NCBI RefSeq assembly: GCF_003001995.1
Contig: NZ_PVNB01000004.1
Location: forward strand, 1 to 64,000
DNA from: Orenia metallireducens
Lineage (GTDB): Bacteria; Bacillota; Halanaerobiia; Halobacteroidales; Halobacteroidaceae
Direction of reading: 5' to 3'
Length of the DNA: 64,000 nucleotides
Position 1 is the stretch's first letter, and each line of letters starts with the position of its first letter. The notes below the pieces were generated by a model. That model had not been told where the DNA came from. It searched no databases and saw only the letters and a list, made by a program, of their open reading frames with translations. The position numbers and the translations under genes are program-made. Below are positions 1-64,000 of this stretch, piece by piece.

Positions 1-20
1 AATAGGACATTTGTCCTATT
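1..20. repeat. 20-bp palindrome at window edge
   Basis: AATAGGACATTTGTCCTATT has 8-bp perfect arms around ATTT. It may be the terminator of a gene outside the window or an operator. There is no T-run after it on the plus strand, so its function cannot be decided. The following 230 bases are AT-rich with no gene. Confidence 0.4.
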
Positions 21-248
21 GTTAAATTTAAAACTATGAGTAATAAAATATAGTAAGAGTTTCAATTGTATTTTTTAACAATGCAACGATAGTGAAAATA
101 AATATAGTTAATAAAAATATTAGTTTTTTCTTGAAGATGATTTGGATTTATGTTAATATTACTATGTAAATATGAGATATGATTAAATCTATTAAAATTA
201 AATTGATTTTTATAATCAATGATATTAATAAAATAAAAGTATAAGTAA

Positions 249-351
249 TTCCGTATAATATCAGGGATAGGGCCTGAAAGTTTCTACCGATTAGCCGTAA
301 ACTAGTCGACTACGGGATGTTGATGTTAGTTTTAAACTACATCTTTATCCC
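249..351 (+). promoter_or_regulatory. guanine-type purine riboswitch with expression platform
   Basis: The aptamer runs from TTCCGTA (249-255) to TACGGGA (311-317), which pair as P1. Between them are the conserved purine-aptamer words TATAATATC, GTTTCTACC and CCGTAAAC, with two hairpins whose loops can kiss. The residue that pairs with the ligand sits in GACTACGG and is C, which in this family means guanine/hypoxanthine rather than adenine. Downstream a hairpin 322-343 followed by TTTAT looks like a weak terminator. A competing helix pairs 314-326 with 339-351 and would consume the 3' strand of P1, giving a plausible ligand-dependent switch. It lies about 90 bases upstream of the purine permease. 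Confidence 0.93.
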
Positions 352-439
352 AAGTTATTAATTCTAGATGGAATTATACTTTGGGAATTTTTTGTTTTTA
401 ACACTAATAAAATATCTTAATTGTAGGAGGGAATTTTTA

Positions 440-1777
440 ATGGCTAGTTTCTTAGAAAGAACGTTTAAGTTAAGTGAGAACAAAACAGATATGAAGACGG
501 AGATTCTTGCTGGAATTACTACTTTTATGACAATGGCGTATATTTTGGTTGTTAATCCTAATATTTTGAGTGCAACAGGGATGGACAAGGGTGCTTTATT
601 TACAGCTACTGCACTTGCAGCAGTAATTGGTACTTTGATTATGGCTTTGATAGCTAATTATCCTTTTGCTTTAGCACCAGGAATGGGTCTTAATGCTTTC
701 TTTGCTTTTACAGTGGCAGCAAAGTATGGGTGGAAGATGGCTTTGACAGCAGTATTGGTGGAAGGAATTATTTTTATTATTTTGACTTTTGTCAATGTTC
801 GCGAAGCAATTTTTAACTCGATTCCAACTAATTTAAAGTATGCAGTAAGTGCAGGAATTGGTTTATTTATCGCACTGATTGGTTTTCAAAATGCTGGTAT
901 AATTAAAGCTGACCCAGCAACTTATATCGCATTAGGAGATATAACTCATGTAACTGTGGTGTTAGCGATTATTGGAGTTATTATTACAGCTATTTTAGTT
1001 GTCAAGCAGGTTAAAGGTGCTATTTTAGTAGGAATATTTGCAACTTATGTACTTGGAATATTAGCTCAATTATTAGGAATTTATGAGGTTAACCCTGAGA
1101 TTATGCAATTTAACTTGATACCAACTACTTTATATTCAGCTCCACCAAGTATCAGTTCAATTGCTTTTAAATTTGATTTTGCTAAGGTATTTACTTTTGA
1201 ATTTTTAGCAGTTATCTTTGCATTCTTATTTGTAGATTTATTTGATACTTTAGGGACTTTAATTGGTGTATCCTCTAAGGCAGGTTATCTGAATGAAGAG
1301 GGCAAATTACCTCGAATTAAAGAAGCACTTTTTGCAGATGCTATTGCAACCACAGCAGGAGCAATGCTTGGTACTTCTACAACAACAACTTATGTTGAAA
1401 GTGCAGCAGGTGTAGCGGATGGTGGGCGTACTGGTTTAACATCTTTCACTACGGCTATATTATTTGGATTGGCTCTATTATTTTCACCAATCTTTTTGGC
1501 AGTACCATCTTTTGCAACAGCACCAGCATTGATTATCGTTGGTTTTTATATGCTTGATAGTGTAAAACACATTAATTTTGATGATTTCTCAGAAGGTATT
1601 CCGGCATTCTTTACAATGATTGCTATGCCGTTTACTTATAGTATCTCTGAGGGTATCGTATTTGGTGTTGTATCTTATGTATTAATCAAGTTGTTTACAG
1701 GAAAGTCTAAGGATACACATCCACTTATGTACGTGTTAGCTGTGGCTTTCGTTCTAAAATATATCTTTATGGGATAA
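440..1777 (+). CDS. NCS2-family purine (guanine/hypoxanthine) permease
   Basis: Predicted polytopic inner-membrane purine:proton symporter of the AzgA/PbuG branch of the NCS2 family, about 445 residues. Visible family motifs are PFALAPGMGLNAFF in the first third, DLFDTLGTLIGVS near the middle and TTYVESAAGVADGGRTG after it, as in bacterial hypoxanthine/guanine permeases. I chose ATG 440 because TAGGAGGG lies 8 bases upstream; an in-frame ATG at 368 has no ribosome binding site and would add 24 residues unlike the family N-terminus. The guanine riboswitch just upstream independently supports a purine substrate. A strong terminator at 1793-1827 ends the unit, so it is monocistronic. A paralogue lies at 17296-18603. 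Confidence 0.93.
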   Translation: MASFLERTFKLSENKTDMKTEILAGITTFMTMAYILVVNPNILSATGMDKGALFTATALAAVIGTLIMALIANYPFALAPGMGLNAFFAFTVAAKYGWKMALTAVLVEGIIFIILTFVNVREAIFNSIPTNLKYAVSAGIGLFIALIGFQNAGIIKADPATYIALGDITHVTVVLAIIGVIITAILVVKQVKGAILVGIFATYVLGILAQLLGIYEVNPEIMQFNLIPTTLYSAPPSISSIAFKFDFAKVFTFEFLAVIFAFLFVDLFDTLGTLIGVSSKAGYLNEEGKLPRIKEALFADAIATTAGAMLGTSTTTTYVESAAGVADGGRTGLTSFTTAILFGLALLFSPIFLAVPSFATAPALIIVGFYMLDSVKHINFDDFSEGIPAFFTMIAMPFTYSISEGIVFGVVSYVLIKLFTGKSKDTHPLMYVLAVAFVLKYIFMG

Positions 1778-1792
1778 TTGAATATAGTAAAA

Positions 1793-1827
1793 AAGAGTTG
1801 CTTTTTAAAAAGCAACTCTTTTTTTAT
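1793..1827 (+). terminator. rho-independent terminator of the purine permease
   Basis: AAGAGTTGCTTTT pairs with AAAAGCAACTCTT and is followed by a T-run. Confidence 0.9.
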
Positions 1828-1855
1828 TCAAACTACTTTTAAATCCTTTAAAATG

Positions 1856-1885
1856 TTGACATAAATGAGTAAAAAATGTTAAACT
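1856..1885 (+). promoter_or_regulatory. candidate promoter of the chemoreceptor gene
   Basis: TTGACA (1856-1861) lies 18 bases from TAAACT (1880-1885), with TG as an extended -10. The start site would fall inside the palindrome 1881-1929. Confidence 0.45.
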
Positions 1886-1929
1886 ACTAATATATAATGA
1901 AAATGATTTTCATTATATATTAGTAGTTT
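1881..1929. promoter_or_regulatory. 49-bp perfect palindrome with Fur-like box
   Basis: Two 24-base arms (1881-1904 and 1906-1929) are perfect reverse complements around a single G. The centre, TGAAAATGATTTTCA (1898-1912), fits the 7-1-7 Fur box (TGATAAT-N-ATTATCA) with one mismatch in each half. It overlaps the candidate promoter. Because a T-run follows the right arm it could also be a terminator, but no gene lies between it and the terminator at 1793-1827. Confidence 0.6.
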
Positions 1930-1996
1930 TTTAATTATAGCATAATGAATATAAGAAATTAATTTACTTATAATTTTAAAAGGAGATGTAATAGAG

Positions 1997-3646
1997 ATGC
2001 AAAGGTTAAGAGACTTAAGATTAAAGTATAAAATCTTATTAGGAATAGGAAGCACATTTTTAATGGCTATGCTAGTATTGGGACTTTCGACTCAACATCA
2101 ATTAAAACGGCTAAAGCTTATTAACCAAGAGAATTTAAAACATGTATTATTAGAAGAAGAGGTAAGTAATATGAAGAGTAGGGTTGAAATTATGGCTAAT
2201 AGTTTATCACAGATTTATAAACGGAACTCTTCTAAATTGAATCAATCAGAATTAAAAGAGCTGATCAGAGACCATAATAGTCAAATTCAATCTGATGTAG
2301 ATGATTATTTTACAATATATAATTATCAAGGAGAGGTGGTATCCTATCCAGCTGACAGCACTTTAGAAGGAGAAAGTCAGTGGGAGTTGCAGGATTCTAT
2401 GGGTAAATACATAGTGCAAGAGTTTGTTGATGTTGCTAAATCTGGTGGTGGACTTGTTGATTATTTTTCTAGTAACTCTAAAACAGGAGAGGAAGAGTTT
2501 AAATTAAGTTATGTAGAGGTCATTCCTGACACTAAGTTGTTGCTTGTCTCTAGTAGCTATCATGGTAAGATTAATCAGATTGTTCAAGAGGCCAATCGAA
2601 CTATAGCTACTTATAGGGAGAAGATTTCAAGTATATTACTGCTTACCTTCTTAGTCACTATTTTACTAATGGCTATAGTCATACTTATCTTTTCAAATTA
2701 TATTACTAGAAATCTAAATAGAATATTGTTAGTGCTTAATAGAATTGCCCAAGGAGATTTACGAGAGAAGTTAGAGGTTAAGAGTAAGGATGAGTTAGGT
2801 CAGTTAGCAGAAGGATTGAACAGAGCTATAGTATCTCAAAGTGAATTATTAGATAAGATATTGGGAATTATAGATGAGATATCTGAGCATAGTCAGGATT
2901 TATCTGTATTTTCAGAATCAGGTGATTCAGTTGTTGAGACTGCTAACTTTAAGATCAATAATATTATTAAATCAATCAAGCAAGTGGCTAGTAGTAGTCA
3001 GCAGATAGAGAGCTTTGCTGAAAACTCTCATTCTAAGGTTGAGATAGGAAGTTATAGAATTGGGGATTTATCGATAAAGATGGAAGAAATCAATCAAGCT
3101 GTTGGAGATGCTAAAATTACTATTAGTAGCTTAGACTCCACTTCCAAAGAGATTAGTGGTATAGTAACTATGATTACTAATATTGCTAAGCAGACAAATC
3201 TATTGGCATTAAATGCGACTATAGAGGCGGCTAGGGCGGGTGATTATGGTAGAGGTTTTGCAGTGGTAGCTTCAGAAATCAAAGAGTTGGCTGATGATAC
3301 TACTAAGGCTACTGAAGAGATAAGTAATTTAATCGATAAAGTCAAGGAGAAATCAAATTTAGGATTAATGGCTGTAGAGAGGGTTAAAGAAGAATCTGAT
3401 GAAGGAAAAGGACTAATTGAGGATACAGGTCTGGTATTTCAAGAAATAGCCAATCTAGTTGAAGAGACCTTTGCTCATACAAAGGAGTCCACATCTTCAG
3501 CCAAGGGGCTGGTTATTGATAGCAAAGATGTAGTTGATATAATTGCTGAAGTAAAGGGTATGTCTGAAGAATCGACTAAGTCTGCTGAGGACTTGGCTGA
3601 GATGTCTCAAGGTTTACATAAGTTAGTTAGTAATTATCAATTATAG
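1997..3646 (+). CDS. methyl-accepting chemotaxis protein
   Basis: Transmembrane chemoreceptor of 549 residues. The order is a short N-terminal tail, TM1 (about 13-32), an extracytoplasmic sensor of about 175 residues that looks Cache-like but is not firmly classified, TM2 (about 211-233), HAMP (about 235-285) and the cytoplasmic signalling domain with the conserved hairpin tip around residues 385-425 ([18 protein letters not shown]). No CheR/CheB tether pentapeptide is seen at the C-terminus, which ends in SNYQL. AGGAG precedes ATG 1997. It stands alone behind the Fur-like palindrome, which suggests expression may respond to iron, an inference only. The ligand is unknown. Confidence 0.93.
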
Positions 3647-3682
3647 TCTACATAGATGTTTGATTTTATAATGGGGCTCAAT

Positions 3683-3840
3683 GGGTATAGTGCGACACTT
3701 TTTAAACCAATGAATAATTAATAAAGCATAAATAATAGTTAAGTTCAAAATCATTAGACACTCCAGAAAGATAACTTTTTTATTTATTCAATATTCATTA
3801 TTATTTGTTATTTGTAAAAGTGCCGCTTTATTTCTATACT
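3683..3840. repeat. intergenic element, GCGACACTTTT-end family, copy A
   Basis: Left end GGGTATAGTGCGACACTTTT and right end AAAAGTGCCGCTTTATTTC are imperfect inverted repeats. The interior is AT-rich with its own inverted words (AATGAATAATTA against ATTCATTATT). No coding capacity. Similar ends occur at 24681, 40291, 52100, 54427 and 60521. Confidence 0.7.
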
Positions 3841-3858
3841 CAGACATGTTAGCAACAA

Positions 3859-3896
3859 GTGAGTAGTAAATTTATTACTTATTATTTTCTCACTAT
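3859..3896. repeat. imperfect hairpin of the GTGAGTAGTAA type
   Basis: AGTGAGTAGTAAAT is followed by a roughly complementary ATTACTTATT...CTCACT. Related words recur at 25421, 52013, 52285 and 55186. With element A and a promoter it fills the gap 3647-3993. Confidence 0.4.
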
Positions 3897-3927
3897 TATT
3901 TAAATAAAATTAGATGATTATGATATC

Positions 3928-3956
3928 TTGACTTGAATAATTTGCTGATATTAGAT
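3928..3956 (+). promoter_or_regulatory. candidate promoter for 6-phosphogluconolactonase
   Basis: TTGACT (3928-3933) with a 17-base spacer to TTAGAT (3951-3956), about 38 bases before the start codon. Confidence 0.4.
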
Positions 3957-3993
3957 ATATTCTAATTAAAGATATAATTAAGGAGGGAGATTG

Positions 3994-4689
3994 ATGGAAA
4001 GAATAGTTGCTGCTAGAGAAGAGCTGGAAAAACAGGTTGCTCAGAAGATAGTCGAAGGTATTAAAAAATTACTCCAAGAAAAGGATTATTTGGTTTTGGG
4101 TATTGTAGGAGGTAGTTCTGTTGCTGGAGTATTCTCTTACTTAAAGGAGTATTCTATTAATTGGAATAAGGTACATATCTTTATGGCTGATGAGCGCCTA
4201 GTGCCATTGGATAGTGATGAAAGTAATTATAAGCTTGCTAAAGAAGCTTTTTTAGATGAGTTGCTTGCTAGTGGGGAGTTGGCAGAGGAAAATTTACACC
4301 CTTTTGTCTATAAGTCTAATCAGGGTGACTACGGGTTGAACAGCTATATTGAAGAGCTAAACCGATATGGTGGAAGGATGGATATGCTATTATTAAGTGC
4401 AGGAGAGGATGGTCATACAGCTTCACTATTTCCTAATCATCCATCTATTAAACAAGAGGATAAGTCCTATATTTTAGTAGATAACTCTCCTAAGCCTCCT
4501 GTTAAGAGAATAAGTGCTTCTAAAAATTTACTGCTAAAGGCTAAAGAATCTTTTCTGCTCTTTTTCGGTGAACAGAAGGTCGATGCTTATCGGAAATTTT
4601 CTGATGATAATATTTCTATTAAAGAGTGTCCATCAAAACTTGTGAAATCTATAGATAAATCATATGTTTTCATAGATATAGAAGAATAA
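3994..4689 (+). CDS. pgl: 6-phosphogluconolactonase
   Basis: Cytosolic hydrolase converting 6-phospho-D-glucono-1,5-lactone to 6-phosphogluconate, about 231 residues, the usual length of the DevB-type family in the NagB/glucosamine-6-phosphate isomerase fold. Diagnostic motifs are ADERLVPLDSDESNY and the catalytic-loop motif LLSAGEDGHTASLFPNH. AAGGAGGGA lies 5-7 bases before ATG 3994; the TTG three bases earlier is too close to it. It precedes the GntR regulator and may be transcribed separately. No glucose-6-phosphate dehydrogenase is nearby, so its role in this beta-glucoside locus is unclear. Confidence 0.9.
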   Translation: MERIVAAREELEKQVAQKIVEGIKKLLQEKDYLVLGIVGGSSVAGVFSYLKEYSINWNKVHIFMADERLVPLDSDESNYKLAKEAFLDELLASGELAEENLHPFVYKSNQGDYGLNSYIEELNRYGGRMDMLLLSAGEDGHTASLFPNHPSIKQEDKSYILVDNSPKPPVKRISASKNLLLKAKESFLLFFGEQKVDAYRKFSDDNISIKECPSKLVKSIDKSYVFIDIEE

Positions 4690-4772
4690 TTAATGATTGT
4701 TATAATAGTTTGATTGAAATAATTATCAAAGAGTGATATAATTGAAATATTATCAAGGTGTTTTATCAACAG

Positions 4773-4791
4773 AGGTATAGAAGTCTATACA
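4773..4791. promoter_or_regulatory. HutC-type GntR operator upstream of gntR1
   Basis: GGTATAGAAGTCTATAC is an 8-1-8-like palindrome containing GTCTATAC, a fit to the HutC subfamily operator rule GT-N-TA-N-AC. It lies about 120 bases before the regulator gene and suggests autoregulation. Confidence 0.6.
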
Positions 4792-4913
4792 GCAATTAAT
4801 AAATTTTTCAGAAATTATTAGTAGGATCCATTTAAGAATTTATTTTTGCTTATCTTGTATGGGTCTTACTATTAGCTTTAATTATAAAAAACATATGGAA
4901 AGAAGGTGTATCT

Positions 4914-5636
4914 ATGAAATTAGATGAAGATAGTCCAATTCCTTTATATTATCAGTTAGAGAATATAATTAGGGAGAAGGTAGAAAAAGGAGATTATGGA
5001 GTTGAAGAGCAGATACCTTCTGAGAGAGAGTTAAGTGAACTCTTTAAACTAAGTAGAATGACAGTCAGAAGAGCTCTTAATGAATTAGTAGAAGAAGGTA
5101 TCTTATATCGCAAGCGAGGTCAGGGGACTTTTGTTGCAAGAAAGAAGATAGAGTCAGTTCCAGAGTTGATAGGTTTTAATGAGCATATTAAAGCAAGGGG
5201 TATGAAGCCAGAAAATAAGGTGATAGAGCAAAGAGTAATGCCTTGTAGCAAATTAATAGCCGAGAAGTTACAAGTTAAAGAAGGGAGTAAAGTAATCTTT
5301 ACCAATAGATTACGTCTAGCAGATAGAGAGCCATTAGCTATAGAGAAATCCTATGTTCCTTATGAATTATGCCCTATATTACTTGACGAAGATCTAGCTG
5401 AAGGTTCTATTTATGAATGTTTAAAACAATCAGGTTACAAGCCTACTGAAGCAACAGATGAGGTTGAAGCTATATTGGCTGATGAATATTTAAGTGAGGT
5501 TTTAAATATAGAGGTAGGGCAACCTATTTTGAAGCGTGAGAGAAAGACATATGCTGCTAATGAACTAATAGAGTTTAGTTTTAACTTCTATCGTGGAGAT
5601 AGATATACAATAATCAATAAGAAAAAATCTCTATAA
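4914..5636 (+). CDS. GntR/HutC-family regulator of the first beta-glucoside locus
   Basis: DNA-binding repressor/activator of 240 residues: winged helix-turn-helix at about 8-75 (PSERELSELFKLSRMTVRRAL, then the wing GQGTFVA) and a UTRA ligand-binding domain at about 95-235, typical of the HutC/FarR/TreR branch that senses phosphosugars. AGAAGGTG precedes ATG 4914. Operators with the HutC core occur before this gene and in the leaders at 5836, 5880, 9854 and 10155. A paralogue with nearly identical N-terminal residues is encoded at 25612-26337. The effector is likely a phosphorylated beta-glucoside, by inference from context. Confidence 0.92.
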   Translation: MKLDEDSPIPLYYQLENIIREKVEKGDYGVEEQIPSERELSELFKLSRMTVRRALNELVEEGILYRKRGQGTFVARKKIESVPELIGFNEHIKARGMKPENKVIEQRVMPCSKLIAEKLQVKEGSKVIFTNRLRLADREPLAIEKSYVPYELCPILLDEDLAEGSIYECLKQSGYKPTEATDEVEAILADEYLSEVLNIEVGQPILKRERKTYAANELIEFSFNFYRGDRYTIINKKKSL

Positions 5637-5728
5637 TAATGATTTATCAAGGATAGAGAAGCTTAATTTGTGGTTGTTACTTTATTATGGATGAGTCTTT
5701 GCAGAAGTGCTTATGTTTTTTTATTTAG

Positions 5729-5742
5729 TGCAAACGTTTTTC
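5729..5742. promoter_or_regulatory. possible catabolite-responsive element
   Basis: TGCAAACGTTTTTC resembles the CcpA site consensus TGWAANCGNTNWCA in its first ten bases but misses the final CA. It lies about 45 bases upstream of the promoter at 5788-5816. Confidence 0.35.
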
Positions 5743-5787
5743 GAGTTGCTAAGGATGATAAAATAAAAAAATAATTCTAATAATTAC

Positions 5788-5816
5788 TTGAAATAAAAAA
5801 GATACTCTGGTATAAT
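5788..5816 (+). promoter_or_regulatory. promoter of GH4 operon
   Basis: TTGAAA (5788-5793), 17-base spacer, TATAAT (5811-5816) with TG one base before it (extended -10). Both operators 5836-5853 and 5880-5897 lie just downstream of the start site, a roadblock arrangement. Confidence 0.85.
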
Positions 5817-5835
5817 TTGATTACAAATAATCGGT

Positions 5836-5897
5836 GGTATAGACCAACATACCTAGAAGATAAATTTTTTAAGAAGTTTGGTATAGACCTCTATACC
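5836..5897. promoter_or_regulatory. two HutC-type operators in the GH4 leader
   Basis: GGTATAGACCAACATACC (5836-5853) and GGTATAGACCTCTATACC (5880-5897). The second is a perfect 8-2-8 palindrome. Both contain GTATAGAC (HutC rule GT-N-TA-N-AC). Likely bound by the regulator encoded at 4914-5636. After the second site GAGGGTT and GACCCTC could form a leader hairpin. Confidence 0.8.
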
Positions 5898-5989
5898 TTG
5901 AGGGTTGAGTATATAATCAATCTGCTTATAAGTCTATAAGACCCTCCCGAAAAGAAATTTTAACAATCTAAAAAGGGTGGTGTGAATTA

Positions 5990-7327
5990 ATGGCAACTAA
6001 AAGAGGATTGAAGATTGCAACAATTGGGGGAGGAAGTAGTTATACTCCTGAGATAGTTGAAGGTTTTATCAAAAGATATGATGAGCTTCCAGTTAAAGAT
6101 TTATATCTAGTAGATATTGAAGAAGGTAAGTGGAAATTAGATATTGTTGGAGCCCTAGCTCAAAGAATGGTTGAAGAGGCTGGAGTAGATATGAAGATTC
6201 ATTTAACCTTAGATAGAAGAGAAGCGATCAAAGATGCAGATTTTGTAACAACTCAATTTCGAGTAGGGTTATTGGATGCAAGAATTAGAGATGAGAAGAT
6301 TCCACTAAGGTATAACTGTATTGGTCAAGAGACCACAGGAGCTGGTGGATTAGCCAAAGCATTACGTACCATTCCTGTGATTTTGGATATCTGTAAGGAT
6401 ATTGAAGAGTTAGCACCTGATGCGTGGTTGATTAACTTTACTAACCCTAGTGGTATTATAACAGAGACTATTAATAAACATACAAATGTTAAATCTATCG
6501 GTTTATGTAATGTTCCAGTCTTAATGCATATGATATCTGCTGATATCTTAGGTGTAGATAGAAATGATGTTAGAATGGACTTAGTAGGACTAAATCATCT
6601 TGTCTGGGGTAGAGATGTTATCTATAAAGGTGAAAGTAAGATTGATGAGGTAATTGAAAGGACTCTTAGTGGTAACATAGAGACAGTTAAAAATGTGGCT
6701 AATATTCCTTGGGGAGATGATCTTCTTAAGTCATTAGGAATGCTACCTTGTCCATACCACAGATACTACTACTTAACTGACAATATGTTGCAAGAAGAGA
6801 TTGAGGCTGCTAAAACCAAAGGTACTCGTGGAGAGGTTGTTAAGAAAGTAGAAGCTGAGCTGTTTGAGTTATACAAAGACCCAAATCTAAAAGTTAAGCC
6901 CAAGCAGTTAGAGCAACGTGGGGGACAATATTACTCAGATGCAGCTTGTAATTTAATCAGTTCTATCTATAATGATAAAGGTGATATCCATTATCTTAAT
7001 GTTAAAAATAATGGTACAGTAGATTGCTTACCAGATGATTCAGCAATTGAAAGAACCTGTTATGTAGATAAGGAGGGTGCACATCCATTAAATGTTAAAC
7101 CATTACCTTCTAAAGTAAAGGGGCTATTACAAGTAGTAAATGAGTATGAGTCCTTAGCAGTAGAGGCAGGGGTTTATGGAGATTATGATGCTGCATTACA
7201 AGCATTAGTCATTCACCCATTGGTAGAAAGCAGTATTGCTAAGCCATTATTAGATGATATTATCAAAGAGAATCTAGATTATCTACCACAATTTAAAGCT
7301 GTAGTTGAATCTGGTAGAGTAAAATAA
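5990..7327 (+). CDS. GH4 6-phospho-beta-glucosidase, copy 1
   Basis: Cytosolic NAD+- and Mn2+-dependent glycosidase that hydrolyses 6-phospho-beta-glucosides such as cellobiose-6'-phosphate by a redox-elimination mechanism; 445 residues, normal for GH4. Seen: N-terminal dinucleotide-binding GGGSSYTP, the family motif NFTNPSG at about 149-155, the metal ligands Cys173 (CNVP) and His203 (GLNHL) and the active-site region QYYSDAA. Start ATG 5990 follows AAGGGTGGTG. A copy with very high protein and DNA similarity lies at 12702-14039, so this is a recent duplication or is kept similar by conversion. First gene after the regulated promoter; a terminator follows. Confidence 0.93.
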   Translation: MATKRGLKIATIGGGSSYTPEIVEGFIKRYDELPVKDLYLVDIEEGKWKLDIVGALAQRMVEEAGVDMKIHLTLDRREAIKDADFVTTQFRVGLLDARIRDEKIPLRYNCIGQETTGAGGLAKALRTIPVILDICKDIEELAPDAWLINFTNPSGIITETINKHTNVKSIGLCNVPVLMHMISADILGVDRNDVRMDLVGLNHLVWGRDVIYKGESKIDEVIERTLSGNIETVKNVANIPWGDDLLKSLGMLPCPYHRYYYLTDNMLQEEIEAAKTKGTRGEVVKKVEAELFELYKDPNLKVKPKQLEQRGGQYYSDAACNLISSIYNDKGDIHYLNVKNNGTVDCLPDDSAIERTCYVDKEGAHPLNVKPLPSKVKGLLQVVNEYESLAVEAGVYGDYDAALQALVIHPLVESSIAKPLLDDIIKENLDYLPQFKAVVESGRVK

Positions 7328-7344
7328 CTTTTTATTTAGATATT

Positions 7345-7385
7345 AAAAGAAGATACTTATCTTTAAAGATAAGTATCTTCTTTTA
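7345..7385 (+). terminator. rho-independent terminator after GH4 copy 1
   Basis: AAAAGAAGATACTTATCTTT pairs perfectly with the following 20 bases, ending in TTCTTTT. Confidence 0.88.
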
Positions 7386-7444
7386 ACTATGCTCTACGAG
7401 GTAAAAAACTATTGGCTATGATATAATTGAAGGGAGGATTTAAA

Positions 7445-7705
7445 ATGTTTGAATTGATCGGGAATATTGCAGCTGTTTTAACTACTGCAGCCTTCTTTCC
7501 GCAAGTAATTCGAACTTGGAAGACAAAGTCCACAGATGATATGTCTTGGAGCTGGTTACTTATGCTTACAATAGGTGTGTTTTTATGGTTGATTTATGGT
7601 ATAAGTAATAGCTTGTTACCAGTTACTGCTGCCAATGGAGTTACTTTTTTATGCCTTTCAGTTTTGGTATATATTAAAACAAGTAACTTTTTAGCAAGGA
7701 GATAA
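7445..7705 (+). CDS. SemiSWEET sugar transporter
   Basis: Small membrane protein of 86 residues with three predicted helices and one PQ-loop motif (AFFPQVIRTW, Pro19-Gln20), the size and signature of bacterial SemiSWEETs, which dimerise to move mono- or disaccharides down a gradient. The conserved Asn of the third helix is present in AANGVT. ATG 7445 lies 7 bases after GGGAGG; the TTG at 7427 precedes that site and is not the start. It sits between phospho-glucosidase and a HAD enzyme in the beta-glucoside locus, fitting a role in glucose or disaccharide exchange, though the substrate cannot be read from sequence. Confidence 0.88.
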   Translation: MFELIGNIAAVLTTAAFFPQVIRTWKTKSTDDMSWSWLLMLTIGVFLWLIYGISNSLLPVTAANGVTFLCLSVLVYIKTSNFLARR

Positions 7706-7794
7706 TTTCAATAGAGAAGATTAATATTGTGTAAATTAGTTTGAAATAATTATTAGTGGGCTAGGATCATATAACTAAAAATGAGGTGTTAAAT

Positions 7795-8454
7795 ATGACT
7801 GAGTTGAAAGCTGTTATCTTTGATATGGATGGTGTGATTATTGATAGTGAACCAATTCATTATCAAGTCAAGCAGATTCTTTTTGAAAAACTAGGGATAG
7901 AGATGTCTAAAGAGGAATATAGCGCTTTTATTGGTTCTTCTAGTAGTGAGATATGGGCTGCATTAAAGGAGGGTTATAACCTTAAAGAGAGTGTTGAAGA
8001 TTTACTAGCTAAGCAGAATCAAATTCTGATAGAGAGCTTAAAATCTAGAGAAGATAAGACAGTTGCTGGGATAATGAACTTGCTTGAAGAATTAAAGAAG
8101 AATGACTTAAAGATTGCATTAGCCTCATCTTCTCCTGTAAAAGTTATTGAGGTAATCTTAGATAAATTAAAAATCAAGGAATATTTTTTGGAGACTGCTA
8201 GTGGTGAAAGTTTTGTCAAGAGTAAACCAGATCCTGAAATTTTTCTATATACTGCTGATAAGCTTGAGGTTAAAAGCAGAGAATGTTTAGTAATTGAAGA
8301 CTCTAAAAATGGTGTCGAAGCAGCTAAAAAAGCTGGGATGAAATGTATAGGGTTTAAGAATCCTAATTCGGGAGATCAAAATTTATCTAAAGCAGATTTA
8401 ATTGTAGAATCTATTGAAGTAATTGATATGGAGACTTTGACTGATTTATTTTAG
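7795..8454 (+). CDS. HAD-superfamily hydrolase, beta-phosphoglucomutase-like
   Basis: Cytosolic HAD subfamily IA enzyme of 219 residues. Visible motifs: I, FDMDGVIID with nucleophile Asp10 and acid/base Asp12; II, ASSSP; III, KSKPDPEIF; IV, VIEDSKNGVEAAKKAGM. The small helical cap of about 70 residues and motif I followed by DSEP are shared by beta-phosphoglucomutases and 2-deoxyglucose-6-phosphatases, so mutase versus phosphatase is not settled. ATG 7795 is 6 bases after GAGGTG; a GTG at 7786 overlaps that site. Located with sugar genes; a mutase would make sense only if beta-glucose-1-phosphate is produced by a phosphorylase, which is not seen here. Confidence 0.82.
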   Translation: MTELKAVIFDMDGVIIDSEPIHYQVKQILFEKLGIEMSKEEYSAFIGSSSSEIWAALKEGYNLKESVEDLLAKQNQILIESLKSREDKTVAGIMNLLEELKKNDLKIALASSSPVKVIEVILDKLKIKEYFLETASGESFVKSKPDPEIFLYTADKLEVKSRECLVIEDSKNGVEAAKKAGMKCIGFKNPNSGDQNLSKADLIVESIEVIDMETLTDLF

Positions 8455-8520
8455 TTGATCAAGAGGCAGCACAATTGATTTAGTATTATTATATCTAGTG
8501 GTGAAGGGGAGGGGCTGTCA

Positions 8521-9744
8521 TTGTTGCTTTTTTTAAGAAATCAAAAGATTCAATTTGCTTTACTACAATGGGCTTTTTGGAGTACATGGAGCTCTTTTGC
8601 TTCATTTTATGTCTTTTATTTTAGCGAACAGGGCTACAGTAGTACAAATATAGGTCTATTTTTATCAATAATGACCTTGATGGGATTAATTGGGCAGTTG
8701 TTTTGGGGATATATATGTGATTTGAAAAGGACAATAAAGAGGGTCTTTATCTTTTGTATAACTATCATAGCTTTGATTATATTATTATTTCCCTATTATC
8801 AAAATGCTTATCTAATTATGCTTGCTATGGGTGGAATAGGATTTTTGTGGACAGCTCAGCAGTCTATAATTGATAGCTGGATCTTACAGAGTTCAACTGA
8901 GTTAAGGGAGAACTATGGCTTTACAAGGGCATGGGGTTCTTTGGGATTTGCTTTAATAGCTGTTATCTTTGGAAAGGTGATTCAGATGTATGGTTGGAAT
9001 ATTATTTTTATAGGTTATCCACTGCTATCACTTCTTATAATTATTATAGCTTCTAAAATAGAGGATGGTTATCAAAAAGACTTGCTTACTGCTAATCAAA
9101 ATGAAAAATCAGTAGTGGTGAATCCATTTTTATTATTTAAAAACTTTGAATATATTTATCTGCTGATTATAGCAACTTTGATCTTTATGCCAAATACAAT
9201 TATGATAAGTTTTCTACCAATGTTTTTGAAGAATGTAGGAGGGACAACTAGCCATCAGGGGCTAGCTCTTTTTTTTATTGCGATCAGTGAAGTACCTACG
9301 CTGCTTTTATCTAAGCAGTTTATTATCAAGTATAATTATAGAGTTATACTTTTGTTTTCAGCAATATTTTATATAGTTAGGCTTACTTTATTATCATTAG
9401 CAACTTCTCCAGCGATGATTATTGGTGTTGGAATGCTACAGGCCTTATCTTTTGCTGTATTTTTACCGACAGTAAGATATTCAATCAATCAAATTGCTCC
9501 TGATAGCTTAAAGACAACAGCACAAACCTTTGCTACCTGTTCTTATTTGGGCTTAGGTGGAGTTTTAGCAAATTCCTTAGGAGGAGTGGCTATAGATTAT
9601 TTTGGAGTTAGAGTTCTTCTATATGCTTGTATAGGGATAATTGCTATTGTCATAGCAATATTATTAGTAACTATAATAATTAATAAGGAATTTAAAGTAA
9701 AAGAGGTATCTATCGAGGAGAGCCTATCAAAAGAAGCTGTATAA
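8521..9744 (+). CDS. MFS transporter (LacY/nucleoside-symporter-like)
   Basis: Twelve-helix major facilitator protein of 407 residues in the inner membrane. The N-terminus WAFWSTWSSFASFYVFYFSE and the loop GYICDLKRTIKRV (variant of the MFS loop 2-3 motif) fit the MFS_1-like group that contains LacY and 3-phenylpropionate permease-type symporters. The start is TTG 8521, 6 bases after AAGGGGAGGGG; the next codon is also TTG. It ends the unit that begins with SemiSWEET or the HAD gene and is followed by the long regulated leader of the PTS operon. A sugar or glucoside substrate is likely by context. Confidence 0.82.
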   Translation: MLLFLRNQKIQFALLQWAFWSTWSSFASFYVFYFSEQGYSSTNIGLFLSIMTLMGLIGQLFWGYICDLKRTIKRVFIFCITIIALIILLFPYYQNAYLIMLAMGGIGFLWTAQQSIIDSWILQSSTELRENYGFTRAWGSLGFALIAVIFGKVIQMYGWNIIFIGYPLLSLLIIIIASKIEDGYQKDLLTANQNEKSVVVNPFLLFKNFEYIYLLIIATLIFMPNTIMISFLPMFLKNVGGTTSHQGLALFFIAISEVPTLLLSKQFIIKYNYRVILLFSAIFYIVRLTLLSLATSPAMIIGVGMLQALSFAVFLPTVRYSINQIAPDSLKTTAQTFATCSYLGLGGVLANSLGGVAIDYFGVRVLLYACIGIIAIVIAILLVTIIINKEFKVKEVSIEESLSKEAV

Positions 9745-9808
9745 TTTAATAGAGGATTGCTTATCTGAATGCTTTAAGAAAGATTAGGGAATAAAAATAA
9801 GAAACCTC

Positions 9809-9871
9809 TTGCAAAGATGAGTTAAATTTGATATACTAAAATTAATAAAAACTGGTATAGACCACTATACC
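9809..9871 (+). promoter_or_regulatory. promoter P1 and operator of PTS operon 1
   Basis: TTGCAA (9809-9814), 17-base spacer, TATACT (9832-9837) with extended TG, followed by the HutC-type operator GGTATAGACCACTATACC (9854-9871). The block starting GAAACCTCTTG recurs at the second promoter, as if duplicated. Confidence 0.8.
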
Positions 9872-10077
9872 CAAAAATAGCTGAATAAGTTGAATAATAA
9901 GTAGTATAGCTATCTAATTTAATTTTAAACAATTGAGTATTATATAGTAAGTTTATAAGTTTGTTAATACTTAGTTGTTAAGAAATTAAGTTTTATAAGA
10001 GTTTATTATAATATATTAAGCTAATTCAACTTGATAATTAAAAAATAATCTATTTTTAAGAAAATAATAGAAACCTC
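9872..10077. other. AT-rich spacer between tandem promoters
   Basis: No gene. It holds a loose hairpin (ATAGCT...AGCTAT near 9880-9920) and one AAGTTTATAA word at 9949-9958 that recurs in other sugar leaders. Confidence 0.4.
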
Positions 10078-10172
10078 TTGTAAAATTGATTTTTTTATGT
10101 TAAAATTAAATTAGATAAGATAAGATGAAACATTAGTTATTTTACTTCTTCTTTGGTATAGACCTCTATACC
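10078..10172 (+). promoter_or_regulatory. promoter P2 and operator of PTS operon 1
   Basis: TTGTAA (10078-10083), 17-base spacer, TAAAAT (10101-10106) with extended TG. About 50 bases on is the palindromic operator GGTATAGACCTCTATACC (10155-10172), identical to that at 5880-5897. Confidence 0.8.
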
Positions 10173-10287
10173 CAAATTGTTTTTAAATTTTATCAACAGG
10201 ATTTGTTCTTGTATAGGTGTTTATGCTTAGTGTTTAATTAAATATTTAGGGTATAAGATTATAAGCAGATTATAATAAGTATAAAAT

Positions 10288-10338
10288 AAGAACCTGCCTC
10301 TAGACATTAACTTTAAAATGTCAGTGGTAGGTTCTTTT
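10288..10338 (+). terminator. leader terminator/attenuator before PTS operon 1
   Basis: AAGAACCTGCC pairs with GGTAGGTTCTT (one G-U pair), with an inner GACATT/AATGTC helix and a T8 run. It lies between both promoters and the IIB gene at 10511, so transcripts must read through it. I see no RAT (LicT/BglG) site, T-box or known riboswitch beside it. Confidence 0.8.
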
Positions 10339-10510
10339 TTTATAAGGGCTTTATAACTTAAATAAGTGTATAACCTCATTAGATTGACTTATTAATAATT
10401 GACTTAGTGGAGGTGATAAAAAGGTTTAATTATGGGCTTAATATAATTATATTAACAAGCTTTTAATAAATGAATTAAGAAAAACTATTTTAACAAGGGG
10501 GAAGATAATA

Positions 10511-10813
10511 ATGAAAATTTTATTAACTTGTGCAGCTGGAATGAGTACTAGTTTGATGGTGGAAAAGATGAAAAAGGCAGCAGCAGAGAGAGGTTTAGAT
10601 GCTACTATTAAAGCAGAATCAGTAGATAAGTTTGTAGATTTAGTAACTGAATATGATGTAGTATTATTAGGACCTCAAGTTAGATATAAGTTAGCTGAGT
10701 TTAAGAAGATTGGTGCTGAAAATAATGTACCAGTGGAGGTAATTGATTCAGTAGCTTATGGAATGGTAAATGGAGGAAAGGTTTTAGATCAAGCTATAGA
10801 ACTTATAGGTTAA
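10511..10813 (+). CDS. celA: PTS lactose/cellobiose-family IIB component, copy 1
   Basis: Cytosolic phosphocarrier of 100 residues. The phosphorylated cysteine is Cys7 in KILLTCAAGMSTSLMVEKM, the family signature; GPQVRYKLAEFKK later in the chain is also typical. It receives phosphate from IIA and passes it to sugar bound by IIC. AAGGGGGAAG precedes the ATG. First gene of an operon IIB-IIC-IIA-GH4-HPr-GH1, under two promoters with HutC operators and behind an attenuator-like hairpin. Paralogue at 19215-19517. Confidence 0.95.
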   Translation: MKILLTCAAGMSTSLMVEKMKKAAAERGLDATIKAESVDKFVDLVTEYDVVLLGPQVRYKLAEFKKIGAENNVPVEVIDSVAYGMVNGGKVLDQAIELIG

Positions 10814-10826
10814 TATAGTAAAAAGC

Positions 10827-10866
10827 GTATCCTCTGTCTTCTTAAGGGGTCGACGGAAGATACACT
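10827..10866 (+). other. stem-loop between IIB and IIC genes
   Basis: GTATCCTCTGTC and GACGGAAGATAC pair with small mismatches around TTCTTAAGGGGTC. There is no T-run, so it more likely affects mRNA processing or stability than termination. Confidence 0.5.
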
Positions 10867-10932
10867 GATAAAAAAATAATTATATTCCAGATTATATCAT
10901 AATTGTCTTGAAAATTAAAGGAGGTTTTTAAT

Positions 10933-12270
10933 ATGGCAAACAATAAATTCTTTGATTTCTTAGAAACCAAGATGATGCCTGTGATGGGTAAGGTGGCAAA
11001 CCAAAGGCATTTATCAGCTGTTAAAAATGGAATGATCGGTATAATTCCTTTTACGATTTTAGGTAGTATGTGTTTGATCTTAAGATTTCCTCCGATTGAT
11101 CCAAGTAAGGTAGGAGCAAATCCTAACTTCTTTATTAAGATGTTATTGGCTTGGAAGACATGGGCAGATGCCAATGGTGATGCAATTATGATGCCTTTCA
11201 ATATGACTATGGCTTTATTAGGACTCTTTGCAGTAATTGGTATATCTTATAACTTGGCAAAAACTTATAAATTGAACTTATTAAGTGCGACAACATTATC
11301 TTTAATGTCCTATTTGGTAGTTGCTGCACCAGCAACTAATGGAGCATTACCAATGGGATATTTAGATGCTAAAGGTTTATTTACTGCGATTATAGTTGGG
11401 TTGGTTTCTGTAGAGGTTCTTAAGTTTATGGAGGATAGAGATATTAAGATCAAGATGCCAGATGGTGTACCACCAGCAGTAGCTAACTCTTTTGCTAGTT
11501 TGATTCCAGCATTTGTGTTAATAATTATCTTTTATGCATTAAGTTTAATCGTACAAAGTGCAACTGGTATGATTCTGCCTCAAGCAATTATGGCAATGAT
11601 GGCACCACTAGTAGGAGCTGTAGATAGTCCAATTGGAGTCTTTTTCACTGTACTTTTATGTCAATTATTATGGTTTGCTGGTATTCATGGTGCTTCAACA
11701 GTTGGAGCTGTTCTTACTCCTTTCTTAATTCAGAATTGGAACTTAAATGCTGAACTTCGTATTGCAGGAGAAGCAATGAAATACACTTATACAAGACCAA
11801 TGTGGGCTTTCTTTATCTGTCTTGGTGGTTCAGGAGCAACTCTAGCTTTAGCATTTATGATGTTAAGAAGTAAATCTAAGCAGCTTAGCAGTGTTGGTAA
11901 GGTGGGGATATTACCTGGATTATTCAATATCAATGAACCAATTATCTTTGGGGCACCATTAGTATTGAATCCAATAATGTTTATTCCGTTTGTTTTTATA
12001 TCACCTATTTTAGGAGTGCTTTCTTATTTTGCAATTGATATGGGGTTAGTAGGAAGAGCCTTTGCTACAGCACCTTGGACTACTCCTGCCCCAATTGGAG
12101 CCTTTATGGCTACAATGGATTGGCGTGCTGCAGTTTGGGTAGTAGTATTATTTGTTCTCTCAAGTTTAATGTATTATCCATTCTTTAAAACCTATGAAAA
12201 GCAACTTGTTCAACAAGAACAAGAGGCGGCAGCTATGGAAGCTGGCGGTGAACAAACAGTAACTGCATAA
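10933..12270 (+). CDS. celB: PTS lactose/cellobiose-family IIC permease, copy 1
   Basis: Integral membrane sugar channel of the lactose/cellobiose PTS, 445 residues, standard length. The hallmark FNINEPIIFGAPLVLNP is at about 335-351, and LLWFAGIHGASTVGAV is the conserved substrate-site region near 245-260. About ten membrane segments are predicted. AAAGGAGG precedes ATG 10933. Works with IIB (10511) and IIA (12373) to import and phosphorylate beta-glucosides such as cellobiose; the exact sugar is inferred from neighbouring phospho-beta-glucosidases. Confidence 0.95.
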   Translation: MANNKFFDFLETKMMPVMGKVANQRHLSAVKNGMIGIIPFTILGSMCLILRFPPIDPSKVGANPNFFIKMLLAWKTWADANGDAIMMPFNMTMALLGLFAVIGISYNLAKTYKLNLLSATTLSLMSYLVVAAPATNGALPMGYLDAKGLFTAIIVGLVSVEVLKFMEDRDIKIKMPDGVPPAVANSFASLIPAFVLIIIFYALSLIVQSATGMILPQAIMAMMAPLVGAVDSPIGVFFTVLLCQLLWFAGIHGASTVGAVLTPFLIQNWNLNAELRIAGEAMKYTYTRPMWAFFICLGGSGATLALAFMMLRSKSKQLSSVGKVGILPGLFNINEPIIFGAPLVLNPIMFIPFVFISPILGVLSYFAIDMGLVGRAFATAPWTTPAPIGAFMATMDWRAAVWVVVLFVLSSLMYYPFFKTYEKQLVQQEQEAAAMEAGGEQTVTA

Positions 12271-12372
12271 TATGAAATTAAAAATTAAAATTATATTAAT
12301 ATAAGGTTAGGATTTTATAAGACAATAAAATTATAAGGCTACAAGTTATTAAGTTTATAAGGGGGAGATAAG

Positions 12373-12702
12373 ATGAGTTCTGAAGAGATAATCTTTACTA
12401 TCATAACGGAAGCAGGTAATGCCAAAGGGATTGCTTTTGAAGCCCTTGGTTTGGCAAGAGAAGGTAAGTTTGAAGAAGCAGAGGCAAAACTAAAAGAGTG
12501 TAATCAGTTTTTCCATAAGGCGCATGATATTCAGACTGAGCTAATTACTAAAGAAGCGCAGGGGGAGAAGACTGAGGTAGGTATTTTAATGGTTCATGCT
12601 CAAGACCATTTAGCTACTGCAACCTTAACTAAGGATTTAGTCACAGAGATGATTAAGATGCAAAAAGAGATTCATGACCTTAGAAAGGCTGGTGATTGTT
12701 AA
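12373..12702 (+). CDS. celC: PTS lactose/cellobiose-family IIA component, copy 1
   Basis: Small helical phosphocarrier of 109 residues that forms trimers in this family. The active-site histidine is His75 with the metal-binding Asp78 in MVHAQDHLA. It takes phosphate from HPr and gives it to Cys7 of IIB. AAGGGGGAG precedes the ATG. Its stop TAA shares one base with the ATG of the next gene (GH4 copy 2), implying translational coupling of uptake and hydrolysis. Confidence 0.95.
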   Translation: MSSEEIIFTIITEAGNAKGIAFEALGLAREGKFEEAEAKLKECNQFFHKAHDIQTELITKEAQGEKTEVGILMVHAQDHLATATLTKDLVTEMIKMQKEIHDLRKAGDC

Positions 12703-14039
12703 TGGCAACTGAAAGAGGCTTGAAGGTAGCAACTATTGGTGGAGGAAGTAGCTATACTCCTGAGATAGTTGAAGGTTTTATTAAGAGATATGATGAGCTT
12801 CCAGTTAAAGATTTATATTTAGTAGATATTGAAGAAGGTAAGTGGAAGTTAGATATCGTTGGAGCTTTAGCTCAAAGAATGGTTGAAGAGGCTGGAGTAG
12901 ATATGAAGATTCACTTAACTCTAGATAGAAGAGAAGCTATCAAAGATGCAGACTTTGTAACAACTCAATTTAGAGTGGGATTATTAGATGCAAGAATCAG
13001 AGATGAGAAGATTCCGTTAAGATATAATTGTATCGGTCAAGAGACTACAGGAGCAGGTGGATTAGCTAAAGCTTTGAGAACTATTCCTGTGATTTTAGAT
13101 ATCTGTAAGGATATTGAAGAGCTAGCACCAGATGCATGGTTGATCAACTTCACCAACCCTAGTGGAATTATTGCAGAGACTGTTAATAAGCATACAAATG
13201 TAAAATCTATTGGTCTATGCAATGTTCCAGTTAAGATGCATATGATGAGTGCTGATATCTTAGGTGTAGACAGAGAAGATGTAAGGATGGATTTATTAGG
13301 ATTAAATCACCTCGTCTGGGGTAGAGATGTTATCTATAAAGGTGAAAGTAAGATCGATGAGGTACTCGAAAAATTAGTTTCAGGTCAAGTGCAAGAGGTT
13401 AAAAATGTACCTGACTTTGGTTGGGGAGAAGACTTGCTTAAGTCACTAAGGATGATGCCTTGTCCATACCATAGATATTACTATCTAACAGCTAAGATGC
13501 TAGAAGAAGAGATAGAGTCTGCTAAGACTAAGGGAACTCGAGGAGAGGTAGTTAAAAAAGTAGAAGCAGAACTATTTGAATTATATAAAGATCCAAATTT
13601 AAAAGAGAAACCAAAACAATTAGAACAGCGTGGAGGTCAGTATTACTCAGATGCTGCCTGTGATTTAATCAGTGCAATTTACAATGATAAAGGAACAATC
13701 CACTATGTCAATATCCAAAATAATGGAACAGTAGATTGCTTACCAAATGATTCAGCAATCGAAAGAACCTGTTATGTAGATAAAGAAGGTGCACATCCAT
13801 TAAATGTTAAGCCACTCCCTTCTAAAGTAAAAGGTTTATTACAAGTAGTAAATGAGTATGAAGCCTTAGCTGTAGAGGCAGGAGTCTATGGAGATTATGA
13901 CGCTGCATTACAAGCATTAGTGATCCATCCATTGGTAGAAAGTAGTATTGCTAAACCATTATTAGATGATATTATCAAAGAGAATATTGATTATCTACCT
14001 CAATTTAAAGCTGTAGTTGAATCTGGTAGAGTAAAATAA
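12702..14039 (+). CDS. GH4 6-phospho-beta-glucosidase, copy 2
   Basis: Second GH4 enzyme of 445 residues, differing from copy 1 (5990-7327) mainly around residues 160-260 (for example EKLVSGQVQEVKNVPDF where copy 1 has a different stretch). All key residues are retained: GGGSSYTP, NFTNPSG, Cys173 in CNVP and His203 in GLNHL. ATG 12702 overlaps the stop of the IIA gene by one base; an in-frame TTG six bases earlier is less likely. NAD+/Mn2+-dependent cleavage of 6-phospho-beta-glucosides is inferred from the family. The divergence in the central segment may alter aglycone preference. Confidence 0.93.
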   Translation: MATERGLKVATIGGGSSYTPEIVEGFIKRYDELPVKDLYLVDIEEGKWKLDIVGALAQRMVEEAGVDMKIHLTLDRREAIKDADFVTTQFRVGLLDARIRDEKIPLRYNCIGQETTGAGGLAKALRTIPVILDICKDIEELAPDAWLINFTNPSGIIAETVNKHTNVKSIGLCNVPVKMHMMSADILGVDREDVRMDLLGLNHLVWGRDVIYKGESKIDEVLEKLVSGQVQEVKNVPDFGWGEDLLKSLRMMPCPYHRYYYLTAKMLEEEIESAKTKGTRGEVVKKVEAELFELYKDPNLKEKPKQLEQRGGQYYSDAACDLISAIYNDKGTIHYVNIQNNGTVDCLPNDSAIERTCYVDKEGAHPLNVKPLPSKVKGLLQVVNEYEALAVEAGVYGDYDAALQALVIHPLVESSIAKPLLDDIIKENIDYLPQFKAVVESGRVK

Positions 14040-14066
14040 TTTAGTAATAAAATTATATTTAAGAGG

Positions 14067-14103
14067 GGCTTATCTTTAGATTTAAGATAAGCCTTTCCTT
14101 TTA
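14067..14103 (+). terminator. terminator after GH4 copy 2
   Basis: GGCTTATCTT pairs with AAGATAAGCC, followed by TTTCCTTTTA. HPr and GH1 may need read-through or their own promoter. Confidence 0.75.
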
Positions 14104-14155
14104 TGTCAATTCTCTAAAGAAACTTTAAATCTAATTGATAACGGGAGATGATGTG

Positions 14156-14410
14156 ATGGCAACTAAAGAGATCAAAATAGTTAATGAAACGGGGATACAT
14201 GCCCGTCCTGCTAGTATGCTGGTACAATTGGCTAATAGTTTTAAGGAAGATATTAATATTATAAAGGGTGGCAAAGTGATTAATGTTAAAAGTATTATGG
14301 GAATTATGAGCTTGGGCGTAGCTTACGGTGATACCCTTGAGATTGTTTCCGATAATAAAAGTGCTGTTGACCAATTAGTAGGATTAATAGAGAGTGGCTT
14401 TGGAGAGTAA
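14156..14410 (+). CDS. ptsH: HPr phosphocarrier protein, locus copy 1
   Basis: HPr-family phosphocarrier of 84 residues. His15 (GIHARPAS) is the PEP-dependent phosphorylation site and Ser46 (VKSIMGIMSLG) the HPr-kinase site used for CcpA signalling, so both transport and regulatory functions look intact and it is not Crh. ATG 14156 is 8 bases after GGGAG. No enzyme I gene is adjacent, as would be usual for the housekeeping ptsHI pair; this copy appears dedicated to the beta-glucoside PTS. A paralogue is at 25100-25354. Confidence 0.93.
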   Translation: MATKEIKIVNETGIHARPASMLVQLANSFKEDINIIKGGKVINVKSIMGIMSLGVAYGDTLEIVSDNKSAVDQLVGLIESGFGE

Positions 14411-14446
14411 TAAATTAGATTTAAAAATTTTTATGATATTAGATGA

Positions 14447-15916
<1,470 letters not shown>

Positions 15917-15920
15917 GCTT

Positions 15921-15966
15921 AGAGAGGGGACTTATCTTGAGTTTTTGAGGTAAGTCCTTCTCTCTA
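15921..15966 (+). terminator. probable terminator after GH1 copy 1
   Basis: AGAGAGGGGACTTATCT pairs imperfectly with AGGTAAGTCCTTCTCTCT; only a poor T-run. Confidence 0.5.
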
Positions 15967-16068
15967 TATCTATGTAGAAGGGGTATATACATTTATCTTG
16001 AGCTTATAATATTATTGCTTAAACTGTCTATCGATAAGAAGCTATTAGAATAATAAGGAGGAAGACAA

Positions 16069-17001
16069 GTGGAGGTCTTTTTGTTTGTACTATTTAATAA
16101 TATATCACCGATTTTTCTGATAATTGTTTTAGGTTATATGCTGGCTACAAAATTTGAATTGGATATTAACTCTTTAAGTAAGGTCAACTTTTATATCTTC
16201 ATCCCTTCTTTAATCTTTGTAAAGATCTATGAGACCAAGATAGATACAAGACTATTGAAGGTATTATTATTTGCAACACTCTTTCTTGTAGCCCTTGCTT
16301 TAATAAGTATTATAATTGCCAAGTTGCGAGGACATAGTATAGCAAGGGAGAGTGCTTTTAAAAATGCTATTATGTTCTATAATTCAGGTAATTTTTCTCT
16401 TCCTCTTATCTCTTTAGTCTTTGGGGTGACTGCCTTTGCGGCTTATGCTATCTCTGTACAGATTATGGTCTTACTTGTACAGACCTTGATAACCAATACT
16501 TTAGGCTTTTATAATGCTGGAAGGGGACAGATGGATTATAAGGAGAATCTCAAAACAATCTTTAGTATGCCCACAGTCTATGCAATTGCTTTAGCTTTAA
16601 TATTTAAAGCAGTACCCTATAATCCTACAGAATCCTTCTTATGGCCTGCTATTTTATACATGAAGGATGGGATGATTCCAATAGCATTACTTATGTTAGG
16701 GATTCAATTAACAGCCACTAAATTTAATTTCAAGGATTTAGATGTTTATATAGCTAGCTTTACTAGATTATTGATTGGACCAATTTTAGCTTATTTATTG
16801 ATTCTATTATTGGAAATAGATAGTAATACTGCTCAAGTATTGTTTATCTCTTCATCAGTACCGACAGCTGTAAGTACGGCATTGATTGCGGTAGAATTTA
16901 ATAATGAGCCAGATTTTGCTTCTCAAGTTGTGCTGACAACAACCTTATTGAGTACTATCTCCTTAACAGGGATTATATATCTAGCCCAATATATCTTTTA
17001 A
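16069..17001 (+). CDS. AEC-family membrane transporter
   Basis: Ten-helix auxin-efflux-carrier family protein of 310 residues. Seen: N-terminal NNISPIFLIIVLGYML, the broken-helix region FNFYIPSL-like FYIFIPSLIF, the conserved FYNSGNFSLPL, and the C-terminal SSVPTAVSTALIAVEF, all typical of bacterial AEC/malate-permease-like proteins. GTG 16069 follows AAGGAGGA by 9 bases. These carriers move organic acids or unknown anions; substrate cannot be assigned. Perhaps it exports a fermentation product of the sugar locus. Confidence 0.87.
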   Translation: MEVFLFVLFNNISPIFLIIVLGYMLATKFELDINSLSKVNFYIFIPSLIFVKIYETKIDTRLLKVLLFATLFLVALALISIIIAKLRGHSIARESAFKNAIMFYNSGNFSLPLISLVFGVTAFAAYAISVQIMVLLVQTLITNTLGFYNAGRGQMDYKENLKTIFSMPTVYAIALALIFKAVPYNPTESFLWPAILYMKDGMIPIALLMLGIQLTATKFNFKDLDVYIASFTRLLIGPILAYLLILLLEIDSNTAQVLFISSSVPTAVSTALIAVEFNNEPDFASQVVLTTTLLSTISLTGIIYLAQYIF

Positions 17002-17085
17002 GGAATTAATCTCCGCTCTAATATAAAGGAGTCTACTGGCTGAAATGTTTCTGTAAACAACTAAATATTAGTCCAATTTGTTCAA

Positions 17086-17122
17086 TAAGAGGATGGTAGC
17101 TACCATCCTCTTATTCTTTTTC
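17086..17122 (+). terminator. terminator after AEC transporter
   Basis: A 28-bp perfect palindrome, TAAGAGGATGGTAG and its complement, followed by TTCTTTTTC. Confidence 0.88.
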
Positions 17123-17203
17123 ATAATTTAATCATTAAATACTTTAAATAATCTCATAAGACGAACGTATTCTATATAATTTTATAAAAAATTAGTTTAA
17201 TTA

Positions 17204-17232
17204 TTGACTATTGCCAAGTTATATGTTAACAT
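17204..17232 (+). promoter_or_regulatory. promoter of second NCS2 permease
   Basis: TTGACT (17204-17209), 17-base spacer, TAACAT (17227-17232) with extended TG. The word CGAAC occurs upstream (near 17162) and in the leader (near 17268), reminiscent of PurR boxes but without the usual inverted pair. No purine riboswitch is seen. Confidence 0.6.
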
Positions 17233-17295
17233 TAATAACGGTTTGAAGAAAAAACACAATAAAACACGAACAATAATAAATGGAGGGGAAATTTA

Positions 17296-18603
17296 ATGAC
17301 TGCTTTATTAGAAAGAATCTTTTTATTAAAAGAAAATAACACTAACGTAAAGACTGAGATTTTTGCGGGAATTACGACCTTTATGACGATGGCTTATATT
17401 ATCTTTGTCAATCCAAGTATAATCTCAGCAACAGGAATGCCTATTGAAGCAGTAATGATTGCTACAGCTATCTCTGCAGCCTTTGGTACTTTATGTATGG
17501 CTTTTTTTGCAAATTATCCCTTTGCTTTAGCACCAGGAATGGGGATTAATGCTTATTTTACCTATACAGTAGTATTAAAGATGGGTCTTAGCTGGCAACA
17601 GGCTTTAGGAACTGTCTTTGTTTCAGGTATTATCTTCTTAATTTTAAGTGTAACTAAGGTAAGAGAGACGATTATTAATTCTATGCCGAAAAATTTAAAG
17701 TTGGCAATTAGTGCAGGAATGGGGCTATTTATTGCTTTGTTAGGTATGGAGAGTGCAGGGATTGTAGTTAATAGTCAGGCTATTTTGGTTGACTTAGGAG
17801 ATTTAACTGCCCCTACTACCCTATTAGCTCTATTTGGCATTATCATTACTATTGTCTTGATGGCTCGTGATATTAAAGGAGCTATCTTAATTGGGATTAT
17901 GGCTACTACATTGATAGGGATTCCTTTTGGAATTGTAGAACTACCAGAGGCTATTATTAAAGCTCCTACTTTTGCAAGTTGGGAACCGATCTTCTTTAAA
18001 GCAGATATTATGGGTGTCTTGAATTTAGGACTTTTACCAGTTATATTCTCCTTCTTATTTGTAGATATATTTGATACAGCAGGTACTTTAATTGGGGTAA
18101 GTCAACAAGCAGGATTTCTAGATAAAGATGGTAACTTACCTAAGGTTAATCGAGCATTATTGGCTGATTCAGTAGGGACGATGGCTGGAGCATTGATGGG
18201 AACACCAACAGTTACTACTTATGTTGAGTCTGCTACAGGGGTAGCTCAAGGTGGAAGAACAGGATTGACTGGTGTAACAGCTGCTTTTTGTTTCTTACTA
18301 TCAATCTTCTTTACACCATTAGTTGCAATCGTGCCAGCTGCAGCAACAGCACCAGCGCTGATTATTGTTGGGTCATTGATGATGAAGAATGCAATTTATA
18401 TAGATTGGGATAAGGTGACAGAAGCTATTCCAGCCTTTATCACACTCATTGCAATTCCTTTCACCTATTCAATTACTAATGGTATCTCTTTGGGGTTTAT
18501 CATTTATCCAATTGTAAAGTATTTGCATGGTGAAGGTAAGGATGTGCACTGGATTATAACTTTATTTGGTTTCTTGTTTATTCTAAAATATATTTATATG
18601 TAA
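17296..18603 (+). CDS. NCS2-family purine permease, paralogue
   Basis: Polytopic proton-coupled nucleobase transporter of 435 residues in the AzgA/PbuG branch. The same motif set as in 440-1777 is visible: PFALAPGMGINAYF, DIFDTAGTLIGVS and TTYVESATGVAQGGRTG. TGGAGGGG precedes ATG 17296. In contrast with the first copy, its leader has no guanine riboswitch, so the two are probably used under different conditions or for different purines (adenine versus guanine/hypoxanthine is possible). Monocistronic: promoter at 17204, terminator at 18611. Confidence 0.92.
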   Translation: MTALLERIFLLKENNTNVKTEIFAGITTFMTMAYIIFVNPSIISATGMPIEAVMIATAISAAFGTLCMAFFANYPFALAPGMGINAYFTYTVVLKMGLSWQQALGTVFVSGIIFLILSVTKVRETIINSMPKNLKLAISAGMGLFIALLGMESAGIVVNSQAILVDLGDLTAPTTLLALFGIIITIVLMARDIKGAILIGIMATTLIGIPFGIVELPEAIIKAPTFASWEPIFFKADIMGVLNLGLLPVIFSFLFVDIFDTAGTLIGVSQQAGFLDKDGNLPKVNRALLADSVGTMAGALMGTPTVTTYVESATGVAQGGRTGLTGVTAAFCFLLSIFFTPLVAIVPAAATAPALIIVGSLMMKNAIYIDWDKVTEAIPAFITLIAIPFTYSITNGISLGFIIYPIVKYLHGEGKDVHWIITLFGFLFILKYIYM

Positions 18604-18610
18604 TCTTTCA

Positions 18611-18636
18611 GGCGTGGGATATTCCACGCTTTTTTA
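18611..18636 (+). terminator. terminator after second NCS2 permease
   Basis: GCGTGG (18612-18617) pairs with CCACGC (18624-18629), then T6. Confidence 0.88.
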
Positions 18637-18721
18637 TTCTGAAATCAAGTTATAGTATAGGATATGAGGATTATTTTGAGGGATAATTATATTATTTTTT
18701 CCAACTAAAAGAAAAAAATAC

Positions 18722-18750
18722 TTGAAAATAAAAATAAACCTTGTTATAAT
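18722..18750 (+). promoter_or_regulatory. promoter of PTS operon 2
   Basis: TTGAAA (18722-18727), 17-base spacer, TATAAT (18745-18750) with extended TG. Same architecture as 5788-5816. Confidence 0.87.
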
Positions 18751-18786
18751 ATAACTGTAGATGAGAAATCTTTTTTATTTAACCAC

Positions 18787-18869
18787 GTGGTATAGACCAC
18801 TAGTATAGAACTATATAATTATAAGACGGTGAAAGTTAAGAAGATAATTTAAAATAGTTCTTACTAAAA
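18787..18869 (+). promoter_or_regulatory. leader module 1: operator plus stem-loop arms
   Basis: GTGGTATAGACCAC (18787-18800) is a palindrome with the HutC core GTATAGAC. It runs into TAGTATAGAACTAT (18801-18814), whose complement ATAGTTCTTACTA appears at 18854-18866 with one bulge, so the transcript can fold into a hairpin with a 39-base loop. The same arrangement is repeated at 19006-19089. Confidence 0.65.
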
Positions 18870-19005
18870 CCATAAGTTTATAATTATTAGATATTTTAAT
18901 CTAAAATTCAGCCAACTTTTTGAGCTGATGAGGGACAGCCAAAAATGTAGTCGGTTTTAGATTGATATACCTATAGCTAGAAGAATATTTTTTATCTAAG
19001 AACGA

Positions 19006-19089
19006 GGTCTAGACCACTAGTATAGAACTATTTGTTTATGGTGTGGCTACAAGACATTAAGGATCTAATGCAAATAGTTCTTGCTAAAA
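19006..19089 (+). promoter_or_regulatory. leader module 2: duplicated operator and stem-loop
   Basis: GGTCTAGACC (19006-19015) overlaps a 22-base exact repeat of module 1 (19010-19031 equals 18793-18814). The downstream arm ATAGTTCTTGCTAAAA (19074-19089) differs from module 1 by A to G, which still pairs as G-U. The loops differ in sequence. This supports a conserved RNA fold or a second repressor site. Confidence 0.6.
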
Positions 19090-19214
19090 ATTTAAGTTTA
19101 TAATACTGGATATATGAATTTAAAGCAGAAATTCAAGTTTTAAATCCACATATCTACATAAGAATATATTAAAAAATCTTAATTTAGATTATTAAATTAA
19201 AAGGAGGAGATTTC

Positions 19215-19517
19215 ATGAAGATTTTATTAACTTGTAGTGCTGGGATGAGTACTAGCTTAATGGTAGAGAAGATGAAAGAGGCAGCTAAAAATAGAGGTTT
19301 GGAAGCATCTATTAAGGCAGAAGCAATGGACGGGTTTGCAGATGTCGTAAATGATTATGATGTTGTCTTATTAGGTCCTCAAATTAGATACAAAGAGGCT
19401 GAATTTAAGAAGATTGCAGCTGAATATGAGATACCAGTAGCTGTAATTGATTCAGCAGCATATGGGATGTTAAATGGAGATAAGGTTTTGCAACAGGCTT
19501 TAGAAATGGTTAAGTAA
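19215..19517 (+). CDS. celA: PTS lactose/cellobiose-family IIB component, copy 2
   Basis: IIB phosphocarrier of 100 residues with Cys7 in LLTCSAGMSTSLMVEKM. Very similar to the copy at 10511-10813. AAAGGAGGAG precedes ATG 19215. First gene of the second operon, IIB-IIC-porin-IIA-GH1-HPr, under the promoter at 18722 and the duplicated leader modules. Confidence 0.95.
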   Translation: MKILLTCSAGMSTSLMVEKMKEAAKNRGLEASIKAEAMDGFADVVNDYDVVLLGPQIRYKEAEFKKIAAEYEIPVAVIDSAAYGMLNGDKVLQQALEMVK

Positions 19518-19620
19518 ATATATAGGGTGATATTGCTATTTATAAGTTTATAAGAAAAGATTAGAAGCATAAATACTTTAAGTTTATAAGCTATTAAAAA
19601 AAATAATAGGAGGCTTTAAT

Positions 19621-20961
19621 ATGGCAAAAAATAAATTTTATGATTTTTTAAATAATAAATTTATGCCAGTTATGGGGCGAATAGCCAACCAAAGACACTT
19701 AAAAGCAGTTCGAGATGGCTTGATTAGTACAATTCCTTTTACAATTGTAGGAAGTGCAGCATTAATTCTAAGGTTTCCACCAGTAGATCCTAGCAAAGTG
19801 GGTCCTGATTCTAATTTTCTTATGAAATTCTTATTGGCATGGAATACTTGGGCTAGTAATCATGGTGACGCTATCATGATGCCCTTCCAAATGACAATGG
19901 CCTTATTGGGTATATTTGCAGTAATTGGTATCAGTTATAGTCTAGCTAAAACTTATAAATTAAATGAGCTATCAAGTGTTGGAATGGGTCTGATGAGTTA
20001 TTTGTTAGTCTCTGCACCAGCTACAAACGGTACACTCTCAATGACTTATCTCGATGCTAAAGGTTTATTTACAGCAATAGTCATTGGAATTTTGAGTATT
20101 GAAATGCTGAGGATTTTAGAAGAGAAAGAGATTAAAATAAAGATGCCTGATGGTGTTCCACCAGCAGTAGCCAGCTCTTTTGCTATTCTAATACCAGCGT
20201 TTATCTTAATGGCAGTTTTTTATGGTGCTAGTTTAATTATTCAAGGTGCAACAGGTAAGTTAATACCAGAAGCTATTATGGCGATGATGGCACCAGCAGT
20301 AAAGGCTGTAGATAGTCCCTTTGGAGTATTCTTCTTTGCTACATTATGTCAGTTATTATGGTTTACTGGTATTCATGGTGCAGCAACTGTAGGAGCTATT
20401 CAACAAGCCTTTTTAGATCAGAACTGGATGAGAAATGCAGAGCTTCGTGTAGCAGGAGAACCGATGCAATATGTTTATACAACACCATTTTGGTCTTATT
20501 TTGTAATAATTGGAGGTTCAGGTGCTACATTAGCATTGGTATTCCTATATTTAAGAAGCCGTTCTAAGCAATTAAAAAGTGTAGGTAAGTTGAGTTTATT
20601 ACCAGCTTTATTTAATATTAATGAGCCAGTTATCTTTGGTTCACCACTGGTATTGAATCCAATTATGTTTATTCCCTTTGTATTTGTTCAACCGATTTTA
20701 GGTGTAATAGCTTATTTTATAGTTAAATGGGGATGGGTTGGAAAGGCATTTATCAATCCTCCATGGACTACGCCAGCACCAATTGGAGCGGTTTTATCAA
20801 CACTTGATTGGAAAGCAGGGGTTTTGGTAATAGTTCTAGCAGCTTTAGCTGGAGTAATGTATTATCCATTCTTTAAGGCTTATGAGAAGCAACTTGTTGA
20901 AAAAGAGATGGGAGAAGAACAAGAAAGTCTAGAAAATGCAGAAGGTTCTGTTAGTGCATAA
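19621..20961 (+). CDS. celB: PTS lactose/cellobiose-family IIC permease, copy 2
   Basis: Membrane IIC component of 446 residues, with LLWFTGIHGAATVGAI and FNINEPVIFGSPLVLNP, the same signatures as copy 1. AATAGGAGG precedes ATG 19621. Differences from copy 1 are spread along the chain, including the loop before the final helices, so substrate range may differ. It is followed not by IIA, as usual, but by an outer-membrane porin gene. Confidence 0.95.
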   Translation: MAKNKFYDFLNNKFMPVMGRIANQRHLKAVRDGLISTIPFTIVGSAALILRFPPVDPSKVGPDSNFLMKFLLAWNTWASNHGDAIMMPFQMTMALLGIFAVIGISYSLAKTYKLNELSSVGMGLMSYLLVSAPATNGTLSMTYLDAKGLFTAIVIGILSIEMLRILEEKEIKIKMPDGVPPAVASSFAILIPAFILMAVFYGASLIIQGATGKLIPEAIMAMMAPAVKAVDSPFGVFFFATLCQLLWFTGIHGAATVGAIQQAFLDQNWMRNAELRVAGEPMQYVYTTPFWSYFVIIGGSGATLALVFLYLRSRSKQLKSVGKLSLLPALFNINEPVIFGSPLVLNPIMFIPFVFVQPILGVIAYFIVKWGWVGKAFINPPWTTPAPIGAVLSTLDWKAGVLVIVLAALAGVMYYPFFKAYEKQLVEKEMGEEQESLENAEGSVSA

Positions 20962-21085
20962 GATATTATTTTTATAACATTTAACTAAGAGTCTAATTTG
21001 CTAAAAATTAAAGGAAAGTTAAAATCTATTGATATATTGTAAACAAGAAGATATTAAGATTAGAAAAGAGATGAGGGGGATTTAC

Positions 21086-22405
21086 ATGAAGAAGTTTTTA
21101 ATTACTATGTTATTTGTATTAGTTTTAAGTAGTTCTGTATTTGCTAGTTCTGATGTTGATAAATCATCTGATGTGGAAGAATTAGCTGCTAAGTTGGCTG
21201 CTATAGAAGCACAGCTTAACAACACAGTAACAAAAGAATCTGGAATTTCTATCAGCGGTTGGGGGCGTGCAATTTTTGCTCCAGGTATGTCCAATGATAG
21301 TGGAGACACTGTGAATTTCAATGGTACATCTTGGGGTGGAAATAGTGCTCGTATCGGTTGGACTATCAAAGGTCAAAGTAAAAACGTAGGTTTTCATGTT
21401 GATATGAATGCTGATGGAGGTAGTTCTGGTTTTCAAGATCAACAGAAAATATGGGCAAAGCCTACTGAAAATCTTACTATTGAAGTAGGACCATCAGTAT
21501 TCTACCAAGCTTTACGTGGTGATACTGCATATGGTGCTTGGAACTGGTTACGTTTTGATGGTATTGATGATGAAGATGCTATCTTTGCTCGTGGTAAAGC
21601 AGGTGGCGGCGACCAAAACAATATCCACCAAAATGGTAATGGAGTACAAGGTGGATGGGAACGTGAGGATGGTATAGATGGTGGTGCTATAGCTCATTAT
21701 GATAAGGATGGAGTACATGTATTTGCTGCTCTTGATCATAGTAAAGGTTCATTTTTAGATGAAGCTAAAACTGTAAGGGAAGAATATACTACTGGTGACA
21801 TGCTTGCCCGTGGGCAATATGGTTTTGGTTATGACATGCCTAATGTTGGTCTAGTTCGTGCTCAATACATTGGAAAAGCATATAATGATGGTGGAAATGA
21901 ACTTGAGAGCTATGGTATATTCAATGCTGCAGTAAGCTTGAACAATCTTTCAGATAATTTTGCTCTTGATTTAGGCGTATTTGTTCCAACTGAAGACTTT
22001 GATAAGACTGGCGATACTAAGCATGGCTGGACAGCTTTCAATGCTTATGGTAAATATACAGGTGTAGATAAATGGACTCTACACAGCACAATTCAAACTA
22101 AGTTTGATAAAGTAGATAAAACTGGAGACGAAGGTTTAGGTTTCCAACTTGGTGTTGGGGCTGACCATCCTTTAGCTATGGCTGATGGTAGCTACACTTT
22201 AAATACAGACTTACGTTTTATGAATGAAAACTGGAGTGGAGATGACAACTCTGTTAGTACATTAATCGGTATTTCCAAAGGTTTAGCTAGTGGGAAAGTT
22301 GGTATAGGTATAGAGTATACTACTGGAGGATTTACAGCTAGCGATACAGGTAGTTATGATGATTCTAACTGGGCAATTCCTGTTGTTCTTGAATACTGGT
22401 TCTAA
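21086..22405 (+). CDS. outer-membrane beta-barrel porin inside PTS operon
   Basis: Predicted secreted protein of 439 residues: signal peptide about 1-20 (MKKFLITMLFVLVLSSSVFA), a short charged helix (about 25-45, VEELAAKLAAIEAQL), then a long glycine-, aspartate- and aromatic-rich region of alternating beta strands, ending in VVLEYWF, the terminal aromatic residue that outer-membrane insertion machinery recognises. No SLH domain is seen. ATG 21086 follows GAGGGGGA; an in-frame start at 21029 would add residues before the signal peptide. Located between IIC and IIA, it most likely lets beta-glucosides through the outer membrane. This implies a diderm host. The porin family was not identified. 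Confidence 0.85.
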   Translation: MKKFLITMLFVLVLSSSVFASSDVDKSSDVEELAAKLAAIEAQLNNTVTKESGISISGWGRAIFAPGMSNDSGDTVNFNGTSWGGNSARIGWTIKGQSKNVGFHVDMNADGGSSGFQDQQKIWAKPTENLTIEVGPSVFYQALRGDTAYGAWNWLRFDGIDDEDAIFARGKAGGGDQNNIHQNGNGVQGGWEREDGIDGGAIAHYDKDGVHVFAALDHSKGSFLDEAKTVREEYTTGDMLARGQYGFGYDMPNVGLVRAQYIGKAYNDGGNELESYGIFNAAVSLNNLSDNFALDLGVFVPTEDFDKTGDTKHGWTAFNAYGKYTGVDKWTLHSTIQTKFDKVDKTGDEGLGFQLGVGADHPLAMADGSYTLNTDLRFMNENWSGDDNSVSTLIGISKGLASGKVGIGIEYTTGGFTASDTGSYDDSNWAIPVVLEYWF

Positions 22406-22426
22406 TCATTATCTAGTTTAGTAATC

Positions 22427-22465
22427 AAGGTGTTATAGTCTACTATCACAAGACTATAACACCTT
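22427..22465 (+). other. 14-bp stem-loop between porin and IIA
   Basis: AAGGTGTTATAGTC pairs perfectly with GACTATAACACCTT; no T-run follows. It probably sets the ratio of porin to IIA message or is a partial terminator. Confidence 0.65.
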
Positions 22466-22506
22466 AAAACCTTAAATGATAAAAACTTTATAAAAGGAGG
22501 GAAAAT

Positions 22507-22827
22507 ATGAGTTCAGAAGAGATTGTGTTTAAGATTATTACTGAAGCAGGTAATGCTAAAGGGGTATCCTTTGAGGCCTTTGCTTTAGCTAAAGAAGGAA
22601 AATTTGCTGAGGCAGAAGAGAAGTTAAAAGAGGCTAATCAGTTTTTCCATCAAGCCCATGATATCCAAACTGAATTGATTACTAAAGAGGCTCAGGGTCA
22701 AAAAAATGAAGTTAGTATATTGATGGTCCATGCTCAGGACCATTTAGCAGGTGCTACCTTAGCTAAGGATTTAATTGCAGAGATGATTCAAATGCAAAAA
22801 GAGATTCATAATTTAAAGATAAGTTAG
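22507..22827 (+). CDS. celC: PTS lactose/cellobiose-family IIA component, copy 2
   Basis: IIA phosphocarrier of 106 residues. Active-site His75 and metal ligand Asp78 are in MVHAQDHLAGA. Closely related to 12373-12702 but lacks its last residues and is not coupled to a GH4 gene. AAAGGAGGG precedes ATG 22507. It completes the second transporter with IIB (19215) and IIC (19621). Confidence 0.95.
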   Translation: MSSEEIVFKIITEAGNAKGVSFEAFALAKEGKFAEAEEKLKEANQFFHQAHDIQTELITKEAQGQKNEVSILMVHAQDHLAGATLAKDLIAEMIQMQKEIHNLKIS

Positions 22828-23198
22828 ATATTAGATTGTTGTATTTTTAATACCCCTTATAAAGTTCTATAAAGTGATTGATAAAAGTGATTTAAGCTAT
22901 TTAATAATATTGTAAGATTTTATGTATTGTATTAAAGGTTTAATATTATAGTTAGCTATAGGTTTTGCCCCATAGGTTTTGTAGAGGTTATGATAGCATC
23001 ATAGCACCCTGAGGGTAAATACTCTTGGGGTGATTACAACTTGTATTTAATAATTAATTTTCGCCATATATAGATAAAAGTAAATCTGATTTAGGCATTC
23101 ATATTGGAATAAATTTCATTAATTATATTTCTATTACTATACAGATAGACAGGTTTAATAATTTTAATATTGTTTTTAAATGAGAAGGAGGGAGAAAA
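22828..23198. other. 371-base gap before GH1 copy 2
   Basis: No gene. It contains two copies of ATAGGTTTTG (22958 and 22972) and a GC-richer imperfect hairpin around 23005-23032 (CACCCTGAG against CTCTTGGGGTG). No clear promoter or known riboswitch could be read. Confidence 0.5.
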
Positions 23199-24605
23199 AT
23201 GAAATTTCCGAATGATTTTTTATTTGGAGCCGCTTCTGCTTCATATCAGGTAGAAGGTGCCTGGAATGAAGATGGAAAAGGCCTTACTAACTGGGATGAA
23301 TTTTCTAAGATACCAGGAAAAACTTTTGAAGGAACTAATGGTGATGTTGCAGTAGACCATTATCATAGATATAAAGAAGATATTAAGCTTATGGCTGAAA
23401 TGGGATTAGAATCTTATAGATTCTCTATCTCTTGGGCTAGGATTATCCCAGATGGAGATGGTGAAATAAACGAAAAAGGGATAGAATTTTATAACAATCT
23501 AATAGATGAGTGTCTAAAGTATGGGATAGTTCCTTTTGCTACCTTGTACCATTGGGATTTGCCCTTAACTTTAGAGAAGGATGGAGGCTGGATCAATAAA
23601 AGAACATCAAAAGCTTTTGTTAAGTATGCAAATGTATGTTTTAAAGCCTTTGGTGATAGAGTCAAGAATTGGATTACTTTTAATGAAACAGTTGTTTTTT
23701 GTCGTTTAGGTTACTTAACTGGGGCTCATCCGCCAGGAATAGAGAATGATCCCAAAAAATATTTCCAAGCAATACACAATGTCTTTATTGCTCATGCTCA
23801 AGCTATAAAAGATTATAAGAAATTAAAACAATTTGGAGAGATTGGGATAACACATGTTTTTGGACCAGCATTTAGTATAGATGATAAACCAGAGAATAAA
23901 GAGGCAGCTTATCATGCTAATCAGTATGAGATAGCTTGGTATTATGATCCAATATTGAAGGGAGAATATCCAGAATATGTGCTAAAACAATTAGAAGAAA
24001 AGGGATGGACTCCTGACTGGACAGAAGAAGAGCTAGAATTGTTGAAAACTGCAGCTCCTTTGAATGATTTTATAGGCTTAAATTATTATCAACCCTTTAG
24101 AGTAAAGAAGAACGATATAGCAGAAGAACAAGAGAACTCTAGAGAGAACTCCACTGGTGCTCCAGGTAATGCCTCTTTTGATAATGTATATAGAACTGTT
24201 ATGATGGATGACAAGAAGTATACAAAATGGGGTTGGGAGATTGCTCCAGATGCCTTACTTGAAGGTTTGAGAATGTTAAAAGCTGACTATGGTGATGTGA
24301 AGATGTATATTACGGAAAATGGTTTAGGTGATCAGGACCCAATTATTGAAGGTGAAATAGTAGATATCCCTAGAATTAAGTTTATAGAAGCACATTTAAA
24401 AGCTGTTAAAGAGGCCATTAAAGAAGGAATAAACCTTAAGGGATATTATGCTTGGTCAGTAATTGACTTGTTAAGCTGGTTAAACGGATATAAAAAGCAG
24501 TATGGTTTTATTTATGTAGACCATAACGATAATTTAAATAGAAAGAAGAAAGCCTCTTTTTATTGGTATAAACAGGTTATTGAAGAGAGAGGGGAGAGTC
24601 TTTAA
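23199..24605 (+). CDS. GH1 6-phospho-beta-glucosidase/galactosidase, copy 2
   Basis: TIM-barrel retaining glycosidase of 468 residues. Acid/base Glu163 (TFNETV) and nucleophile Glu373 (ITENGLG) are present. The loop SWLNGYKKQYGFIYVD fits the SW-x-NGY-x-K-x-YG phosphate-binding signature of LacG-type 6-phospho-beta-glycosidases and differs from copy 1. N-terminal signature FLFGAASASYQVEGAW. GAAGGAGGGAG precedes ATG 23199. It hydrolyses products of the second PTS; gluco versus galacto preference is not settled. Confidence 0.92.
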   Translation: MKFPNDFLFGAASASYQVEGAWNEDGKGLTNWDEFSKIPGKTFEGTNGDVAVDHYHRYKEDIKLMAEMGLESYRFSISWARIIPDGDGEINEKGIEFYNNLIDECLKYGIVPFATLYHWDLPLTLEKDGGWINKRTSKAFVKYANVCFKAFGDRVKNWITFNETVVFCRLGYLTGAHPPGIENDPKKYFQAIHNVFIAHAQAIKDYKKLKQFGEIGITHVFGPAFSIDDKPENKEAAYHANQYEIAWYYDPILKGEYPEYVLKQLEEKGWTPDWTEEELELLKTAAPLNDFIGLNYYQPFRVKKNDIAEEQENSRENSTGAPGNASFDNVYRTVMMDDKKYTKWGWEIAPDALLEGLRMLKADYGDVKMYITENGLGDQDPIIEGEIVDIPRIKFIEAHLKAVKEAIKEGINLKGYYAWSVIDLLSWLNGYKKQYGFIYVDHNDNLNRKKKASFYWYKQVIEERGESL

Positions 24606-24680
24606 AGAATGTCTACTGTAGTTATCTTAGATGGAAATACTTTTAACTATAGCTGACTTAGTTTTAGAATGAAAGCTAAT

Positions 24681-25009
24681 GGATATATTGAGACACTTTT
24701 CACTTTAAAAAGTTAGTAAAATTATTAAAATATTTTTCGGGAAAGCTTATCAGCTTTTTTCTCGAGTGACTTTTACCATCGCCGCAAAAGTCACCAAAAG
24801 GTCTAGAAAAAATTCAACTCACTCAGCAATCAAAATAATGAACATTATCACTTATTAGACTCTCTAAATTAAGATTTTATAATACTCTAGATCCTAGCTC
24901 AATTTTTGCTTCGTTCAAACAGAAATTTTTTTCGGATTAAAAACCTTAAAATCTGTTTAATTGTCAATTGTACACTGTTAATTGCAAATTTAAGAGTGTC
25001 GCAATATCA
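24681..25009. repeat. intergenic element, GCGACACTTTT-end family, copy B
   Basis: Left end GGATATATTGAGACACTTTT, right end AAGAGTGTCGCAATATC. Outer flanks also match copy E: a left AATGAAAGCTAAT and a right TAGATTCACGAA (ends about 25050). The interior is longest of the six and includes an inverted GTGACTTTT/AAAAGTCAC pair near 24765-24805 and GTCAATTGTACACTG near 24963. No coding capacity. Confidence 0.65.
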
Positions 25010-25099
25010 TTCTATAACGTCATAGTTAAATTTTATTCTAGATTCACGAAGCTATAGATGGATTGGTATTTAAATTGAATTGTATAGGGGGATAGTCAG

Positions 25100-25354
25100 A
25101 TGGCTAGTCAAGAGATCAAGATAGTTAATGAAGCGGGAATACATGCTCGTCCTGCTAGTATGTTGGTGCTGTTAGCTAATAAATTTAAGGAAGATATCAA
25201 TATTGTAAAGAATGGAAGAGAGATTAATGCTAAAAGTATTATGGGAATTATGAGCTTGGGGGTAAGTTGTGGCGATACCCTTGAGATTATTTCTGATAAT
25301 AATGATGCTGTTGAGCAGTTAGTTGAACTGATAGGAAGTGGGTTTGGAGAATAA
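25100..25354 (+). CDS. ptsH: HPr phosphocarrier protein, locus copy 2
   Basis: HPr of 84 residues with His15 (GIHARPAS) and Ser46 (AKSIMGIMSLG), both phosphorylation sites intact. Similar to 14156-14410, including the C-terminal GSGFGE. AGGGGGA precedes ATG 25100. No enzyme I gene nearby. It is separated from GH1 copy 2 by a repeat element, so co-transcription is uncertain. Confidence 0.93.
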   Translation: MASQEIKIVNEAGIHARPASMLVLLANKFKEDINIVKNGREINAKSIMGIMSLGVSCGDTLEIISDNNDAVEQLVELIGSGFGE

Positions 25355-25414
25355 CAAGTTCGATTTTTATGGTATTAGATAAATTAGCATAATTGACAGA
25401 TAGTTTAGATATTA

Positions 25415-25466
25415 AATAAGTAACGAGTAAGCAGTGACTAGAGAACTTCTTACTCGTTATTTATTA
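25415..25466 (+). repeat. hairpin repeat of the AACGAGTAAG type
   Basis: TAACGAGTA (25421-25429) and TACTCGTTA (25451-25459) form a stem extended by AATAAG/TTTATT. It may end the HPr transcript. Related words occur at 55186. Confidence 0.55.
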
Positions 25467-25525
25467 TATGATTTGAAAGTAAAATTAACTAGTGTTATAA
25501 TAAGTTAAAAGTTATATTGAAGGTT

Positions 25526-25544
25526 TTGACAGTTAGCGAGTCAA
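25526..25544. promoter_or_regulatory. palindrome before gntR2
   Basis: TTGAC and GTCAA flank AGTTAGCGA. The left arm could also be a -35 hexamer; no convincing -10 at normal spacing. Weak. Confidence 0.3.
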
Positions 25545-25611
25545 TCTAATACCAATCCTAAATAAAGATTATTAAAGGTATAAATTATTAAAGTAAAAGA
25601 GGAGATACATA

Positions 25612-26337
25612 ATGAGGCTAGATGAGAGTAGTCCAATCCCATTATATTATCAATTAGAGAATATAATTAGAAGAAGAATAGAGATAGGGGAGTATAAACC
25701 TGGAGAGAGGATCCCTTCTCTAAATCAATTAAATGAGGAGTTTAACCTTAGTAAAGTGACAATAAGTAAGGCTGTTGCTAATTTAATTGAGGAGGGAATC
25801 TTATATAGAGAGAGGGGTCAAGGAACCTTTGTTTCAGAAGAGAAAGTAAAGGACTTTAGTGAAACTACAGGTTTTACTGAGACTATGATCGAAGAAGGAA
25901 GAAAGCCTTCAACTAAGGTTATATCACAGGATTTAGTCTCTCCTAGTGAATTGATCTGTGATAAATTAATGATTAATGATAAGCAAAAGGTGATTTTAAC
26001 AGTCAGAATAAGAATTGCAGATGAGATACCTGTTGCTTTTGAGAAGTCTTATATACCCTATGCAGTAGCTCCTAAGCTATTGGAGTTGGATTTATCCAAA
26101 GACTCTATTTATCAGCACCTTAGAGAAGAAGGATATAGTTTAAACAAAACTATTCAGGAGATTGAAGCAATAGAAGCAGACAAGGAGTTAAGTGATCTCT
26201 TAGAAGTTAAGCGGGGTAAGGCGATCTTAAAGAGAAAGAGATTGACCTTTTCTAATGGTAATCCTGTTGAATTTAGTTTTAGTTTTTATCCTGGAGATAG
26301 GTATGTTATAACGACTGAGTCTATCTCGACAACTTAA
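25612..26337 (+). CDS. GntR/HutC-family regulator of the second beta-glucoside locus
   Basis: 241-residue regulator: winged helix-turn-helix (about 8-75; SLNQLNEEFNLSKVTISKAV, then GQGTFVS) and UTRA effector domain (about 95-235). Its N-terminal LDESSPIPLYYQLENIIR almost repeats that of the 4914-5636 protein, but the recognition helix differs (KVTISKAV against RMTVRRAL), which fits the shifted operators seen in the leader of PTS operon 2. GAGGAG precedes ATG 25612. Likely senses a phosphosugar and controls the 18722 promoter; inference. Confidence 0.92.
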   Translation: MRLDESSPIPLYYQLENIIRRRIEIGEYKPGERIPSLNQLNEEFNLSKVTISKAVANLIEEGILYRERGQGTFVSEEKVKDFSETTGFTETMIEEGRKPSTKVISQDLVSPSELICDKLMINDKQKVILTVRIRIADEIPVAFEKSYIPYAVAPKLLELDLSKDSIYQHLREEGYSLNKTIQEIEAIEADKELSDLLEVKRGKAILKRKRLTFSNGNPVEFSFSFYPGDRYVITTESISTT

Positions 26338-26350
26338 TATTGTTTTAAAT

Positions 26351-26384
26351 GGTCAGTTTGTCTTGCAGGCTGATCTTTTTTTAT
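26351..26384 (+). terminator. terminator after gntR2
   Basis: GGTCAG pairs with CTGATC (one G-U) over a 13-base loop, then T7. Confidence 0.65.
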
Positions 26385-26489
26385 TAGTATACTTTTACAC
26401 TTTAATAAGTTAAACCACTGGTAAAAGAATAGAAAGTTTATTATAATATAGTTAAAAGGTTTGAGATATAATTTATGGAGGTGTAAGTT

Positions 26490-26780
26490 TTGAATTCTAA
26501 GTTACAAGATGAATTTACTGATCAGTTATTTGAAGCTATTTTGTTGTTAAAGAATAAAGAAGAGTGTTATAAATTTTTTGAGGATATAAGTACTGTCAAT
26601 GAACTAAAATCCTTAGCCCAGAGATTAGAAGTAGCTCGTATGCTAAATGATGGTTATACCTATGAAGAGATTGCTGAAACTACTGGGGCAAGTACTGCTA
26701 CTATCAGTAGGGTAAAACGCTGTTTAAATTATGGTGCTGATGGTTATCAGTTGATTTTGGAACGTATGAAGGATAAGTAG
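26490..26780 (+). CDS. YerC/YecD-type TrpR-like regulator
   Basis: Helical DNA-binding protein of 96 residues matching the YerC/YecD family related to the Trp repressor: LKSLAQRLEVARML followed by the helix-turn-helix YTYEEIAETTGASTATISRVKRCL at about 54-77. TTG 26490 follows GGAGGTG by 6 bases. Regulatory target and ligand are unknown in this family as far as I can tell; the Trp-binding pocket should not be assumed. Monocistronic between two terminators. Confidence 0.88.
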   Translation: MNSKLQDEFTDQLFEAILLLKNKEECYKFFEDISTVNELKSLAQRLEVARMLNDGYTYEEIAETTGASTATISRVKRCLNYGADGYQLILERMKDK

Positions 26781-26823
26781 TTATATGATAATATAATTAA
26801 AGAGTTGATTCATTAGGATTATT

Positions 26824-26846
26824 CCCCCTTTAGGGGGTCTTTTTAT
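26824..26846 (+). terminator. terminator after YerC-like gene
   Basis: CCCCCTTTAGGGGG followed by TCTTTTTA. Confidence 0.85.
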
Positions 26847-26951
26847 GTTGGTTTATATATTTTAAAATGGTATAAAATTTCTATCTTTATAGTAAGAATT
26901 AATAATTTTTTATATAAGACTAGGATAGAATATTATTAAAGGGGGTCTAAT

Positions 26952-28178
26952 ATGCAGGTTGTTCATGCTACCTTTGCTTCAGGCGAAGGAAAAGATGCTG
27001 TTGAATTACTAAAGAATTTGGGGGTGGAGATTGAGGATTATAAATTAATTGAATCAAAGTCAGGGGATCTACTTATTATAAATCTCCTATATCATAATGT
27101 TGATGTACTGATAGATAAGCTTAAGAATCGCTTTGATTTTACTAATAATGTACATAGAAGCTTAATCATCTTTACACCTGATACTGTAATTCCAAGTAAT
27201 AAGGAGAAGGCCAAAAAAGAGGCCTATCGAGCCAGTCGAGAGACAATTGTTACCTATGCTAAGGAGAATAGTGAGATGAGTAGCCAACTAGTATTTTTGG
27301 CTGTAGTGGCTGCTATAATTGCTACCTTAGGATTAATTCTTGACAATACTCCAGTAATAGTTGGGGCCATGATTATCGCTCCTGTATTTGGACCGATAGC
27401 TACGATGGCTATAGGAATTGTATTAGGAGATTTAAAGCTATTGGTTAAGGGGATTGTAGTAGAGTTATCTATTATGGGAATAGCAATTGTTATTGGGGCT
27501 ATCTTTGGACTTATAATTCCTAATGTCTCAATAACTCATGCCTTAGAGGTGAGGATGTTACCAACCTTACCAGACTTGCTGGTGGCACTAGCAGCAGGTG
27601 GGGCAGGAGCTTATGCATTGATTACCCATGTTAAGTCACAACAGTTAGTAGGAGTAGTTATTGCTGCTGCCTTGATTCCAGTCATGGCTACTATAGGTGT
27701 GGGAATCTCTTTACATAATGTAGATATGATAATAGGTGCTTCATTATTGTTGTTAGGGAACCTATTTACCCTATTATTGGCTATAATCATGGTATTTTAC
27801 TTTAAAGGATTGAAGCCACAATGGTGGTATGAATCTACTGCTAAGAAATTAATTAAGAAGAGTTTGGTTGTGTTGACTATCTCAGTAATCTTATTAACTA
27901 TACCTTTATCTATAATCACTTACAATCAGATGGTTAGAGAAGAACCTGAAGATGTAGTCCGTCAAATTTATCGAGAGCATTTTGGTGATGAACTAGAGAG
28001 TAGATTATTTTCAATTGATGTTAAAGATAAGAAGGTAGATATTATCTTATATACTCCTATTAATACTGATAAGCATTATTTTAAATTGTTGTCAGATAAG
28101 ATAAAGGATAGCCTTGGAGCTGACTATCAGGTTATCTTTGAAATTATACCAACTCAAAGATTGGAAACACCACTATAA
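26952..28178 (+). CDS. DUF389 / TIGR00341-family membrane protein
   Basis: 408-residue protein: a soluble N-terminal domain (about 1-105), six or seven membrane helices (about 110-330, including VIVGAMIIAPVFGPIATMAIG and ALAAGGAGAYAL), and a soluble C-terminal tail of about 75 residues. The pattern matches the DUF389 family, whose function is unknown. AAGGGGG precedes ATG 26952. It lies alone between a terminator and the cysK promoter, so context gives little. Confidence 0.85.
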   Translation: MQVVHATFASGEGKDAVELLKNLGVEIEDYKLIESKSGDLLIINLLYHNVDVLIDKLKNRFDFTNNVHRSLIIFTPDTVIPSNKEKAKKEAYRASRETIVTYAKENSEMSSQLVFLAVVAAIIATLGLILDNTPVIVGAMIIAPVFGPIATMAIGIVLGDLKLLVKGIVVELSIMGIAIVIGAIFGLIIPNVSITHALEVRMLPTLPDLLVALAAGGAGAYALITHVKSQQLVGVVIAAALIPVMATIGVGISLHNVDMIIGASLLLLGNLFTLLLAIIMVFYFKGLKPQWWYESTAKKLIKKSLVVLTISVILLTIPLSIITYNQMVREEPEDVVRQIYREHFGDELESRLFSIDVKDKKVDIILYTPINTDKHYFKLLSDKIKDSLGADYQVIFEIIPTQRLETPL

Positions 28179-28183
28179 TATTC

Positions 28184-28212
28184 TTGACAAAAGGCGAACA
28201 TTTTGTTAAAAT
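28184..28212 (+). promoter_or_regulatory. promoter of cysK
   Basis: TTGACA (28184-28189), 17-base spacer, TAAAAT (28207-28212) with extended TG. Confidence 0.85.
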
Positions 28213-28269
28213 ATGAATAACATATAAACATAGTGATTTACTCGGTTTTAAATATAGAGGAGGGATAAA

Positions 28270-29193
28270 ATGAGAGTTGTAAATAATATTACTCAATTAA
28301 TTGGTCAGACTCCTATGGTTAAATTAAATAGAGTAGTCCCAGAGGGTGCTGCAGAGATTTATGCTAAGCTAGAATCCTTCAACCCTGGAGGGAGTGTTAA
28401 AGACCGTATTGCTCTTAATATGATTGAGAGTGCTGAAGCAGAAGGAGTATTAAAAGCAGGTGGTACTATTATTGAACCTACTAGTGGTAACACTGGAATT
28501 GGTCTAGCAATGGTTGGAGCTGCTAAAGGATATAAGGTTATTCTAACGATGCCAGACACAATGAGTATCGAAAGAAGAAAGATATTAAAGGCTTTTGGAG
28601 CGGAGATACTGTTAACACCTGGTGAGAAAGGGATGCCTGGTGCGATAGACAAGGCTAAAGAACTGGCAGATGCTAATGATGATTATTTTATGCCACAGCA
28701 ATTTATGAATGCAGCTAATCCTGATGTACATAGAAAGACAACAGCTAAAGAGATTATAGAAGCTACTGCTGGAAAGTTAGATGCTTTTGTAGCAGGAATT
28801 GGGACTGGTGGAACTGTTACTGGAACAGGAGAGGTCTTAAAAGAAGAGATTTCAGGGATTAAGATAGTAGGTATAGAGCCAACAGGTTCTCCTGTAATCA
28901 GTGGAGGAAATCCTGGACCACATATGATTCAAGGAATTGGAGCAGGATTCATTCCTGATGTCTTAAATACTGATATTTTGGATGAAGTTAAACAGATTGA
29001 AAATGAAGAGGCTATGGAGATGGCACGTAAGTTGGCTGTAGAAGAGGGAATTCTAGTTGGAATTTCTGCTGGTGCAGCAGTGGCAGCAGCTATTAAAGTT
29101 GCCCAAGAATTGGGAGCAGATAAACGGGTAGTCGTTATTATTCCAGATACTGGAGAGAGATATTTAAGTACTACACTATTTAAAGCTGAATAG
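28270..29193 (+). CDS. cysK: cysteine synthase (O-acetylserine sulfhydrylase)
   Basis: PLP enzyme of 307 residues forming cysteine from O-acetylserine and sulfide. PLP lysine Lys44 is in GGSVKDR, the substrate loop is TSGNTGIG, and the phosphate-binding loop is [12 protein letters not shown]; the C-terminal [11 protein letters not shown] is typical of CysK. AGGAGGG precedes ATG 28270. Own promoter and terminator. It gives the cell a cysteine route for sulfide in addition to the homocysteine route encoded at 42591-47682. Confidence 0.96.
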
Positions 29194-29207
29194 AATATAT
29201 TATAGGC

Positions 29208-29242
29208 AAAAGAGTTACCTTCTATAGAAGGTAACTCTTTTT
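29208..29242 (+). terminator. terminator after cysK
   Basis: AAAGAGTTACCTTC pairs perfectly with GAAGGTAACTCTTT around TATA, followed by TTA. The next 230 bases hold no gene I trust. Confidence 0.88.
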
Positions 29243-29473
29243 ATGTTATATAAGATTACTTTTATCTTTCTGCTGATTAAAGAATGTTTTAAAAGTTATA
29301 ATCACCATTATTAAAGGTTAAAAAGCATTGAAAAATCCCTTTAGTTACTGTATAATTATGGTTGAAACAAAGTTTCTTAATACAAAACAATCTTATTCTG
29401 AAATTAGAAAATTAAAAGCTAGAGAGAGCTATCTATATAGATGGATATTTTCTTTCGACCTGGAGGTATTATT

Positions 29474-30757
29474 ATGGAATTTAAATCAATTGATAGTCTA
29501 CATGACTTAAAACAGTTATTTATGTTACACCATCTTAGTAACAAAATTATTTATATCGTTGGAATCCTATTTGTAGCTGCTTTTGTAGCCCATGTTATCA
29601 CTAAAAAACTTAAAATACCTAGTGTAGTTGGTGATATCTTAGTGGGGATTTTATTCAGTATCGGTTTTATTAAAAAGGCACCATTTTTATCGGCAGAACA
29701 TAAGGAATGGTACTCTTATCTGATTCACTCCTTTGATTATGTAATTATTCTAGCAGTATCCTTCATTTCTTTTATCATCGGTACTGAGCTTAATCTAAAG
29801 GTTTTAAAGAAGCTAGAATTGGAGTTTGCGTTGATTGTCTTGATTGAATCATTGGCTACCTTTGCCTTGGTAACTACTTCGATGCTGATAATTGGGAAGC
29901 CTCTATTTTTTTCACTACTCTTAGGAGCGATAGCAACAGCAACGGCTCCAGCTGCTACAGTCTTGGTATTAAAGGAGTACAAGGCTAGAGGGGAGTTAAC
30001 TTCTACCTTATTGATTGTCTTAGCCCTTGATGAGGCTTTAGCTATTATTATCTTCAGCTTCGTTAAGCCAATTGCTTTAATCAGTATATCACCAGCGTTA
30101 CACTATTCTCTCTTCAACTCTTTTTTAATCCCCTTAGTTAAGATAGTTGGTTCGATAGTATTGGGGTTGAATATCGGATACTTTTCACAGAAATTAATGG
30201 GAGTATATTCTGAGCAGAAGAGTAAGAAAATATTATTATTACTAGCAACTATCTTTGGCGGTTCAGATATTGCAATCTTTTTAGGCATATCACCTTTGAT
30301 TACCAATTTATCTATTGGTTTTGCCTTCAGGAATTTTTCTAAAAAGTATTTAGGTATCTCTGAAATTATAGATACCTTAAGTCTACCACTTCATACAGTC
30401 TTCTTTATCTTAGCTGGAACCCAGATTGAATTTCATAATATAACTTCCAAGTCTTTTCTTGTAGTAGCTTTAGTCTATACGCTAGCTAGAATGCTTGGCA
30501 AGGTAGGAGGAGCTAGCTTAGGGGCTTTTTTATCTAAAGCACCCACTAATGTAAGTAAATATATTGGCTTAGGACTCTTACCCCAAATTGGTGTATCGAT
30601 AGATTTGGCTTATAATGTCCAGCATCAATTTATCCATTTCTCAGATGTTGGTCAATTTATCCTAAATATTATTCTCTTTACTACAATTATTACAGAAATT
30701 TTGGGGGCAATTGGTACAGAGTATGCTATTAGTAAGAGTGGAGAGATAAGAACTTAA
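29474..30757 (+). CDS. CPA2-type cation:proton antiporter
   Basis: Integral membrane Na+ or K+/H+ exchanger of about 427 residues with 11-12 predicted helices. The extended-helix motif ATATAPAATVLVLKEYKARG and the following ALDEALAI (acidic pair region) match the Na+/H+ exchanger fold. ATG 29474 is chosen because TGGAGGT lies 7 bases upstream; an ATG at 29441 lies before that site. Lacks RCK/TrkA domains. Fits ion homeostasis in a salt-adapted organism, an inference. Confidence 0.87.
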   Translation: MEFKSIDSLHDLKQLFMLHHLSNKIIYIVGILFVAAFVAHVITKKLKIPSVVGDILVGILFSIGFIKKAPFLSAEHKEWYSYLIHSFDYVIILAVSFISFIIGTELNLKVLKKLELEFALIVLIESLATFALVTTSMLIIGKPLFFSLLLGAIATATAPAATVLVLKEYKARGELTSTLLIVLALDEALAIIIFSFVKPIALISISPALHYSLFNSFLIPLVKIVGSIVLGLNIGYFSQKLMGVYSEQKSKKILLLLATIFGGSDIAIFLGISPLITNLSIGFAFRNFSKKYLGISEIIDTLSLPLHTVFFILAGTQIEFHNITSKSFLVVALVYTLARMLGKVGGASLGAFLSKAPTNVSKYIGLGLLPQIGVSIDLAYNVQHQFIHFSDVGQFILNIILFTTIITEILGAIGTEYAISKSGEIRT

Positions 30758-30792
30758 TTTCTCTAAACTATTATCTATAAGGAGGGTTTTGT

Positions 30793-31263
30793 GTGTCTAC
30801 TAATCATAAGCCTGAAGTTTTGGATAAAGGGATGGTCAGAAGGGCCTTAGAACGTTATTATATCAGAAATACCTTTGATAAAAACTGTACCAAACTTGAA
30901 TCTGGGGTCTGTCTATTAGTTGAAGGTGAAGAAGAACACCTCGCTTTAAGTCTAGAAGAGAATTATTGTTGGAAGCTTAAAAAGTTGATGGGAGATTATC
31001 ACAAGTACCGCCAAAATGATTTAGTGGTTGATGATGAGGATTATTTAGAGGATTTAATTGGGATCTTTGAAGAAAAAGCTATCGATATTTTAGAGTTTGA
31101 CTGTGGTCATTTTGATATAGCAGATGGTCTCCATCGTTTATGTATTGCTAGCAAGTCTGAAGTTCCTGCTTATGCTACTTATAGGGAACAATGTAAAATC
31201 TGCCCAGCTTGTGTATCTATCGAGCAAAGGGCTGAAGTTGATTATAAAAGTCATCTGTTATAG
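30793..31263 (+). CDS. Cys-rich protein with ParB-like DGxHR motif
   Basis: 156-residue cytosolic protein I do not recognise. The segment DIADGLHRLCIASKSEVPAY resembles the DGxHR...VP core of ParB/sulfiredoxin-like domains. Cysteines occur as a late cluster, C-x2-C-x2-C (CKICPAC), plus FDCGHF, suggesting bound metal or an Fe-S cluster. GTG 30793 follows AAGGAGGG. It starts 35 bases after the antiporter and may be co-transcribed. No function is claimed. Confidence 0.6.
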   Translation: MSTNHKPEVLDKGMVRRALERYYIRNTFDKNCTKLESGVCLLVEGEEEHLALSLEENYCWKLKKLMGDYHKYRQNDLVVDDEDYLEDLIGIFEEKAIDILEFDCGHFDIADGLHRLCIASKSEVPAYATYREQCKICPACVSIEQRAEVDYKSHLL

Positions 31264-31380
31264 ATGGCTTTACTTACTTTAAGCAGGAATTTTAGTTTAA
31301 AGGGATAAATAACTTATTAACTTTGATTATTTTAATAGAAAGAAGAAATATTATAGAATATTTATAGATAAAGAAGTCTG

Positions 31381-31425
31381 AAGTGAAACTTAATAGATAT
31401 CTTAAATTTAATTTCATTCTAAAAT
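31381..31425. repeat. short relic resembling outer ends of the GCGACACTTTT family
   Basis: GTGAAACTTAATAGATAT is directly followed by TTAAATTTAATTTCATTCTA. These match the outer left and outer right flanks of copy E with the centre missing, as from a deletion or excision. Confidence 0.4.
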
Positions 31426-31500
31426 TGGATGACTATATAGGTAGTACTTAAAGTAAAGTTTATTATCAGGATGATGCTAATATGAAGGGAGATTTGGGAG

Positions 31501-32274
31501 ATGAATAAGACACCAAGTAATTTAGTTAAGGCTGTAGATAGATCAATTAATATTTTAGAAGAATTGGCTAATCATCAAGATGGTTTAGGGGTAACAGCGC
31601 TGGCTAATAGATTGGATATTCATAAGAGTTCGGTGCATAGATTATTATCTACTTTAGTCTATAGAGGTTTAGTTAAACAAGATTCTAAGACTGATAATTA
31701 TAAGCTGGGCTTAAAGCTATTTGAGCTAGGGAGTAGAATCTTTAATGAATTAGAGATTAGAGAGTATGCTAAGCCTTACTTAGAGGAGCTAGTAGCAGAG
31801 ACAGATGAAGCTGTTCACTTAGTTATTATGGATCAAGGGGAGATTGTCTATATCGATAAGGTAGAGAGCTCTAAGGCAATTAGAATGAACTCTCAAATTG
31901 GAAAACGGGTTCCAGTCCATTGTAGTGCTGTGGGTAAAGCGATGTTAGCTTATTATCCTGAACTAAAAGTTGATCAGATTATCAAAGAACAGGGGTTGGC
32001 TAAGTATACAGAGAATACAATCACTGATGCTAGCGAATTTAAAGAGCATTTAAAACAGGTTAAAGAGCAAGGCTATGCTATCGATGATGTAGAGCATGAG
32101 TTAGGAATTAGGTGTGTGGCTGCTCCTATTTTTGATTATAGTGGAGAAGTAGTCTCATCAGTCAGTGTTTCAGGACCGACTATCCATGTTACTAAACAAA
32201 GAGTTGAGCAGTTGGCTAAGCTAGTCAAGGATACTGCTATGAAGATATCTTCTCAATTGGGGTATAGAGGGTAG
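31501..32274 (+). CDS. kdgR: IclR-family regulator (KdgR-like)
   Basis: 257-residue regulator with an N-terminal winged helix (about 10-70; GVTALANRLDIHKSSVHRLLSTL) and an IclR effector domain (about 85-250; typical GKRVPVHCSAVGKAMLAY and ELGIRCVAAPIFD). AGGGAGATTTGGG precedes ATG 31501. It opens the gluconate/KDG gene cluster, and GAAAC/GTTTC-type operators like those of KdgR are seen at 33264, 33344 and 34882, so a KDG-responsive repressor is a reasonable inference. Confidence 0.88.
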   Translation: MNKTPSNLVKAVDRSINILEELANHQDGLGVTALANRLDIHKSSVHRLLSTLVYRGLVKQDSKTDNYKLGLKLFELGSRIFNELEIREYAKPYLEELVAETDEAVHLVIMDQGEIVYIDKVESSKAIRMNSQIGKRVPVHCSAVGKAMLAYYPELKVDQIIKEQGLAKYTENTITDASEFKEHLKQVKEQGYAIDDVEHELGIRCVAAPIFDYSGEVVSSVSVSGPTIHVTKQRVEQLAKLVKDTAMKISSQLGYRG

Positions 32275-32313
32275 CTAAGCTTAGTGGAATAAATCAATTA
32301 AAGAGGTGGCAAA

Positions 32314-32988
32314 ATGGGCAATAAGGTAAGTGATATAGTTTTTGAAAAGATTGAAGAAAAGATATTCAGTGGTGAGTGGGGTCCAGGAACTAAGATTATG
32401 TCTGAACCTCAATTAGCGAAGAAGCTAAATGTAAGTAGAATGTCAGTAAGGGAAGCAATAGAGAAGATGGCTGCTTTGGGTCTTTTAAAGAAGAAGCGAG
32501 GAGAGGGTACTTTTGTAAATGAGTTGACTCCAGCTGTCTATTTTAATAGTTTAATCCCAATGATTACCCTTGATCAAGATAATTATTTAGAAATATTAGA
32601 GTATAGATTGATTGTAGAAGTAGAGAGTGCAAAGCTTTGTGCTCAAAGGTGTAGTGCTGAAACTATCAATGAGCTTGAGAAGTTATATGATCTTATGGTA
32701 GATTTTAAAGAAGATAGTGATAAATTTGCAGAATTAGATACCAATTTTCATTTAAAGATAGCCGAAGGGGCTCAAAATACTTTAATAATTAAAGTGAACA
32801 AAATATTAAAGAATCTTTTGGAGTACCACCAAAAGACTCTTTATACAAATTTAGGTCCAAGTGGAGGAATTAAAGATCACAAAAATATAATTGATGCTAT
32901 TAAGAATAAAGATCAAGAGCTTAGTGCCTTATTTATGAGAAGGCATATAGAAAGAACAATTGAAGATATAAAGAGATTGGATTATTAG
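32314..32988 (+). CDS. GntR/FadR-family regulator with FCD domain
   Basis: 224-residue regulator: winged helix (about 8-72; SEPQLAKKLNVSRMSVREAIEKM, wing GEGTFVN) and an all-helical FCD domain (about 95-215) with the metal-binding pattern D-x3-H in DTNFH and later histidines in KDHKN and RRHIE, as in sugar-acid regulators of the UxuR/LldR kind. GAGGTGGC precedes ATG 32314. Two perfect FadR-type operators (TTGT-N3-ACAA) lie downstream at 33035 and 33206, so it likely controls the GntP-KdgK-Eda-dehydratase operon together with the IclR protein. Confidence 0.9.
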   Translation: MGNKVSDIVFEKIEEKIFSGEWGPGTKIMSEPQLAKKLNVSRMSVREAIEKMAALGLLKKKRGEGTFVNELTPAVYFNSLIPMITLDQDNYLEILEYRLIVEVESAKLCAQRCSAETINELEKLYDLMVDFKEDSDKFAELDTNFHLKIAEGAQNTLIIKVNKILKNLLEYHQKTLYTNLGPSGGIKDHKNIIDAIKNKDQELSALFMRRHIERTIEDIKRLDY

Positions 32989-33034
32989 CAGAATTAATTT
33001 TAAAATTATTAAAAGATAAGTATAATAACTTTGT

Positions 33035-33049
33035 AGTTGTCATACAACT
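33035..33049. promoter_or_regulatory. FadR-type operator 1
   Basis: AGTTGTCATACAACT, a 6-3-6 palindrome that fits the FadR-subfamily rule T-N-GT-N3-AC-N-A exactly. Confidence 0.75.
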
Positions 33050-33167
33050 CAAGGAATTTTTTTGATTAAAAATCTATTGATTCACTTTAAAATACGACTA
33101 TTATCATTGTTTTGAAGCTTATTTTGGTTATTGTTAAGTGCTTATATAGAAATTATAATAATAACCC

Positions 33168-33196
33168 TTGAAAAAAGTATAAAAAGAAGGTATAAT
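33168..33196 (+). promoter_or_regulatory. promoter of gluconate operon
   Basis: TTGAAA (33168-33173), 17-base spacer, TATAAT (33191-33196). Flanked by regulator sites on both sides. Confidence 0.88.
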
Positions 33197-33205
33197 GTAA
33201 ACATA

Positions 33206-33220
33206 AGTTGTCGGACAACT
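33206..33220. promoter_or_regulatory. FadR-type operator 2
   Basis: AGTTGTCGGACAACT, same arms as at 33035, placed over the expected transcription start, as expected of a repressor site. Confidence 0.8.
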
Positions 33221-33263
33221 ACAGAGTGAATATAAGTTAATAATTATTTATTAGCACTCTACT

Positions 33264-33288
33264 GAAACCTTGTTTCTTAATAAGGAAG
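33264..33288. promoter_or_regulatory. IclR/KdgR-type operator 1
   Basis: Pattern GAAAC-3-GTTTC-7-GGAAG: three GAAAC-type half-sites in 25 bases. GAAACCTTGTTTC resembles the enterobacterial KdgR site. Confidence 0.65.
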
Positions 33289-33343
33289 AAATTTAAATAT
33301 AAGTTTATAATCTTTGTATAAGACATTTTTTTGATAATAATTC

Positions 33344-33368
33344 GAAACAAGGTTTCTTAATGCGAAAC
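33344..33368. promoter_or_regulatory. IclR/KdgR-type operator 2
   Basis: GAAAC-AAG-GTTTC-TTAATGC-GAAAC, the best of the three triple half-site operators. The leader continues to GntP at 33450; an AAGTTTATAA word is at 33301. Confidence 0.72.
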
Positions 33369-33449
33369 AGATGGTGTAGTATAAGCCTATAATATTAGAA
33401 GCCTACCAATTAAAATATTTAAAAATTTTATTATTAGGGGGCGGATTAA

Positions 33450-34811
33450 ATGGCACAATCCAGTTTAATCTTAGTAACATTGGCAGCTATAGGACTATTA
33501 TTATTTTTAGTTTTGAAATTGAGAATTCAAGCGTTTATTTCATTATTGATAACCAGTATGTTTGTTGGTATAGCAACAGGGATGCCACTTAATGAGGTAA
33601 TTAAGAGTATTCAAAGTGGAATGGGCGGTACTTTAGGCTTTGTAGCCACTGTTGTTGGTTTAGGGGCAATATTTGGTCAGATTCTAGAAGCATCTGGTGG
33701 AGCTGAAGCTTTGGCTACAACCCTAATTAAGAGGTTTGGTAAGGATAAGGCTTCATGGGCTTTAGTGATAGCAGGATTTTTAGTAGCAATTCCAGTCTTT
33801 TTTGATGTTGGATTTATTATCTTGGTACCTATTGTTTATGCTTTGGCTAAGGATACTAAAAAGTCGGTATTATATTACGGTATTCCTTTACTTGCTGGTT
33901 TAGCTGTTACTCATACCTTTATTCCACCAACCCCTGGTCCAATAGCAGTGGCTGAGATCGTTGGAGCAGATCTTGGTTGGGTAATCTTCTTTGGTGCTTT
34001 GATTGGATTTCCTACAGCAATTCTAGCAGGTCCTGTCTTTGGTAAATATATTGGCAATAAGATTCATGTAGATGTTCCAGAATATATGATTAAAGATGCA
34101 GCAGAGATGAAAAGAGATACCTCAGATCTTCCATCTTTTAGGCTGATTACAAGTATTATTGCTGTACCTTTAGGCTTGATTTTAGCAAATACTCTAACTG
34201 ATCTTTTGGTTAAGAAAGAAATTATGGCTAACGGAAGTATTGCACAACTTTTTGGATTCTTAGGTCATCCCTTTGTGGCTTTGACTATTGCTACTTTATT
34301 AGCAATTTACTTATTAGGAACTAAACGAGGCTTTACTAAAGATGAATTATTAGAATTAAGTACTAAGGCTTTAGGACCAGCAGGGTTGATTATTTTAGTA
34401 ACAGGAGCTGGTGGAGTCTTCAAACAGATGCTAATTGATAGTGGAGTAGGAACGATGTTGGCTAATACTATTGCTAGTTCAAGTCTACCACCAATTGTTT
34501 TAGCATATATTTTGGCTGTAGTAGTAAGAATTACCCAAGGTTCTGCAACAGTATCGATGATTACTGCAGCAGGAATTATTGCACCGGTAATGGAAGTTTT
34601 TGATCTTTCTGCTCCTGAAAGAGCTTTAATAGTATTGACGATTGCTTCTGGGGCGACTATCTTATCCCATGTAAATGATAGTGGTTTCTGGTTAGTAGGA
34701 AGATACTTTGGTCTGGATGAAAAGCAGACTCTTAAGTCTTGGACGGTAATGGAAAGCATTATTTCTATAGCAGGTTTTGGTTTTGCATTAGTATTTAGTT
34801 TCTTTGTATAA
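33450..34811 (+). CDS. gntP: GntP-family gluconate permease
   Basis: Inner-membrane proton symporter for gluconate or related sugar acids, 453 residues, twelve or more helices. Typical GntP features include GMGGTLGFVATVVGLGAIFGQ near the start, FFDVGFIILVPIVYAL and HTFIPPTPGP in the middle, and the C-terminal HVNDSGFWLV. TTAGGGGGCGG precedes ATG 33450. Heads the operon GntP-KdgK-Eda-dehydratase, which would convert gluconate to pyruvate and glyceraldehyde-3-phosphate. Family members also take KDG or fructuronate, so gluconate is inferred from the pathway. Confidence 0.92.
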   Translation: MAQSSLILVTLAAIGLLLFLVLKLRIQAFISLLITSMFVGIATGMPLNEVIKSIQSGMGGTLGFVATVVGLGAIFGQILEASGGAEALATTLIKRFGKDKASWALVIAGFLVAIPVFFDVGFIILVPIVYALAKDTKKSVLYYGIPLLAGLAVTHTFIPPTPGPIAVAEIVGADLGWVIFFGALIGFPTAILAGPVFGKYIGNKIHVDVPEYMIKDAAEMKRDTSDLPSFRLITSIIAVPLGLILANTLTDLLVKKEIMANGSIAQLFGFLGHPFVALTIATLLAIYLLGTKRGFTKDELLELSTKALGPAGLIILVTGAGGVFKQMLIDSGVGTMLANTIASSSLPPIVLAYILAVVVRITQGSATVSMITAAGIIAPVMEVFDLSAPERALIVLTIASGATILSHVNDSGFWLVGRYFGLDEKQTLKSWTVMESIISIAGFGFALVFSFFV

Positions 34812-34881
34812 GATTAAATCTTGGAAGTAAGCTCCTAAGGTTATTTAAGAGGTGTCAGAAATTAATTTTTTCCTAATATAT

Positions 34882-34906
34882 AAAACTATGTTTCTTATTA
34901 AGAAAC
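34882..34906. promoter_or_regulatory. IclR/KdgR-type operator 3, before kdgK
   Basis: AAAAC-TAT-GTTTC-TTATTAA-GAAAC. GTTTCTTATTAAGAAAC is a 17-bp perfect palindrome, 22 bases before kdgK; it suggests internal control. Confidence 0.7.
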
Positions 34907-34927
34907 TATTTGAAGTGAGGTGAGACT

Positions 34928-35881
34928 ATGATAGAGGTAGTAACCTTAGGGGAGACGATGATTGTAATGAACCCTAAAGAGACGGGCAGTTTAAAGTATA
35001 TCTATGATTATCGCAAACAATTGGGAGGAGCAGAGAGTAATTTTGCTATTGGAGTAGCTCGGCTTGGGCATCAAACTGGTTGGATTAGTAAGTTGGGTGC
35101 TGACCCTCATGGTGAGTATATTAATTCTTTTATCAGAGGAGAAGGTGTTGATACTTCCCAAGTTAAGTTTACTTCTAAAGCAATGACGGGATTATACTTT
35201 AAAGAGAGAAGTGTACTCCATGAGGTCAAGGCTTATTATTATCGTCATATTTCGGCAGCTAGCCAGATGAGTCCAGCAGATTTATCTGAGGATTATATTG
35301 CTCAAGCTAAGTATTTACATTTAACAGGGATTACTCCAGCCCTAAGTGATTCTTGCCATCAGACTATATTAAGAGCAATTGAGATAGCTAAAGAGAATGA
35401 TGTTAAGGTCTCCTTTGATCCCAACTTACGGTTAAAGCTATGGGATGATAAAGAGAGGATGAAAGAGATTATGTTAGAGTTATTTAAAAGCTCTGATATT
35501 GTCCTTCCAGGAGTAGAGGAGGGTGAGATTTTATTTGGCTTAGATGATCCACGAGAAATAGCACAAGAGATTTTAAGTCTGGGTGCAGAGATTGTAGTTG
35601 TGAAGCTGGGTCCTGCTGGAGCTTTGGTAGCAGATAGAGATGGTATGGAAGTGGTTGCGGGCTATCCTGTTGAGCAGGTAGTTGATACTGTAGGAGCTGG
35701 TGATGGCTTTGCAGCAGGCTTTATTGCAGGTCTTTTAAAGGGAGATAGTCTAGTAGATGCTACTAAGCTTGCCAATGCTGTAGGGGCTTATGCTGTCACA
35801 GTACTTGGTGATGTGGAGGGCTTACCTACTATGGAAGAAATCGAGGTCTTTACTGGATTAAAAGAGGGGATCAATCGATAA
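34928..35881 (+). CDS. kdgK: 2-keto-3-deoxygluconate kinase
   Basis: PfkB-family sugar kinase of 317 residues phosphorylating 2-keto-3-deoxygluconate to KDPG. Seen: N-terminal GGAESNFAIGVARLG substrate motif and the C-terminal DTVGAGDGFAAGF with catalytic Asp259. GAAGTGAGGTGAG precedes ATG 34928. Placed between the permease and KDPG aldolase, with 18 bases to the latter; context makes KDG the likely substrate. The operator at 34882 suggests extra regulation at this point. Confidence 0.93.
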   Translation: MIEVVTLGETMIVMNPKETGSLKYIYDYRKQLGGAESNFAIGVARLGHQTGWISKLGADPHGEYINSFIRGEGVDTSQVKFTSKAMTGLYFKERSVLHEVKAYYYRHISAASQMSPADLSEDYIAQAKYLHLTGITPALSDSCHQTILRAIEIAKENDVKVSFDPNLRLKLWDDKERMKEIMLELFKSSDIVLPGVEEGEILFGLDDPREIAQEILSLGAEIVVVKLGPAGALVADRDGMEVVAGYPVEQVVDTVGAGDGFAAGFIAGLLKGDSLVDATKLANAVGAYAVTVLGDVEGLPTMEEIEVFTGLKEGINR

Positions 35882-35899
35882 TTAAGGGGTGATAAAAAG

Positions 35900-36547
35900 A
35901 TGGATAAGCAGAATAAGATAGATGCTGTTTTGGAGAGTGGTGTAGTAGCTGTATTAAGAGGAACTCAGGCTGATAAGATGGTTAAGATTGCTCAAGCCTT
36001 GTTGGCAGGAGGGGTCAAGGCTTTGGAGATTACATTGGACAATCCAGCAGCTTTAGATATAATCAAGGAGTTATCAGTTGAGTTAAAAGATACTGAAGCT
36101 ATTGTTGGAGCAGGTACAGTCTTGGATGCTCAGACGGCACGAGCTGCAATTTTGGCAGGGTCAGAATTTGTCTTCTGTCCGACATTAAACCAAGAGGTAA
36201 TTAAGGTCTGTAACCGTTATGGTAAGGTGGTAATCCCTGGGGTATTGACTCCAACAGAGATGATTAGTGCTTATGAAGCTGGGGCAGATCTGGTCAAGGT
36301 CTTTCCAGCAGGAGTGATGGGAGCTAAATATATCAAGAGTGTTAAAGGTCCTTTAAGCCATATTCCGATTATCACAACTGGAGGAATCAATTTAGATAAT
36401 GCGGCAGATTTTATTAAAGCAGGGGCAACTGCTATAGGTGCAGGTGGATCTTTAATCGATAAAGAGGCTATTGATCAAGAGAACTATCAAGTATTAACTC
36501 AAAAGGCAAAAGAGTTTGTTAAAGTTGTACAAGAAGCTAAAAACTAA
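35900..36547 (+). CDS. eda: KDPG (and possibly KHG) aldolase
   Basis: Class I aldolase of 215 residues splitting KDPG into pyruvate and glyceraldehyde-3-phosphate. Schiff-base Lys133 is in DLVKVFPA, general-base Glu43 in ALEITL; GAGTV and TTGGI phosphate-binding stretches are also present. AAGGGGTGA precedes ATG 35900. It starts 18 bases after kdgK and 31 bases before the dehydratase gene, so the four genes are one operon. Confidence 0.95.
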   Translation: MDKQNKIDAVLESGVVAVLRGTQADKMVKIAQALLAGGVKALEITLDNPAALDIIKELSVELKDTEAIVGAGTVLDAQTARAAILAGSEFVFCPTLNQEVIKVCNRYGKVVIPGVLTPTEMISAYEAGADLVKVFPAGVMGAKYIKSVKGPLSHIPIITTGGINLDNAADFIKAGATAIGAGGSLIDKEAIDQENYQVLTQKAKEFVKVVQEAKN

Positions 36548-36578
36548 TTATTAAGCGATTAATACAGGAGGTCTGATT

Positions 36579-38303
36579 ATGCTAAATAGCCAGAAGTTAA
36601 GAAAAGCAGGACCAGAGATTGATGCTTTACGCTTAGCAACAGGTTGGAGTAGGGAGGATCTATCGAAGGCACAGATTTTAATTGATAGTACTTATGGTGC
36701 CAGCCATCCTGGTAGCTTTCACTTAAATGAAATAGTTAAAGAGATTGCTAAGGGTGTAGAAGCAGTAGGAGCTAAGCCAGCCGAATTTACAGTTACCGAT
36801 ATCTGTGATGGTGTAGCTCAAGGTCATGATGGGATGAATTACTCTTTAGTCTCCCGTGAAATGATTGCTAATATGGTAGAGATTCACGCTTTGGCTCACC
36901 CTTATGATGGAATTGTATTATCATCTTCTTGTGATAAGGCAATTCCTGCTCATTTAATGGCGATGGCAAGGGTTGATATGCCAGCAATCCATGTACCAGG
37001 AGGGACAATGAGTCCTGGTAAGGATGGGTTGACCTTAGAGAAAATAGGAACTTATGCTATCCAATTAGAAAAGGGAGAAATTAGTCAAGAGGAGTTTGTC
37101 TGTTATCAAAATGAGGCTTGTCCTAGTTGTGGGTCTTGTCAATTTATGGGGACAGCCAACTCGATGCAGGTGATCGCTGAAGCTTTAGGCTTAGCTTTGC
37201 CAGGCTCAGCCTTGATGCCAACTAAGAATGGAATTATCGATAAATTTGCTCAAAAAGCAGGAGAGCAGGTCTTGGAATTAGTTAAAAAAAATATTAAACC
37301 TAGTGATATTTTGACTAAAGAGGCTTTTGAGAATGCAATTACTCTTCATGCGGCAGTAGCTGGATCAAGTAATGCTTTATTACACATTCCTGCTATCGCC
37401 CATGAGATTGGTATAGAGATAGAGCCAGAATTATTTGATGAGATTCATAGAAAAACTCCATACATTGCCAATGTAATTCCAAGTGGTCAATATGCCTGTG
37501 AAGCTTTATGGTATACTGGTGGAGTCCCTGCTGTTATGGAAGAGATTAAGGACTTACTACACCTTGATGTGATGACCGTTACAGGTAAGACCTTAGGTAA
37601 AAATTTAGTAGACCTCAAGAAAGAAGGTTTTATTGAGAGTTGTCGCGGTCAATTTAAAGATAATTACGGTCAAATTGAAGTAGAGGATGTCCTAAAGAGT
37701 AAAGAGAACCCAATCTCCCAAGAAGGTGCTATAGCAATTTTAAAAGGAAATCTAGCTCCTGAAGGGGCAGTGGTTAAGCACTCTGCTGTAGCTATAGAGA
37801 TGCATAATCATATTGGTCCAGCTCGTGTCTTTGACTGTGAAGAGGATGCTAAGGATGCTATTATTAAAAAGGATGTTCAGCCAGGTGATGTAGTCTTTAT
37901 CCGCTATGAAGGTCCAAAGGGTAGTGGGATGCCAGAGATGTTCTATACCACTGAAGCTCTTGCATCTGATCCTGAACTGGTAGCTACTACAGCTTTAATC
38001 ACCGATGGTCGTTATTCTGGGGCTACTAGAGGTCCAGCTATTGGTCATGTCTCTCCAGAGGCAGCTGCTGGAGGTCCAATTGCTTTAGTAGAAGAGGGAG
38101 ATTTGATTAAGATCGATATTCCTAATCGTAAGTTAGAGATTGTGGGCATAGCTAAAGAAGAGAGAAAGGCTAAAGAGATTGAAGAAGTATTAAAGACTAG
38201 AAAAGCAAATTGGATTAAGCCTAATTTAGGTAAGAAGAAGGGTGTTTTAGCCCAATATGAGAAATTAGCTACCTCTCCGATGAAGGGTGGCTATATGAGT
38301 TAA
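36579..38303 (+). CDS. IlvD/Edd-family sugar-acid dehydratase (gluconate dehydratase)
   Basis: Fe-S dehydratase of 574 residues. Cluster-type cysteines are Cys118 in SSSCDKAIPAH and the group Cys181/184/187 in CPSCGSC; C-terminal TDGRYSGATRGPAIGHVSPEA is the family signature. ACAGGAGG precedes ATG 36579. The family covers dihydroxy-acid dehydratase, 6-phosphogluconate dehydratase and sugar-acid dehydratases. Beside a KDG kinase and a gluconate permease, D-gluconate to KDG is the most consistent reaction, since 6-phosphogluconate dehydration would bypass KdgK. No ilv genes are adjacent. Confidence 0.85.
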   Translation: MLNSQKLRKAGPEIDALRLATGWSREDLSKAQILIDSTYGASHPGSFHLNEIVKEIAKGVEAVGAKPAEFTVTDICDGVAQGHDGMNYSLVSREMIANMVEIHALAHPYDGIVLSSSCDKAIPAHLMAMARVDMPAIHVPGGTMSPGKDGLTLEKIGTYAIQLEKGEISQEEFVCYQNEACPSCGSCQFMGTANSMQVIAEALGLALPGSALMPTKNGIIDKFAQKAGEQVLELVKKNIKPSDILTKEAFENAITLHAAVAGSSNALLHIPAIAHEIGIEIEPELFDEIHRKTPYIANVIPSGQYACEALWYTGGVPAVMEEIKDLLHLDVMTVTGKTLGKNLVDLKKEGFIESCRGQFKDNYGQIEVEDVLKSKENPISQEGAIAILKGNLAPEGAVVKHSAVAIEMHNHIGPARVFDCEEDAKDAIIKKDVQPGDVVFIRYEGPKGSGMPEMFYTTEALASDPELVATTALITDGRYSGATRGPAIGHVSPEAAAGGPIALVEEGDLIKIDIPNRKLEIVGIAKEERKAKEIEEVLKTRKANWIKPNLGKKKGVLAQYEKLATSPMKGGYMS

Positions 38304-39054
38304 TAGTTTAGAGAAAAGCTTTGGGATTTAATTTGACAATTAGATTAGAGATGTTAAGGTAACTTGATTATGGTGTAGAGTTTTTTGCTACAATATAAGC
38401 AGGTTGCCTTTTTTAATTCTAAGCAGTGATGATCTTTTAATTAAAGCAACAAGTTCCAATCCTTGTTATACATCTGATATATAAGTAAAGGTAGAATAGA
38501 TTAAGTTATTACTCAAATAAAAATTAAATTATTTTGGTAATGATTTATATTGTTTGATTTAAATCTCATTTATTTTTCAATCTAAAAAGAGGATAAGGAG
38601 ATCTTTTGTAGAAAATTAAAAGATATAGGAGTCATTTATTAATCTAGTATAATACAAAGAATCTTTATTGAGTAATAGCTTCAATAAAGAGTAACTACAT
38701 AGTCATCAGCTTTAGGGTAAAGTCTAACTACAACTCTAATTGATAGTAGATATGCAGGTATTATCTTGATTAGTGTTTTGTAGAAATATTTACTTTTATC
38801 ATTTTTTTCAGAATATTCAGTATAAGTAGTAGAAAATGGTGATCAGACTACTCCTCTTATTCTAAAGGCAGTTGCAATCAATAGATTGGTTAAAAGAGAG
38901 GGTAGAAAGGTTACTAAATTAAGTAATTCCAAAAGTATTACATAGGGGAGGTGAGTGGTAGTTATTAACAACTTACTAATTTAATTTTATTTATTATCAA
39001 TTCACATCTATGTATAACTACAATTAAATTACCAAATTAAAGGGGGAATTACTA
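38304..39054. other. 751-base gap upstream of sugar-binding lipoprotein
   Basis: No intact gene. It includes TATAAT at 38648 without a good -35, a perfect 10-bp hairpin (TCTTTATTGA / TCAATAAAGA, 38662-38690), and a stop-to-stop stretch of 36 codons near 38838-38945 without a start that looks faintly protein-like. Could be a long leader or decayed gene; undecided. Confidence 0.4.
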
Positions 39055-39999
39055 ATGTTAAAGAGAAAAGGTGTTCTTCTAGTTCTAGTTTTATTATTAA
39101 CTACTATGATTTTAGCTAGTTGCGGTGAGAATCAAAGTGCTCAAAAGGATCCAAATGAAGAGAAGATCTTTGTACTGGTACCGAAGTTAGTTAGTCACCC
39201 TTATTTTAAATTAAGTGCAGAAGGTATGGAGCAAGCTGCTCAAGATTTGAATGTTGATGCTCGTTTTGTTGGACCACAAAAAGCCGATGCGGCTAAACAA
39301 GTCTCTACAATTGAGAACTTAATAGTCCAAGGGGTTGATGGAATTTCTATCTCTCCAGTAGATGCTAATGCAATTAAACCGGTTATTAAACAAGCAATGG
39401 ACAAAGGGATTAAAGTAATAACTTTTGATGCTGATGCCCCTGGTAGTGGAAGAACTGCCTATATTGGAACAGGTAATAAGGCTGCTGGAAAGAAAGCTGG
39501 AGAAGCAATGGCTAAGAAGTTAAATGGTAAGGGTAAGGTAGCTATTATGACTGGACAGCTAGGAGCAGAGAACTTAAATCAAAGGATAGCAGGATTTAAA
39601 GAAGCTTTCAAAGGTACCGATATTGAAGTTGTTAAGGTTGAAGCAAATAATGATGACATGTCCTTAGCTTTAAGTCAAGCTGAAGCATTATTACAAGCCT
39701 ATGATTTAGATGGAATCTTTGCCTCTAGTGCTAGTGGTGCACCTGCTGCTGCTCAAGCCTTAAAGAGTAAGGATTTGGTAGGAGATGTAGTTATTATCGG
39801 GTTTGATGATATGCCTCAAACTTTAAATTATATTAGAGAAGGTGTTGTTTATGCAACTATCGCTCAGCGACCTGATTTAATGGGATATAAGTCAGTTGAA
39901 TTATTATTAAAGCTAACAGAAGGTGGAGAGATTGATGAATTTATCGACACTGGAGTTGCTGTTGTAACTAAAGAGAATATTGATACTTATAAAGAGTAA
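39055..39999 (+). CDS. RbsB-like sugar-binding lipoprotein
   Basis: Periplasmic-binding protein of 314 residues of the ribose/galactose type. Signal peptide ends in the lipobox LASC with lipidated Cys23; two Rossmann-like lobes follow (for example GVDGISISPVDANAIKPVI and DVVIIGFDDMPQTL). AAAGGGGGA precedes ATG 39055. No ABC ATPase or permease gene lies on either side, so it is an orphan solute-binding protein; the next gene, 550 bases on, is a chemoreceptor, suggesting a sensing role. Substrate is probably a monosaccharide but not assignable. Confidence 0.88.
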   Translation: MLKRKGVLLVLVLLLTTMILASCGENQSAQKDPNEEKIFVLVPKLVSHPYFKLSAEGMEQAAQDLNVDARFVGPQKADAAKQVSTIENLIVQGVDGISISPVDANAIKPVIKQAMDKGIKVITFDADAPGSGRTAYIGTGNKAAGKKAGEAMAKKLNGKGKVAIMTGQLGAENLNQRIAGFKEAFKGTDIEVVKVEANNDDMSLALSQAEALLQAYDLDGIFASSASGAPAAAQALKSKDLVGDVVIIGFDDMPQTLNYIREGVVYATIAQRPDLMGYKSVELLLKLTEGGEIDEFIDTGVAVVTKENIDTYKE

Positions 40000-40290
40000 C
40001 TTATAAAGTAAAATGTTTGAATTTTAAGAAAATTGGGGCATTTATTAAAAGTAAAGAATGCCCCAATTTAAGTATAAGAAGTAGATCTAATTTGGTGTCC
40101 TTCTACTTATAGTAAGTCAAGGAAAGCGTTAGAAGCTTTTTGGATGTCAAAGATTTATTCTGGAATAATGTAAAGTTTACAGATTAATAAATCAAAATGA
40201 AATTGAAGAGATTATTAGGATTTTATAAATCAACTTATAATTTGGACTGAAATATTATTTTAGATGTGTAAATTTAAAATGAAACTTAAT

Positions 40291-40430
40291 GGGGATATTG
40301 CGACAGTTTAGCTAACAGCTTCTAGCCTCTCCTACGGGTTTAAAAATCATAAACCCTCCGTGATAAATCTGCTATTAGCTAAGAACTTATAAAGCTAGAG
40401 GCTATTAAAAAGTGTCGCTTTATCTCTATA
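40291..40430. repeat. intergenic element, GCGACACTTTT-end family, copy C
   Basis: Left end GGGGATATTGCGACAGTTT, preceded by AAAATGAAACTTAAT; right end AAAAAGTGTCGCTTTATCTC. Inside are nested inverted words: AGCTAACAGC/GCTATTAGCT, TAGCCTCT/AGAGGCTA and GGGTTTA/TAAACCC. The rest of the 40000-40549 gap shows no gene. Confidence 0.7.
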
Positions 40431-40549
40431 TAAAGATAGATTTAAATTATTCTATAATCATAAATCTGTATAGTCTATAACTTATAGTAATTATTTATTA
40501 TTTTTAACCTCTATTCATTAATACACTTTGAATCAAAGGAGGCGTGTAT

Positions 40550-42391
40550 ATGTTTTTAATAGATAGCCTAAATAGAAGTCTAAAGAAGAAGTTGATTTTA
40601 ACTTTGTTGTTAATTACTATATTGCCGATATTTACTTTAGGATTAATAAATTACAATAACGAAAAAGACCTAATGACAGAGCAGGTCTTTTTATTTAATA
40701 AAGCTTTGGCTAATGATCTAGGAGTAAAGATAGATTATTATATACAAAAGAAGATGAATCAGATTGATTATTTGGCTAGTGAGAGTTATTTAACAAGAGA
40801 TGATCTACTATCTTTTCAAGAATTATATCAAGGTTTTGAATTAGTATATCTCCTTAACCAAAGTGGTGTGATAGAAGCTATTAGTGAAGGTGGGTTAGAA
40901 GTAAAAAGTAATTACTATGGTGACCCATGGTTTCAGAATGCAATTTCAGGACAAAACTATATCTCTAACTATCACTACTCAGAATTTATTGACAAGCAAG
41001 TTATTCAATTTGCCATACCGATAAGAGATAATGATAAGATAATAGGAGTTTTAGGAGCTGAAATTAATTTAAATGCGATAGAAAAGATAGTAACAGATAC
41101 TATAGAGGATACAGAAAATAGTGAAGTTTATCTGATAGATAATACAGGAAAACCATTAATATATAATAAAGAGAAGGAAGCTACAGTAAATAGTAAACCA
41201 TTTCAGTCTCTTATTCAATTTGTTTTATTGAAGGGGAAGAATGGAGTAAAAGAGTATAAGGATGAAAAGGGAGTTAATATACTTGGTTCATATAAATTTA
41301 TCGAAAAACTAGGGTGGGCGATTGTAGTTCAGCAATCTAGTGATAAGGCCTTTGCTGAAATCAGAAGAGATTTATGGATTAATCTATTTGTAATTTTAGG
41401 CGTTGGAGTCTTAGTTGCTCTTATTGCTTTAAAGATTAGTAAAAGTATCTTTAATCCAATTGATGAGCTTAAAAAGAATATGAAACGGGTCAGTAAAGGT
41501 GATTATAGTAAAAGTGTTAATATTGAGCGTCAGGATGAAATAGGTGAGTTGGTTGATAGCTTCAATAAATTGATTGAGCAGCAAATAGATATAATCAGTG
41601 ATTTAAAAGATAATAGTAATAAGATATCTGCTACAAGTAAAAAGCTCTTTAAATCAGCTGATAAATCCCATAATGCTAATCAGAATATGGCAGAGTATAT
41701 AGAGGATACAGTCCATTCTATTCAAGATATAGCAGCGATAAATCAAGAGATAAGTAGTTTTTCTGAGGAGACAACAGCAAGTACCCAATCTGGAAAGGAA
41801 CAGATAGATGAAGCAATGCTTCAGATTACTAAAGTCAATAACTGTATTATTCAGGCCAATCAAGCTAGTAAGGAGTTAGCAGAAGAATCTAAGAAGATAA
41901 GGGAGATCAATAATTTGATTACTAATATTACTGATCAAATTAACCTATTATCTTTAAATGCAACAATCGAGGCTGCTAGAGCAGGAAAAGCAGGACTAGG
42001 CTTTGCTGTTGTTGCTGAAGAGATTGGAGCTTTGGCTAAAGAGACTGCTAAAGCTACTAGTAATATTAATAAAACAGTTGGTGAGGTTGAATCAGGAATA
42101 GAGAATGTATTAAATTTAGTTTCACAAGGAACTAAAGAGGCGGATATGGGAGATAAGATCATCAAAGAGGTTGCTCAATCCTTTGAGGAGATAGCTACTG
42201 CTATCGAAGAAACCTCATTACAACTACAAGATGCTAGTCTCTCAACTCAGCAGGTATCTGAAAAGAGTGAGGAAGTAAAAGATTCAATTGAAGATATGAA
42301 TGTACTATCTAAAGGTGTCTCTGATATATCCTTTGAATTAGATGAGATGTCAGATAGATTGAAGGATATTATCAATAAATTTAAGATTTAA
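40550..42391 (+). CDS. methyl-accepting chemotaxis protein with Cache sensor
   Basis: Chemoreceptor of 613 residues: TM1 (about 15-33), a large extracytoplasmic dCache-type sensor (about 36-275, with [18 protein letters not shown] typical of the membrane-distal subdomain), TM2 (about 277-297), HAMP (about 298-350) and the signalling domain with hairpin tip near 455-490 ([17 protein letters not shown]). ATG 40550 is 7 bases after AAAGGAGG; a GTG at 40544 is too close. It follows the orphan binding protein and ends at a terminator. Confidence 0.92.
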
Positions 42392-42413
42392 TTTTAATAA
42401 ATAATTTTTAGCT

Positions 42414-42445
42414 AAGCCCCTTCGTACAGGAAGGGGCTTTTTTTA
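42414..42445 (+). terminator. terminator after the chemoreceptor
   Basis: AAGCCCCTTC pairs with GAAGGGGCTT, then a T-run. Confidence 0.9.
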
Positions 42446-42502
42446 TATCTACTTAGATGAATAGCTAATAATCTTTTTTTGGAATAATTCCCACTAATTT
42501 TA

Positions 42503-42529
42503 TTGACATACCAGGGATAATGTGATAAT
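42503..42529 (+). promoter_or_regulatory. candidate promoter of the sulfur-carrier operon
   Basis: TTGACA (42503-42508) and GATAAT (42524-42529) with extended TG but only a 15-base spacer. The palindrome GGAATAATTCC (42481-42491) lies upstream. No SAM riboswitch or T-box is visible. Confidence 0.45.
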
Positions 42530-42590
42530 CTTTTTAATAATATAAATACATGAAAACAAAGTGGAATACTAGGAAATGGAGTGGTGGAGA

Positions 42591-42809
42591 ATGAAAATTA
42601 AAGTTAATGGTGAAGCAGTAGAGTTGGAAAAAGAGTTAACAGTTAGTGAATTATTGGTAAAGCAAGATGTAGATATGCCAGATATGGTATCAGTAGAATT
42701 AAATGGTGAGATTTTAGATAGAGATACTTTTTCAGACACAGTTGTAAAGGATGGAGACCAAGTAGAATTTCTCTACTTTATGGGTGGTGGAGCAAGTGTA
42801 CGATTTTAG
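42591..42809 (+). CDS. hcyS: ThiS/MoaD-like sulfur-carrier protein with C-terminal tail
   Basis: Ubiquitin-fold sulfur carrier of 72 residues. ThiS-like proteins end in Gly-Gly, which is adenylated and turned into a thiocarboxylate. Here the end is FLYFMGGGASVRF: the diglycine (within Gly65-67) is followed by ASVRF, so the tail must be removed before activation. The JAMM protease gene two places on is the obvious candidate, as in the Wolinella HcyS/HcyD system where a C-terminal residue is cleaved. ATG 42591 follows GGTGGAGA; an ATG at 42576 lacks spacing. Its last 26 bases overlap the next gene. First gene of an operon leading to sulfite reductase. Confidence 0.85.
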   Translation: MKIKVNGEAVELEKELTVSELLVKQDVDMPDMVSVELNGEILDRDTFSDTVVKDGDQVEFLYFMGGGASVRF

Positions 42810-43602
42810 TGAAGAGCAGTTACAGAGATATTCAAGGCATATTATTTTGCAGGATGTTGGTGTAGAAGGGCAAGAGAAATTGTTAACTAGTTCAGTACTT
42901 ATTATAGGAACTGGAGGGCTTGGAACACCAGCAGCACAGTTTTTGGCAGCAGCTGGTATCGGTAAGATTGGTTTAGTGGATGCAGATAAAGTAGAGCTTT
43001 CTAACCTACAACGTCAGGTCTTACATCATACACCTGATGTAGGTAAATTAAAGGTACAATCAGCTAAAGAGAAGATCAATGCGATGAACCCTGATGTAGA
43101 GGTCAAGACCTATGACTACTACTTGACTTCTCAAAATATAAAGGAAGTTATTAGAGAGTATGATTTTGTAATAGATGGTACTGATAACTTCCCAGCTAAA
43201 TTCTTAATCAATGATGCGTGTGTAATGGAAGGTAAGCCTTTCTCCCACGCAGGAATTATTAGATTTGGAGGGCAGACAACAACTGTAGTTCCAGGAGAAG
43301 ATACACCATGTTATAGATGTATGTTTCCTCAGCCACCTAAGCCTGGTTCAGTTCCTTCTTGTAAGGAAGCAGGAGTTATCGGAGTAATGGGTGGAGTGAT
43401 TGGAACTATCCAAGCAACAGAGGCTATCAAGTATATCTTAGGAAAAGGTGAGCTCTTAACTGGAAAATTACTAACCTATGATGCCTTAAAGATGGACTTT
43501 AGAAAGATCAATCTCAATAAGAGAGAGAACTGTGGGATTTGTAGTGATGATCCAGAGATCACAGAATTAATCGACTATGAACAAGGAGTCTGTGAATTAT
43601 GA
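42784..43602 (+). CDS. hcyF: E1-like ThiF/MoeB-family adenylyltransferase
   Basis: ATP-dependent activator of the carrier C-terminus, about 272 residues. Seen: nucleotide loop GTGGLGTPAAQFL (Gly42 on), the family motif LSNLQRQVL, zinc cysteines Cys176/Cys179 (CYRC) and Cys250/Cys253 (CGIC), and a cysteine at 193 in PSCKEAGVIG where related enzymes carry a reactive Cys. The start is uncertain among GTG 42784, 42787 and 42796, all inside the previous gene and out of its frame. The next gene starts in an ATGA overlap. Predicted to adenylate the processed carrier for sulfur loading. Confidence 0.88.
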   Translation: MVEQVYDFSEEQLQRYSRHIILQDVGVEGQEKLLTSSVLIIGTGGLGTPAAQFLAAAGIGKIGLVDADKVELSNLQRQVLHHTPDVGKLKVQSAKEKINAMNPDVEVKTYDYYLTSQNIKEVIREYDFVIDGTDNFPAKFLINDACVMEGKPFSHAGIIRFGGQTTTVVPGEDTPCYRCMFPQPPKPGSVPSCKEAGVIGVMGGVIGTIQATEAIKYILGKGELLTGKLLTYDALKMDFRKINLNKRENCGICSDDPEITELIDYEQGVCEL

Positions 43603-44012
43603 TAATCAAACTACCTAAAGAGCTATACCAGAAGCTACTTAAGCATACTCAAGCTGAATTTCCTAATGAAGGCTGTGGTTTAGTGGCTGGAGCAAAAACT
43701 GGTGATGGGATTGAAGTTAAAGATGTATATACAATGACCAATCTAGATGCTTCAGCAGAGCACTTTACAATGGATCCTAAAGAGCAGTTTGCAGTGGTCA
43801 AAGAGGTTAGAAATAAGGGCTATGATTTGATTGGAAACTATCACTCTCATCCTTTTACCCCTTCTCGTCCATCAGAAGAGGATAAGAGGTTGGCTTATGA
43901 TGAAGATGCAATCTACTTTATCCTATCTTTAAAGGATGAAGAACCAGTACTAAAGGCTTTTAGTATCAAAAAACAGAAGGATGTTACTCAGATAGAGCTT
44001 GAATTAATTTAG
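43599..44012 (+). CDS. hcyD: JAMM/MPN+ metalloprotease of the sulfur carrier
   Basis: Zinc isopeptidase/peptidase of 137 residues with the full JAMM motif: upstream Glu24 (NEGCGLVAG), His82-Ser-His84, then seven residues to Ser92 and Asp95 (HSHPFTPSRPSEED). Such enzymes in sulfur-carrier operons trim residues after the diglycine. ATG 43599 overlaps the previous stop (ATGA), and the sulfite reductase begins 19 bases downstream, so production is coupled to the carrier pathway. Cleavage of the carrier after Gly67 or Gly66 is inferred. Confidence 0.9.
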   Translation: MIIKLPKELYQKLLKHTQAEFPNEGCGLVAGAKTGDGIEVKDVYTMTNLDASAEHFTMDPKEQFAVVKEVRNKGYDLIGNYHSHPFTPSRPSEEDKRLAYDEDAIYFILSLKDEEPVLKAFSIKKQKDVTQIELELI

Positions 44013-44031
44013 TGAAAGGAAGGTGAAGAAT

Positions 44032-46362
44032 ATGAGTAATCGACCGATTTTTAATATTCCAGATACAGTTAAAGAAGACACGAATAATTATCCCAAATTA
44101 GTCGAACGTTTTGTAGCGAAAGACTTAGATGATGCTAGATTTAAAGGGCGTAGAGTTCCAATGGGAATCTATAGTCAGAGGGGCTATGAGCCTGGAGAAG
44201 AGAGATATATGGTCAGAGTTAGAGTTCCAGGTGGAGTGGTAAGTAAAGAACAATTAAAAACTTTAAATGAATTAAGTAAAGAGTATGGCAATGGATATAT
44301 TCATATTACCACTAGACAGGATGTACAGATTCATCAGGTTAAGATAGAGGATACACCAGAAGTATTATTTAAGCTATTAGAGGCTGGATTAAGTCCACGA
44401 GGTGGTGGGGGTAATACTGTTAGAAATATCTTAAATTCTGCTAGAGCAGGGGTCAATCCTGAGGAAGCTTTTGATACTACACCCCATAACTTGGCTTTAA
44501 CAGAATATCTGATTAAGACACGCTCTTCTTTTAATCTACCAAGAAAGTACAAGATCGCTTTCTCCTCGGATCCTAAAGATGATTCTTTAGCTACATTAAA
44601 TGATTTAGGCTTTATAGCTACCAAGCAAGATGGGAAGAAAGGCTTTAAAGTATATGGAGCAGGGGGAATGGGAGGCTCTTCAGAATTAGGTATAGTTTTA
44701 GAGGAGTTCGTAGAAGAGGATAAGATCTTCCATATAGCAGAGGCTATTAAGCGATTCTTTGATGAGCATGGTGATCGTAGTAATAAACATAGGGCTAGAC
44801 TCCGTTTTGTCAGAAAGCGCCTTGGTGATGAAGAGTTTGTCAATAAATATAAAGAGTACTTAGCAGAAGTGCTAACAGAAGATCTAGAGGTTGAAGAGTT
44901 AAATAGATATGAGGAATTAAGAGCAGGTAAAGGAGAAAAGATTGATTTAATAGCTGATTATCTTTATGCAGAGAAGGTAGAAGGCTATTATTCTTTAGAG
45001 CTTAGAATGGAGAATGGAGATATCAACTATGATGAATTGAATCTCTTATTAGAGCTATTAGATGATAGTGAGATATCTTTAAGAACTACTATCAAACAAG
45101 GCTTATTAATTAGAGGTATTAAAGGGCAAGATTTAGCAGGGTTAATTGAGAAGATTAATCAGGTCAATCCTAATCTAGTAGTTGCCAATATGGGAACAAT
45201 GCCTGTTTCTTGTAAAGGTGCATCTACTTGTAAACTAGGATTATGCGTTTCACCTAATTTATCAGAGGCTATTAGAGAGAAATTAATTACTTTAGATGAT
45301 AAAGTGCAAGCAGCATTACCGCAAATTTATATCAGTGGTTGCCCAAATGTCTGTGGACAGCATATTATTGGTAATATTGGTTTTGAAGGTAAGGCTAAGC
45401 GATATAATGATAGATTGGTTCCTCACTATGCATTATTTTTAGGAGGAAATGTAGAGGAAGGTAATAGTAAGTATGGAGAGGCAGTTATAGATATTCCTGC
45501 TAAGCGGATACCAGAGTTTTTGGCAGAATTGGCTAAATTATTGGCTGAAGATGGAGATTATAACCGAGCTGATTTTAATGATTATCTAGAAAAGGGTGGA
45601 AAAGCTAAGATAGTTGAACTGGCTGAGCAATTCATTGAGATTCCTACTTATGAACAAAATCCAGATATTTATAAGGATTGGGGTAAGAAAGAAGACTTCT
45701 CCTTAGCAGGTAGAGGACCTGGAGAATGTGGAGCAGGTGTAATGGATATCATCCAATTGGATATCAATACTGCAAAATCTAATTATAGTAAAGGAATCAA
45801 AGCAGAGGATAACAATGAACTTTATAAAGCAATTATCAATGCTGCTAGAGCATTATTGGCTGTAAGAGGAATAGATACCGATAAGGATAGAGTTATTTTA
45901 GCAGAATTTAAAACCGAGTTTATCGATAAGAATTTGTCAGATAAACATTATAGTGAGCTTTTAGATGCTGCCCTAGATTATAAACTAGGAGATATTGATA
46001 GTCTATTATCTTATCAAGACCAGATTGATGCTTTAATTGAACGAGTAGACTTTTTATTCAACTCTTTAAATGCTAAATTGGAGTTTGAATTAGAAGAAGT
46101 TACTAGTGATAATAATAATGAAGATAAGAATATCTTAGGTAATAAGGTGGCAGATTTAAGAGGAGTTAAATGTCCAATGAACTTTGTCAAGGCTAAGGTG
46201 GCAATAGCACCTCTTAATTCAGGGGATATAATAGATATTTATTTAGATGAGGGAGCACCGATAGCTAATGTTCCTCAGAGTCTGGCTTCAGAAGGACACG
46301 AAATCCTATCTAAAGAGAAGAGAGAAGACGGTTCATATAGCTTAAGAGTTAAAAAAGCATAG
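44032..46362 (+). CDS. sulfite reductase fused to helical domain and TusA domain
   Basis: 776-residue three-part protein. Residues about 1-545: siroheme/[4Fe-4S] sulfite-nitrite reductase with cluster and siroheme ligands C394-x5-C400 and C437-x3-C441, and the siroheme-binding TTRQDVQIH and GGGGNTVRN. About 550-690: all-helical region (YSKGIKAEDNNELYKAIINAARALL) resembling a HEPN-type domain. About 700-776: TusA/SirA domain with its sulfur-carrying Cys714 in RGVKCPMN. ATG 44032 is 6 bases after GGAAGGTGA; a GTG at 44023 lies in that site. Sulfide or persulfide made at the siroheme may pass via Cys714 to the carrier thiocarboxylate; inference. Confidence 0.9.
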   Translation: MSNRPIFNIPDTVKEDTNNYPKLVERFVAKDLDDARFKGRRVPMGIYSQRGYEPGEERYMVRVRVPGGVVSKEQLKTLNELSKEYGNGYIHITTRQDVQIHQVKIEDTPEVLFKLLEAGLSPRGGGGNTVRNILNSARAGVNPEEAFDTTPHNLALTEYLIKTRSSFNLPRKYKIAFSSDPKDDSLATLNDLGFIATKQDGKKGFKVYGAGGMGGSSELGIVLEEFVEEDKIFHIAEAIKRFFDEHGDRSNKHRARLRFVRKRLGDEEFVNKYKEYLAEVLTEDLEVEELNRYEELRAGKGEKIDLIADYLYAEKVEGYYSLELRMENGDINYDELNLLLELLDDSEISLRTTIKQGLLIRGIKGQDLAGLIEKINQVNPNLVVANMGTMPVSCKGASTCKLGLCVSPNLSEAIREKLITLDDKVQAALPQIYISGCPNVCGQHIIGNIGFEGKAKRYNDRLVPHYALFLGGNVEEGNSKYGEAVIDIPAKRIPEFLAELAKLLAEDGDYNRADFNDYLEKGGKAKIVELAEQFIEIPTYEQNPDIYKDWGKKEDFSLAGRGPGECGAGVMDIIQLDINTAKSNYSKGIKAEDNNELYKAIINAARALLAVRGIDTDKDRVILAEFKTEFIDKNLSDKHYSELLDAALDYKLGDIDSLLSYQDQIDALIERVDFLFNSLNAKLEFELEEVTSDNNNEDKNILGNKVADLRGVKCPMNFVKAKVAIAPLNSGDIIDIYLDEGAPIANVPQSLASEGHEILSKEKREDGSYSLRVKKA

Positions 46363-46368
46363 TAATTA

Positions 46369-46448
46369 GTTGATAATTTGAAGTTGATAGTTGATAGTTA
46401 AAAAACAAGTAATTTATAATTATCAACTATCAATTGTACACTAAATAA
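46369..46448. repeat. hairpin repeat of the TTGATAGTTGATA type
   Basis: TTGATAGTTGATA (46384-46396) and TATCAACTATCAA (46421-46433) are perfect 13-base complements. The right side continues TTGTACACT, shared with repeats at 24963 and 60630. It fills the gap before metY. Confidence 0.7.
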
Positions 46449-46464
46449 CAGGGAGGAGAATATA

Positions 46465-47682
46465 ATGGACTTTGAGACGAAGTTGGTAAATTTGAAGATC
46501 AAGGATCAATATGGTGCGACAAATACTCCAGTTTATTTAAATAACTCTTTTGCTTATGATAATGCGGAAGATTTAGAGAAGGTATTTAATAATCGTGCCT
46601 TGGGATATACTTATTCAAGAATTAGCAATCCTAGCACTAAAAGTGTAGAGGATAAATTAGCTAGCCTTGAAGGTGGAAAACAGGCGATAGTATGTGCATC
46701 AGGAATGGCTGCTATCTCTACAGCTACTTTGACTTTATTAGAAGCAGGAGATGAGTTTATCTCAACTAGCTCTTTATTTGGTGGGACTTATAACCTCTTT
46801 AAGAACTATCAAAAATATGGAATTAAACCACGTTTCAGTCAAGGTATTGAAGCTGAGGATATTGCAGAGCTGATAACTGATAAGACAAAGTTCGTCTTTT
46901 TAGAGACCTTAGGAAATCCTAAATTGGATATTCCAGATATTAAAGGGATAGCTAAGCTCTGTGAGAAGAATCAGATTCCATTGATCGTTGATAGTACAGT
47001 CACAAGCCCTGTTTTAATCAAGCCAATTGAGCTAGGGGCAAATCTGGTAATCCATTCAACTTCAAAGTATATCAATGGTACCTCTAACTCGATTGGTGGA
47101 GTGATTGTTGATGGAGCAAACTTTGATTGGACTGTCTTTGATAATTTTGCTGATTATAAGAGGTTTAGTAAATTAGCCTTTAGTGTTAAAGCTAGAGGAG
47201 AGGTCTTTAAAGACTTTGGACCTTGTTCATCGCCATTGAGCTCTATGTTAAATGAACTGGGGATTCCTACTTTAGCTTTAAGAATGGAAAAGCATTGTCA
47301 GAATGCATTAGAATTAGCCGAATTTTTGGCAGAGCATCCAGAGGTAAAAGAGGTTAATTATCCAGGTTTAGAGGATAATCAGTATAATCAACGGGCTAAA
47401 GAATTATTTGCTAATGGATTTGGAGGAATGTTGACCTTGAGAGTTGGTAGTAAAGAGAAGGCTTTTGAAATTATAAATAATTTAGAGTACTTCTATAACT
47501 TAGCTAATATTGGTGATGTTAAATCCTTGGTGATTCATCCTGCATCTACAATCTATGCTGGTAATACGGTAGAAGAAAGAGAGTCATTGGGTGCTTATAA
47601 TGATTTAATTAGGGTCAGTGTAGGGATTGAGAATGTAGAAGACCTTAAAGCAGATTTTGCACAAGCACTAAATAAGTACTAG
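46465..47682 (+). CDS. metY: O-acetylhomoserine sulfhydrylase
   Basis: PLP enzyme of the Cys/Met metabolism family, 405 residues. PLP lysine Lys201 is in HSTSKYINGTSNSIGG; YSRISNPSTKSVEDKLASLEGG near the N-terminus is characteristic. It makes homocysteine from O-acetylhomoserine and a sulfur donor. GGGAGGAG precedes ATG 46465. Directly after carrier, activator, protease and sulfite reductase, the sulfur donor is probably the carrier thiocarboxylate rather than free sulfide, as described for Wolinella. Confidence 0.92.
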   Translation: MDFETKLVNLKIKDQYGATNTPVYLNNSFAYDNAEDLEKVFNNRALGYTYSRISNPSTKSVEDKLASLEGGKQAIVCASGMAAISTATLTLLEAGDEFISTSSLFGGTYNLFKNYQKYGIKPRFSQGIEAEDIAELITDKTKFVFLETLGNPKLDIPDIKGIAKLCEKNQIPLIVDSTVTSPVLIKPIELGANLVIHSTSKYINGTSNSIGGVIVDGANFDWTVFDNFADYKRFSKLAFSVKARGEVFKDFGPCSSPLSSMLNELGIPTLALRMEKHCQNALELAEFLAEHPEVKEVNYPGLEDNQYNQRAKELFANGFGGMLTLRVGSKEKAFEIINNLEYFYNLANIGDVKSLVIHPASTIYAGNTVEERESLGAYNDLIRVSVGIENVEDLKADFAQALNKY

Positions 47683-47980
47683 TTAACAGTGGACAGTGAA
47701 CAGTTAAATTCAAAAAATTTATAACCATTGGAACCTAATAAATTAGCAATGAATTAACACAAATTGTACGAATTAAAAGTAAAGATTAAATTATAAATGA
47801 TAAATTAAGGTTTTAAGAAGTTCTTGATTTAATTCCTGTAAATTTGTGAAATTGGCTGCTAAAAAATTGTTTTGAATTAGTTTTTTAGATTCTAAGTAAT
47901 GAAAGATTGGGTGTTAGATTGTTTTGTTCTTTGGCTTTTTAGGTGTTTAACTGTCAACTATCAACCGTCAACTGTAAACT
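47681..47980. repeat. long inverted repeat AACAGTGGACAGTGAACAG / ACTGTCAACTATCAACC
   Basis: Left arm 47683-47706 and right arm 47946-47980 are approximate complements built of 7-8 base units (GACAGT, GAACAGT, GTCAACT). The 240-base interior is AT-rich, with words shared with 55248-55313 (TTAGCAATGAATTA), and has no gene. The arms abut metY and the cysC ribosome binding site. Confidence 0.6.
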
Positions 47981-48004
47981 AATAAATTAGGGAGGAGTTT
48001 GAGT

Positions 48005-48637
48005 ATGGAGGAATCGACTAATAAGAATATAGTTTGGCATGAAGGAAAGGTAAGTTATCAAGATAGGTGTGAGAATTTAGATCAAGAGGGTTTAGTTATT
48101 TGGTTTACTGGACTTTCTGGGGCTGGTAAATCTACTATTGCTGTAGAGGTTGAAAAAGAATTGATTAAATTAGGTAAGGCTGTTTATCGTTTAGATGGTG
48201 ATAATGTGCGCCATGGCTTGAACTCAGATTTAGGATTTACTGCTGAGGATAGAAATGAGAATATCCGCAGAATTGCTGAAGTGGCAGCATTATTTAAGGA
48301 TGCAGGGTTAATTACTTTGGCTTCTTTTATCTCTCCATATCAGAAGATAAGAGATTTTGCTCGACAGAGAGCAGGCAAAGATAACTTTATTGAGGTTTAT
48401 GTTAAAGCTGATGTAGAGACCTGTGCAGAACGTGATCCAAAAGGCTTATATGAGAAGGCTAAGAGTGGAGAGATCAAGAACTTTACTGGAATCTCTGCTC
48501 CTTATGAAGTTCCAGAGGATGCTGATTTGGTCTTAGATACTGTTGAATTATCGGTAGAAGAGGCAGTAGCAAAGGTATTAGAGTCGATTGATAAGAGACA
48601 GGGGATAATTAAGAAGAAATTACAGGCAATAGGATAA
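48005..48637 (+). CDS. cysC: adenylylsulfate (APS) kinase
   Basis: P-loop kinase of 210 residues making PAPS from APS. Walker A GLSGAGKS at 36-43, LDGDNVRHGLNSDLGF and FISPYQ (phosphoserine position) are all family-typical, as is the N-terminal IVWHEGKVSYQDR. ATG 48005 is 8 bases after GGAGGA; a TTG at 47999 is too near. No PAPS reductase (CysH) is in the window, and the locus has AprAB for direct APS reduction, so PAPS here may serve sulfation or an unlinked reductase. Confidence 0.94.
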   Translation: MEESTNKNIVWHEGKVSYQDRCENLDQEGLVIWFTGLSGAGKSTIAVEVEKELIKLGKAVYRLDGDNVRHGLNSDLGFTAEDRNENIRRIAEVAALFKDAGLITLASFISPYQKIRDFARQRAGKDNFIEVYVKADVETCAERDPKGLYEKAKSGEIKNFTGISAPYEVPEDADLVLDTVELSVEEAVAKVLESIDKRQGIIKKKLQAIG

Positions 48638-48640
48638 AGA

Positions 48641-48794
48641 GCAGTTGACAGTGTACGGTGTATAGTTGACAGTTAAAATAATAAAAAAGACTTATATCAT
48701 ATGTGATTTGATGATTTTTGTTTTGAACTGTCAACCATCCCTATGAGTCTAAAGTATAAGACTCTTCGGGTAGACCACTGTAGACTGTAAACTA
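48641..48794. repeat. AGTTGACAGT-type inverted repeat with nested hairpin
   Basis: Left arm CAGTTGACAGTGTACGG... (48641-48676), right arm GAACTGTCAACC ... CTGTAGACTGTAAACT (48724-48794). The right arm is interrupted by a separate hairpin, GAGTCT/AGACTC, bounded by CCC and GGG, as if another element had inserted. Confidence 0.55.
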
Positions 48795-48817
48795 AATTAA
48801 CGGTAAGGGTGATGGCG

Positions 48818-50209
48818 ATGTTTAAAAGGCTTAAAGATTTTATTATTATTGGTGGAATCATACTATTTTTATCGGTGTTATTATTGCCACAACCTGAAGG
48901 ATTAACTGTAGCTGCCAAGAGTTCTATTGCTCTGTTTATACTCTGTTTGAGTCTATGGATTAGTAATGCTATTCCTTTAGCAATTACCAGTTTGTTAGGA
49001 ATAATTTTGATTCCACTATTGGGTATCTTAGAGTTGGATGAGGCCTTTGCCCTTTTTGGAAATAAAGCTATCTTCTTTATTCTGGGAGCTTTGATTTTAG
49101 CAGCTGGGATTTATCAAACTGGTTTAGGCTCTAGAATTGCCTTTAGCATTTTAAAGAAATTTGGTCAAAGCCCTCGAAAATTACTGTTAGGAATATTATT
49201 AACCTCTGCTTTATTGTCCTGCATCATGCCAGAGCATGCAGTAGCCGCTTTATTATTACCGATTATCTTAGAGGTGGCTACTAGTCTAGAGTTAAAGCCT
49301 TTAGAGAGTAATTACGGGAAGCTATTATTCTTATCTATGGCGTGGGGGGCAATTATTGGTGGAATAACGACTTTTTTAGGGGGAGCACGAAACTTATTAG
49401 CAGTGGGTTTGCTTGAGAAGAACTATGATATTTCCATTGGTTTTTTTGAATGGATTAAGTATTCTTGGCCAATTCCTACTTTAATTTTATTAGTGACTTA
49501 TTTTATAATTGCTAAGCTTGTAAAGATAGATATAGATAGTATAGAGTTGGCAAGAGAGACCTTAGAAGCAGAGATAACTAGCAGAGGGGCAATGTCTAGC
49601 AAGGAAAAGAAGCTGATGTTAGTTTTAATAGCTGTGCTCTTTAGTTGGCTATTCTTATCTTCTATAATTGATATAGCTATTACCTCTATCTTGGGTGCTG
49701 TATTGACCTTTGCTATTCAGGTAGTAGAGTGGCATGATATTGAGGAATATGTCAATTGGGGTGTGATTTTAATGTATGGTGGAGCAATTGCAGTAGCCAC
49801 CTCTTTGGTAAGGACAGGTGCTACCAATTGGCTATCTGAGGCTGTGTTTGTCCATCTGAATCTATCGCCCTTTATCTTTCTGATATTTTTAGCCATCTTC
49901 ACTATGTTACTTACTGAAGGGATTAGCAACGCAGCGGCAGTGGCGATTGTTCTGCCTTTAGCCTATAGTATAGGCGATATCTATCAGATCAATCCGATTA
50001 TTATTACCTTATCTGTTGCTCTGCCAGGAGGTTTGGCCTTCTCTTTGCCGATGGGCTCACCCCCTAATGCTATTGCCTACTCTTCAGGATATTATAGAAT
50101 TAGCGATGTAGTTAAATTTGGTCTGATATTAATGCTGATCTCTTGGCTAGCGTATATGTTAGTTGCTAAATTTTATTGGCCACTGATAGGATTAAAGATT
50201 TTAATATGA
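48818..50209 (+). CDS. SLC13/DASS-family anion transporter (probable sulfate)
   Basis: Sodium-coupled transporter of about 463 residues with 11-12 helices. The C-terminal signature ISNAAAVAIVLPL is present. In the first repeat the usual SNT stretch is replaced by MPEHAVAALLLPI, which may alter sodium or anion binding. Start chosen at ATG 48818 after AAGGGTGA; ATG 48812 is the alternative. Lying between APS kinase and ATP sulfurylase, sulfate is the likely substrate although the family also carries dicarboxylates. No CysPTWA or SulP gene is nearby. Confidence 0.85.
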   Translation: MFKRLKDFIIIGGIILFLSVLLLPQPEGLTVAAKSSIALFILCLSLWISNAIPLAITSLLGIILIPLLGILELDEAFALFGNKAIFFILGALILAAGIYQTGLGSRIAFSILKKFGQSPRKLLLGILLTSALLSCIMPEHAVAALLLPIILEVATSLELKPLESNYGKLLFLSMAWGAIIGGITTFLGGARNLLAVGLLEKNYDISIGFFEWIKYSWPIPTLILLVTYFIIAKLVKIDIDSIELARETLEAEITSRGAMSSKEKKLMLVLIAVLFSWLFLSSIIDIAITSILGAVLTFAIQVVEWHDIEEYVNWGVILMYGGAIAVATSLVRTGATNWLSEAVFVHLNLSPFIFLIFLAIFTMLLTEGISNAAAVAIVLPLAYSIGDIYQINPIIITLSVALPGGLAFSLPMGSPPNAIAYSSGYYRISDVVKFGLILMLISWLAYMLVAKFYWPLIGLKILI

Positions 50210-50258
50210 TAGATATGTTAATTGTAAACTTGAATTATCAGGTGGTGTTGATATCTTA

Positions 50259-50744
50259 ATGGAAAAAATAATGTTATTATTATTCAGTTTCGCTTCTTTA
50301 GATAAGGTTATTGAAGATTCTTTTAAATTATTGACTAAGGAGAATCAATTACAGGTGATAGCAGTATTAGAAGAAGAGCTTCCTGCATCATTACCAAAGC
50401 TAATTTCTCAGATAGGTTTTTTAGGAGAGAAGGTAACTGAAGATGTAAAGGAGATCATCCTAAAGGAATATAAGAAAAGAGGGGTTGAGACTCTAAAATC
50501 CATCTCTGCAAAGGGAATGGAGGAAGGGTATCAAGTTAAAGTAGAACAGATAGCTAAAACAGCCCTACCTAATTTAAAGCAAGATTTACAGCAAGGAGAA
50601 TTTAGTCAGTTGATAATCAACTATACTCGTGATCAATTTATCTCTAAAGATGTACTAGCATATGAGATTGATGATTTTTTAGAAGGTTTAGATATATCTT
50701 ATAGGATATATTATGATGGCAAATTAGCAACGGAAAAGCAGTGA
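50259..50744 (+). CDS. unknown protein in sulfate-assimilation operon
   Basis: 161-residue soluble protein, no signal peptide. It opens MEKIMLLLFSFASLDKVIED with an alternating beta-alpha pattern faintly like a universal-stress-protein fold, followed by charged helices and a late strand (SQLIINYTRDQFI). I do not recognise a catalytic motif. GGTGGTG precedes ATG 50259 at a long 11-base spacing. It lies 49 bases after the SLC13 gene and 117 before sat, so it may regulate the transporter, as USP-like partners do for other carriers; speculative. Confidence 0.55.
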   Translation: MEKIMLLLFSFASLDKVIEDSFKLLTKENQLQVIAVLEEELPASLPKLISQIGFLGEKVTEDVKEIILKEYKKRGVETLKSISAKGMEEGYQVKVEQIAKTALPNLKQDLQQGEFSQLIINYTRDQFISKDVLAYEIDDFLEGLDISYRIYYDGKLATEKQ

Positions 50745-50760
50745 GTAATGAGCAGTAAAA
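50739..50760. repeat. short CAGTGAGTAATGAGCAG repeat unit
   Basis: Single unit of the GTGAGTAATGAG-type repeat, starting at the stop codon of the previous gene; relates to 52013 and 55186. Confidence 0.35.
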
Positions 50761-50860
50761 AAAGAGCTAAAGGTAATGTGAATTATTTTATTAGGCAGTA
50801 TAAGTGTGTTTTATATTAAAAAAATATAACGATAAAAGAGATAATAAGGGAGTTGTTATA

Positions 50861-52012
50861 ATGTTAATTGAAGCCCATGGTGGAAAGTTGGTTAATAGAG
50901 TACTAGAAGGAGAAGAGCGTGAAGAATTACTAGAGAAGGCAGCTAAAATGCCTCAGTTGAAGTTGAGCTTAAGAGATTTGACTGAGGCTGAAAATATAGC
51001 TATTGGACTTTATAGCCCTTTAGAAGGATTTATGACTGAAGATGATTATACTAAGGTTGTTGAAGATATGTACTTAAGTAATGGCTTACCTTGGACTATT
51101 CCAGTGGTATTGGGAGTTAGTCAAGCTAAGGCAGAGAGTTTAGAGGTAGATCAAGATGTGGCTTTAACTGATAGTGAGGGTACTGTATATGCGATTTTAC
51201 ATTTGGCTGATAAATATGAGTACGATCAAGAGCAGGAAGCTCAGCTAGTATATAAGACTACAGAGACTGAGCATCCAGGTGTAGTAAAGGTTTATGAACG
51301 TGGTGAGGTCTTATTAGGTGGTAAAATCTCATTATTAAGAAGAATTGAGCATAAGCTATTTAATGAGTATAGGTTGGATCCAAAGGATGTTAGAGAGTTA
51401 ATTAAAGAGAAGGGATGGAATCGGGTAGTAGGCTTCCAGACTAGAAATCCTATACATAGAGCCCATGAATATATTCAAAAGTGTGCTTTAGAGATCTGTG
51501 ATGGGTTATTATTAACACCATTAGTAGGTGAGACTAAGGGGACAGACGTACCAGTAGAGTATCGAGTTGAGAGCTATGAAGTAGTAATGAATAAGATCTA
51601 TCCTCAAAATAGAACAGGTTTGGCAGTATTTCCAGCGGCAATGAGATATGCAGGACCAAGAGAGGCAGTATTTCATGCTTTATGTCGTAAGAATTATGGT
51701 TGTACCCACTTTATCGTTGGTCGTGACCATGCAGGTGTTGGAGATTATTATGGTACTTATGAAGCCCAAGAGATGTTCGATAACTTTAAACCTGAAGAGA
51801 TAGGTATTGAACCATTACGCTTTGACCATGCTTTTTATTGTAAGGAGTGTGAGAGCATGGCTACTGCTAAGACATGTCCTCATGGTCAAGAAGACCACAT
51901 CTTCTTAAGTGGTACTAAAGTACGTGGCTTATTAAGAGATGGACAGAGACCTCCAAAGCAGATGACTAGACCAGAGGTAGCGGATGTATTGATTAAGGGA
52001 ATGGCGAAATAA
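50861..52012 (+). CDS. sat: ATP sulfurylase (sulfate adenylyltransferase)
   Basis: Homo-oligomeric enzyme of 383 residues making APS from sulfate and ATP. HxxH motif His199-His202 in QTRNPIHRAHEY, GRDHAGVGDYYG with His290, and the zinc-type cysteines CKECESMATAKTC are all present, as in Sat of sulfate reducers. ATG 50861 follows AAGGGAG; an in-frame upstream codon at 50804 has no support. It starts the Sat-AprA-AprB arrangement. Confidence 0.95.
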   Translation: MLIEAHGGKLVNRVLEGEEREELLEKAAKMPQLKLSLRDLTEAENIAIGLYSPLEGFMTEDDYTKVVEDMYLSNGLPWTIPVVLGVSQAKAESLEVDQDVALTDSEGTVYAILHLADKYEYDQEQEAQLVYKTTETEHPGVVKVYERGEVLLGGKISLLRRIEHKLFNEYRLDPKDVRELIKEKGWNRVVGFQTRNPIHRAHEYIQKCALEICDGLLLTPLVGETKGTDVPVEYRVESYEVVMNKIYPQNRTGLAVFPAAMRYAGPREAVFHALCRKNYGCTHFIVGRDHAGVGDYYGTYEAQEMFDNFKPEEIGIEPLRFDHAFYCKECESMATAKTCPHGQEDHIFLSGTKVRGLLRDGQRPPKQMTRPEVADVLIKGMAK

Positions 52013-52318
52013 GTACAGTGACAAGTGACTAGTGATGAGTGACGAGAAGTTGTTAGTGAGTAATTTAATTCTTTGTGATAGTAGAAAAATTAACCTAATA
52101 TAGAGATAAAGCGACACTTTTGTTGTTAGGTAGATAGGTGGGGAGATGGTTAGGAACTGCCTAACTACCTAACTACCTAAATTTCTAACTCCTGACCACC
52201 AAAGAAAAGGTGTCGCAATATACCCATTAACTGATAATTTATATATTGAAATTTAACTAGCACAACGTATTAATTTAATATTCTTATTTACGTACTCATT
52301 ACTATTTACTGCTCACTA
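52013..52318. repeat. GTGATGAGTGACGAG inverted repeat enclosing element D
   Basis: Left arm 52013-52060 (ACAGTGACAAGTGACTAG...) and right arm about 52285-52318 (ACTCATTACTATTTACTGCT) are built of units that are complementary. The GCGACACTTTT-family element D sits between them, so one repeat appears inserted in the other. Confidence 0.5.
52100..52226. repeat. intergenic element, GCGACACTTTT-end family, copy D
   Basis: Left end TAGAGATAAAGCGACACTTTT, right end AAAAGGTGTCGCAATATACCC, so in opposite orientation to copies A and C. Interior holds TAGGTAG/CTACCTA-type units arranged as an inverted repeat. Confidence 0.72.
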
Positions 52319-52345
52319 ATTATTGCACTTAAAAGGGTGGTGAAA

Positions 52346-54040
52346 ATGAATAATATCGAAATTGTTAATTTAAAGACTGATATTTTAATTATTGGTGGTG
52401 GCGCTGCTGGCTGTTATGCAGGGGCTAGAATCAAAGAAGAGGACCCTAAGGCTGATGTCCTAATAGTTGATAAAGCCCATATCAAGCGCAGTGGTTGTCT
52501 AGCTGCAGGAATTAGTGCAATTAATGCCTATCTCAATCCTGGAGTAACTCCCAAGGATTTTTTAGATTATGTCAAGAAGGATTCAGAAGGTTTAGTCAGG
52601 GATGATCTGGTTTATACTCTGGCTCAAGGATTGAACAAAGCAACCCATTGGCTTGAAAAGTGGGGTTTACCCTTCTTAAAGGATGAAGTAGGTAATTATG
52701 TAGCCAAGGGTAAGCGAAGTGTCAAGATTAACGGTGAACATATTAAGCCGATTATGGCTAAAGCTGTTGAAGAGAGTGGAGTAGAGGTTTTAAATAGGGT
52801 CAATATTAGCAATTATATAGTAGTAGATGATCAAGTTAGAGGAGCCTTTGGTTTTTCTGTTAGAGAGAATAAGTTCTATGTAATTCAGGCTAAGGCTGTT
52901 ATCTGTGCTACAGGAGGGGCAGCAGGGATTTATAAGCCTAATAATCCAGGTTCAGCTCGCCATAAGATGTGGTATTCTCCCTTTAATACTGGTGCTGGCT
53001 ATGCTATGGGGATTCGGGCTGGAGCAGAGATGACAACCTTTGAAATGAGATTTATTGCTTTAAGGACCAAGGATACCATCTCTCCTACAGGGGTTTTGGC
53101 ACAAAGCTTTAAGGCAAAGCAGGTTAATGGGGAAGGTATAGAATATCAAGAAGAATATAAGAAGAATTCTACTCCCTATAGATTACATGCTACTTTAGAG
53201 GAGAATAAAGAGGGGAGAGGGCCTTGTTACTTAGATGTGACTCATTTAAGTGATGAGAGCAATCATCGTTTAAAGCGAGCCTATTTAAATATGTCTCCAG
53301 GAATTGTCTTAAAGTGGGCTGATGGAGAGATAGAGCCTAATCAAAGTCCAGTAGAGATATATGGAACAGAACCTTATATCGTAGGTGGTCATTCTCAATC
53401 AGGCTATTGGGTTGATAGCAAGAGAAGAAGTACCATAGCAGGGTTATATGCAGCTGGTGATGTGGCTGGAGGAGCACCTAAAAAGTACGTTACTGGAGCT
53501 ATGGTTGAAGGTGAGATAGCAGGGCTTGATGCTTTGGATTATATTAGAGGTAGAGATTTTGTAGATCTCTCTAATAACCTTATCAACAAAGAGTTTGATA
53601 GAGTATTCTCTCCTTTGGAAAAGGAGGAAGGCTTTCTTCCAGAGGATCTTGAAGAGCGATTACAGAAGGTTATGGATGAATATGCTGGAGGTATTAGTAC
53701 TAATTACCGTTTAGATGAAGGCAAATTAATTATGGCTAGAAAAGAGCTTAGAAGGCTAAAGGAAGATTTAACTAGAGCAAAGGCGGAAGATGTCCATCAG
53801 CTGATGAATTTACATGAGGTTATTGATCGAGTAGATGTGGCTAGAGTGCTTGTAGAGCACTTATTATATAGAAAAGAGACCCGCTGGAGATGTTATCAGG
53901 AGAGGGTTGATTATCCTAAGAAGGATGATGAAAATTGGTTTAAATTTGTCAATTCTAAGTATAACCAAGAGCTTGATCAGATTGAAATCATCGAAAGAGA
54001 ACATATAAGGTTAGGTGATTTAGATGGCAGTCAAAATTGA
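52346..54040 (+). CDS. aprA: adenylylsulfate reductase alpha subunit (AprA-type)
   Basis: FAD enzyme of 564 residues reducing APS to sulfite and AMP. FAD loop ILIIGGGAAGCYAG at the start, RSGCLAAGISAINAYL (substrate channel) and two residues matching APS-binding positions: Arg in FEMRF and His in VGGHSQSG. Shorter than dissimilatory AprA (about 620-660), mainly by a reduced C-terminal half. ATG 52346 follows AAAGGGTGGTG. Overlaps AprB by 17 bases. No QmoABC or DsrAB is in the window, which points to assimilation. Confidence 0.9.
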   Translation: MNNIEIVNLKTDILIIGGGAAGCYAGARIKEEDPKADVLIVDKAHIKRSGCLAAGISAINAYLNPGVTPKDFLDYVKKDSEGLVRDDLVYTLAQGLNKATHWLEKWGLPFLKDEVGNYVAKGKRSVKINGEHIKPIMAKAVEESGVEVLNRVNISNYIVVDDQVRGAFGFSVRENKFYVIQAKAVICATGGAAGIYKPNNPGSARHKMWYSPFNTGAGYAMGIRAGAEMTTFEMRFIALRTKDTISPTGVLAQSFKAKQVNGEGIEYQEEYKKNSTPYRLHATLEENKEGRGPCYLDVTHLSDESNHRLKRAYLNMSPGIVLKWADGEIEPNQSPVEIYGTEPYIVGGHSQSGYWVDSKRRSTIAGLYAAGDVAGGAPKKYVTGAMVEGEIAGLDALDYIRGRDFVDLSNNLINKEFDRVFSPLEKEEGFLPEDLEERLQKVMDEYAGGISTNYRLDEGKLIMARKELRRLKEDLTRAKAEDVHQLMNLHEVIDRVDVARVLVEHLLYRKETRWRCYQERVDYPKKDDENWFKFVNSKYNQELDQIEIIEREHIRLGDLDGSQN

Positions 54041-54359
54041 TAAGAACTTATGTAATGGCTGTGGGAGTTGTAAAGAGTCTCGTTGTATGGCAGTCTGTCC
54101 TGGCAATTTATTATACAAAAATGAAGATAATCAAGCTAAGATCAGGGATAAACGGGAATGCTGGGACTGTGCTGCTTGTGTCAAGGAATGTCCAAGGCAA
54201 GCCATTGCCATGTATCTGCCAGCAGAGGTTGGGGGGAGAGGGTCTACCTTGCAGGCACAGGATTTTGGTGATAAAATAGTATGGAAGCTAAAGAAATTAG
54301 ATGGTAGTATAGAAGAATTTAATATCCAGAATAAATTATTATTTAATTCAAATTTGTAA
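54024..54359 (+). CDS. aprB: adenylylsulfate reductase beta subunit (ferredoxin-like AprB)
   Basis: Electron-transfer subunit of 111 residues with two [4Fe-4S] sites: CNGCGSCKESRCMAVCP and CWDCAACVKECP, the first with an insertion typical of AprB. Dissimilatory AprB is longer (about 145-165) because of a C-terminal arm that wraps AprA; here only about 45 residues follow the last cysteine. The gene follows aprA with a 17-base overlap, the reverse of the aprB-aprA order in sulfate reducers. The electron donor is unknown. Confidence 0.9.
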   Translation: MAVKIDKNLCNGCGSCKESRCMAVCPGNLLYKNEDNQAKIRDKRECWDCAACVKECPRQAIAMYLPAEVGGRGSTLQAQDFGDKIVWKLKKLDGSIEEFNIQNKLLFNSNL

Positions 54360-54426
54360 GCATATCATGTTCTATGGTGTGCTTATTTGTTATAATATAG
54401 GTATGTGAATTCAAAATGAAACTTAA

Positions 54427-54532
54427 TAGAGAAAAAGCGATATTTAGGAGGTAGCTGGGTAGGGGTTAGGAAGACCTGACTACCTAACCCTCTAACTTCC
54501 AACTACCAAAGTAAAAAGTGTCCTAATATCCC
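54427..54532. repeat. intergenic element, GCGACACTTTT-end family, copy E
   Basis: Left end TAGAGAAAAAGCGATATTT, right end AAAAAGTGTCCTAATATCCC. Outer flanks extend homology: AAAATGAAACTTAAT (about 54414-54428) and TTAAATTTCATTCTAGATTC (about 54547-54566), matching copy B. Interior units GGTAGCTGGGTAGG and CCTAACCCTCTAAC resemble copy D. Confidence 0.7.
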
Positions 54533-54630
54533 TATATAGCTTCATAGTTAAATTTCATTCTAGATTCACGAATCTATATCTTGCTAATAGCTAAAGGATA
54601 TGAGAGATAGATACTATATTATCTTTTTGA

Positions 54631-54703
54631 GGTCAAGATTAAGTAAACCATAAAAATACGGTTTCAATGTTTTACTTAGACTTGGACTTAACCTTAAACT
54701 AAA
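54631..54703. repeat. AAGATTAAGT / ACTTAGACTTGG hairpin repeat
   Basis: TCAAGATTAAGTAAA and TTTACTTAGACTTGGA enclose an inner AAACC/GGTTT stem. A related element is at 59126-59211. Lies just before luxS. Confidence 0.5.
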
Positions 54704-54723
54704 TCAATAAAGGGGGATTTTAA

Positions 54724-55176
54724 ATGAAAAAAGTAGTTGTAGAGAGCTTTACAATGGATCATACTAAGGTCAGCGCACCCTTTGCTAGAAAGGCTGGTAC
54801 TATTGAAACACCTAAGGGTGATATTATCACTAAATTTGATTTAAGGTTTCTCCAGCCTAATCAAGAGGCAATGCCAACAGCTGCTCTTCATGGCTTAGAA
54901 CATCTATTAGCAGGCTTTATCAGAGAAGAGTTAGATGATGTAGTAGACTTATCACCAATGGGCTGTAGAACAGGATTTTATCTAATCTTAGTAGGAGAAA
55001 GAAGTGAAGCGGAGGTAGCTGTTGCTTGGATTAATGGGCTTAAGAAGGTCTTAGAGGCTGAGGAAATTCCAGCAGCAAACCCTATTCAATGTGGTAATTA
55101 TAAAGATTTGTCCTTATTTGGAGCTAAAGAGTATGCTAAGATTGTCTTGGAAGGTCTAATGAAAAAGTATAATTAG
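54724..55176 (+). CDS. luxS: S-ribosylhomocysteine lyase
   Basis: 150-residue metalloenzyme splitting S-ribosylhomocysteine into homocysteine and DPD (precursor of autoinducer 2). Metal ligands HGLEH (His56, His60) and the Cys in IQCGNY, plus active-site Cys81 in MGCRTGFY, are present. AAAGGGGGA precedes ATG 54724. Separated from aprB by repeats, so co-transcription is doubtful, but its product homocysteine links it to the cluster before it. No Pfs gene in the window. Confidence 0.96.
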   Translation: MKKVVVESFTMDHTKVSAPFARKAGTIETPKGDIITKFDLRFLQPNQEAMPTAALHGLEHLLAGFIREELDDVVDLSPMGCRTGFYLILVGERSEAEVAVAWINGLKKVLEAEEIPAANPIQCGNYKDLSLFGAKEYAKIVLEGLMKKYN

Positions 55177-55185
55177 ATATTAAAT

Positions 55186-55313
55186 TAGTAACGAGTAAGA
55201 AGTGATGAGTGAAAAAATCTAAAAAAATATATAGATATAATTTATTAGCAACGAATTTTGCGAATTTAAAGTAAGGTGAATTTAAAAAATTACTTTAATC
55301 CTTAATTCGTTGC
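55186..55313. repeat. AACGAGTAAG unit and GCAACGAATT hairpin
   Basis: AGTAACGAGTAAGAAGTGATGAGTG (25-base unit at 55189-55213) is followed by a stem of GCAACGAATT (55248-55257) and AATTCGTTGC (55304-55313) with an inner AAAGTAA/TTACTTT. Confidence 0.55.
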
Positions 55314-55335
55314 AGAAAAAGTTTAATAATTTTAC

Positions 55336-55364
55336 TTGATATTACTTGGACATCCAAGTATAAT
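55336..55364 (+). promoter_or_regulatory. marR promoter with operator in spacer
   Basis: TTGATA (55336-55341), 17-base spacer, TATAAT (55359-55364). The palindrome ACTTGGACATCCAAGT (55344-55359) fills the spacer, an ideal autorepression site. Confidence 0.8.
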
Positions 55365-55411
55365 GAAATTAGGATGAAGAATTAGCTCATCTAAAGAAAG
55401 GACTAATACCT

Positions 55412-55837
55412 ATGAATACAGATAATAGCATTAAACTGATTAATCTTATTAGACAAGAAGCCAATAATTTCTTATTAAAGGAATTAAAGAAGATTGGATT
55501 AGAAAATATAGCTCCTTCCCATGGTGATATCTTCTTTGTTTTATTTAAAAATAATGAATTAACGATGACTGAGATTGCTAATAAAATTAATCGTGATCGT
55601 TCTACAGTAACTACTCTAGTTAGAAAATTAATGAAATTAGGATATTTAGATGAAAAAGAAAATCCTGAAGATAGAAGATCTAGTATTATCTTTCTGACCA
55701 AAAAAGGTCAAGGATTGAAAGATGATTTTGATAGAATATCTAAAAAACTCTACCAGATGGAATATCAAGGAATTAAAGAAGAAGAAAAAGAGTTGTTTTT
55801 AAAATTACTAAATAAAATTTATAGTAACTTCAAATAA
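55412..55837 (+). CDS. MarR-family regulator
   Basis: 141-residue winged-helix dimeric repressor: helix-turn-helix LTMTEIANKINRDRSTVTTLVRKL at about 50-73 and wing NPEDRRSSIIFLT. GAAAGGA precedes ATG 55412. The ACTTGGAnnTCCAAGT operator lies in its own promoter and variants lie before the next gene, so it likely represses itself and the split-barrel protein. Ligand unknown. Confidence 0.9.
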   Translation: MNTDNSIKLINLIRQEANNFLLKELKKIGLENIAPSHGDIFFVLFKNNELTMTEIANKINRDRSTVTTLVRKLMKLGYLDEKENPEDRRSSIIFLTKKGQGLKDDFDRISKKLYQMEYQGIKEEEKELFLKLLNKIYSNFK

Positions 55838-55851
55838 TTTTTTAATATAAT

Positions 55852-55902
55852 ACTTGGATATCAAATTAAATATTATTTTTCCAAATACTTTGATATCCAA
55901 GT
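55852..55902. promoter_or_regulatory. two MarR-type operators before the split-barrel gene
   Basis: ACTTGGATATCAAA (55852-55865) and ACTTTGATATCCAAGT (55887-55902) share half-sites with the operator at 55344. A TATAAT at 55846-55851 touches the first. Confidence 0.65.
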
Positions 55903-55938
55903 TGTTATAAATATCTAATAAAAATGGAGGAATGAGAA

Positions 55939-56334
55939 ATGAAAAAAGCATTAGATTTCTTAAAAGAAAGTGGTACTTTTTATTTAGCAACTACTGAAGG
56001 GGATCAACCTAGAGTTAGACCCTTTGGGGCTGCCTTTGAATATGAAGGAAAATTATACATTGCTACAAATAATACAAAAAAATGTTTTGAGCAAATGTTA
56101 GAAAATCCTAAGGTTGAAATCTCTGCTATGGATAAAAATCAACAATGGATTCGTATTACTGGAAAAGTTGTAAATGATGATAGACGTGAGGTAAAGGAAT
56201 TTGCATTGCAAACTATTCCAACTCTAAAGCAGATGTACAGCGTTGATGATGGAATTTTTGCAGTGTTATACTTCAGCAAAGGAACAGCTACTATTTGTTC
56301 TTTTACTAGTGAACCTGAAACATTCTCATTATAA
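55939..56334 (+). CDS. pyridoxamine-5'-phosphate-oxidase-like FMN-binding protein
   Basis: 131-residue split-barrel flavin protein. The N-terminal SGTFYLATTEGDQPRVRPFGAAFEYEGKLYIAT is characteristic of small FMN-binding PNPOx-like proteins, which include nitroreductase-like or heme-related members rather than true PdxH. ATGGAGGAA precedes ATG 55939. Preceded by MarR-type operators; a stress or aromatic-compound response is possible. Confidence 0.85.
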   Translation: MKKALDFLKESGTFYLATTEGDQPRVRPFGAAFEYEGKLYIATNNTKKCFEQMLENPKVEISAMDKNQQWIRITGKVVNDDRREVKEFALQTIPTLKQMYSVDDGIFAVLYFSKGTATICSFTSEPETFSL

Positions 56335-56444
56335 TACATAGAATATATAAGCTAACTATATTCTGAAGTTAAAATTATTTTATCTTGAAATTAGAGAAAT
56401 AGAGATTTTTAATTTAGATTTAATTTAATAAGTATTAGGCAAAA

Positions 56445-56479
56445 AATAAGTCTTTAGCTAAAAGCTAGAGACTTATTTA
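56445..56479. terminator. bidirectional terminator between convergent genes
   Basis: AAATAAGTCTTTAGCT and AGCTAGAGACTTATTT form a long stem with A-run on the left and T-run on the right, serving the gene at 55939 (+) and the pirin gene (-). Confidence 0.8.
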
Positions 56480-56490
56480 AGTTATAATTA

Positions 56491-57189
56491 TTAAATTAAA
56501 TCTATTAAGATGATTTCTGTTTTATCATTTGTAGCTAAAGTTATTTGAGAAGTATCTTCTATTTGGGCAGAATCTCCTTTAGCTAAATCGTAGCTATCAT
56601 TTAATTCTAAAGAACCTTCAATAACAAATAAATAGACTTTACGCTTATTTTTTAAGCTATAAGATAATTCATTATTAGCTTCTAAGGTAGCCAGATAAAT
56701 ATCAACATCCTGATTGATACTTAAAGTACCTTCTTGATTATGACCTGAGACGATAGGAAGTAGCTTATTTAGTTGCTCTTTTTTACTAAAGTCTTTCTCT
56801 TCCCAGCTAGGTGCTACATCTTTATCTTTAGATTCAAACCAGAGCTGTAAAAAGTGAACTTCTTCATCTTCAGAGTGGTTGTGCTCTGTATGTTCAACAC
56901 CACTACCAGCTGTTATTCGCTGTACTCCGCCAGCATTTACTAAGCCAACATTTCCAAGGCTATCTTCATGCCCCAACTGTCCATCTATTACATAGCTAAC
57001 GATCTCCATATTAGTGTGAGGATGTCTAGTAAAACCTTCACCTGCTTTAATGACATCATCATTAAAAGCCTTTAATACACCAAATCCTTGACTATTTTCC
57101 TTATCTTCTTTAAAAGAAAAGCTCAACTTACATTCAATCCAATCACGTTTAACTGTATAGCGGTTGTCTGATGCTATTATTTTGATCAT
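56491..57189 (-). CDS. pirin-family protein
   Basis: Bicupin of 232 residues. Metal ligands His56 and His58 (RHPHTNMEIVSY), His100 and Glu102 (VEHTEHN) match the pirin/YhhW positions; some members have quercetinase activity. Start taken at the ATG whose complement is 57187-57189, behind GGAGGAGAA; upstream in-frame codons precede that site. Oriented opposite to its left neighbours and downstream of amtB on the same strand by about 120 bases in the reverse sense (pirin lies after amtB's end only by position; amtB ends at 57312). Natural substrate unknown. Confidence 0.9.
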   Translation of the reverse strand: MIKIIASDNRYTVKRDWIECKLSFSFKEDKENSQGFGVLKAFNDDVIKAGEGFTRHPHTNMEIVSYVIDGQLGHEDSLGNVGLVNAGGVQRITAGSGVEHTEHNHSEDEEVHFLQLWFESKDKDVAPSWEEKDFSKKEQLNKLLPIVSGHNQEGTLSINQDVDIYLATLEANNELSYSLKNKRKVYLFVIEGSLELNDSYDLAKGDSAQIEDTSQITLATNDKTEIILIDLI

Positions 57190-57311
57190 TATATTCTCCT
57201 CCATATGATTAATTATATTATAGTAAAGTCGCCCTTTCTGAGTTATCTTAAGCAATAAGCATTTTGATACCAGAAAAGGACGACCTTGGTTATCTTCTCT
57301 TATAAATTAAT

Positions 57312-58568
57312 CTATACTACATTTAAATTATTCTCTTGATAAGTATCTAAAGAATTCATTACTCCTAAGCTCTCTTCAGGGTAAGCTTCTAAGGAGTGAG
57401 TTGATAAATCTGAACCTAATTCCTCATCAGAAGCAGACATTCTAAAGCCAAAAGTCTTGTCGATAACGAGATAAACTAAAGATCCTCCTACTAAAGCTAC
57501 AGCAATTGCAGAGAAGGTTCCTAATAATTGAGAGATGAAGCTTAAGCCTCCTAGACCTCCAAAGATTTTATGAGTGAAGATTCCAGAAGCAATTCCACCC
57601 CAGCTTCCTACTAAACCATGTAAGACAAAGACACCTAAAACATCGTCTACCTTAAATACTTCTGTTTCTATAGTAAATCCTTTAACGAAGATAATTGATG
57701 CTATTCCTCCAACAACAAAGGCAGCCAATGGATGATATAAGTTAGAACCTGCACAGACAGCAACCAAGCCAGCTAAAGCACCATTATGGATAAAGACAGG
57801 GTCATTTTTAGAGATGACTAAAGCTACTAGTATTCCACCAACCATAGCAAATAGAGAGTTGATTGCAACTAAGCCTGATATATCACCTAAATTTTGAGCA
57901 CTCATTACATTAAATCCAAACCAACCAACAGCCAAAATCCAGCTTCCTAATGCCAAGAAAGGAACATTACTAATTGGAATGGGATTGCTTTTTGTTTTAC
58001 TATATCTTCCTTTTCTTGCCCCTAAGATTAAGATTGCTGGTAATGCTAGCCATCCTCCAAAGGAGTGAACAACGACAGATCCTGCATAATCACTAAACTC
58101 AGCACCACCAATGGACTTGATAAAACCTTGAAATACTGCAGAATTCTGTCCCCAGATCAATGATTCAAAGAAAGGATATAATACTCCAGCAAAGACTGCC
58201 CCTGCAATTACTTGAGGCCAGAACTTTGCCCTTTCAGCAATCCCTCCTGAGATAATAGCAGGAATACAAGCAGCAAAGGTTAATAAAAAGAAGAACCTTA
58301 CTAAACTAAAGCCCATATCAGTAGCCATTAATTCATTAGCAGGTTTAATAAAACTGATGCCATAAGATATTGGAAAGCCTACTAAGAAATAGACAACAGT
58401 TGAAACAGCCCAATCGGTCAATATTTTTACCAAAGCATTTATTTGGTTCTTTCTTCTAACAGAACCTACTTCTAAAAATGCAAAGCCAGCATGCATTGCA
58501 AAGATCATGATTGCTCCTAATAATAAGAATAAGACATTAGTACTTTGGATCAAATTATTTAAATTCAT
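57312..58568 (-). CDS. amtB: ammonium transporter
   Basis: Trimeric Amt/Rh channel subunit of 418 residues, eleven helices. The twin pore histidines are His168 (VVVHSFGG) and a second near residue 315 (FVLHGLVG); EVGSVRRKN near the start is typical. Its promoter lies at 58610-58638 and AAAGGGG precedes the start. It is divergent from glnK, not in the common glnK-amtB order. The C-terminal tail (about 385-418) is longer and acidic, possibly for regulation. Confidence 0.95.
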   Translation of the reverse strand: MNLNNLIQSTNVLFLLLGAIMIFAMHAGFAFLEVGSVRRKNQINALVKILTDWAVSTVVYFLVGFPISYGISFIKPANELMATDMGFSLVRFFFLLTFAACIPAIISGGIAERAKFWPQVIAGAVFAGVLYPFFESLIWGQNSAVFQGFIKSIGGAEFSDYAGSVVVHSFGGWLALPAILILGARKGRYSKTKSNPIPISNVPFLALGSWILAVGWFGFNVMSAQNLGDISGLVAINSLFAMVGGILVALVISKNDPVFIHNGALAGLVAVCAGSNLYHPLAAFVVGGIASIIFVKGFTIETEVFKVDDVLGVFVLHGLVGSWGGIASGIFTHKIFGGLGGLSFISQLLGTFSAIAVALVGGSLVYLVIDKTFGFRMSASDEELGSDLSTHSLEAYPEESLGVMNSLDTYQENNLNVV

Positions 58569-58609
58569 TTTGATTACCCCTTTATGTATTTTATTTTAAC
58601 TATAAAATA

Positions 58610-58638
58610 ATTATAAACAACCTCACAACTGATGTCAA
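58610..58638 (-). promoter_or_regulatory. amtB promoter
   Basis: On the minus strand, TTGACA (58638-58633), a 17-base spacer and TATAAT (58615-58610). Confidence 0.9.
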
Positions 58639-58701
58639 GTATTTTTACATCAACCTTACGCAAAGCTCACATTTGTCATTTTCTATCTACTCTAAAGGTA
58701 A

Positions 58702-59097
<396 letters not shown>

Positions 59098-59125
59098 ACA
59101 TAGTTAGCTTATTATAGATATTTTA

Positions 59126-59211
59126 GAGTTTAAGATTAAGTCTGAGTCTAAGTCTAAGAAAAACATTAAAAAGAATGTTTTTATGTTTTACTCAATCTTG
59201 AACTTAAACTC
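59126..59211 (+). repeat. long hairpin after glnK
   Basis: GAGTTTAAG (59126-59134) pairs with CTTAAACTC (59203-59211); an inner AAAACATT/AATGTTTT stem lies at about 59160-59179. Resembles 54631-54703 in its AAGTCTAAGTCTAAG words. May end glnK. Confidence 0.55.
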
Positions 59212-59269
59212 AAAGTATCATCACTTCATAGATTAAGGCTAGAAGGATCGTATAATTTTATATTATGTA

Positions 59270-59308
59270 AATAGATAAGGTGGGCAAATTTGCCCACCTT
59301 ATCTATTT
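59270..59308. terminator. bidirectional terminator between glnK and chemoreceptor
   Basis: AATAGATAAGGTGGGCAAA and its perfect complement form a 38-base palindrome with flanking A/T. Confidence 0.88.
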
Positions 59309-59314
59309 TATAAA

Positions 59315-60337
59315 TTAAATTTGAATACTATCTATTAGGTTACTAAATTCTTGAGCAATAGCTGCTAGGTTTTGGGATGAAAGGGTAACTTCATCAGACA
59401 TATTTTGGATATCTTGTGCAGCTGCTCTCATCTCTTCACTATGGTCAGCTAAATCCTTGGTAGCTGTGGCAATCTCTTGAGTTTGCTTAGCTGCTTTTGA
59501 GCTTGATTCTTCAAGGTTAAAGAAGACATCTGCAACTTCTTTAGTAATTTCATGTCCTTCTTTGGCTTGGTTCTCTACTTCTTCAATAGCATTAGAACAG
59601 GTCTTTGATTGGCCTTGAACATCTGTGATTAAAGAGGAGATATTTTGAGTAGAGCGGTTAGTCTCTTTGGCTAATTGCCTTATCTCCTCTGCTACTACGG
59701 CAAAGCCTTTGCCATAGTCACCTGCTCTAGCAGCTTCAATTGAAGCATTTAGGGCTAAAAGGTTGATCTGGTCAGCTATATTTTCTACAGTCTGGACTAT
59801 CCCTCCAATCTCCTTAGAAGTACCGTTTAATTGTCCTATTACTTTGACAGCCTTCTCTACAGATTTGTTGATATTAATCATATTACGTAAGGTCTGAGTA
59901 ATCTTCTCCTCACCAACATAAGCATTATCATTAGCCTGCTGGGTAGCAGCACTGACCTCATCTGTACTGGCAGAAACCTGCTTAATACTTGCAGTTATAC
60001 TGTCTATTAACTCGCTTGTAGTCTTGATACTGGCATTACCTTCTTCAGATAAAGCAGAAAGTTCTTCACTATGGGCAGTCAAATCTTCCATAGCTTCTGA
60101 AACCCTTAATAAGACAACTCTATTTCTTCCTGTAATAAAAGATATAATCAGTAAGAAGGTTATAGCCTCTAGTAGATGGAGAACATACTCGATATTGATA
60201 TAATTGCCTAAGAGCTTGTCCAAAAACTGGCTAAGTAGAGGGCTGATAAATACCAGAATTACAAGTAGATTAATCTTTGATTTGATACCTAATTTTATCT
60301 TCCTAATCAAATCACTAATCAGTTCATTTCCTTTCAT
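59315..60337 (-). CDS. small methyl-accepting chemotaxis protein without sensor domain
   Basis: 340-residue protein: two closely spaced membrane helices (about 22-41 and 51-70) with almost no extracytoplasmic domain, no HAMP, then a signalling domain from about 80 to the end with hairpin tip [29 protein letters not shown] precedes the start. Such short receptors may sense membrane state or cytoplasmic cues, or pair with another receptor; inference. Confidence 0.9.
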
Positions 60338-60780
60338 AATTTCACCCCTTTTAAGATTATAGTTGTTAGTGAATCTATTTAAGGTCTTTAAAACTAAAAA
60401 TCAGTATTTATTTTATTTTAATATAAGGATATTAAGAGGGTATTAAGAAAATATTAACAAAATATTACTAAAATCTTATAAGCTATTTAATTTGCTTATA
60501 ATTTCAAATTGAGCTTTAGAGAGATATTGCGACACTGTTTTCGAGTTGACGGTTGACAGTGAACAGTTTATAGTAAAAAGAATAAATTATACCTTAAGAG
60601 CTTTGGTGATTTTGAACTTAACCGTCAACTGTACACTGTAAACTGAAGTAAAAGTGTTTCAATATCCGCAGCCTCGTATTTAAATTAAATTTATATAATT
60701 AATTTTTACTATTTCAGTAGGGAATTTATTGATGATAAAGAATTAAATAGATAATAAATATTGATAGGAGAGGATTTGAA
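60338..60780. other. 443-base divergent gap holding element F
   Basis: Carries the upstream regions of the chemoreceptor (-) and the metalloprotease (+), plus the repeat at 60521-60668. I could not read a convincing promoter for either. Confidence 0.4.
60521..60668. repeat. intergenic element, GCGACACTTTT-end family, copy F
   Basis: Left end GAGATATTGCGACACTGTTTT, right end TAAAAGTGTTTCAATATCC. Its interior is an inverted repeat of the other family: GTTGACGGTTGACAGTGAAC against CCGTCAACTGTACACTG, showing nesting. Confidence 0.72.
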
Positions 60781-63351
60781 ATGGAAAAAAGGAGGAACTT
60801 GTTATTTATCTTCCTTTGTCTTATTATATTGGGATTTACAGTTAACGTATCGGCAGCTGTCTTGGATTGGAAGTATTATGAGACAGATGATTTTATTGTC
60901 TTTTATCCTAAAGGTTATGAATGGCAAGGGACAGAGGTACTTTATTATTTAGAGAAATATCAATCAGAGGTAAGGGAGGTTACAGGTAATTCTGCTCAGT
61001 TTAAGACTACTGTAGTGCTTCAGGATATGGGAAATGAGAGTAATGGAATGGCTGATCCTATTACTACTAAGATTGATATTTATACCAATAATCCCTCAAC
61101 CTATGCAGCGATGAGTGGACTAGAGAATGGTCATAGTTGGCTTAGAAGTGTTAGTGTCCATGAATTTACCCATATTTCACAGATGACAAATACTTCAGGT
61201 ACAGTAGGAGTATTGGCTCGTCTTTTTGGTAATGCCTATTCTACCAATTCAGCACCTTTCATTCCATTGTGGATGGTCGAGGGGATAACTGTCTATCAAG
61301 AGTCACAGCTTAGCCCTTATGAGGGTAGGCTAAATACAGGTTATTATGATGCCCTGATAGCTACTAAGGCTAAGGAGAATAAGCTACCATCTATTTCAGA
61401 GGCGACTTACCCTCATAATCATTATCCAAGGGGGCAGTGGTATCTTTATGGTGGAGAGTTCTTTGAATATCTTGGCAAAGAATATGGTGAAGATAAGCTG
61501 GCTGAATATTTTAAATTAAATGGTTCTGATACCTCCGCTCCTTATGGTATCTTCTTTCCTAGCTTATCTCTAGATAATTCTGCTAAGACAGTCTATGGTA
61601 AAGGCTTTCCTGACTTATTTGAAGATTGGAAAGAAGAAGCAAAGCAGAATTATCAGAGTTGGCAGGTAGATGGTCAACAAGTCTTGGAGAATAAGAGTGG
61701 AAGAATCTATAACTTACTCACTGCTCATGGTAAGATATATTATTTAAAAGAACTGCGTTTAACTTCAGCACCTTTTAATTCAAAGAGAAATTTAGCTTTG
61801 ACAGAGTATGACCCTAGTAGTGGTCAAGAGAAGGTTCTTAAATTAATGAACTCTTCTAGTGCAACTTCGATGCAAATAGTTGGGGACAAAATATATTATT
61901 CCTTACTTGATTTTGAGCGGGGATTTGCAAATTTAAAGCAATCTGGCAGAGGTACTTTAGGAGTCTTATATAGTTATGATTTAACTACAGGTAAGAGTCA
62001 TAAAATTTTTAGAGATGATTTTAAGGACTTTGTAGTTTTAGCTACTGGAGAGATTATTTATAGTAAGGATAATAAAGAGGAGTTTGGTTCAGAGCTTTGG
62101 AGTTATAGCTCTAAGGGTAAAGAGAAATTAGCAGTAACAGAGGAGCTTATCAGCGAAATCAGAGCTTATCGAGATAGATTTATAGTAGTTGCTAAGCAGA
62201 GGGTCGGTTCTTGGAATATTAACTATTTAGATTTAGAGCAGGATAAAGTATCTTTAGAACCGATTATCAAGACCCCTTATACAGAAGAGTTTATCAAGGT
62301 GATAGGTGATAAGATTTATTTTACAGCCAATTATGATGATCACCATTCGGTTTATAGCTATGATTTATTATCTAAAAGGTTAGCTCAAATTACTACAGGT
62401 GCTTATAGTGTAGATGGAATACCCTATCAAGATAAGTATTATTTTGTTAGTTTAACAGCAGATGGAGAAGGGGTTTATAGAAAGAACTTAGATTTTAAAT
62501 CTGTTGCCATACCAGAAGTAGAAGAAGAAAGAGCTTTAAATATAGATTTTGATGGCAAAGTTAAAGGAGGAAGTGCTGGACTTAAGAGTTTAAGTTACTT
62601 GTTTAAGCCCTATCTAAGATTTCCATTCTTGATGGGCGAGGATGCTTTGGGTCAAAATTATTATCTGCTTAATTATTTTGATGATTTTTCTTTTACCTTT
62701 GGCACTAAACTATTAAATTCATTGAATTTAGCAGTAAGTAACTTTGAAGATGATGAAGAGGATAATCAGAGAAGTACAGAATTGTCTTTGGACTATCCAC
62801 TTTATTCATCTAAATTAAGTGGTTTATCATCATTGAACTTAGGTTATAGTACAGACTTTGATGAAGACTCGAATCCAAAATTGGCCGTCTTCTTCTCTTA
62901 TCCTAGACAGGATATTTCATTATCATCAGAGGTCAATCTAAAGGTTGATGATAGTATTAATACAACACTTAATTATCGTTATACCTTTAATAACAGTAGT
63001 CTAGCCTTTAAAGCTAAAAGGTATGATGATTTTGATAGTGAAGAGAGCATCCGTTCCTTTGATTCAGCAGAGGTCGATGATGGGTATCAACTTAGTGTAG
63101 ACTACATTCATAAATTAACAGAGGTTAGAAGTGGTTCATGGAGTCCTAATATCTTCCTTGGTGATATCTATGGTAGTGTTTTTATAGATTATGCCCATGA
63201 ATTAGAAGATGATAATCATGACCTTTCTGGAGGTTACGAATTTTTAGTTGAGATGGGTCTCTTTAATTATCTCTCTGTAGTACCTAGATTAGGAGTGACA
63301 ACTGATGGGCAAGAGGTCAAAGGCTATTTGGGAGTTAAGATGGATCTTTAG
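60781..63351 (+). CDS. secreted gluzincin metalloprotease with propeller and beta-barrel
   Basis: 856-residue envelope protein. Signal peptide about 1-25; zinc protease domain with His127-Glu-Phe-Thr-His131 and third ligand Glu167 (WMVEGITVYQES), the spacing of MA-clan gluzincins; a WD40/TolB-like beta-propeller about 280-600 (repeats such as KIYYLKEL, KIYYSLLD, KIYFTANYD); and a C-terminal strand-rich segment about 620-856 with alternating patterns typical of an outer-membrane barrel, ending in GVKMDL. AGGAGAGG precedes ATG 60781. Ends at a strong terminator, monocistronic. Likely a surface or outer-membrane-anchored protease of unknown target. Confidence 0.85.
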   Translation: MEKRRNLLFIFLCLIILGFTVNVSAAVLDWKYYETDDFIVFYPKGYEWQGTEVLYYLEKYQSEVREVTGNSAQFKTTVVLQDMGNESNGMADPITTKIDIYTNNPSTYAAMSGLENGHSWLRSVSVHEFTHISQMTNTSGTVGVLARLFGNAYSTNSAPFIPLWMVEGITVYQESQLSPYEGRLNTGYYDALIATKAKENKLPSISEATYPHNHYPRGQWYLYGGEFFEYLGKEYGEDKLAEYFKLNGSDTSAPYGIFFPSLSLDNSAKTVYGKGFPDLFEDWKEEAKQNYQSWQVDGQQVLENKSGRIYNLLTAHGKIYYLKELRLTSAPFNSKRNLALTEYDPSSGQEKVLKLMNSSSATSMQIVGDKIYYSLLDFERGFANLKQSGRGTLGVLYSYDLTTGKSHKIFRDDFKDFVVLATGEIIYSKDNKEEFGSELWSYSSKGKEKLAVTEELISEIRAYRDRFIVVAKQRVGSWNINYLDLEQDKVSLEPIIKTPYTEEFIKVIGDKIYFTANYDDHHSVYSYDLLSKRLAQITTGAYSVDGIPYQDKYYFVSLTADGEGVYRKNLDFKSVAIPEVEEERALNIDFDGKVKGGSAGLKSLSYLFKPYLRFPFLMGEDALGQNYYLLNYFDDFSFTFGTKLLNSLNLAVSNFEDDEEDNQRSTELSLDYPLYSSKLSGLSSLNLGYSTDFDEDSNPKLAVFFSYPRQDISLSSEVNLKVDDSINTTLNYRYTFNNSSLAFKAKRYDDFDSEESIRSFDSAEVDDGYQLSVDYIHKLTEVRSGSWSPNIFLGDIYGSVFIDYAHELEDDNHDLSGGYEFLVEMGLFNYLSVVPRLGVTTDGQEVKGYLGVKMDL

Positions 63352-63380
63352 AAGGATAGGATTAGATAGAAGTATATGAA

Positions 63381-63420
63381 TAAAAAAGCCATTTGGAGAA
63401 TTCTCCAAATGGCTTTTTTA
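63381..63420 (+). terminator. terminator after the metalloprotease
   Basis: A 40-base perfect palindrome, TAAAAAAGCCATTTGGAGAA and its complement, ending in T6. Confidence 0.92.
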
Positions 63421-63520
63421 TTATCTCTTAGCATAAATAATCCATTTTAATTTAAACTAAAGACTTAGAAACACGATTTTCTTATAAGTAAATATAATGG
63501 AAAAAAGAGGTGGTAAATTT

Positions 63521-64000
63521 ATGATAAATATGAAAGTAGAGGCTTTAGAGATAAAGGATGAGATTATTAAGATTAGGCGAGAGATTCATGCCAACCCTGA
63601 ATTGGGCTTTGAAGAATGGGAGACTGCAAAGCTAGTAGCTGATTACTTAAGGTCTTTAGGCTTAGAGGTAGAGGAAGGGGTAGCAAGAACTGGAGTTGTA
63701 GGCTTTTTAGAAGGTAAGAACAGAGACAAGGTAGTTGCTATTAGAGCAGACATGGATGCTCTACCAATCAAGGAGCAGAATCATTGTGACTACAAATCAA
63801 ATAATGAAGGGAAGATGCATGCCTGTGGTCATGACTCCCATACTGCAATGGTCTTAGGTGTAGCCAAGTTACTGACTAAATTCAAAGAAGAACTAGAGGG
63901 GAGCGTCAAATTCATCTTCCAACCAAATGAGGAGCAGACTGAAATGCCTGGTGGTGCAGAGACTATGATTGCAGAAGGGGTGTTAGAAAAGCCAAAGGTA
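63521..64000 (+). CDS. M20-family amidohydrolase, truncated by window end
   Basis: First 160 codons of an M20D peptidase/N-acyl-amino-acid amidohydrolase. Seen: IRREIHANPELGFEEWETAK, RADMDALPI and the metal motif MHACGHDSHTAM, then FQPNEE. AAGAGGTGG precedes ATG 63521. Typical members are about 390 residues, so some 230 residues lie beyond the window. It may deacylate N-acetyl amino acids or hippurate-like substrates; substrate not assignable. Confidence 0.92.
   Translation, partial: MINMKVEALEIKDEIIKIRREIHANPELGFEEWETAKLVADYLRSLGLEVEEGVARTGVVGFLEGKNRDKVVAIRADMDALPIKEQNHCDYKSNNEGKMHACGHDSHTAMVLGVAKLLTKFKEELEGSVKFIFQPNEEQTEMPGGAETMIAEGVLEKPKV

Follow-up and report, generated by a model that had tools for sequence, protein, structure and literature searches.

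A siroheme sulfite reductase fused to HEPN-fold and TusA domains in Orenia metallireducens, with a candidate sulfur relay to homocysteine

Introduction

How does the sulfur made by a siroheme sulfite reductase (Sir) reach its acceptor when the reductase and a putative sulfur carrier are parts of one and the same polypeptide? The question is raised by a gene of Orenia metallireducens, contained in the 64,000-nucleotide stretch of contig NZ_PVNB01000004.1 analysed here (the window), whose product appears to join a sulfite reductase to a helical domain and a TusA domain. The original prediction was that Cys714 of the TusA domain could take the sulfur as a persulfide, such that no free sulfide is released, with the helical linker positioning TusA. 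On further analysis the architecture, the reductase site, Cys714 and the link to homocysteine have stood, whereas rigid positioning and the simple persulfide chemistry have not.

One chain with three parts

The gene is a single frame of 776 residues, running from an ATG at 44032 to a stop codon at 46360-46362 with no internal stops. A GTG at 44023 would add three residues, but the ATG, which is preceded by GGAAGGTG, is the better start. The parts of the chain are as follows, with the evidence for each in brackets.

44032-46362, forward strand: Sir-GEC-HEPN-TusA fusion protein, 776 residues (frame, Pfam, relatives)
44032-45660, forward strand: siroheme/[4Fe-4S] sulfite reductase part, approximately residues 1-543 (Pfam, CysI alignment, Foldseek to NirA/NiR/SiR)
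45697-45732, forward strand: FSLAGRGPGECG loop, residues 556-567, with the invariant Cys566, codon 45727-45729 (conservation, pLDDT)
45733-46101, forward strand: HEPN-fold helical domain, residues 568-690 (Pfam in relatives, VIA)
46096-46140, forward strand: flexible tether, residues 689-703 (pLDDT below 50, family lengths)
46141-46359, forward strand: TusA domain, residues 704-776, with the invariant Cys714, codon 46171-46173 (Pfam, conservation, Foldseek)

Pfam finds NIR_SIR_ferr, NIR_SIR (E 5e-38) and TusA (residues 708-775, E 1.2e-16) on the chain; together with the open frame, the HEPN fold described below and the recurrence of the protein in relatives, this bears out the three-part fusion originally read from the sequence. 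The accompanying worry over a frame artefact can be dismissed, and an assembly artefact with it, since the full chain is present without internal stop in 18 of 61 related genomes (55-92% identity), and all 35 loci that a search of the GTDB collection with the linker alone returned have the order Sir-linker-TusA. The carriers of the fusion in GTDB include Halanaerobiia, Actinomycetota, Armatimonadota, Chloroflexota and Planctomycetota, and further Verrucomicrobiota and relatives, Spirochaetota, Omnitrophota and a bin named Campylobacterales. On the evidence of this recurrence, the Sir-HEPN-TusA fusion is judged to be old and real. Two apparent natural splits (G223 and L134) are not counted as such because the first consists of two contig ends and the second is a probable frameshift.

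A predicted sulfate-to-homocysteine operon

The fusion gene is the fourth of a co-directed set, the other members and flanking signals of which are listed here.

42414-42439, forward strand: terminator-like hairpin upstream of the operon (pattern scan only)
42576-42809, forward strand: ThiS-like sulfur carrier (HcyS-like), ending FMGG-GASVRF (Pfam ThiS, family tails)
42784-43602, forward strand: E1-like adenylyltransferase (HcyF-like), rhodanese domain absent (domain and family matches)
43599-44012, forward strand: JAB/Mov34 metalloprotease (HcyD-like) with intact JAMM motif HSHPFTPSRPSEED (domain matches)
46465-47682, forward strand: MetY-type O-acetylhomoserine sulfhydrylase (family matches)
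47999-48637, forward strand: APS kinase CysC (family matches)
48809-50209, forward strand: DASS/SLC13-type sulfate (anion) symporter (family matches)
50259-50744, forward strand: 161-residue ORF between symporter and Sat (no match in Pfam or NCBIfam)
50804-52012, forward strand: sulfate adenylyltransferase Sat (family matches)
52337-54359, forward strand: APS reductase, AprA at 52337-54040 and AprB at 54024-54359 (NF005331, TIGR02060)
54356-54386: second terminator-like hairpin, after the operon (pattern scan only)

For the APS reductase, the match to NF005331 has 901 bits (cut-off 557), the TIGR02060 match lying under its own cut-off. APS reductase AprAB yields sulfite. The HcyS-like protein is evidently a precursor, since a tail follows its GG. 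By its gene content the operon is predicted to function as a sulfate-to-homocysteine set of the HcyS/HcyF/HcyD/MetY type, and the link to homocysteine formation that was proposed for the fusion gene is borne out by these neighbours. Very probably, the immediate sulfur acceptor is the product of the ThiS-like gene, which lies three genes before the fusion, and not O-acetylhomoserine directly. The genome also contains two CysK genes, such that the cell can use free sulfide as well, which counts against the relay proposed below.

Some further features of the locus may be recorded. On both sides of metY (46382-46435 and 47949-47973) stand short repeats of the AGTTGATAGTTGATAGTT type, in either orientation, with five matches against 0.21 expected, far above chance. 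A LuxS gene, whose product also yields homocysteine, lies just downstream of aprAB (54724-55176). Rfam at its gathering threshold gave no riboswitch or other family in positions 36000-64000 or in nine related loci.

The sulfite reductase part

Alignment places C394, C400, C437 and C441 on C434, C440, C479 and C483 of E. coli CysI, and the four are conserved in all 42 family members compared, which confirms the reductase site as first assigned. The anion (sulfite)-binding residues R62, R131, K172 and K174 are also present, and are kept wherever a family sequence extends over them. Foldseek matches of this part are NirA, NiR and SiR structures, and a nitrite reductase is indeed the closest sequence with a solved structure; nevertheless, the fusion is set apart from the nitrite reductases by the K-x-K pair at its sulfite site, where tobacco NiR has PRKWN (K-x-N), and a nitrite reductase identity is for now rejected on this ground. 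In terms of its predicted activity, the Sir part is an assimilatory siroheme sulfite reductase of the CysI/NirA type.

Outside Halanaerobiia, the Sirs of loci L025-L050 have four extra cysteines (ACP-x-AGVCP and GC-x-x-DC, at columns 136, 142, 180 and 184 in the numbering of the window fusion, P0001), which are possibly the ligands of a second cluster; none is found in the window's own class.

The HEPN-fold domain and its tether

Residues 568-690 align with 2hsb at a VIA-align Z of 13.0 over 110 residues, with mostly HEPN or HEPN-like structures in the next ranks, although unrelated helical bundles can have scores close to a Z of 13. Necessarily, the Pfam HEPN matches of relatives are needed too, and these occur in 13 of the 36 members, at best with E 3.9e-6; on the window protein by itself Pfam HEPN stays below threshold, and a Foldseek search with the HEPN part only gave no match with E below 0.001. 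From the VIA score and the Pfam matches in relatives taken together, the modelled domain is assigned the HEPN fold, and the HEPN-like character given to the helical domain in the original prediction is thereby supported. An RNase or toxin role was considered and rejected, since the R-x4-6-H motif occurs in 8 of 36 members at varying places and is absent from the window protein; a PHROGs search on the same lead found nothing. With this motif not conserved, the domain looks like a scaffold.

Between the HEPN and TusA domains lies a tether with pLDDT below 50, which across the family is 17-50 residues long, with E, A, S, D, K and P abundant. Because it is both of low confidence and variable in length, the TusA domain is best modelled as a swinging arm, and the suggestion that the helical linker could position it does not hold in the sense of a rigid spacer. 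In other words, structure prediction of the linker region supported a HEPN fold but not a fixed placement, pLDDT being low both before and after that domain.

Co-occurrence with the HcyS genes

Of the 61 relatives, 18 have the fusion and 17 of these also encode JAB, which the other 43 all lack (Fisher p 3e-14, kinship ignored). More widely, two or more of ThiS, E1 and JAB lie near 37 of 53 TusA-bearing Sir genes, several of these being on short contigs, versus 1 of 40 GEC Sirs without TusA. The HcyS genes track the TusA domain, and not the GEC cysteine by itself. Three lineages have JAB joined in frame to the front of Sir-GEC-HEPN-TusA, giving proteins of 866-955 residues, which ties the reductase to the handling of HcyS. 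Two other genomes encode separate TusA, AsrC-type Sir, JAB, E1 and ThiS in one operon, such that two unlike sulfite reductases are paired with a like TusA in an HcyS setting. It is thus highly probable, given this pattern of genes, that Sir supplies the sulfur with which HcyS serves homocysteine synthesis.

At seven loci E1 has the ThiS-like carrier as an in-frame N-terminal fusion (..FFMGGGAFDLTEEEIERYSRHI..), from which it follows that JAB would need to cut HcyS off its own activating enzyme; by analogy, the arrangement appears much like a polyubiquitin precursor.

Cys714 and the role of the TusA domain

The TusA domain scores 60.7 bits in Pfam (cut-off 28.6) and its Foldseek matches are TusA/SirA structures. 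Its Cys714 is invariant in all 42 members, in agreement with the importance first given to it, and a carrier role is plausible. That Cys714 carries Sir-derived sulfur covalently is, by a small margin, more probable than not.

The main rival to a relay is that the domain serves for docking and the sulfur travels as free bisulfide, in which case TusA would recruit the partners, bisulfide released by Sir would attack the HcyS acyl-adenylate near HcyF-HcyS, and Cys714 would never be loaded. Krishnamoorthy and Begley reportedly found in 2011 that bisulfide made by Sir sufficed for HcyS thiocarboxylate formation in Wolinella, and docking fits this biochemistry, with its free bisulfide. It fits also with the motif around Cys714, which is CPxN instead of the usual CPxP in all HcyS-context members read (one TusA of a split operon has CPIT), and with the ability that a tethered TusA could have to recruit HcyF and HcyS. 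A Sir at L136 (G427, 6603-9002) even has a TusA-like C-terminal domain from which the cysteine is lost (VTSTIGF), with GEC kept. No HcyS genes were seen, however, within the 14 kb examined around L136, whereas wherever HcyS genes are found Cys714 is invariant, and docking needs no invariant cysteine. Docking without loading is accordingly regarded as rather unlikely.

A second alternative would keep Cys714 as a carrier but load it by the classical IscS-TusA route, or have it serve tRNA or Moco, the fusion merely co-localising different uses of sulfur. Standalone TusA is loaded by IscS, and the PDB 3lvj complex is among the fold matches of the TusA part. Against this, the Orenia genome has two further TusA-domain proteins besides the fusion, the operon has no desulfurase gene, and the fusion goes together with the HcyS operon and with genes of sulfate reduction, all of which makes such loading improbable. 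At another locus (L070, G011) an 86-residue remnant TusA, which shares 70% identity with the domain of the fusion, stands beside a truncated AprA, with Sir absent.

The sulfur carried could also be oxidised, with Cys714 or Cys566 bringing sulfite to the siroheme as an S-sulfonate or thiosulfonate, comparable to the TusA-thiosulfonate carriers known from sulfur oxidisers. In Metallosphaera, thiosulfonate is carried by TusA and DsrE3A (PMC4175335), and AprAB is encoded in the same operon as the fusion. However, same-clade standalone Sirs do without TusA, and the fusion is linked to the HcyS genes and not to the type of APS reductase. Furthermore, AprAB is not known to work with a thiosulfonate-type carrier, and this explanation is regarded as very improbable.

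Cys566 and the [GA]EC arm

Apart from the cluster ligands, the cysteines conserved in the family are C714 (42/42), C405 (41/42) and C566 (42/42), and no others. Besides those ligands, the original prediction named Cys714 alone and overlooked the equally invariant Cys566. Since part of the 42-member set came from a scan that used an ECG pattern, C566 was re-examined in the matches of the whole-profile search; it stays GEC or AEC in every intact fused member read, including those found without the motif.

Relatives from whole-genome samples of other phyla show where this cysteine originates. In standalone Sirs of Chloroflexota and Actinomycetota (mostly frames of 585-740 residues) the motif stands at the chain end, for example GEGECAV, GAGECMS and GPGECAS, with the form GEC-x-x-COOH in 28 of 30; in one it is one residue further and in one several residues before the end. 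These proteins (L101-L130) are assimilatory Sirs with a DsrC-like terminal cysteine and no link to HcyS genes, those of Chloroflexota often adjoining Sat and CysC genes. Actinobacterial Sirs of 746-800 residues have GEC and a HEPN-like extension, with TusA absent. In a maximum-likelihood tree, a well supported branch separates 25 of 27 TusA-bearing Sirs from those that end in GEC or have HEPN only, with a few gains or losses. The GEC cysteine is common to both sides; the tree is unrooted and does not order these events. Given that GEC also occurs in Sirs with neither TusA nor HcyS neighbours, the role of Cys566 is not specific to an HcyS relay.

This distribution bears on whether Cys566 might be structural or a redox switch (disulfide regulation, partner binding), with only TusA mattering in transfer. 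Conservation where no carrier is encoded nearby would be expected of such a residue. Yet a cysteine that is invariant across phyla and lies three residues away from a free C-terminus, a position that it has in the standalone relatives and not in the window protein, where it is internal, is typical of a thiol arm. Moreover, pLDDT is below 50 at residues 565-567, just before the HEPN domain; because the loop is disordered in the model, Cys566 is not expected to be structural in the apo chain. A purely structural or switching role is unlikely, and a place for Cys566 in the sulfur relay, read from its conservation, is possible if somewhat short of probable.

A proposed sulfur relay

The formation of a persulfide from sulfide and a thiol requires an oxidant, such as a second cysteine, or else a zero-valent sulfur product. 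The simple idea that Cys714 becomes a persulfide straight from sulfide is thus unbalanced, and it is here that the chemistry of the original prediction fails. Two routes would restore the balance. In the first, Sir would give zero-valent sulfur that is taken by Cys566, as in DsrAB-DsrC; in the second, a C566-C714 disulfide would take bisulfide. One study has assimilatory SiRs giving S0 directly, with so far no evidence for DsrC in assimilation (PMC13188885).

The proposed sequence would begin with the making of sulfite by Sat and AprAB and its reduction at the siroheme of the Sir part. Cys566, on the mobile [GA]EC arm, would take the sulfur as a persulfide in the fashion of the DsrC arm, and Cys714, on the tethered TusA swinging from the HEPN scaffold, would receive it from Cys566. 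In either route, Cys714 would then attack the HcyS acyl-adenylate made by HcyF, and Cys566 could resolve the resulting acyl disulfide, as in ThiI. The HcyS thiocarboxylate would feed MetY, and HcyD would trim HcyS and free homocysteine. We infer each sulfur-transfer step from the architecture, the conserved cysteines, the tether, the operon and the co-occurrence, and regard the relay as a whole, from Sir through Cys566 and Cys714 to adenylated HcyS, as the most likely explanation, at about even odds. More tentatively still, the large clade of assimilatory GEC Sirs may carry a DsrC-like arm of its own, its product being an enzyme-bound persulfide and not free sulfide; to this the HcyS branch would have added TusA as a swinging arm, channelling the sulfur to the ubiquitin-like carrier so that no sulfide is released.

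Relation to known systems

Wolinella succinogenes reportedly has a protein-thiocarboxylate methionine pathway comprising HcyS, HcyF, HcyD, Sir and MetY. With regard to functions, Orenia has the same: a ThiS-like precursor with a post-GG tail, E1, JAB, Sir, O-acetylhomoserine sulfhydrylase and sulfate reduction. The Orenia Sir has HEPN and TusA in its own chain together with the Cys566 arm, in which it may differ from that of Wolinella, and the published Wolinella mechanism reportedly uses free bisulfide. For this pathway PMC5764234 cites Krishnamoorthy and Begley 2011. The same neighbourhood as the Orenia operon was described by Iyer, Burroughs and Aravind in 2006 (PMC1779556) as class 4e (ThiS/JAB/E1/SirA), where SirA/TusA was predicted to replace rhodanese; SirA is there a neighbouring protein, and a ThiS-Sir fusion is given for actinobacteria. 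The available part of that paper makes no mention of a Sir-HEPN-TusA fusion, the [GA]EC cysteine or JAB-Sir fusions.

DsrAB-DsrC likewise combines a siroheme reductase with a cysteine on a mobile arm, by which S0 is taken up, whereas the Orenia enzyme is a monomeric assimilatory Sir of the NirA/CysI type and has arm and carrier in one chain; Pfam gives no DsrC match on the fusion at E up to 0.01. In ThiI and MOCS3/Uba4, a carrier persulfide similarly acts on a ThiS/MoaD-like acyl-adenylate and a second cysteine resolves, but in Orenia TusA would replace the rhodanese and the sulfur would come from sulfite reduction, not from cysteine.

The thiocarboxylate pathway, the gene neighbourhood and the TusA role predicted in 2006 are thus already known. 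A literature search on HEPN and sulfite reductase together found nothing, and the literature searched, which consisted mostly of openly accessible papers, had no description of the three-part HEPN chain, the shared [GA]EC cysteine, the variable tether or the JAB-Sir fusions; within this narrow scope these features appear to be new.

Significance

It is currently debated whether assimilatory SiRs set sulfide free or pass on zero-valent sulfur (PMC13188885). With two invariant cysteines outside the cluster in a single-chain Sir, this question becomes testable by two point mutants. The fusion, moreover, physically connects sulfate assimilation with prokaryotic ubiquitin-like chemistry, and the combination of [GA]EC with a CPxN TusA may serve as a sequence mark for the thiocarboxylate route to homocysteine.
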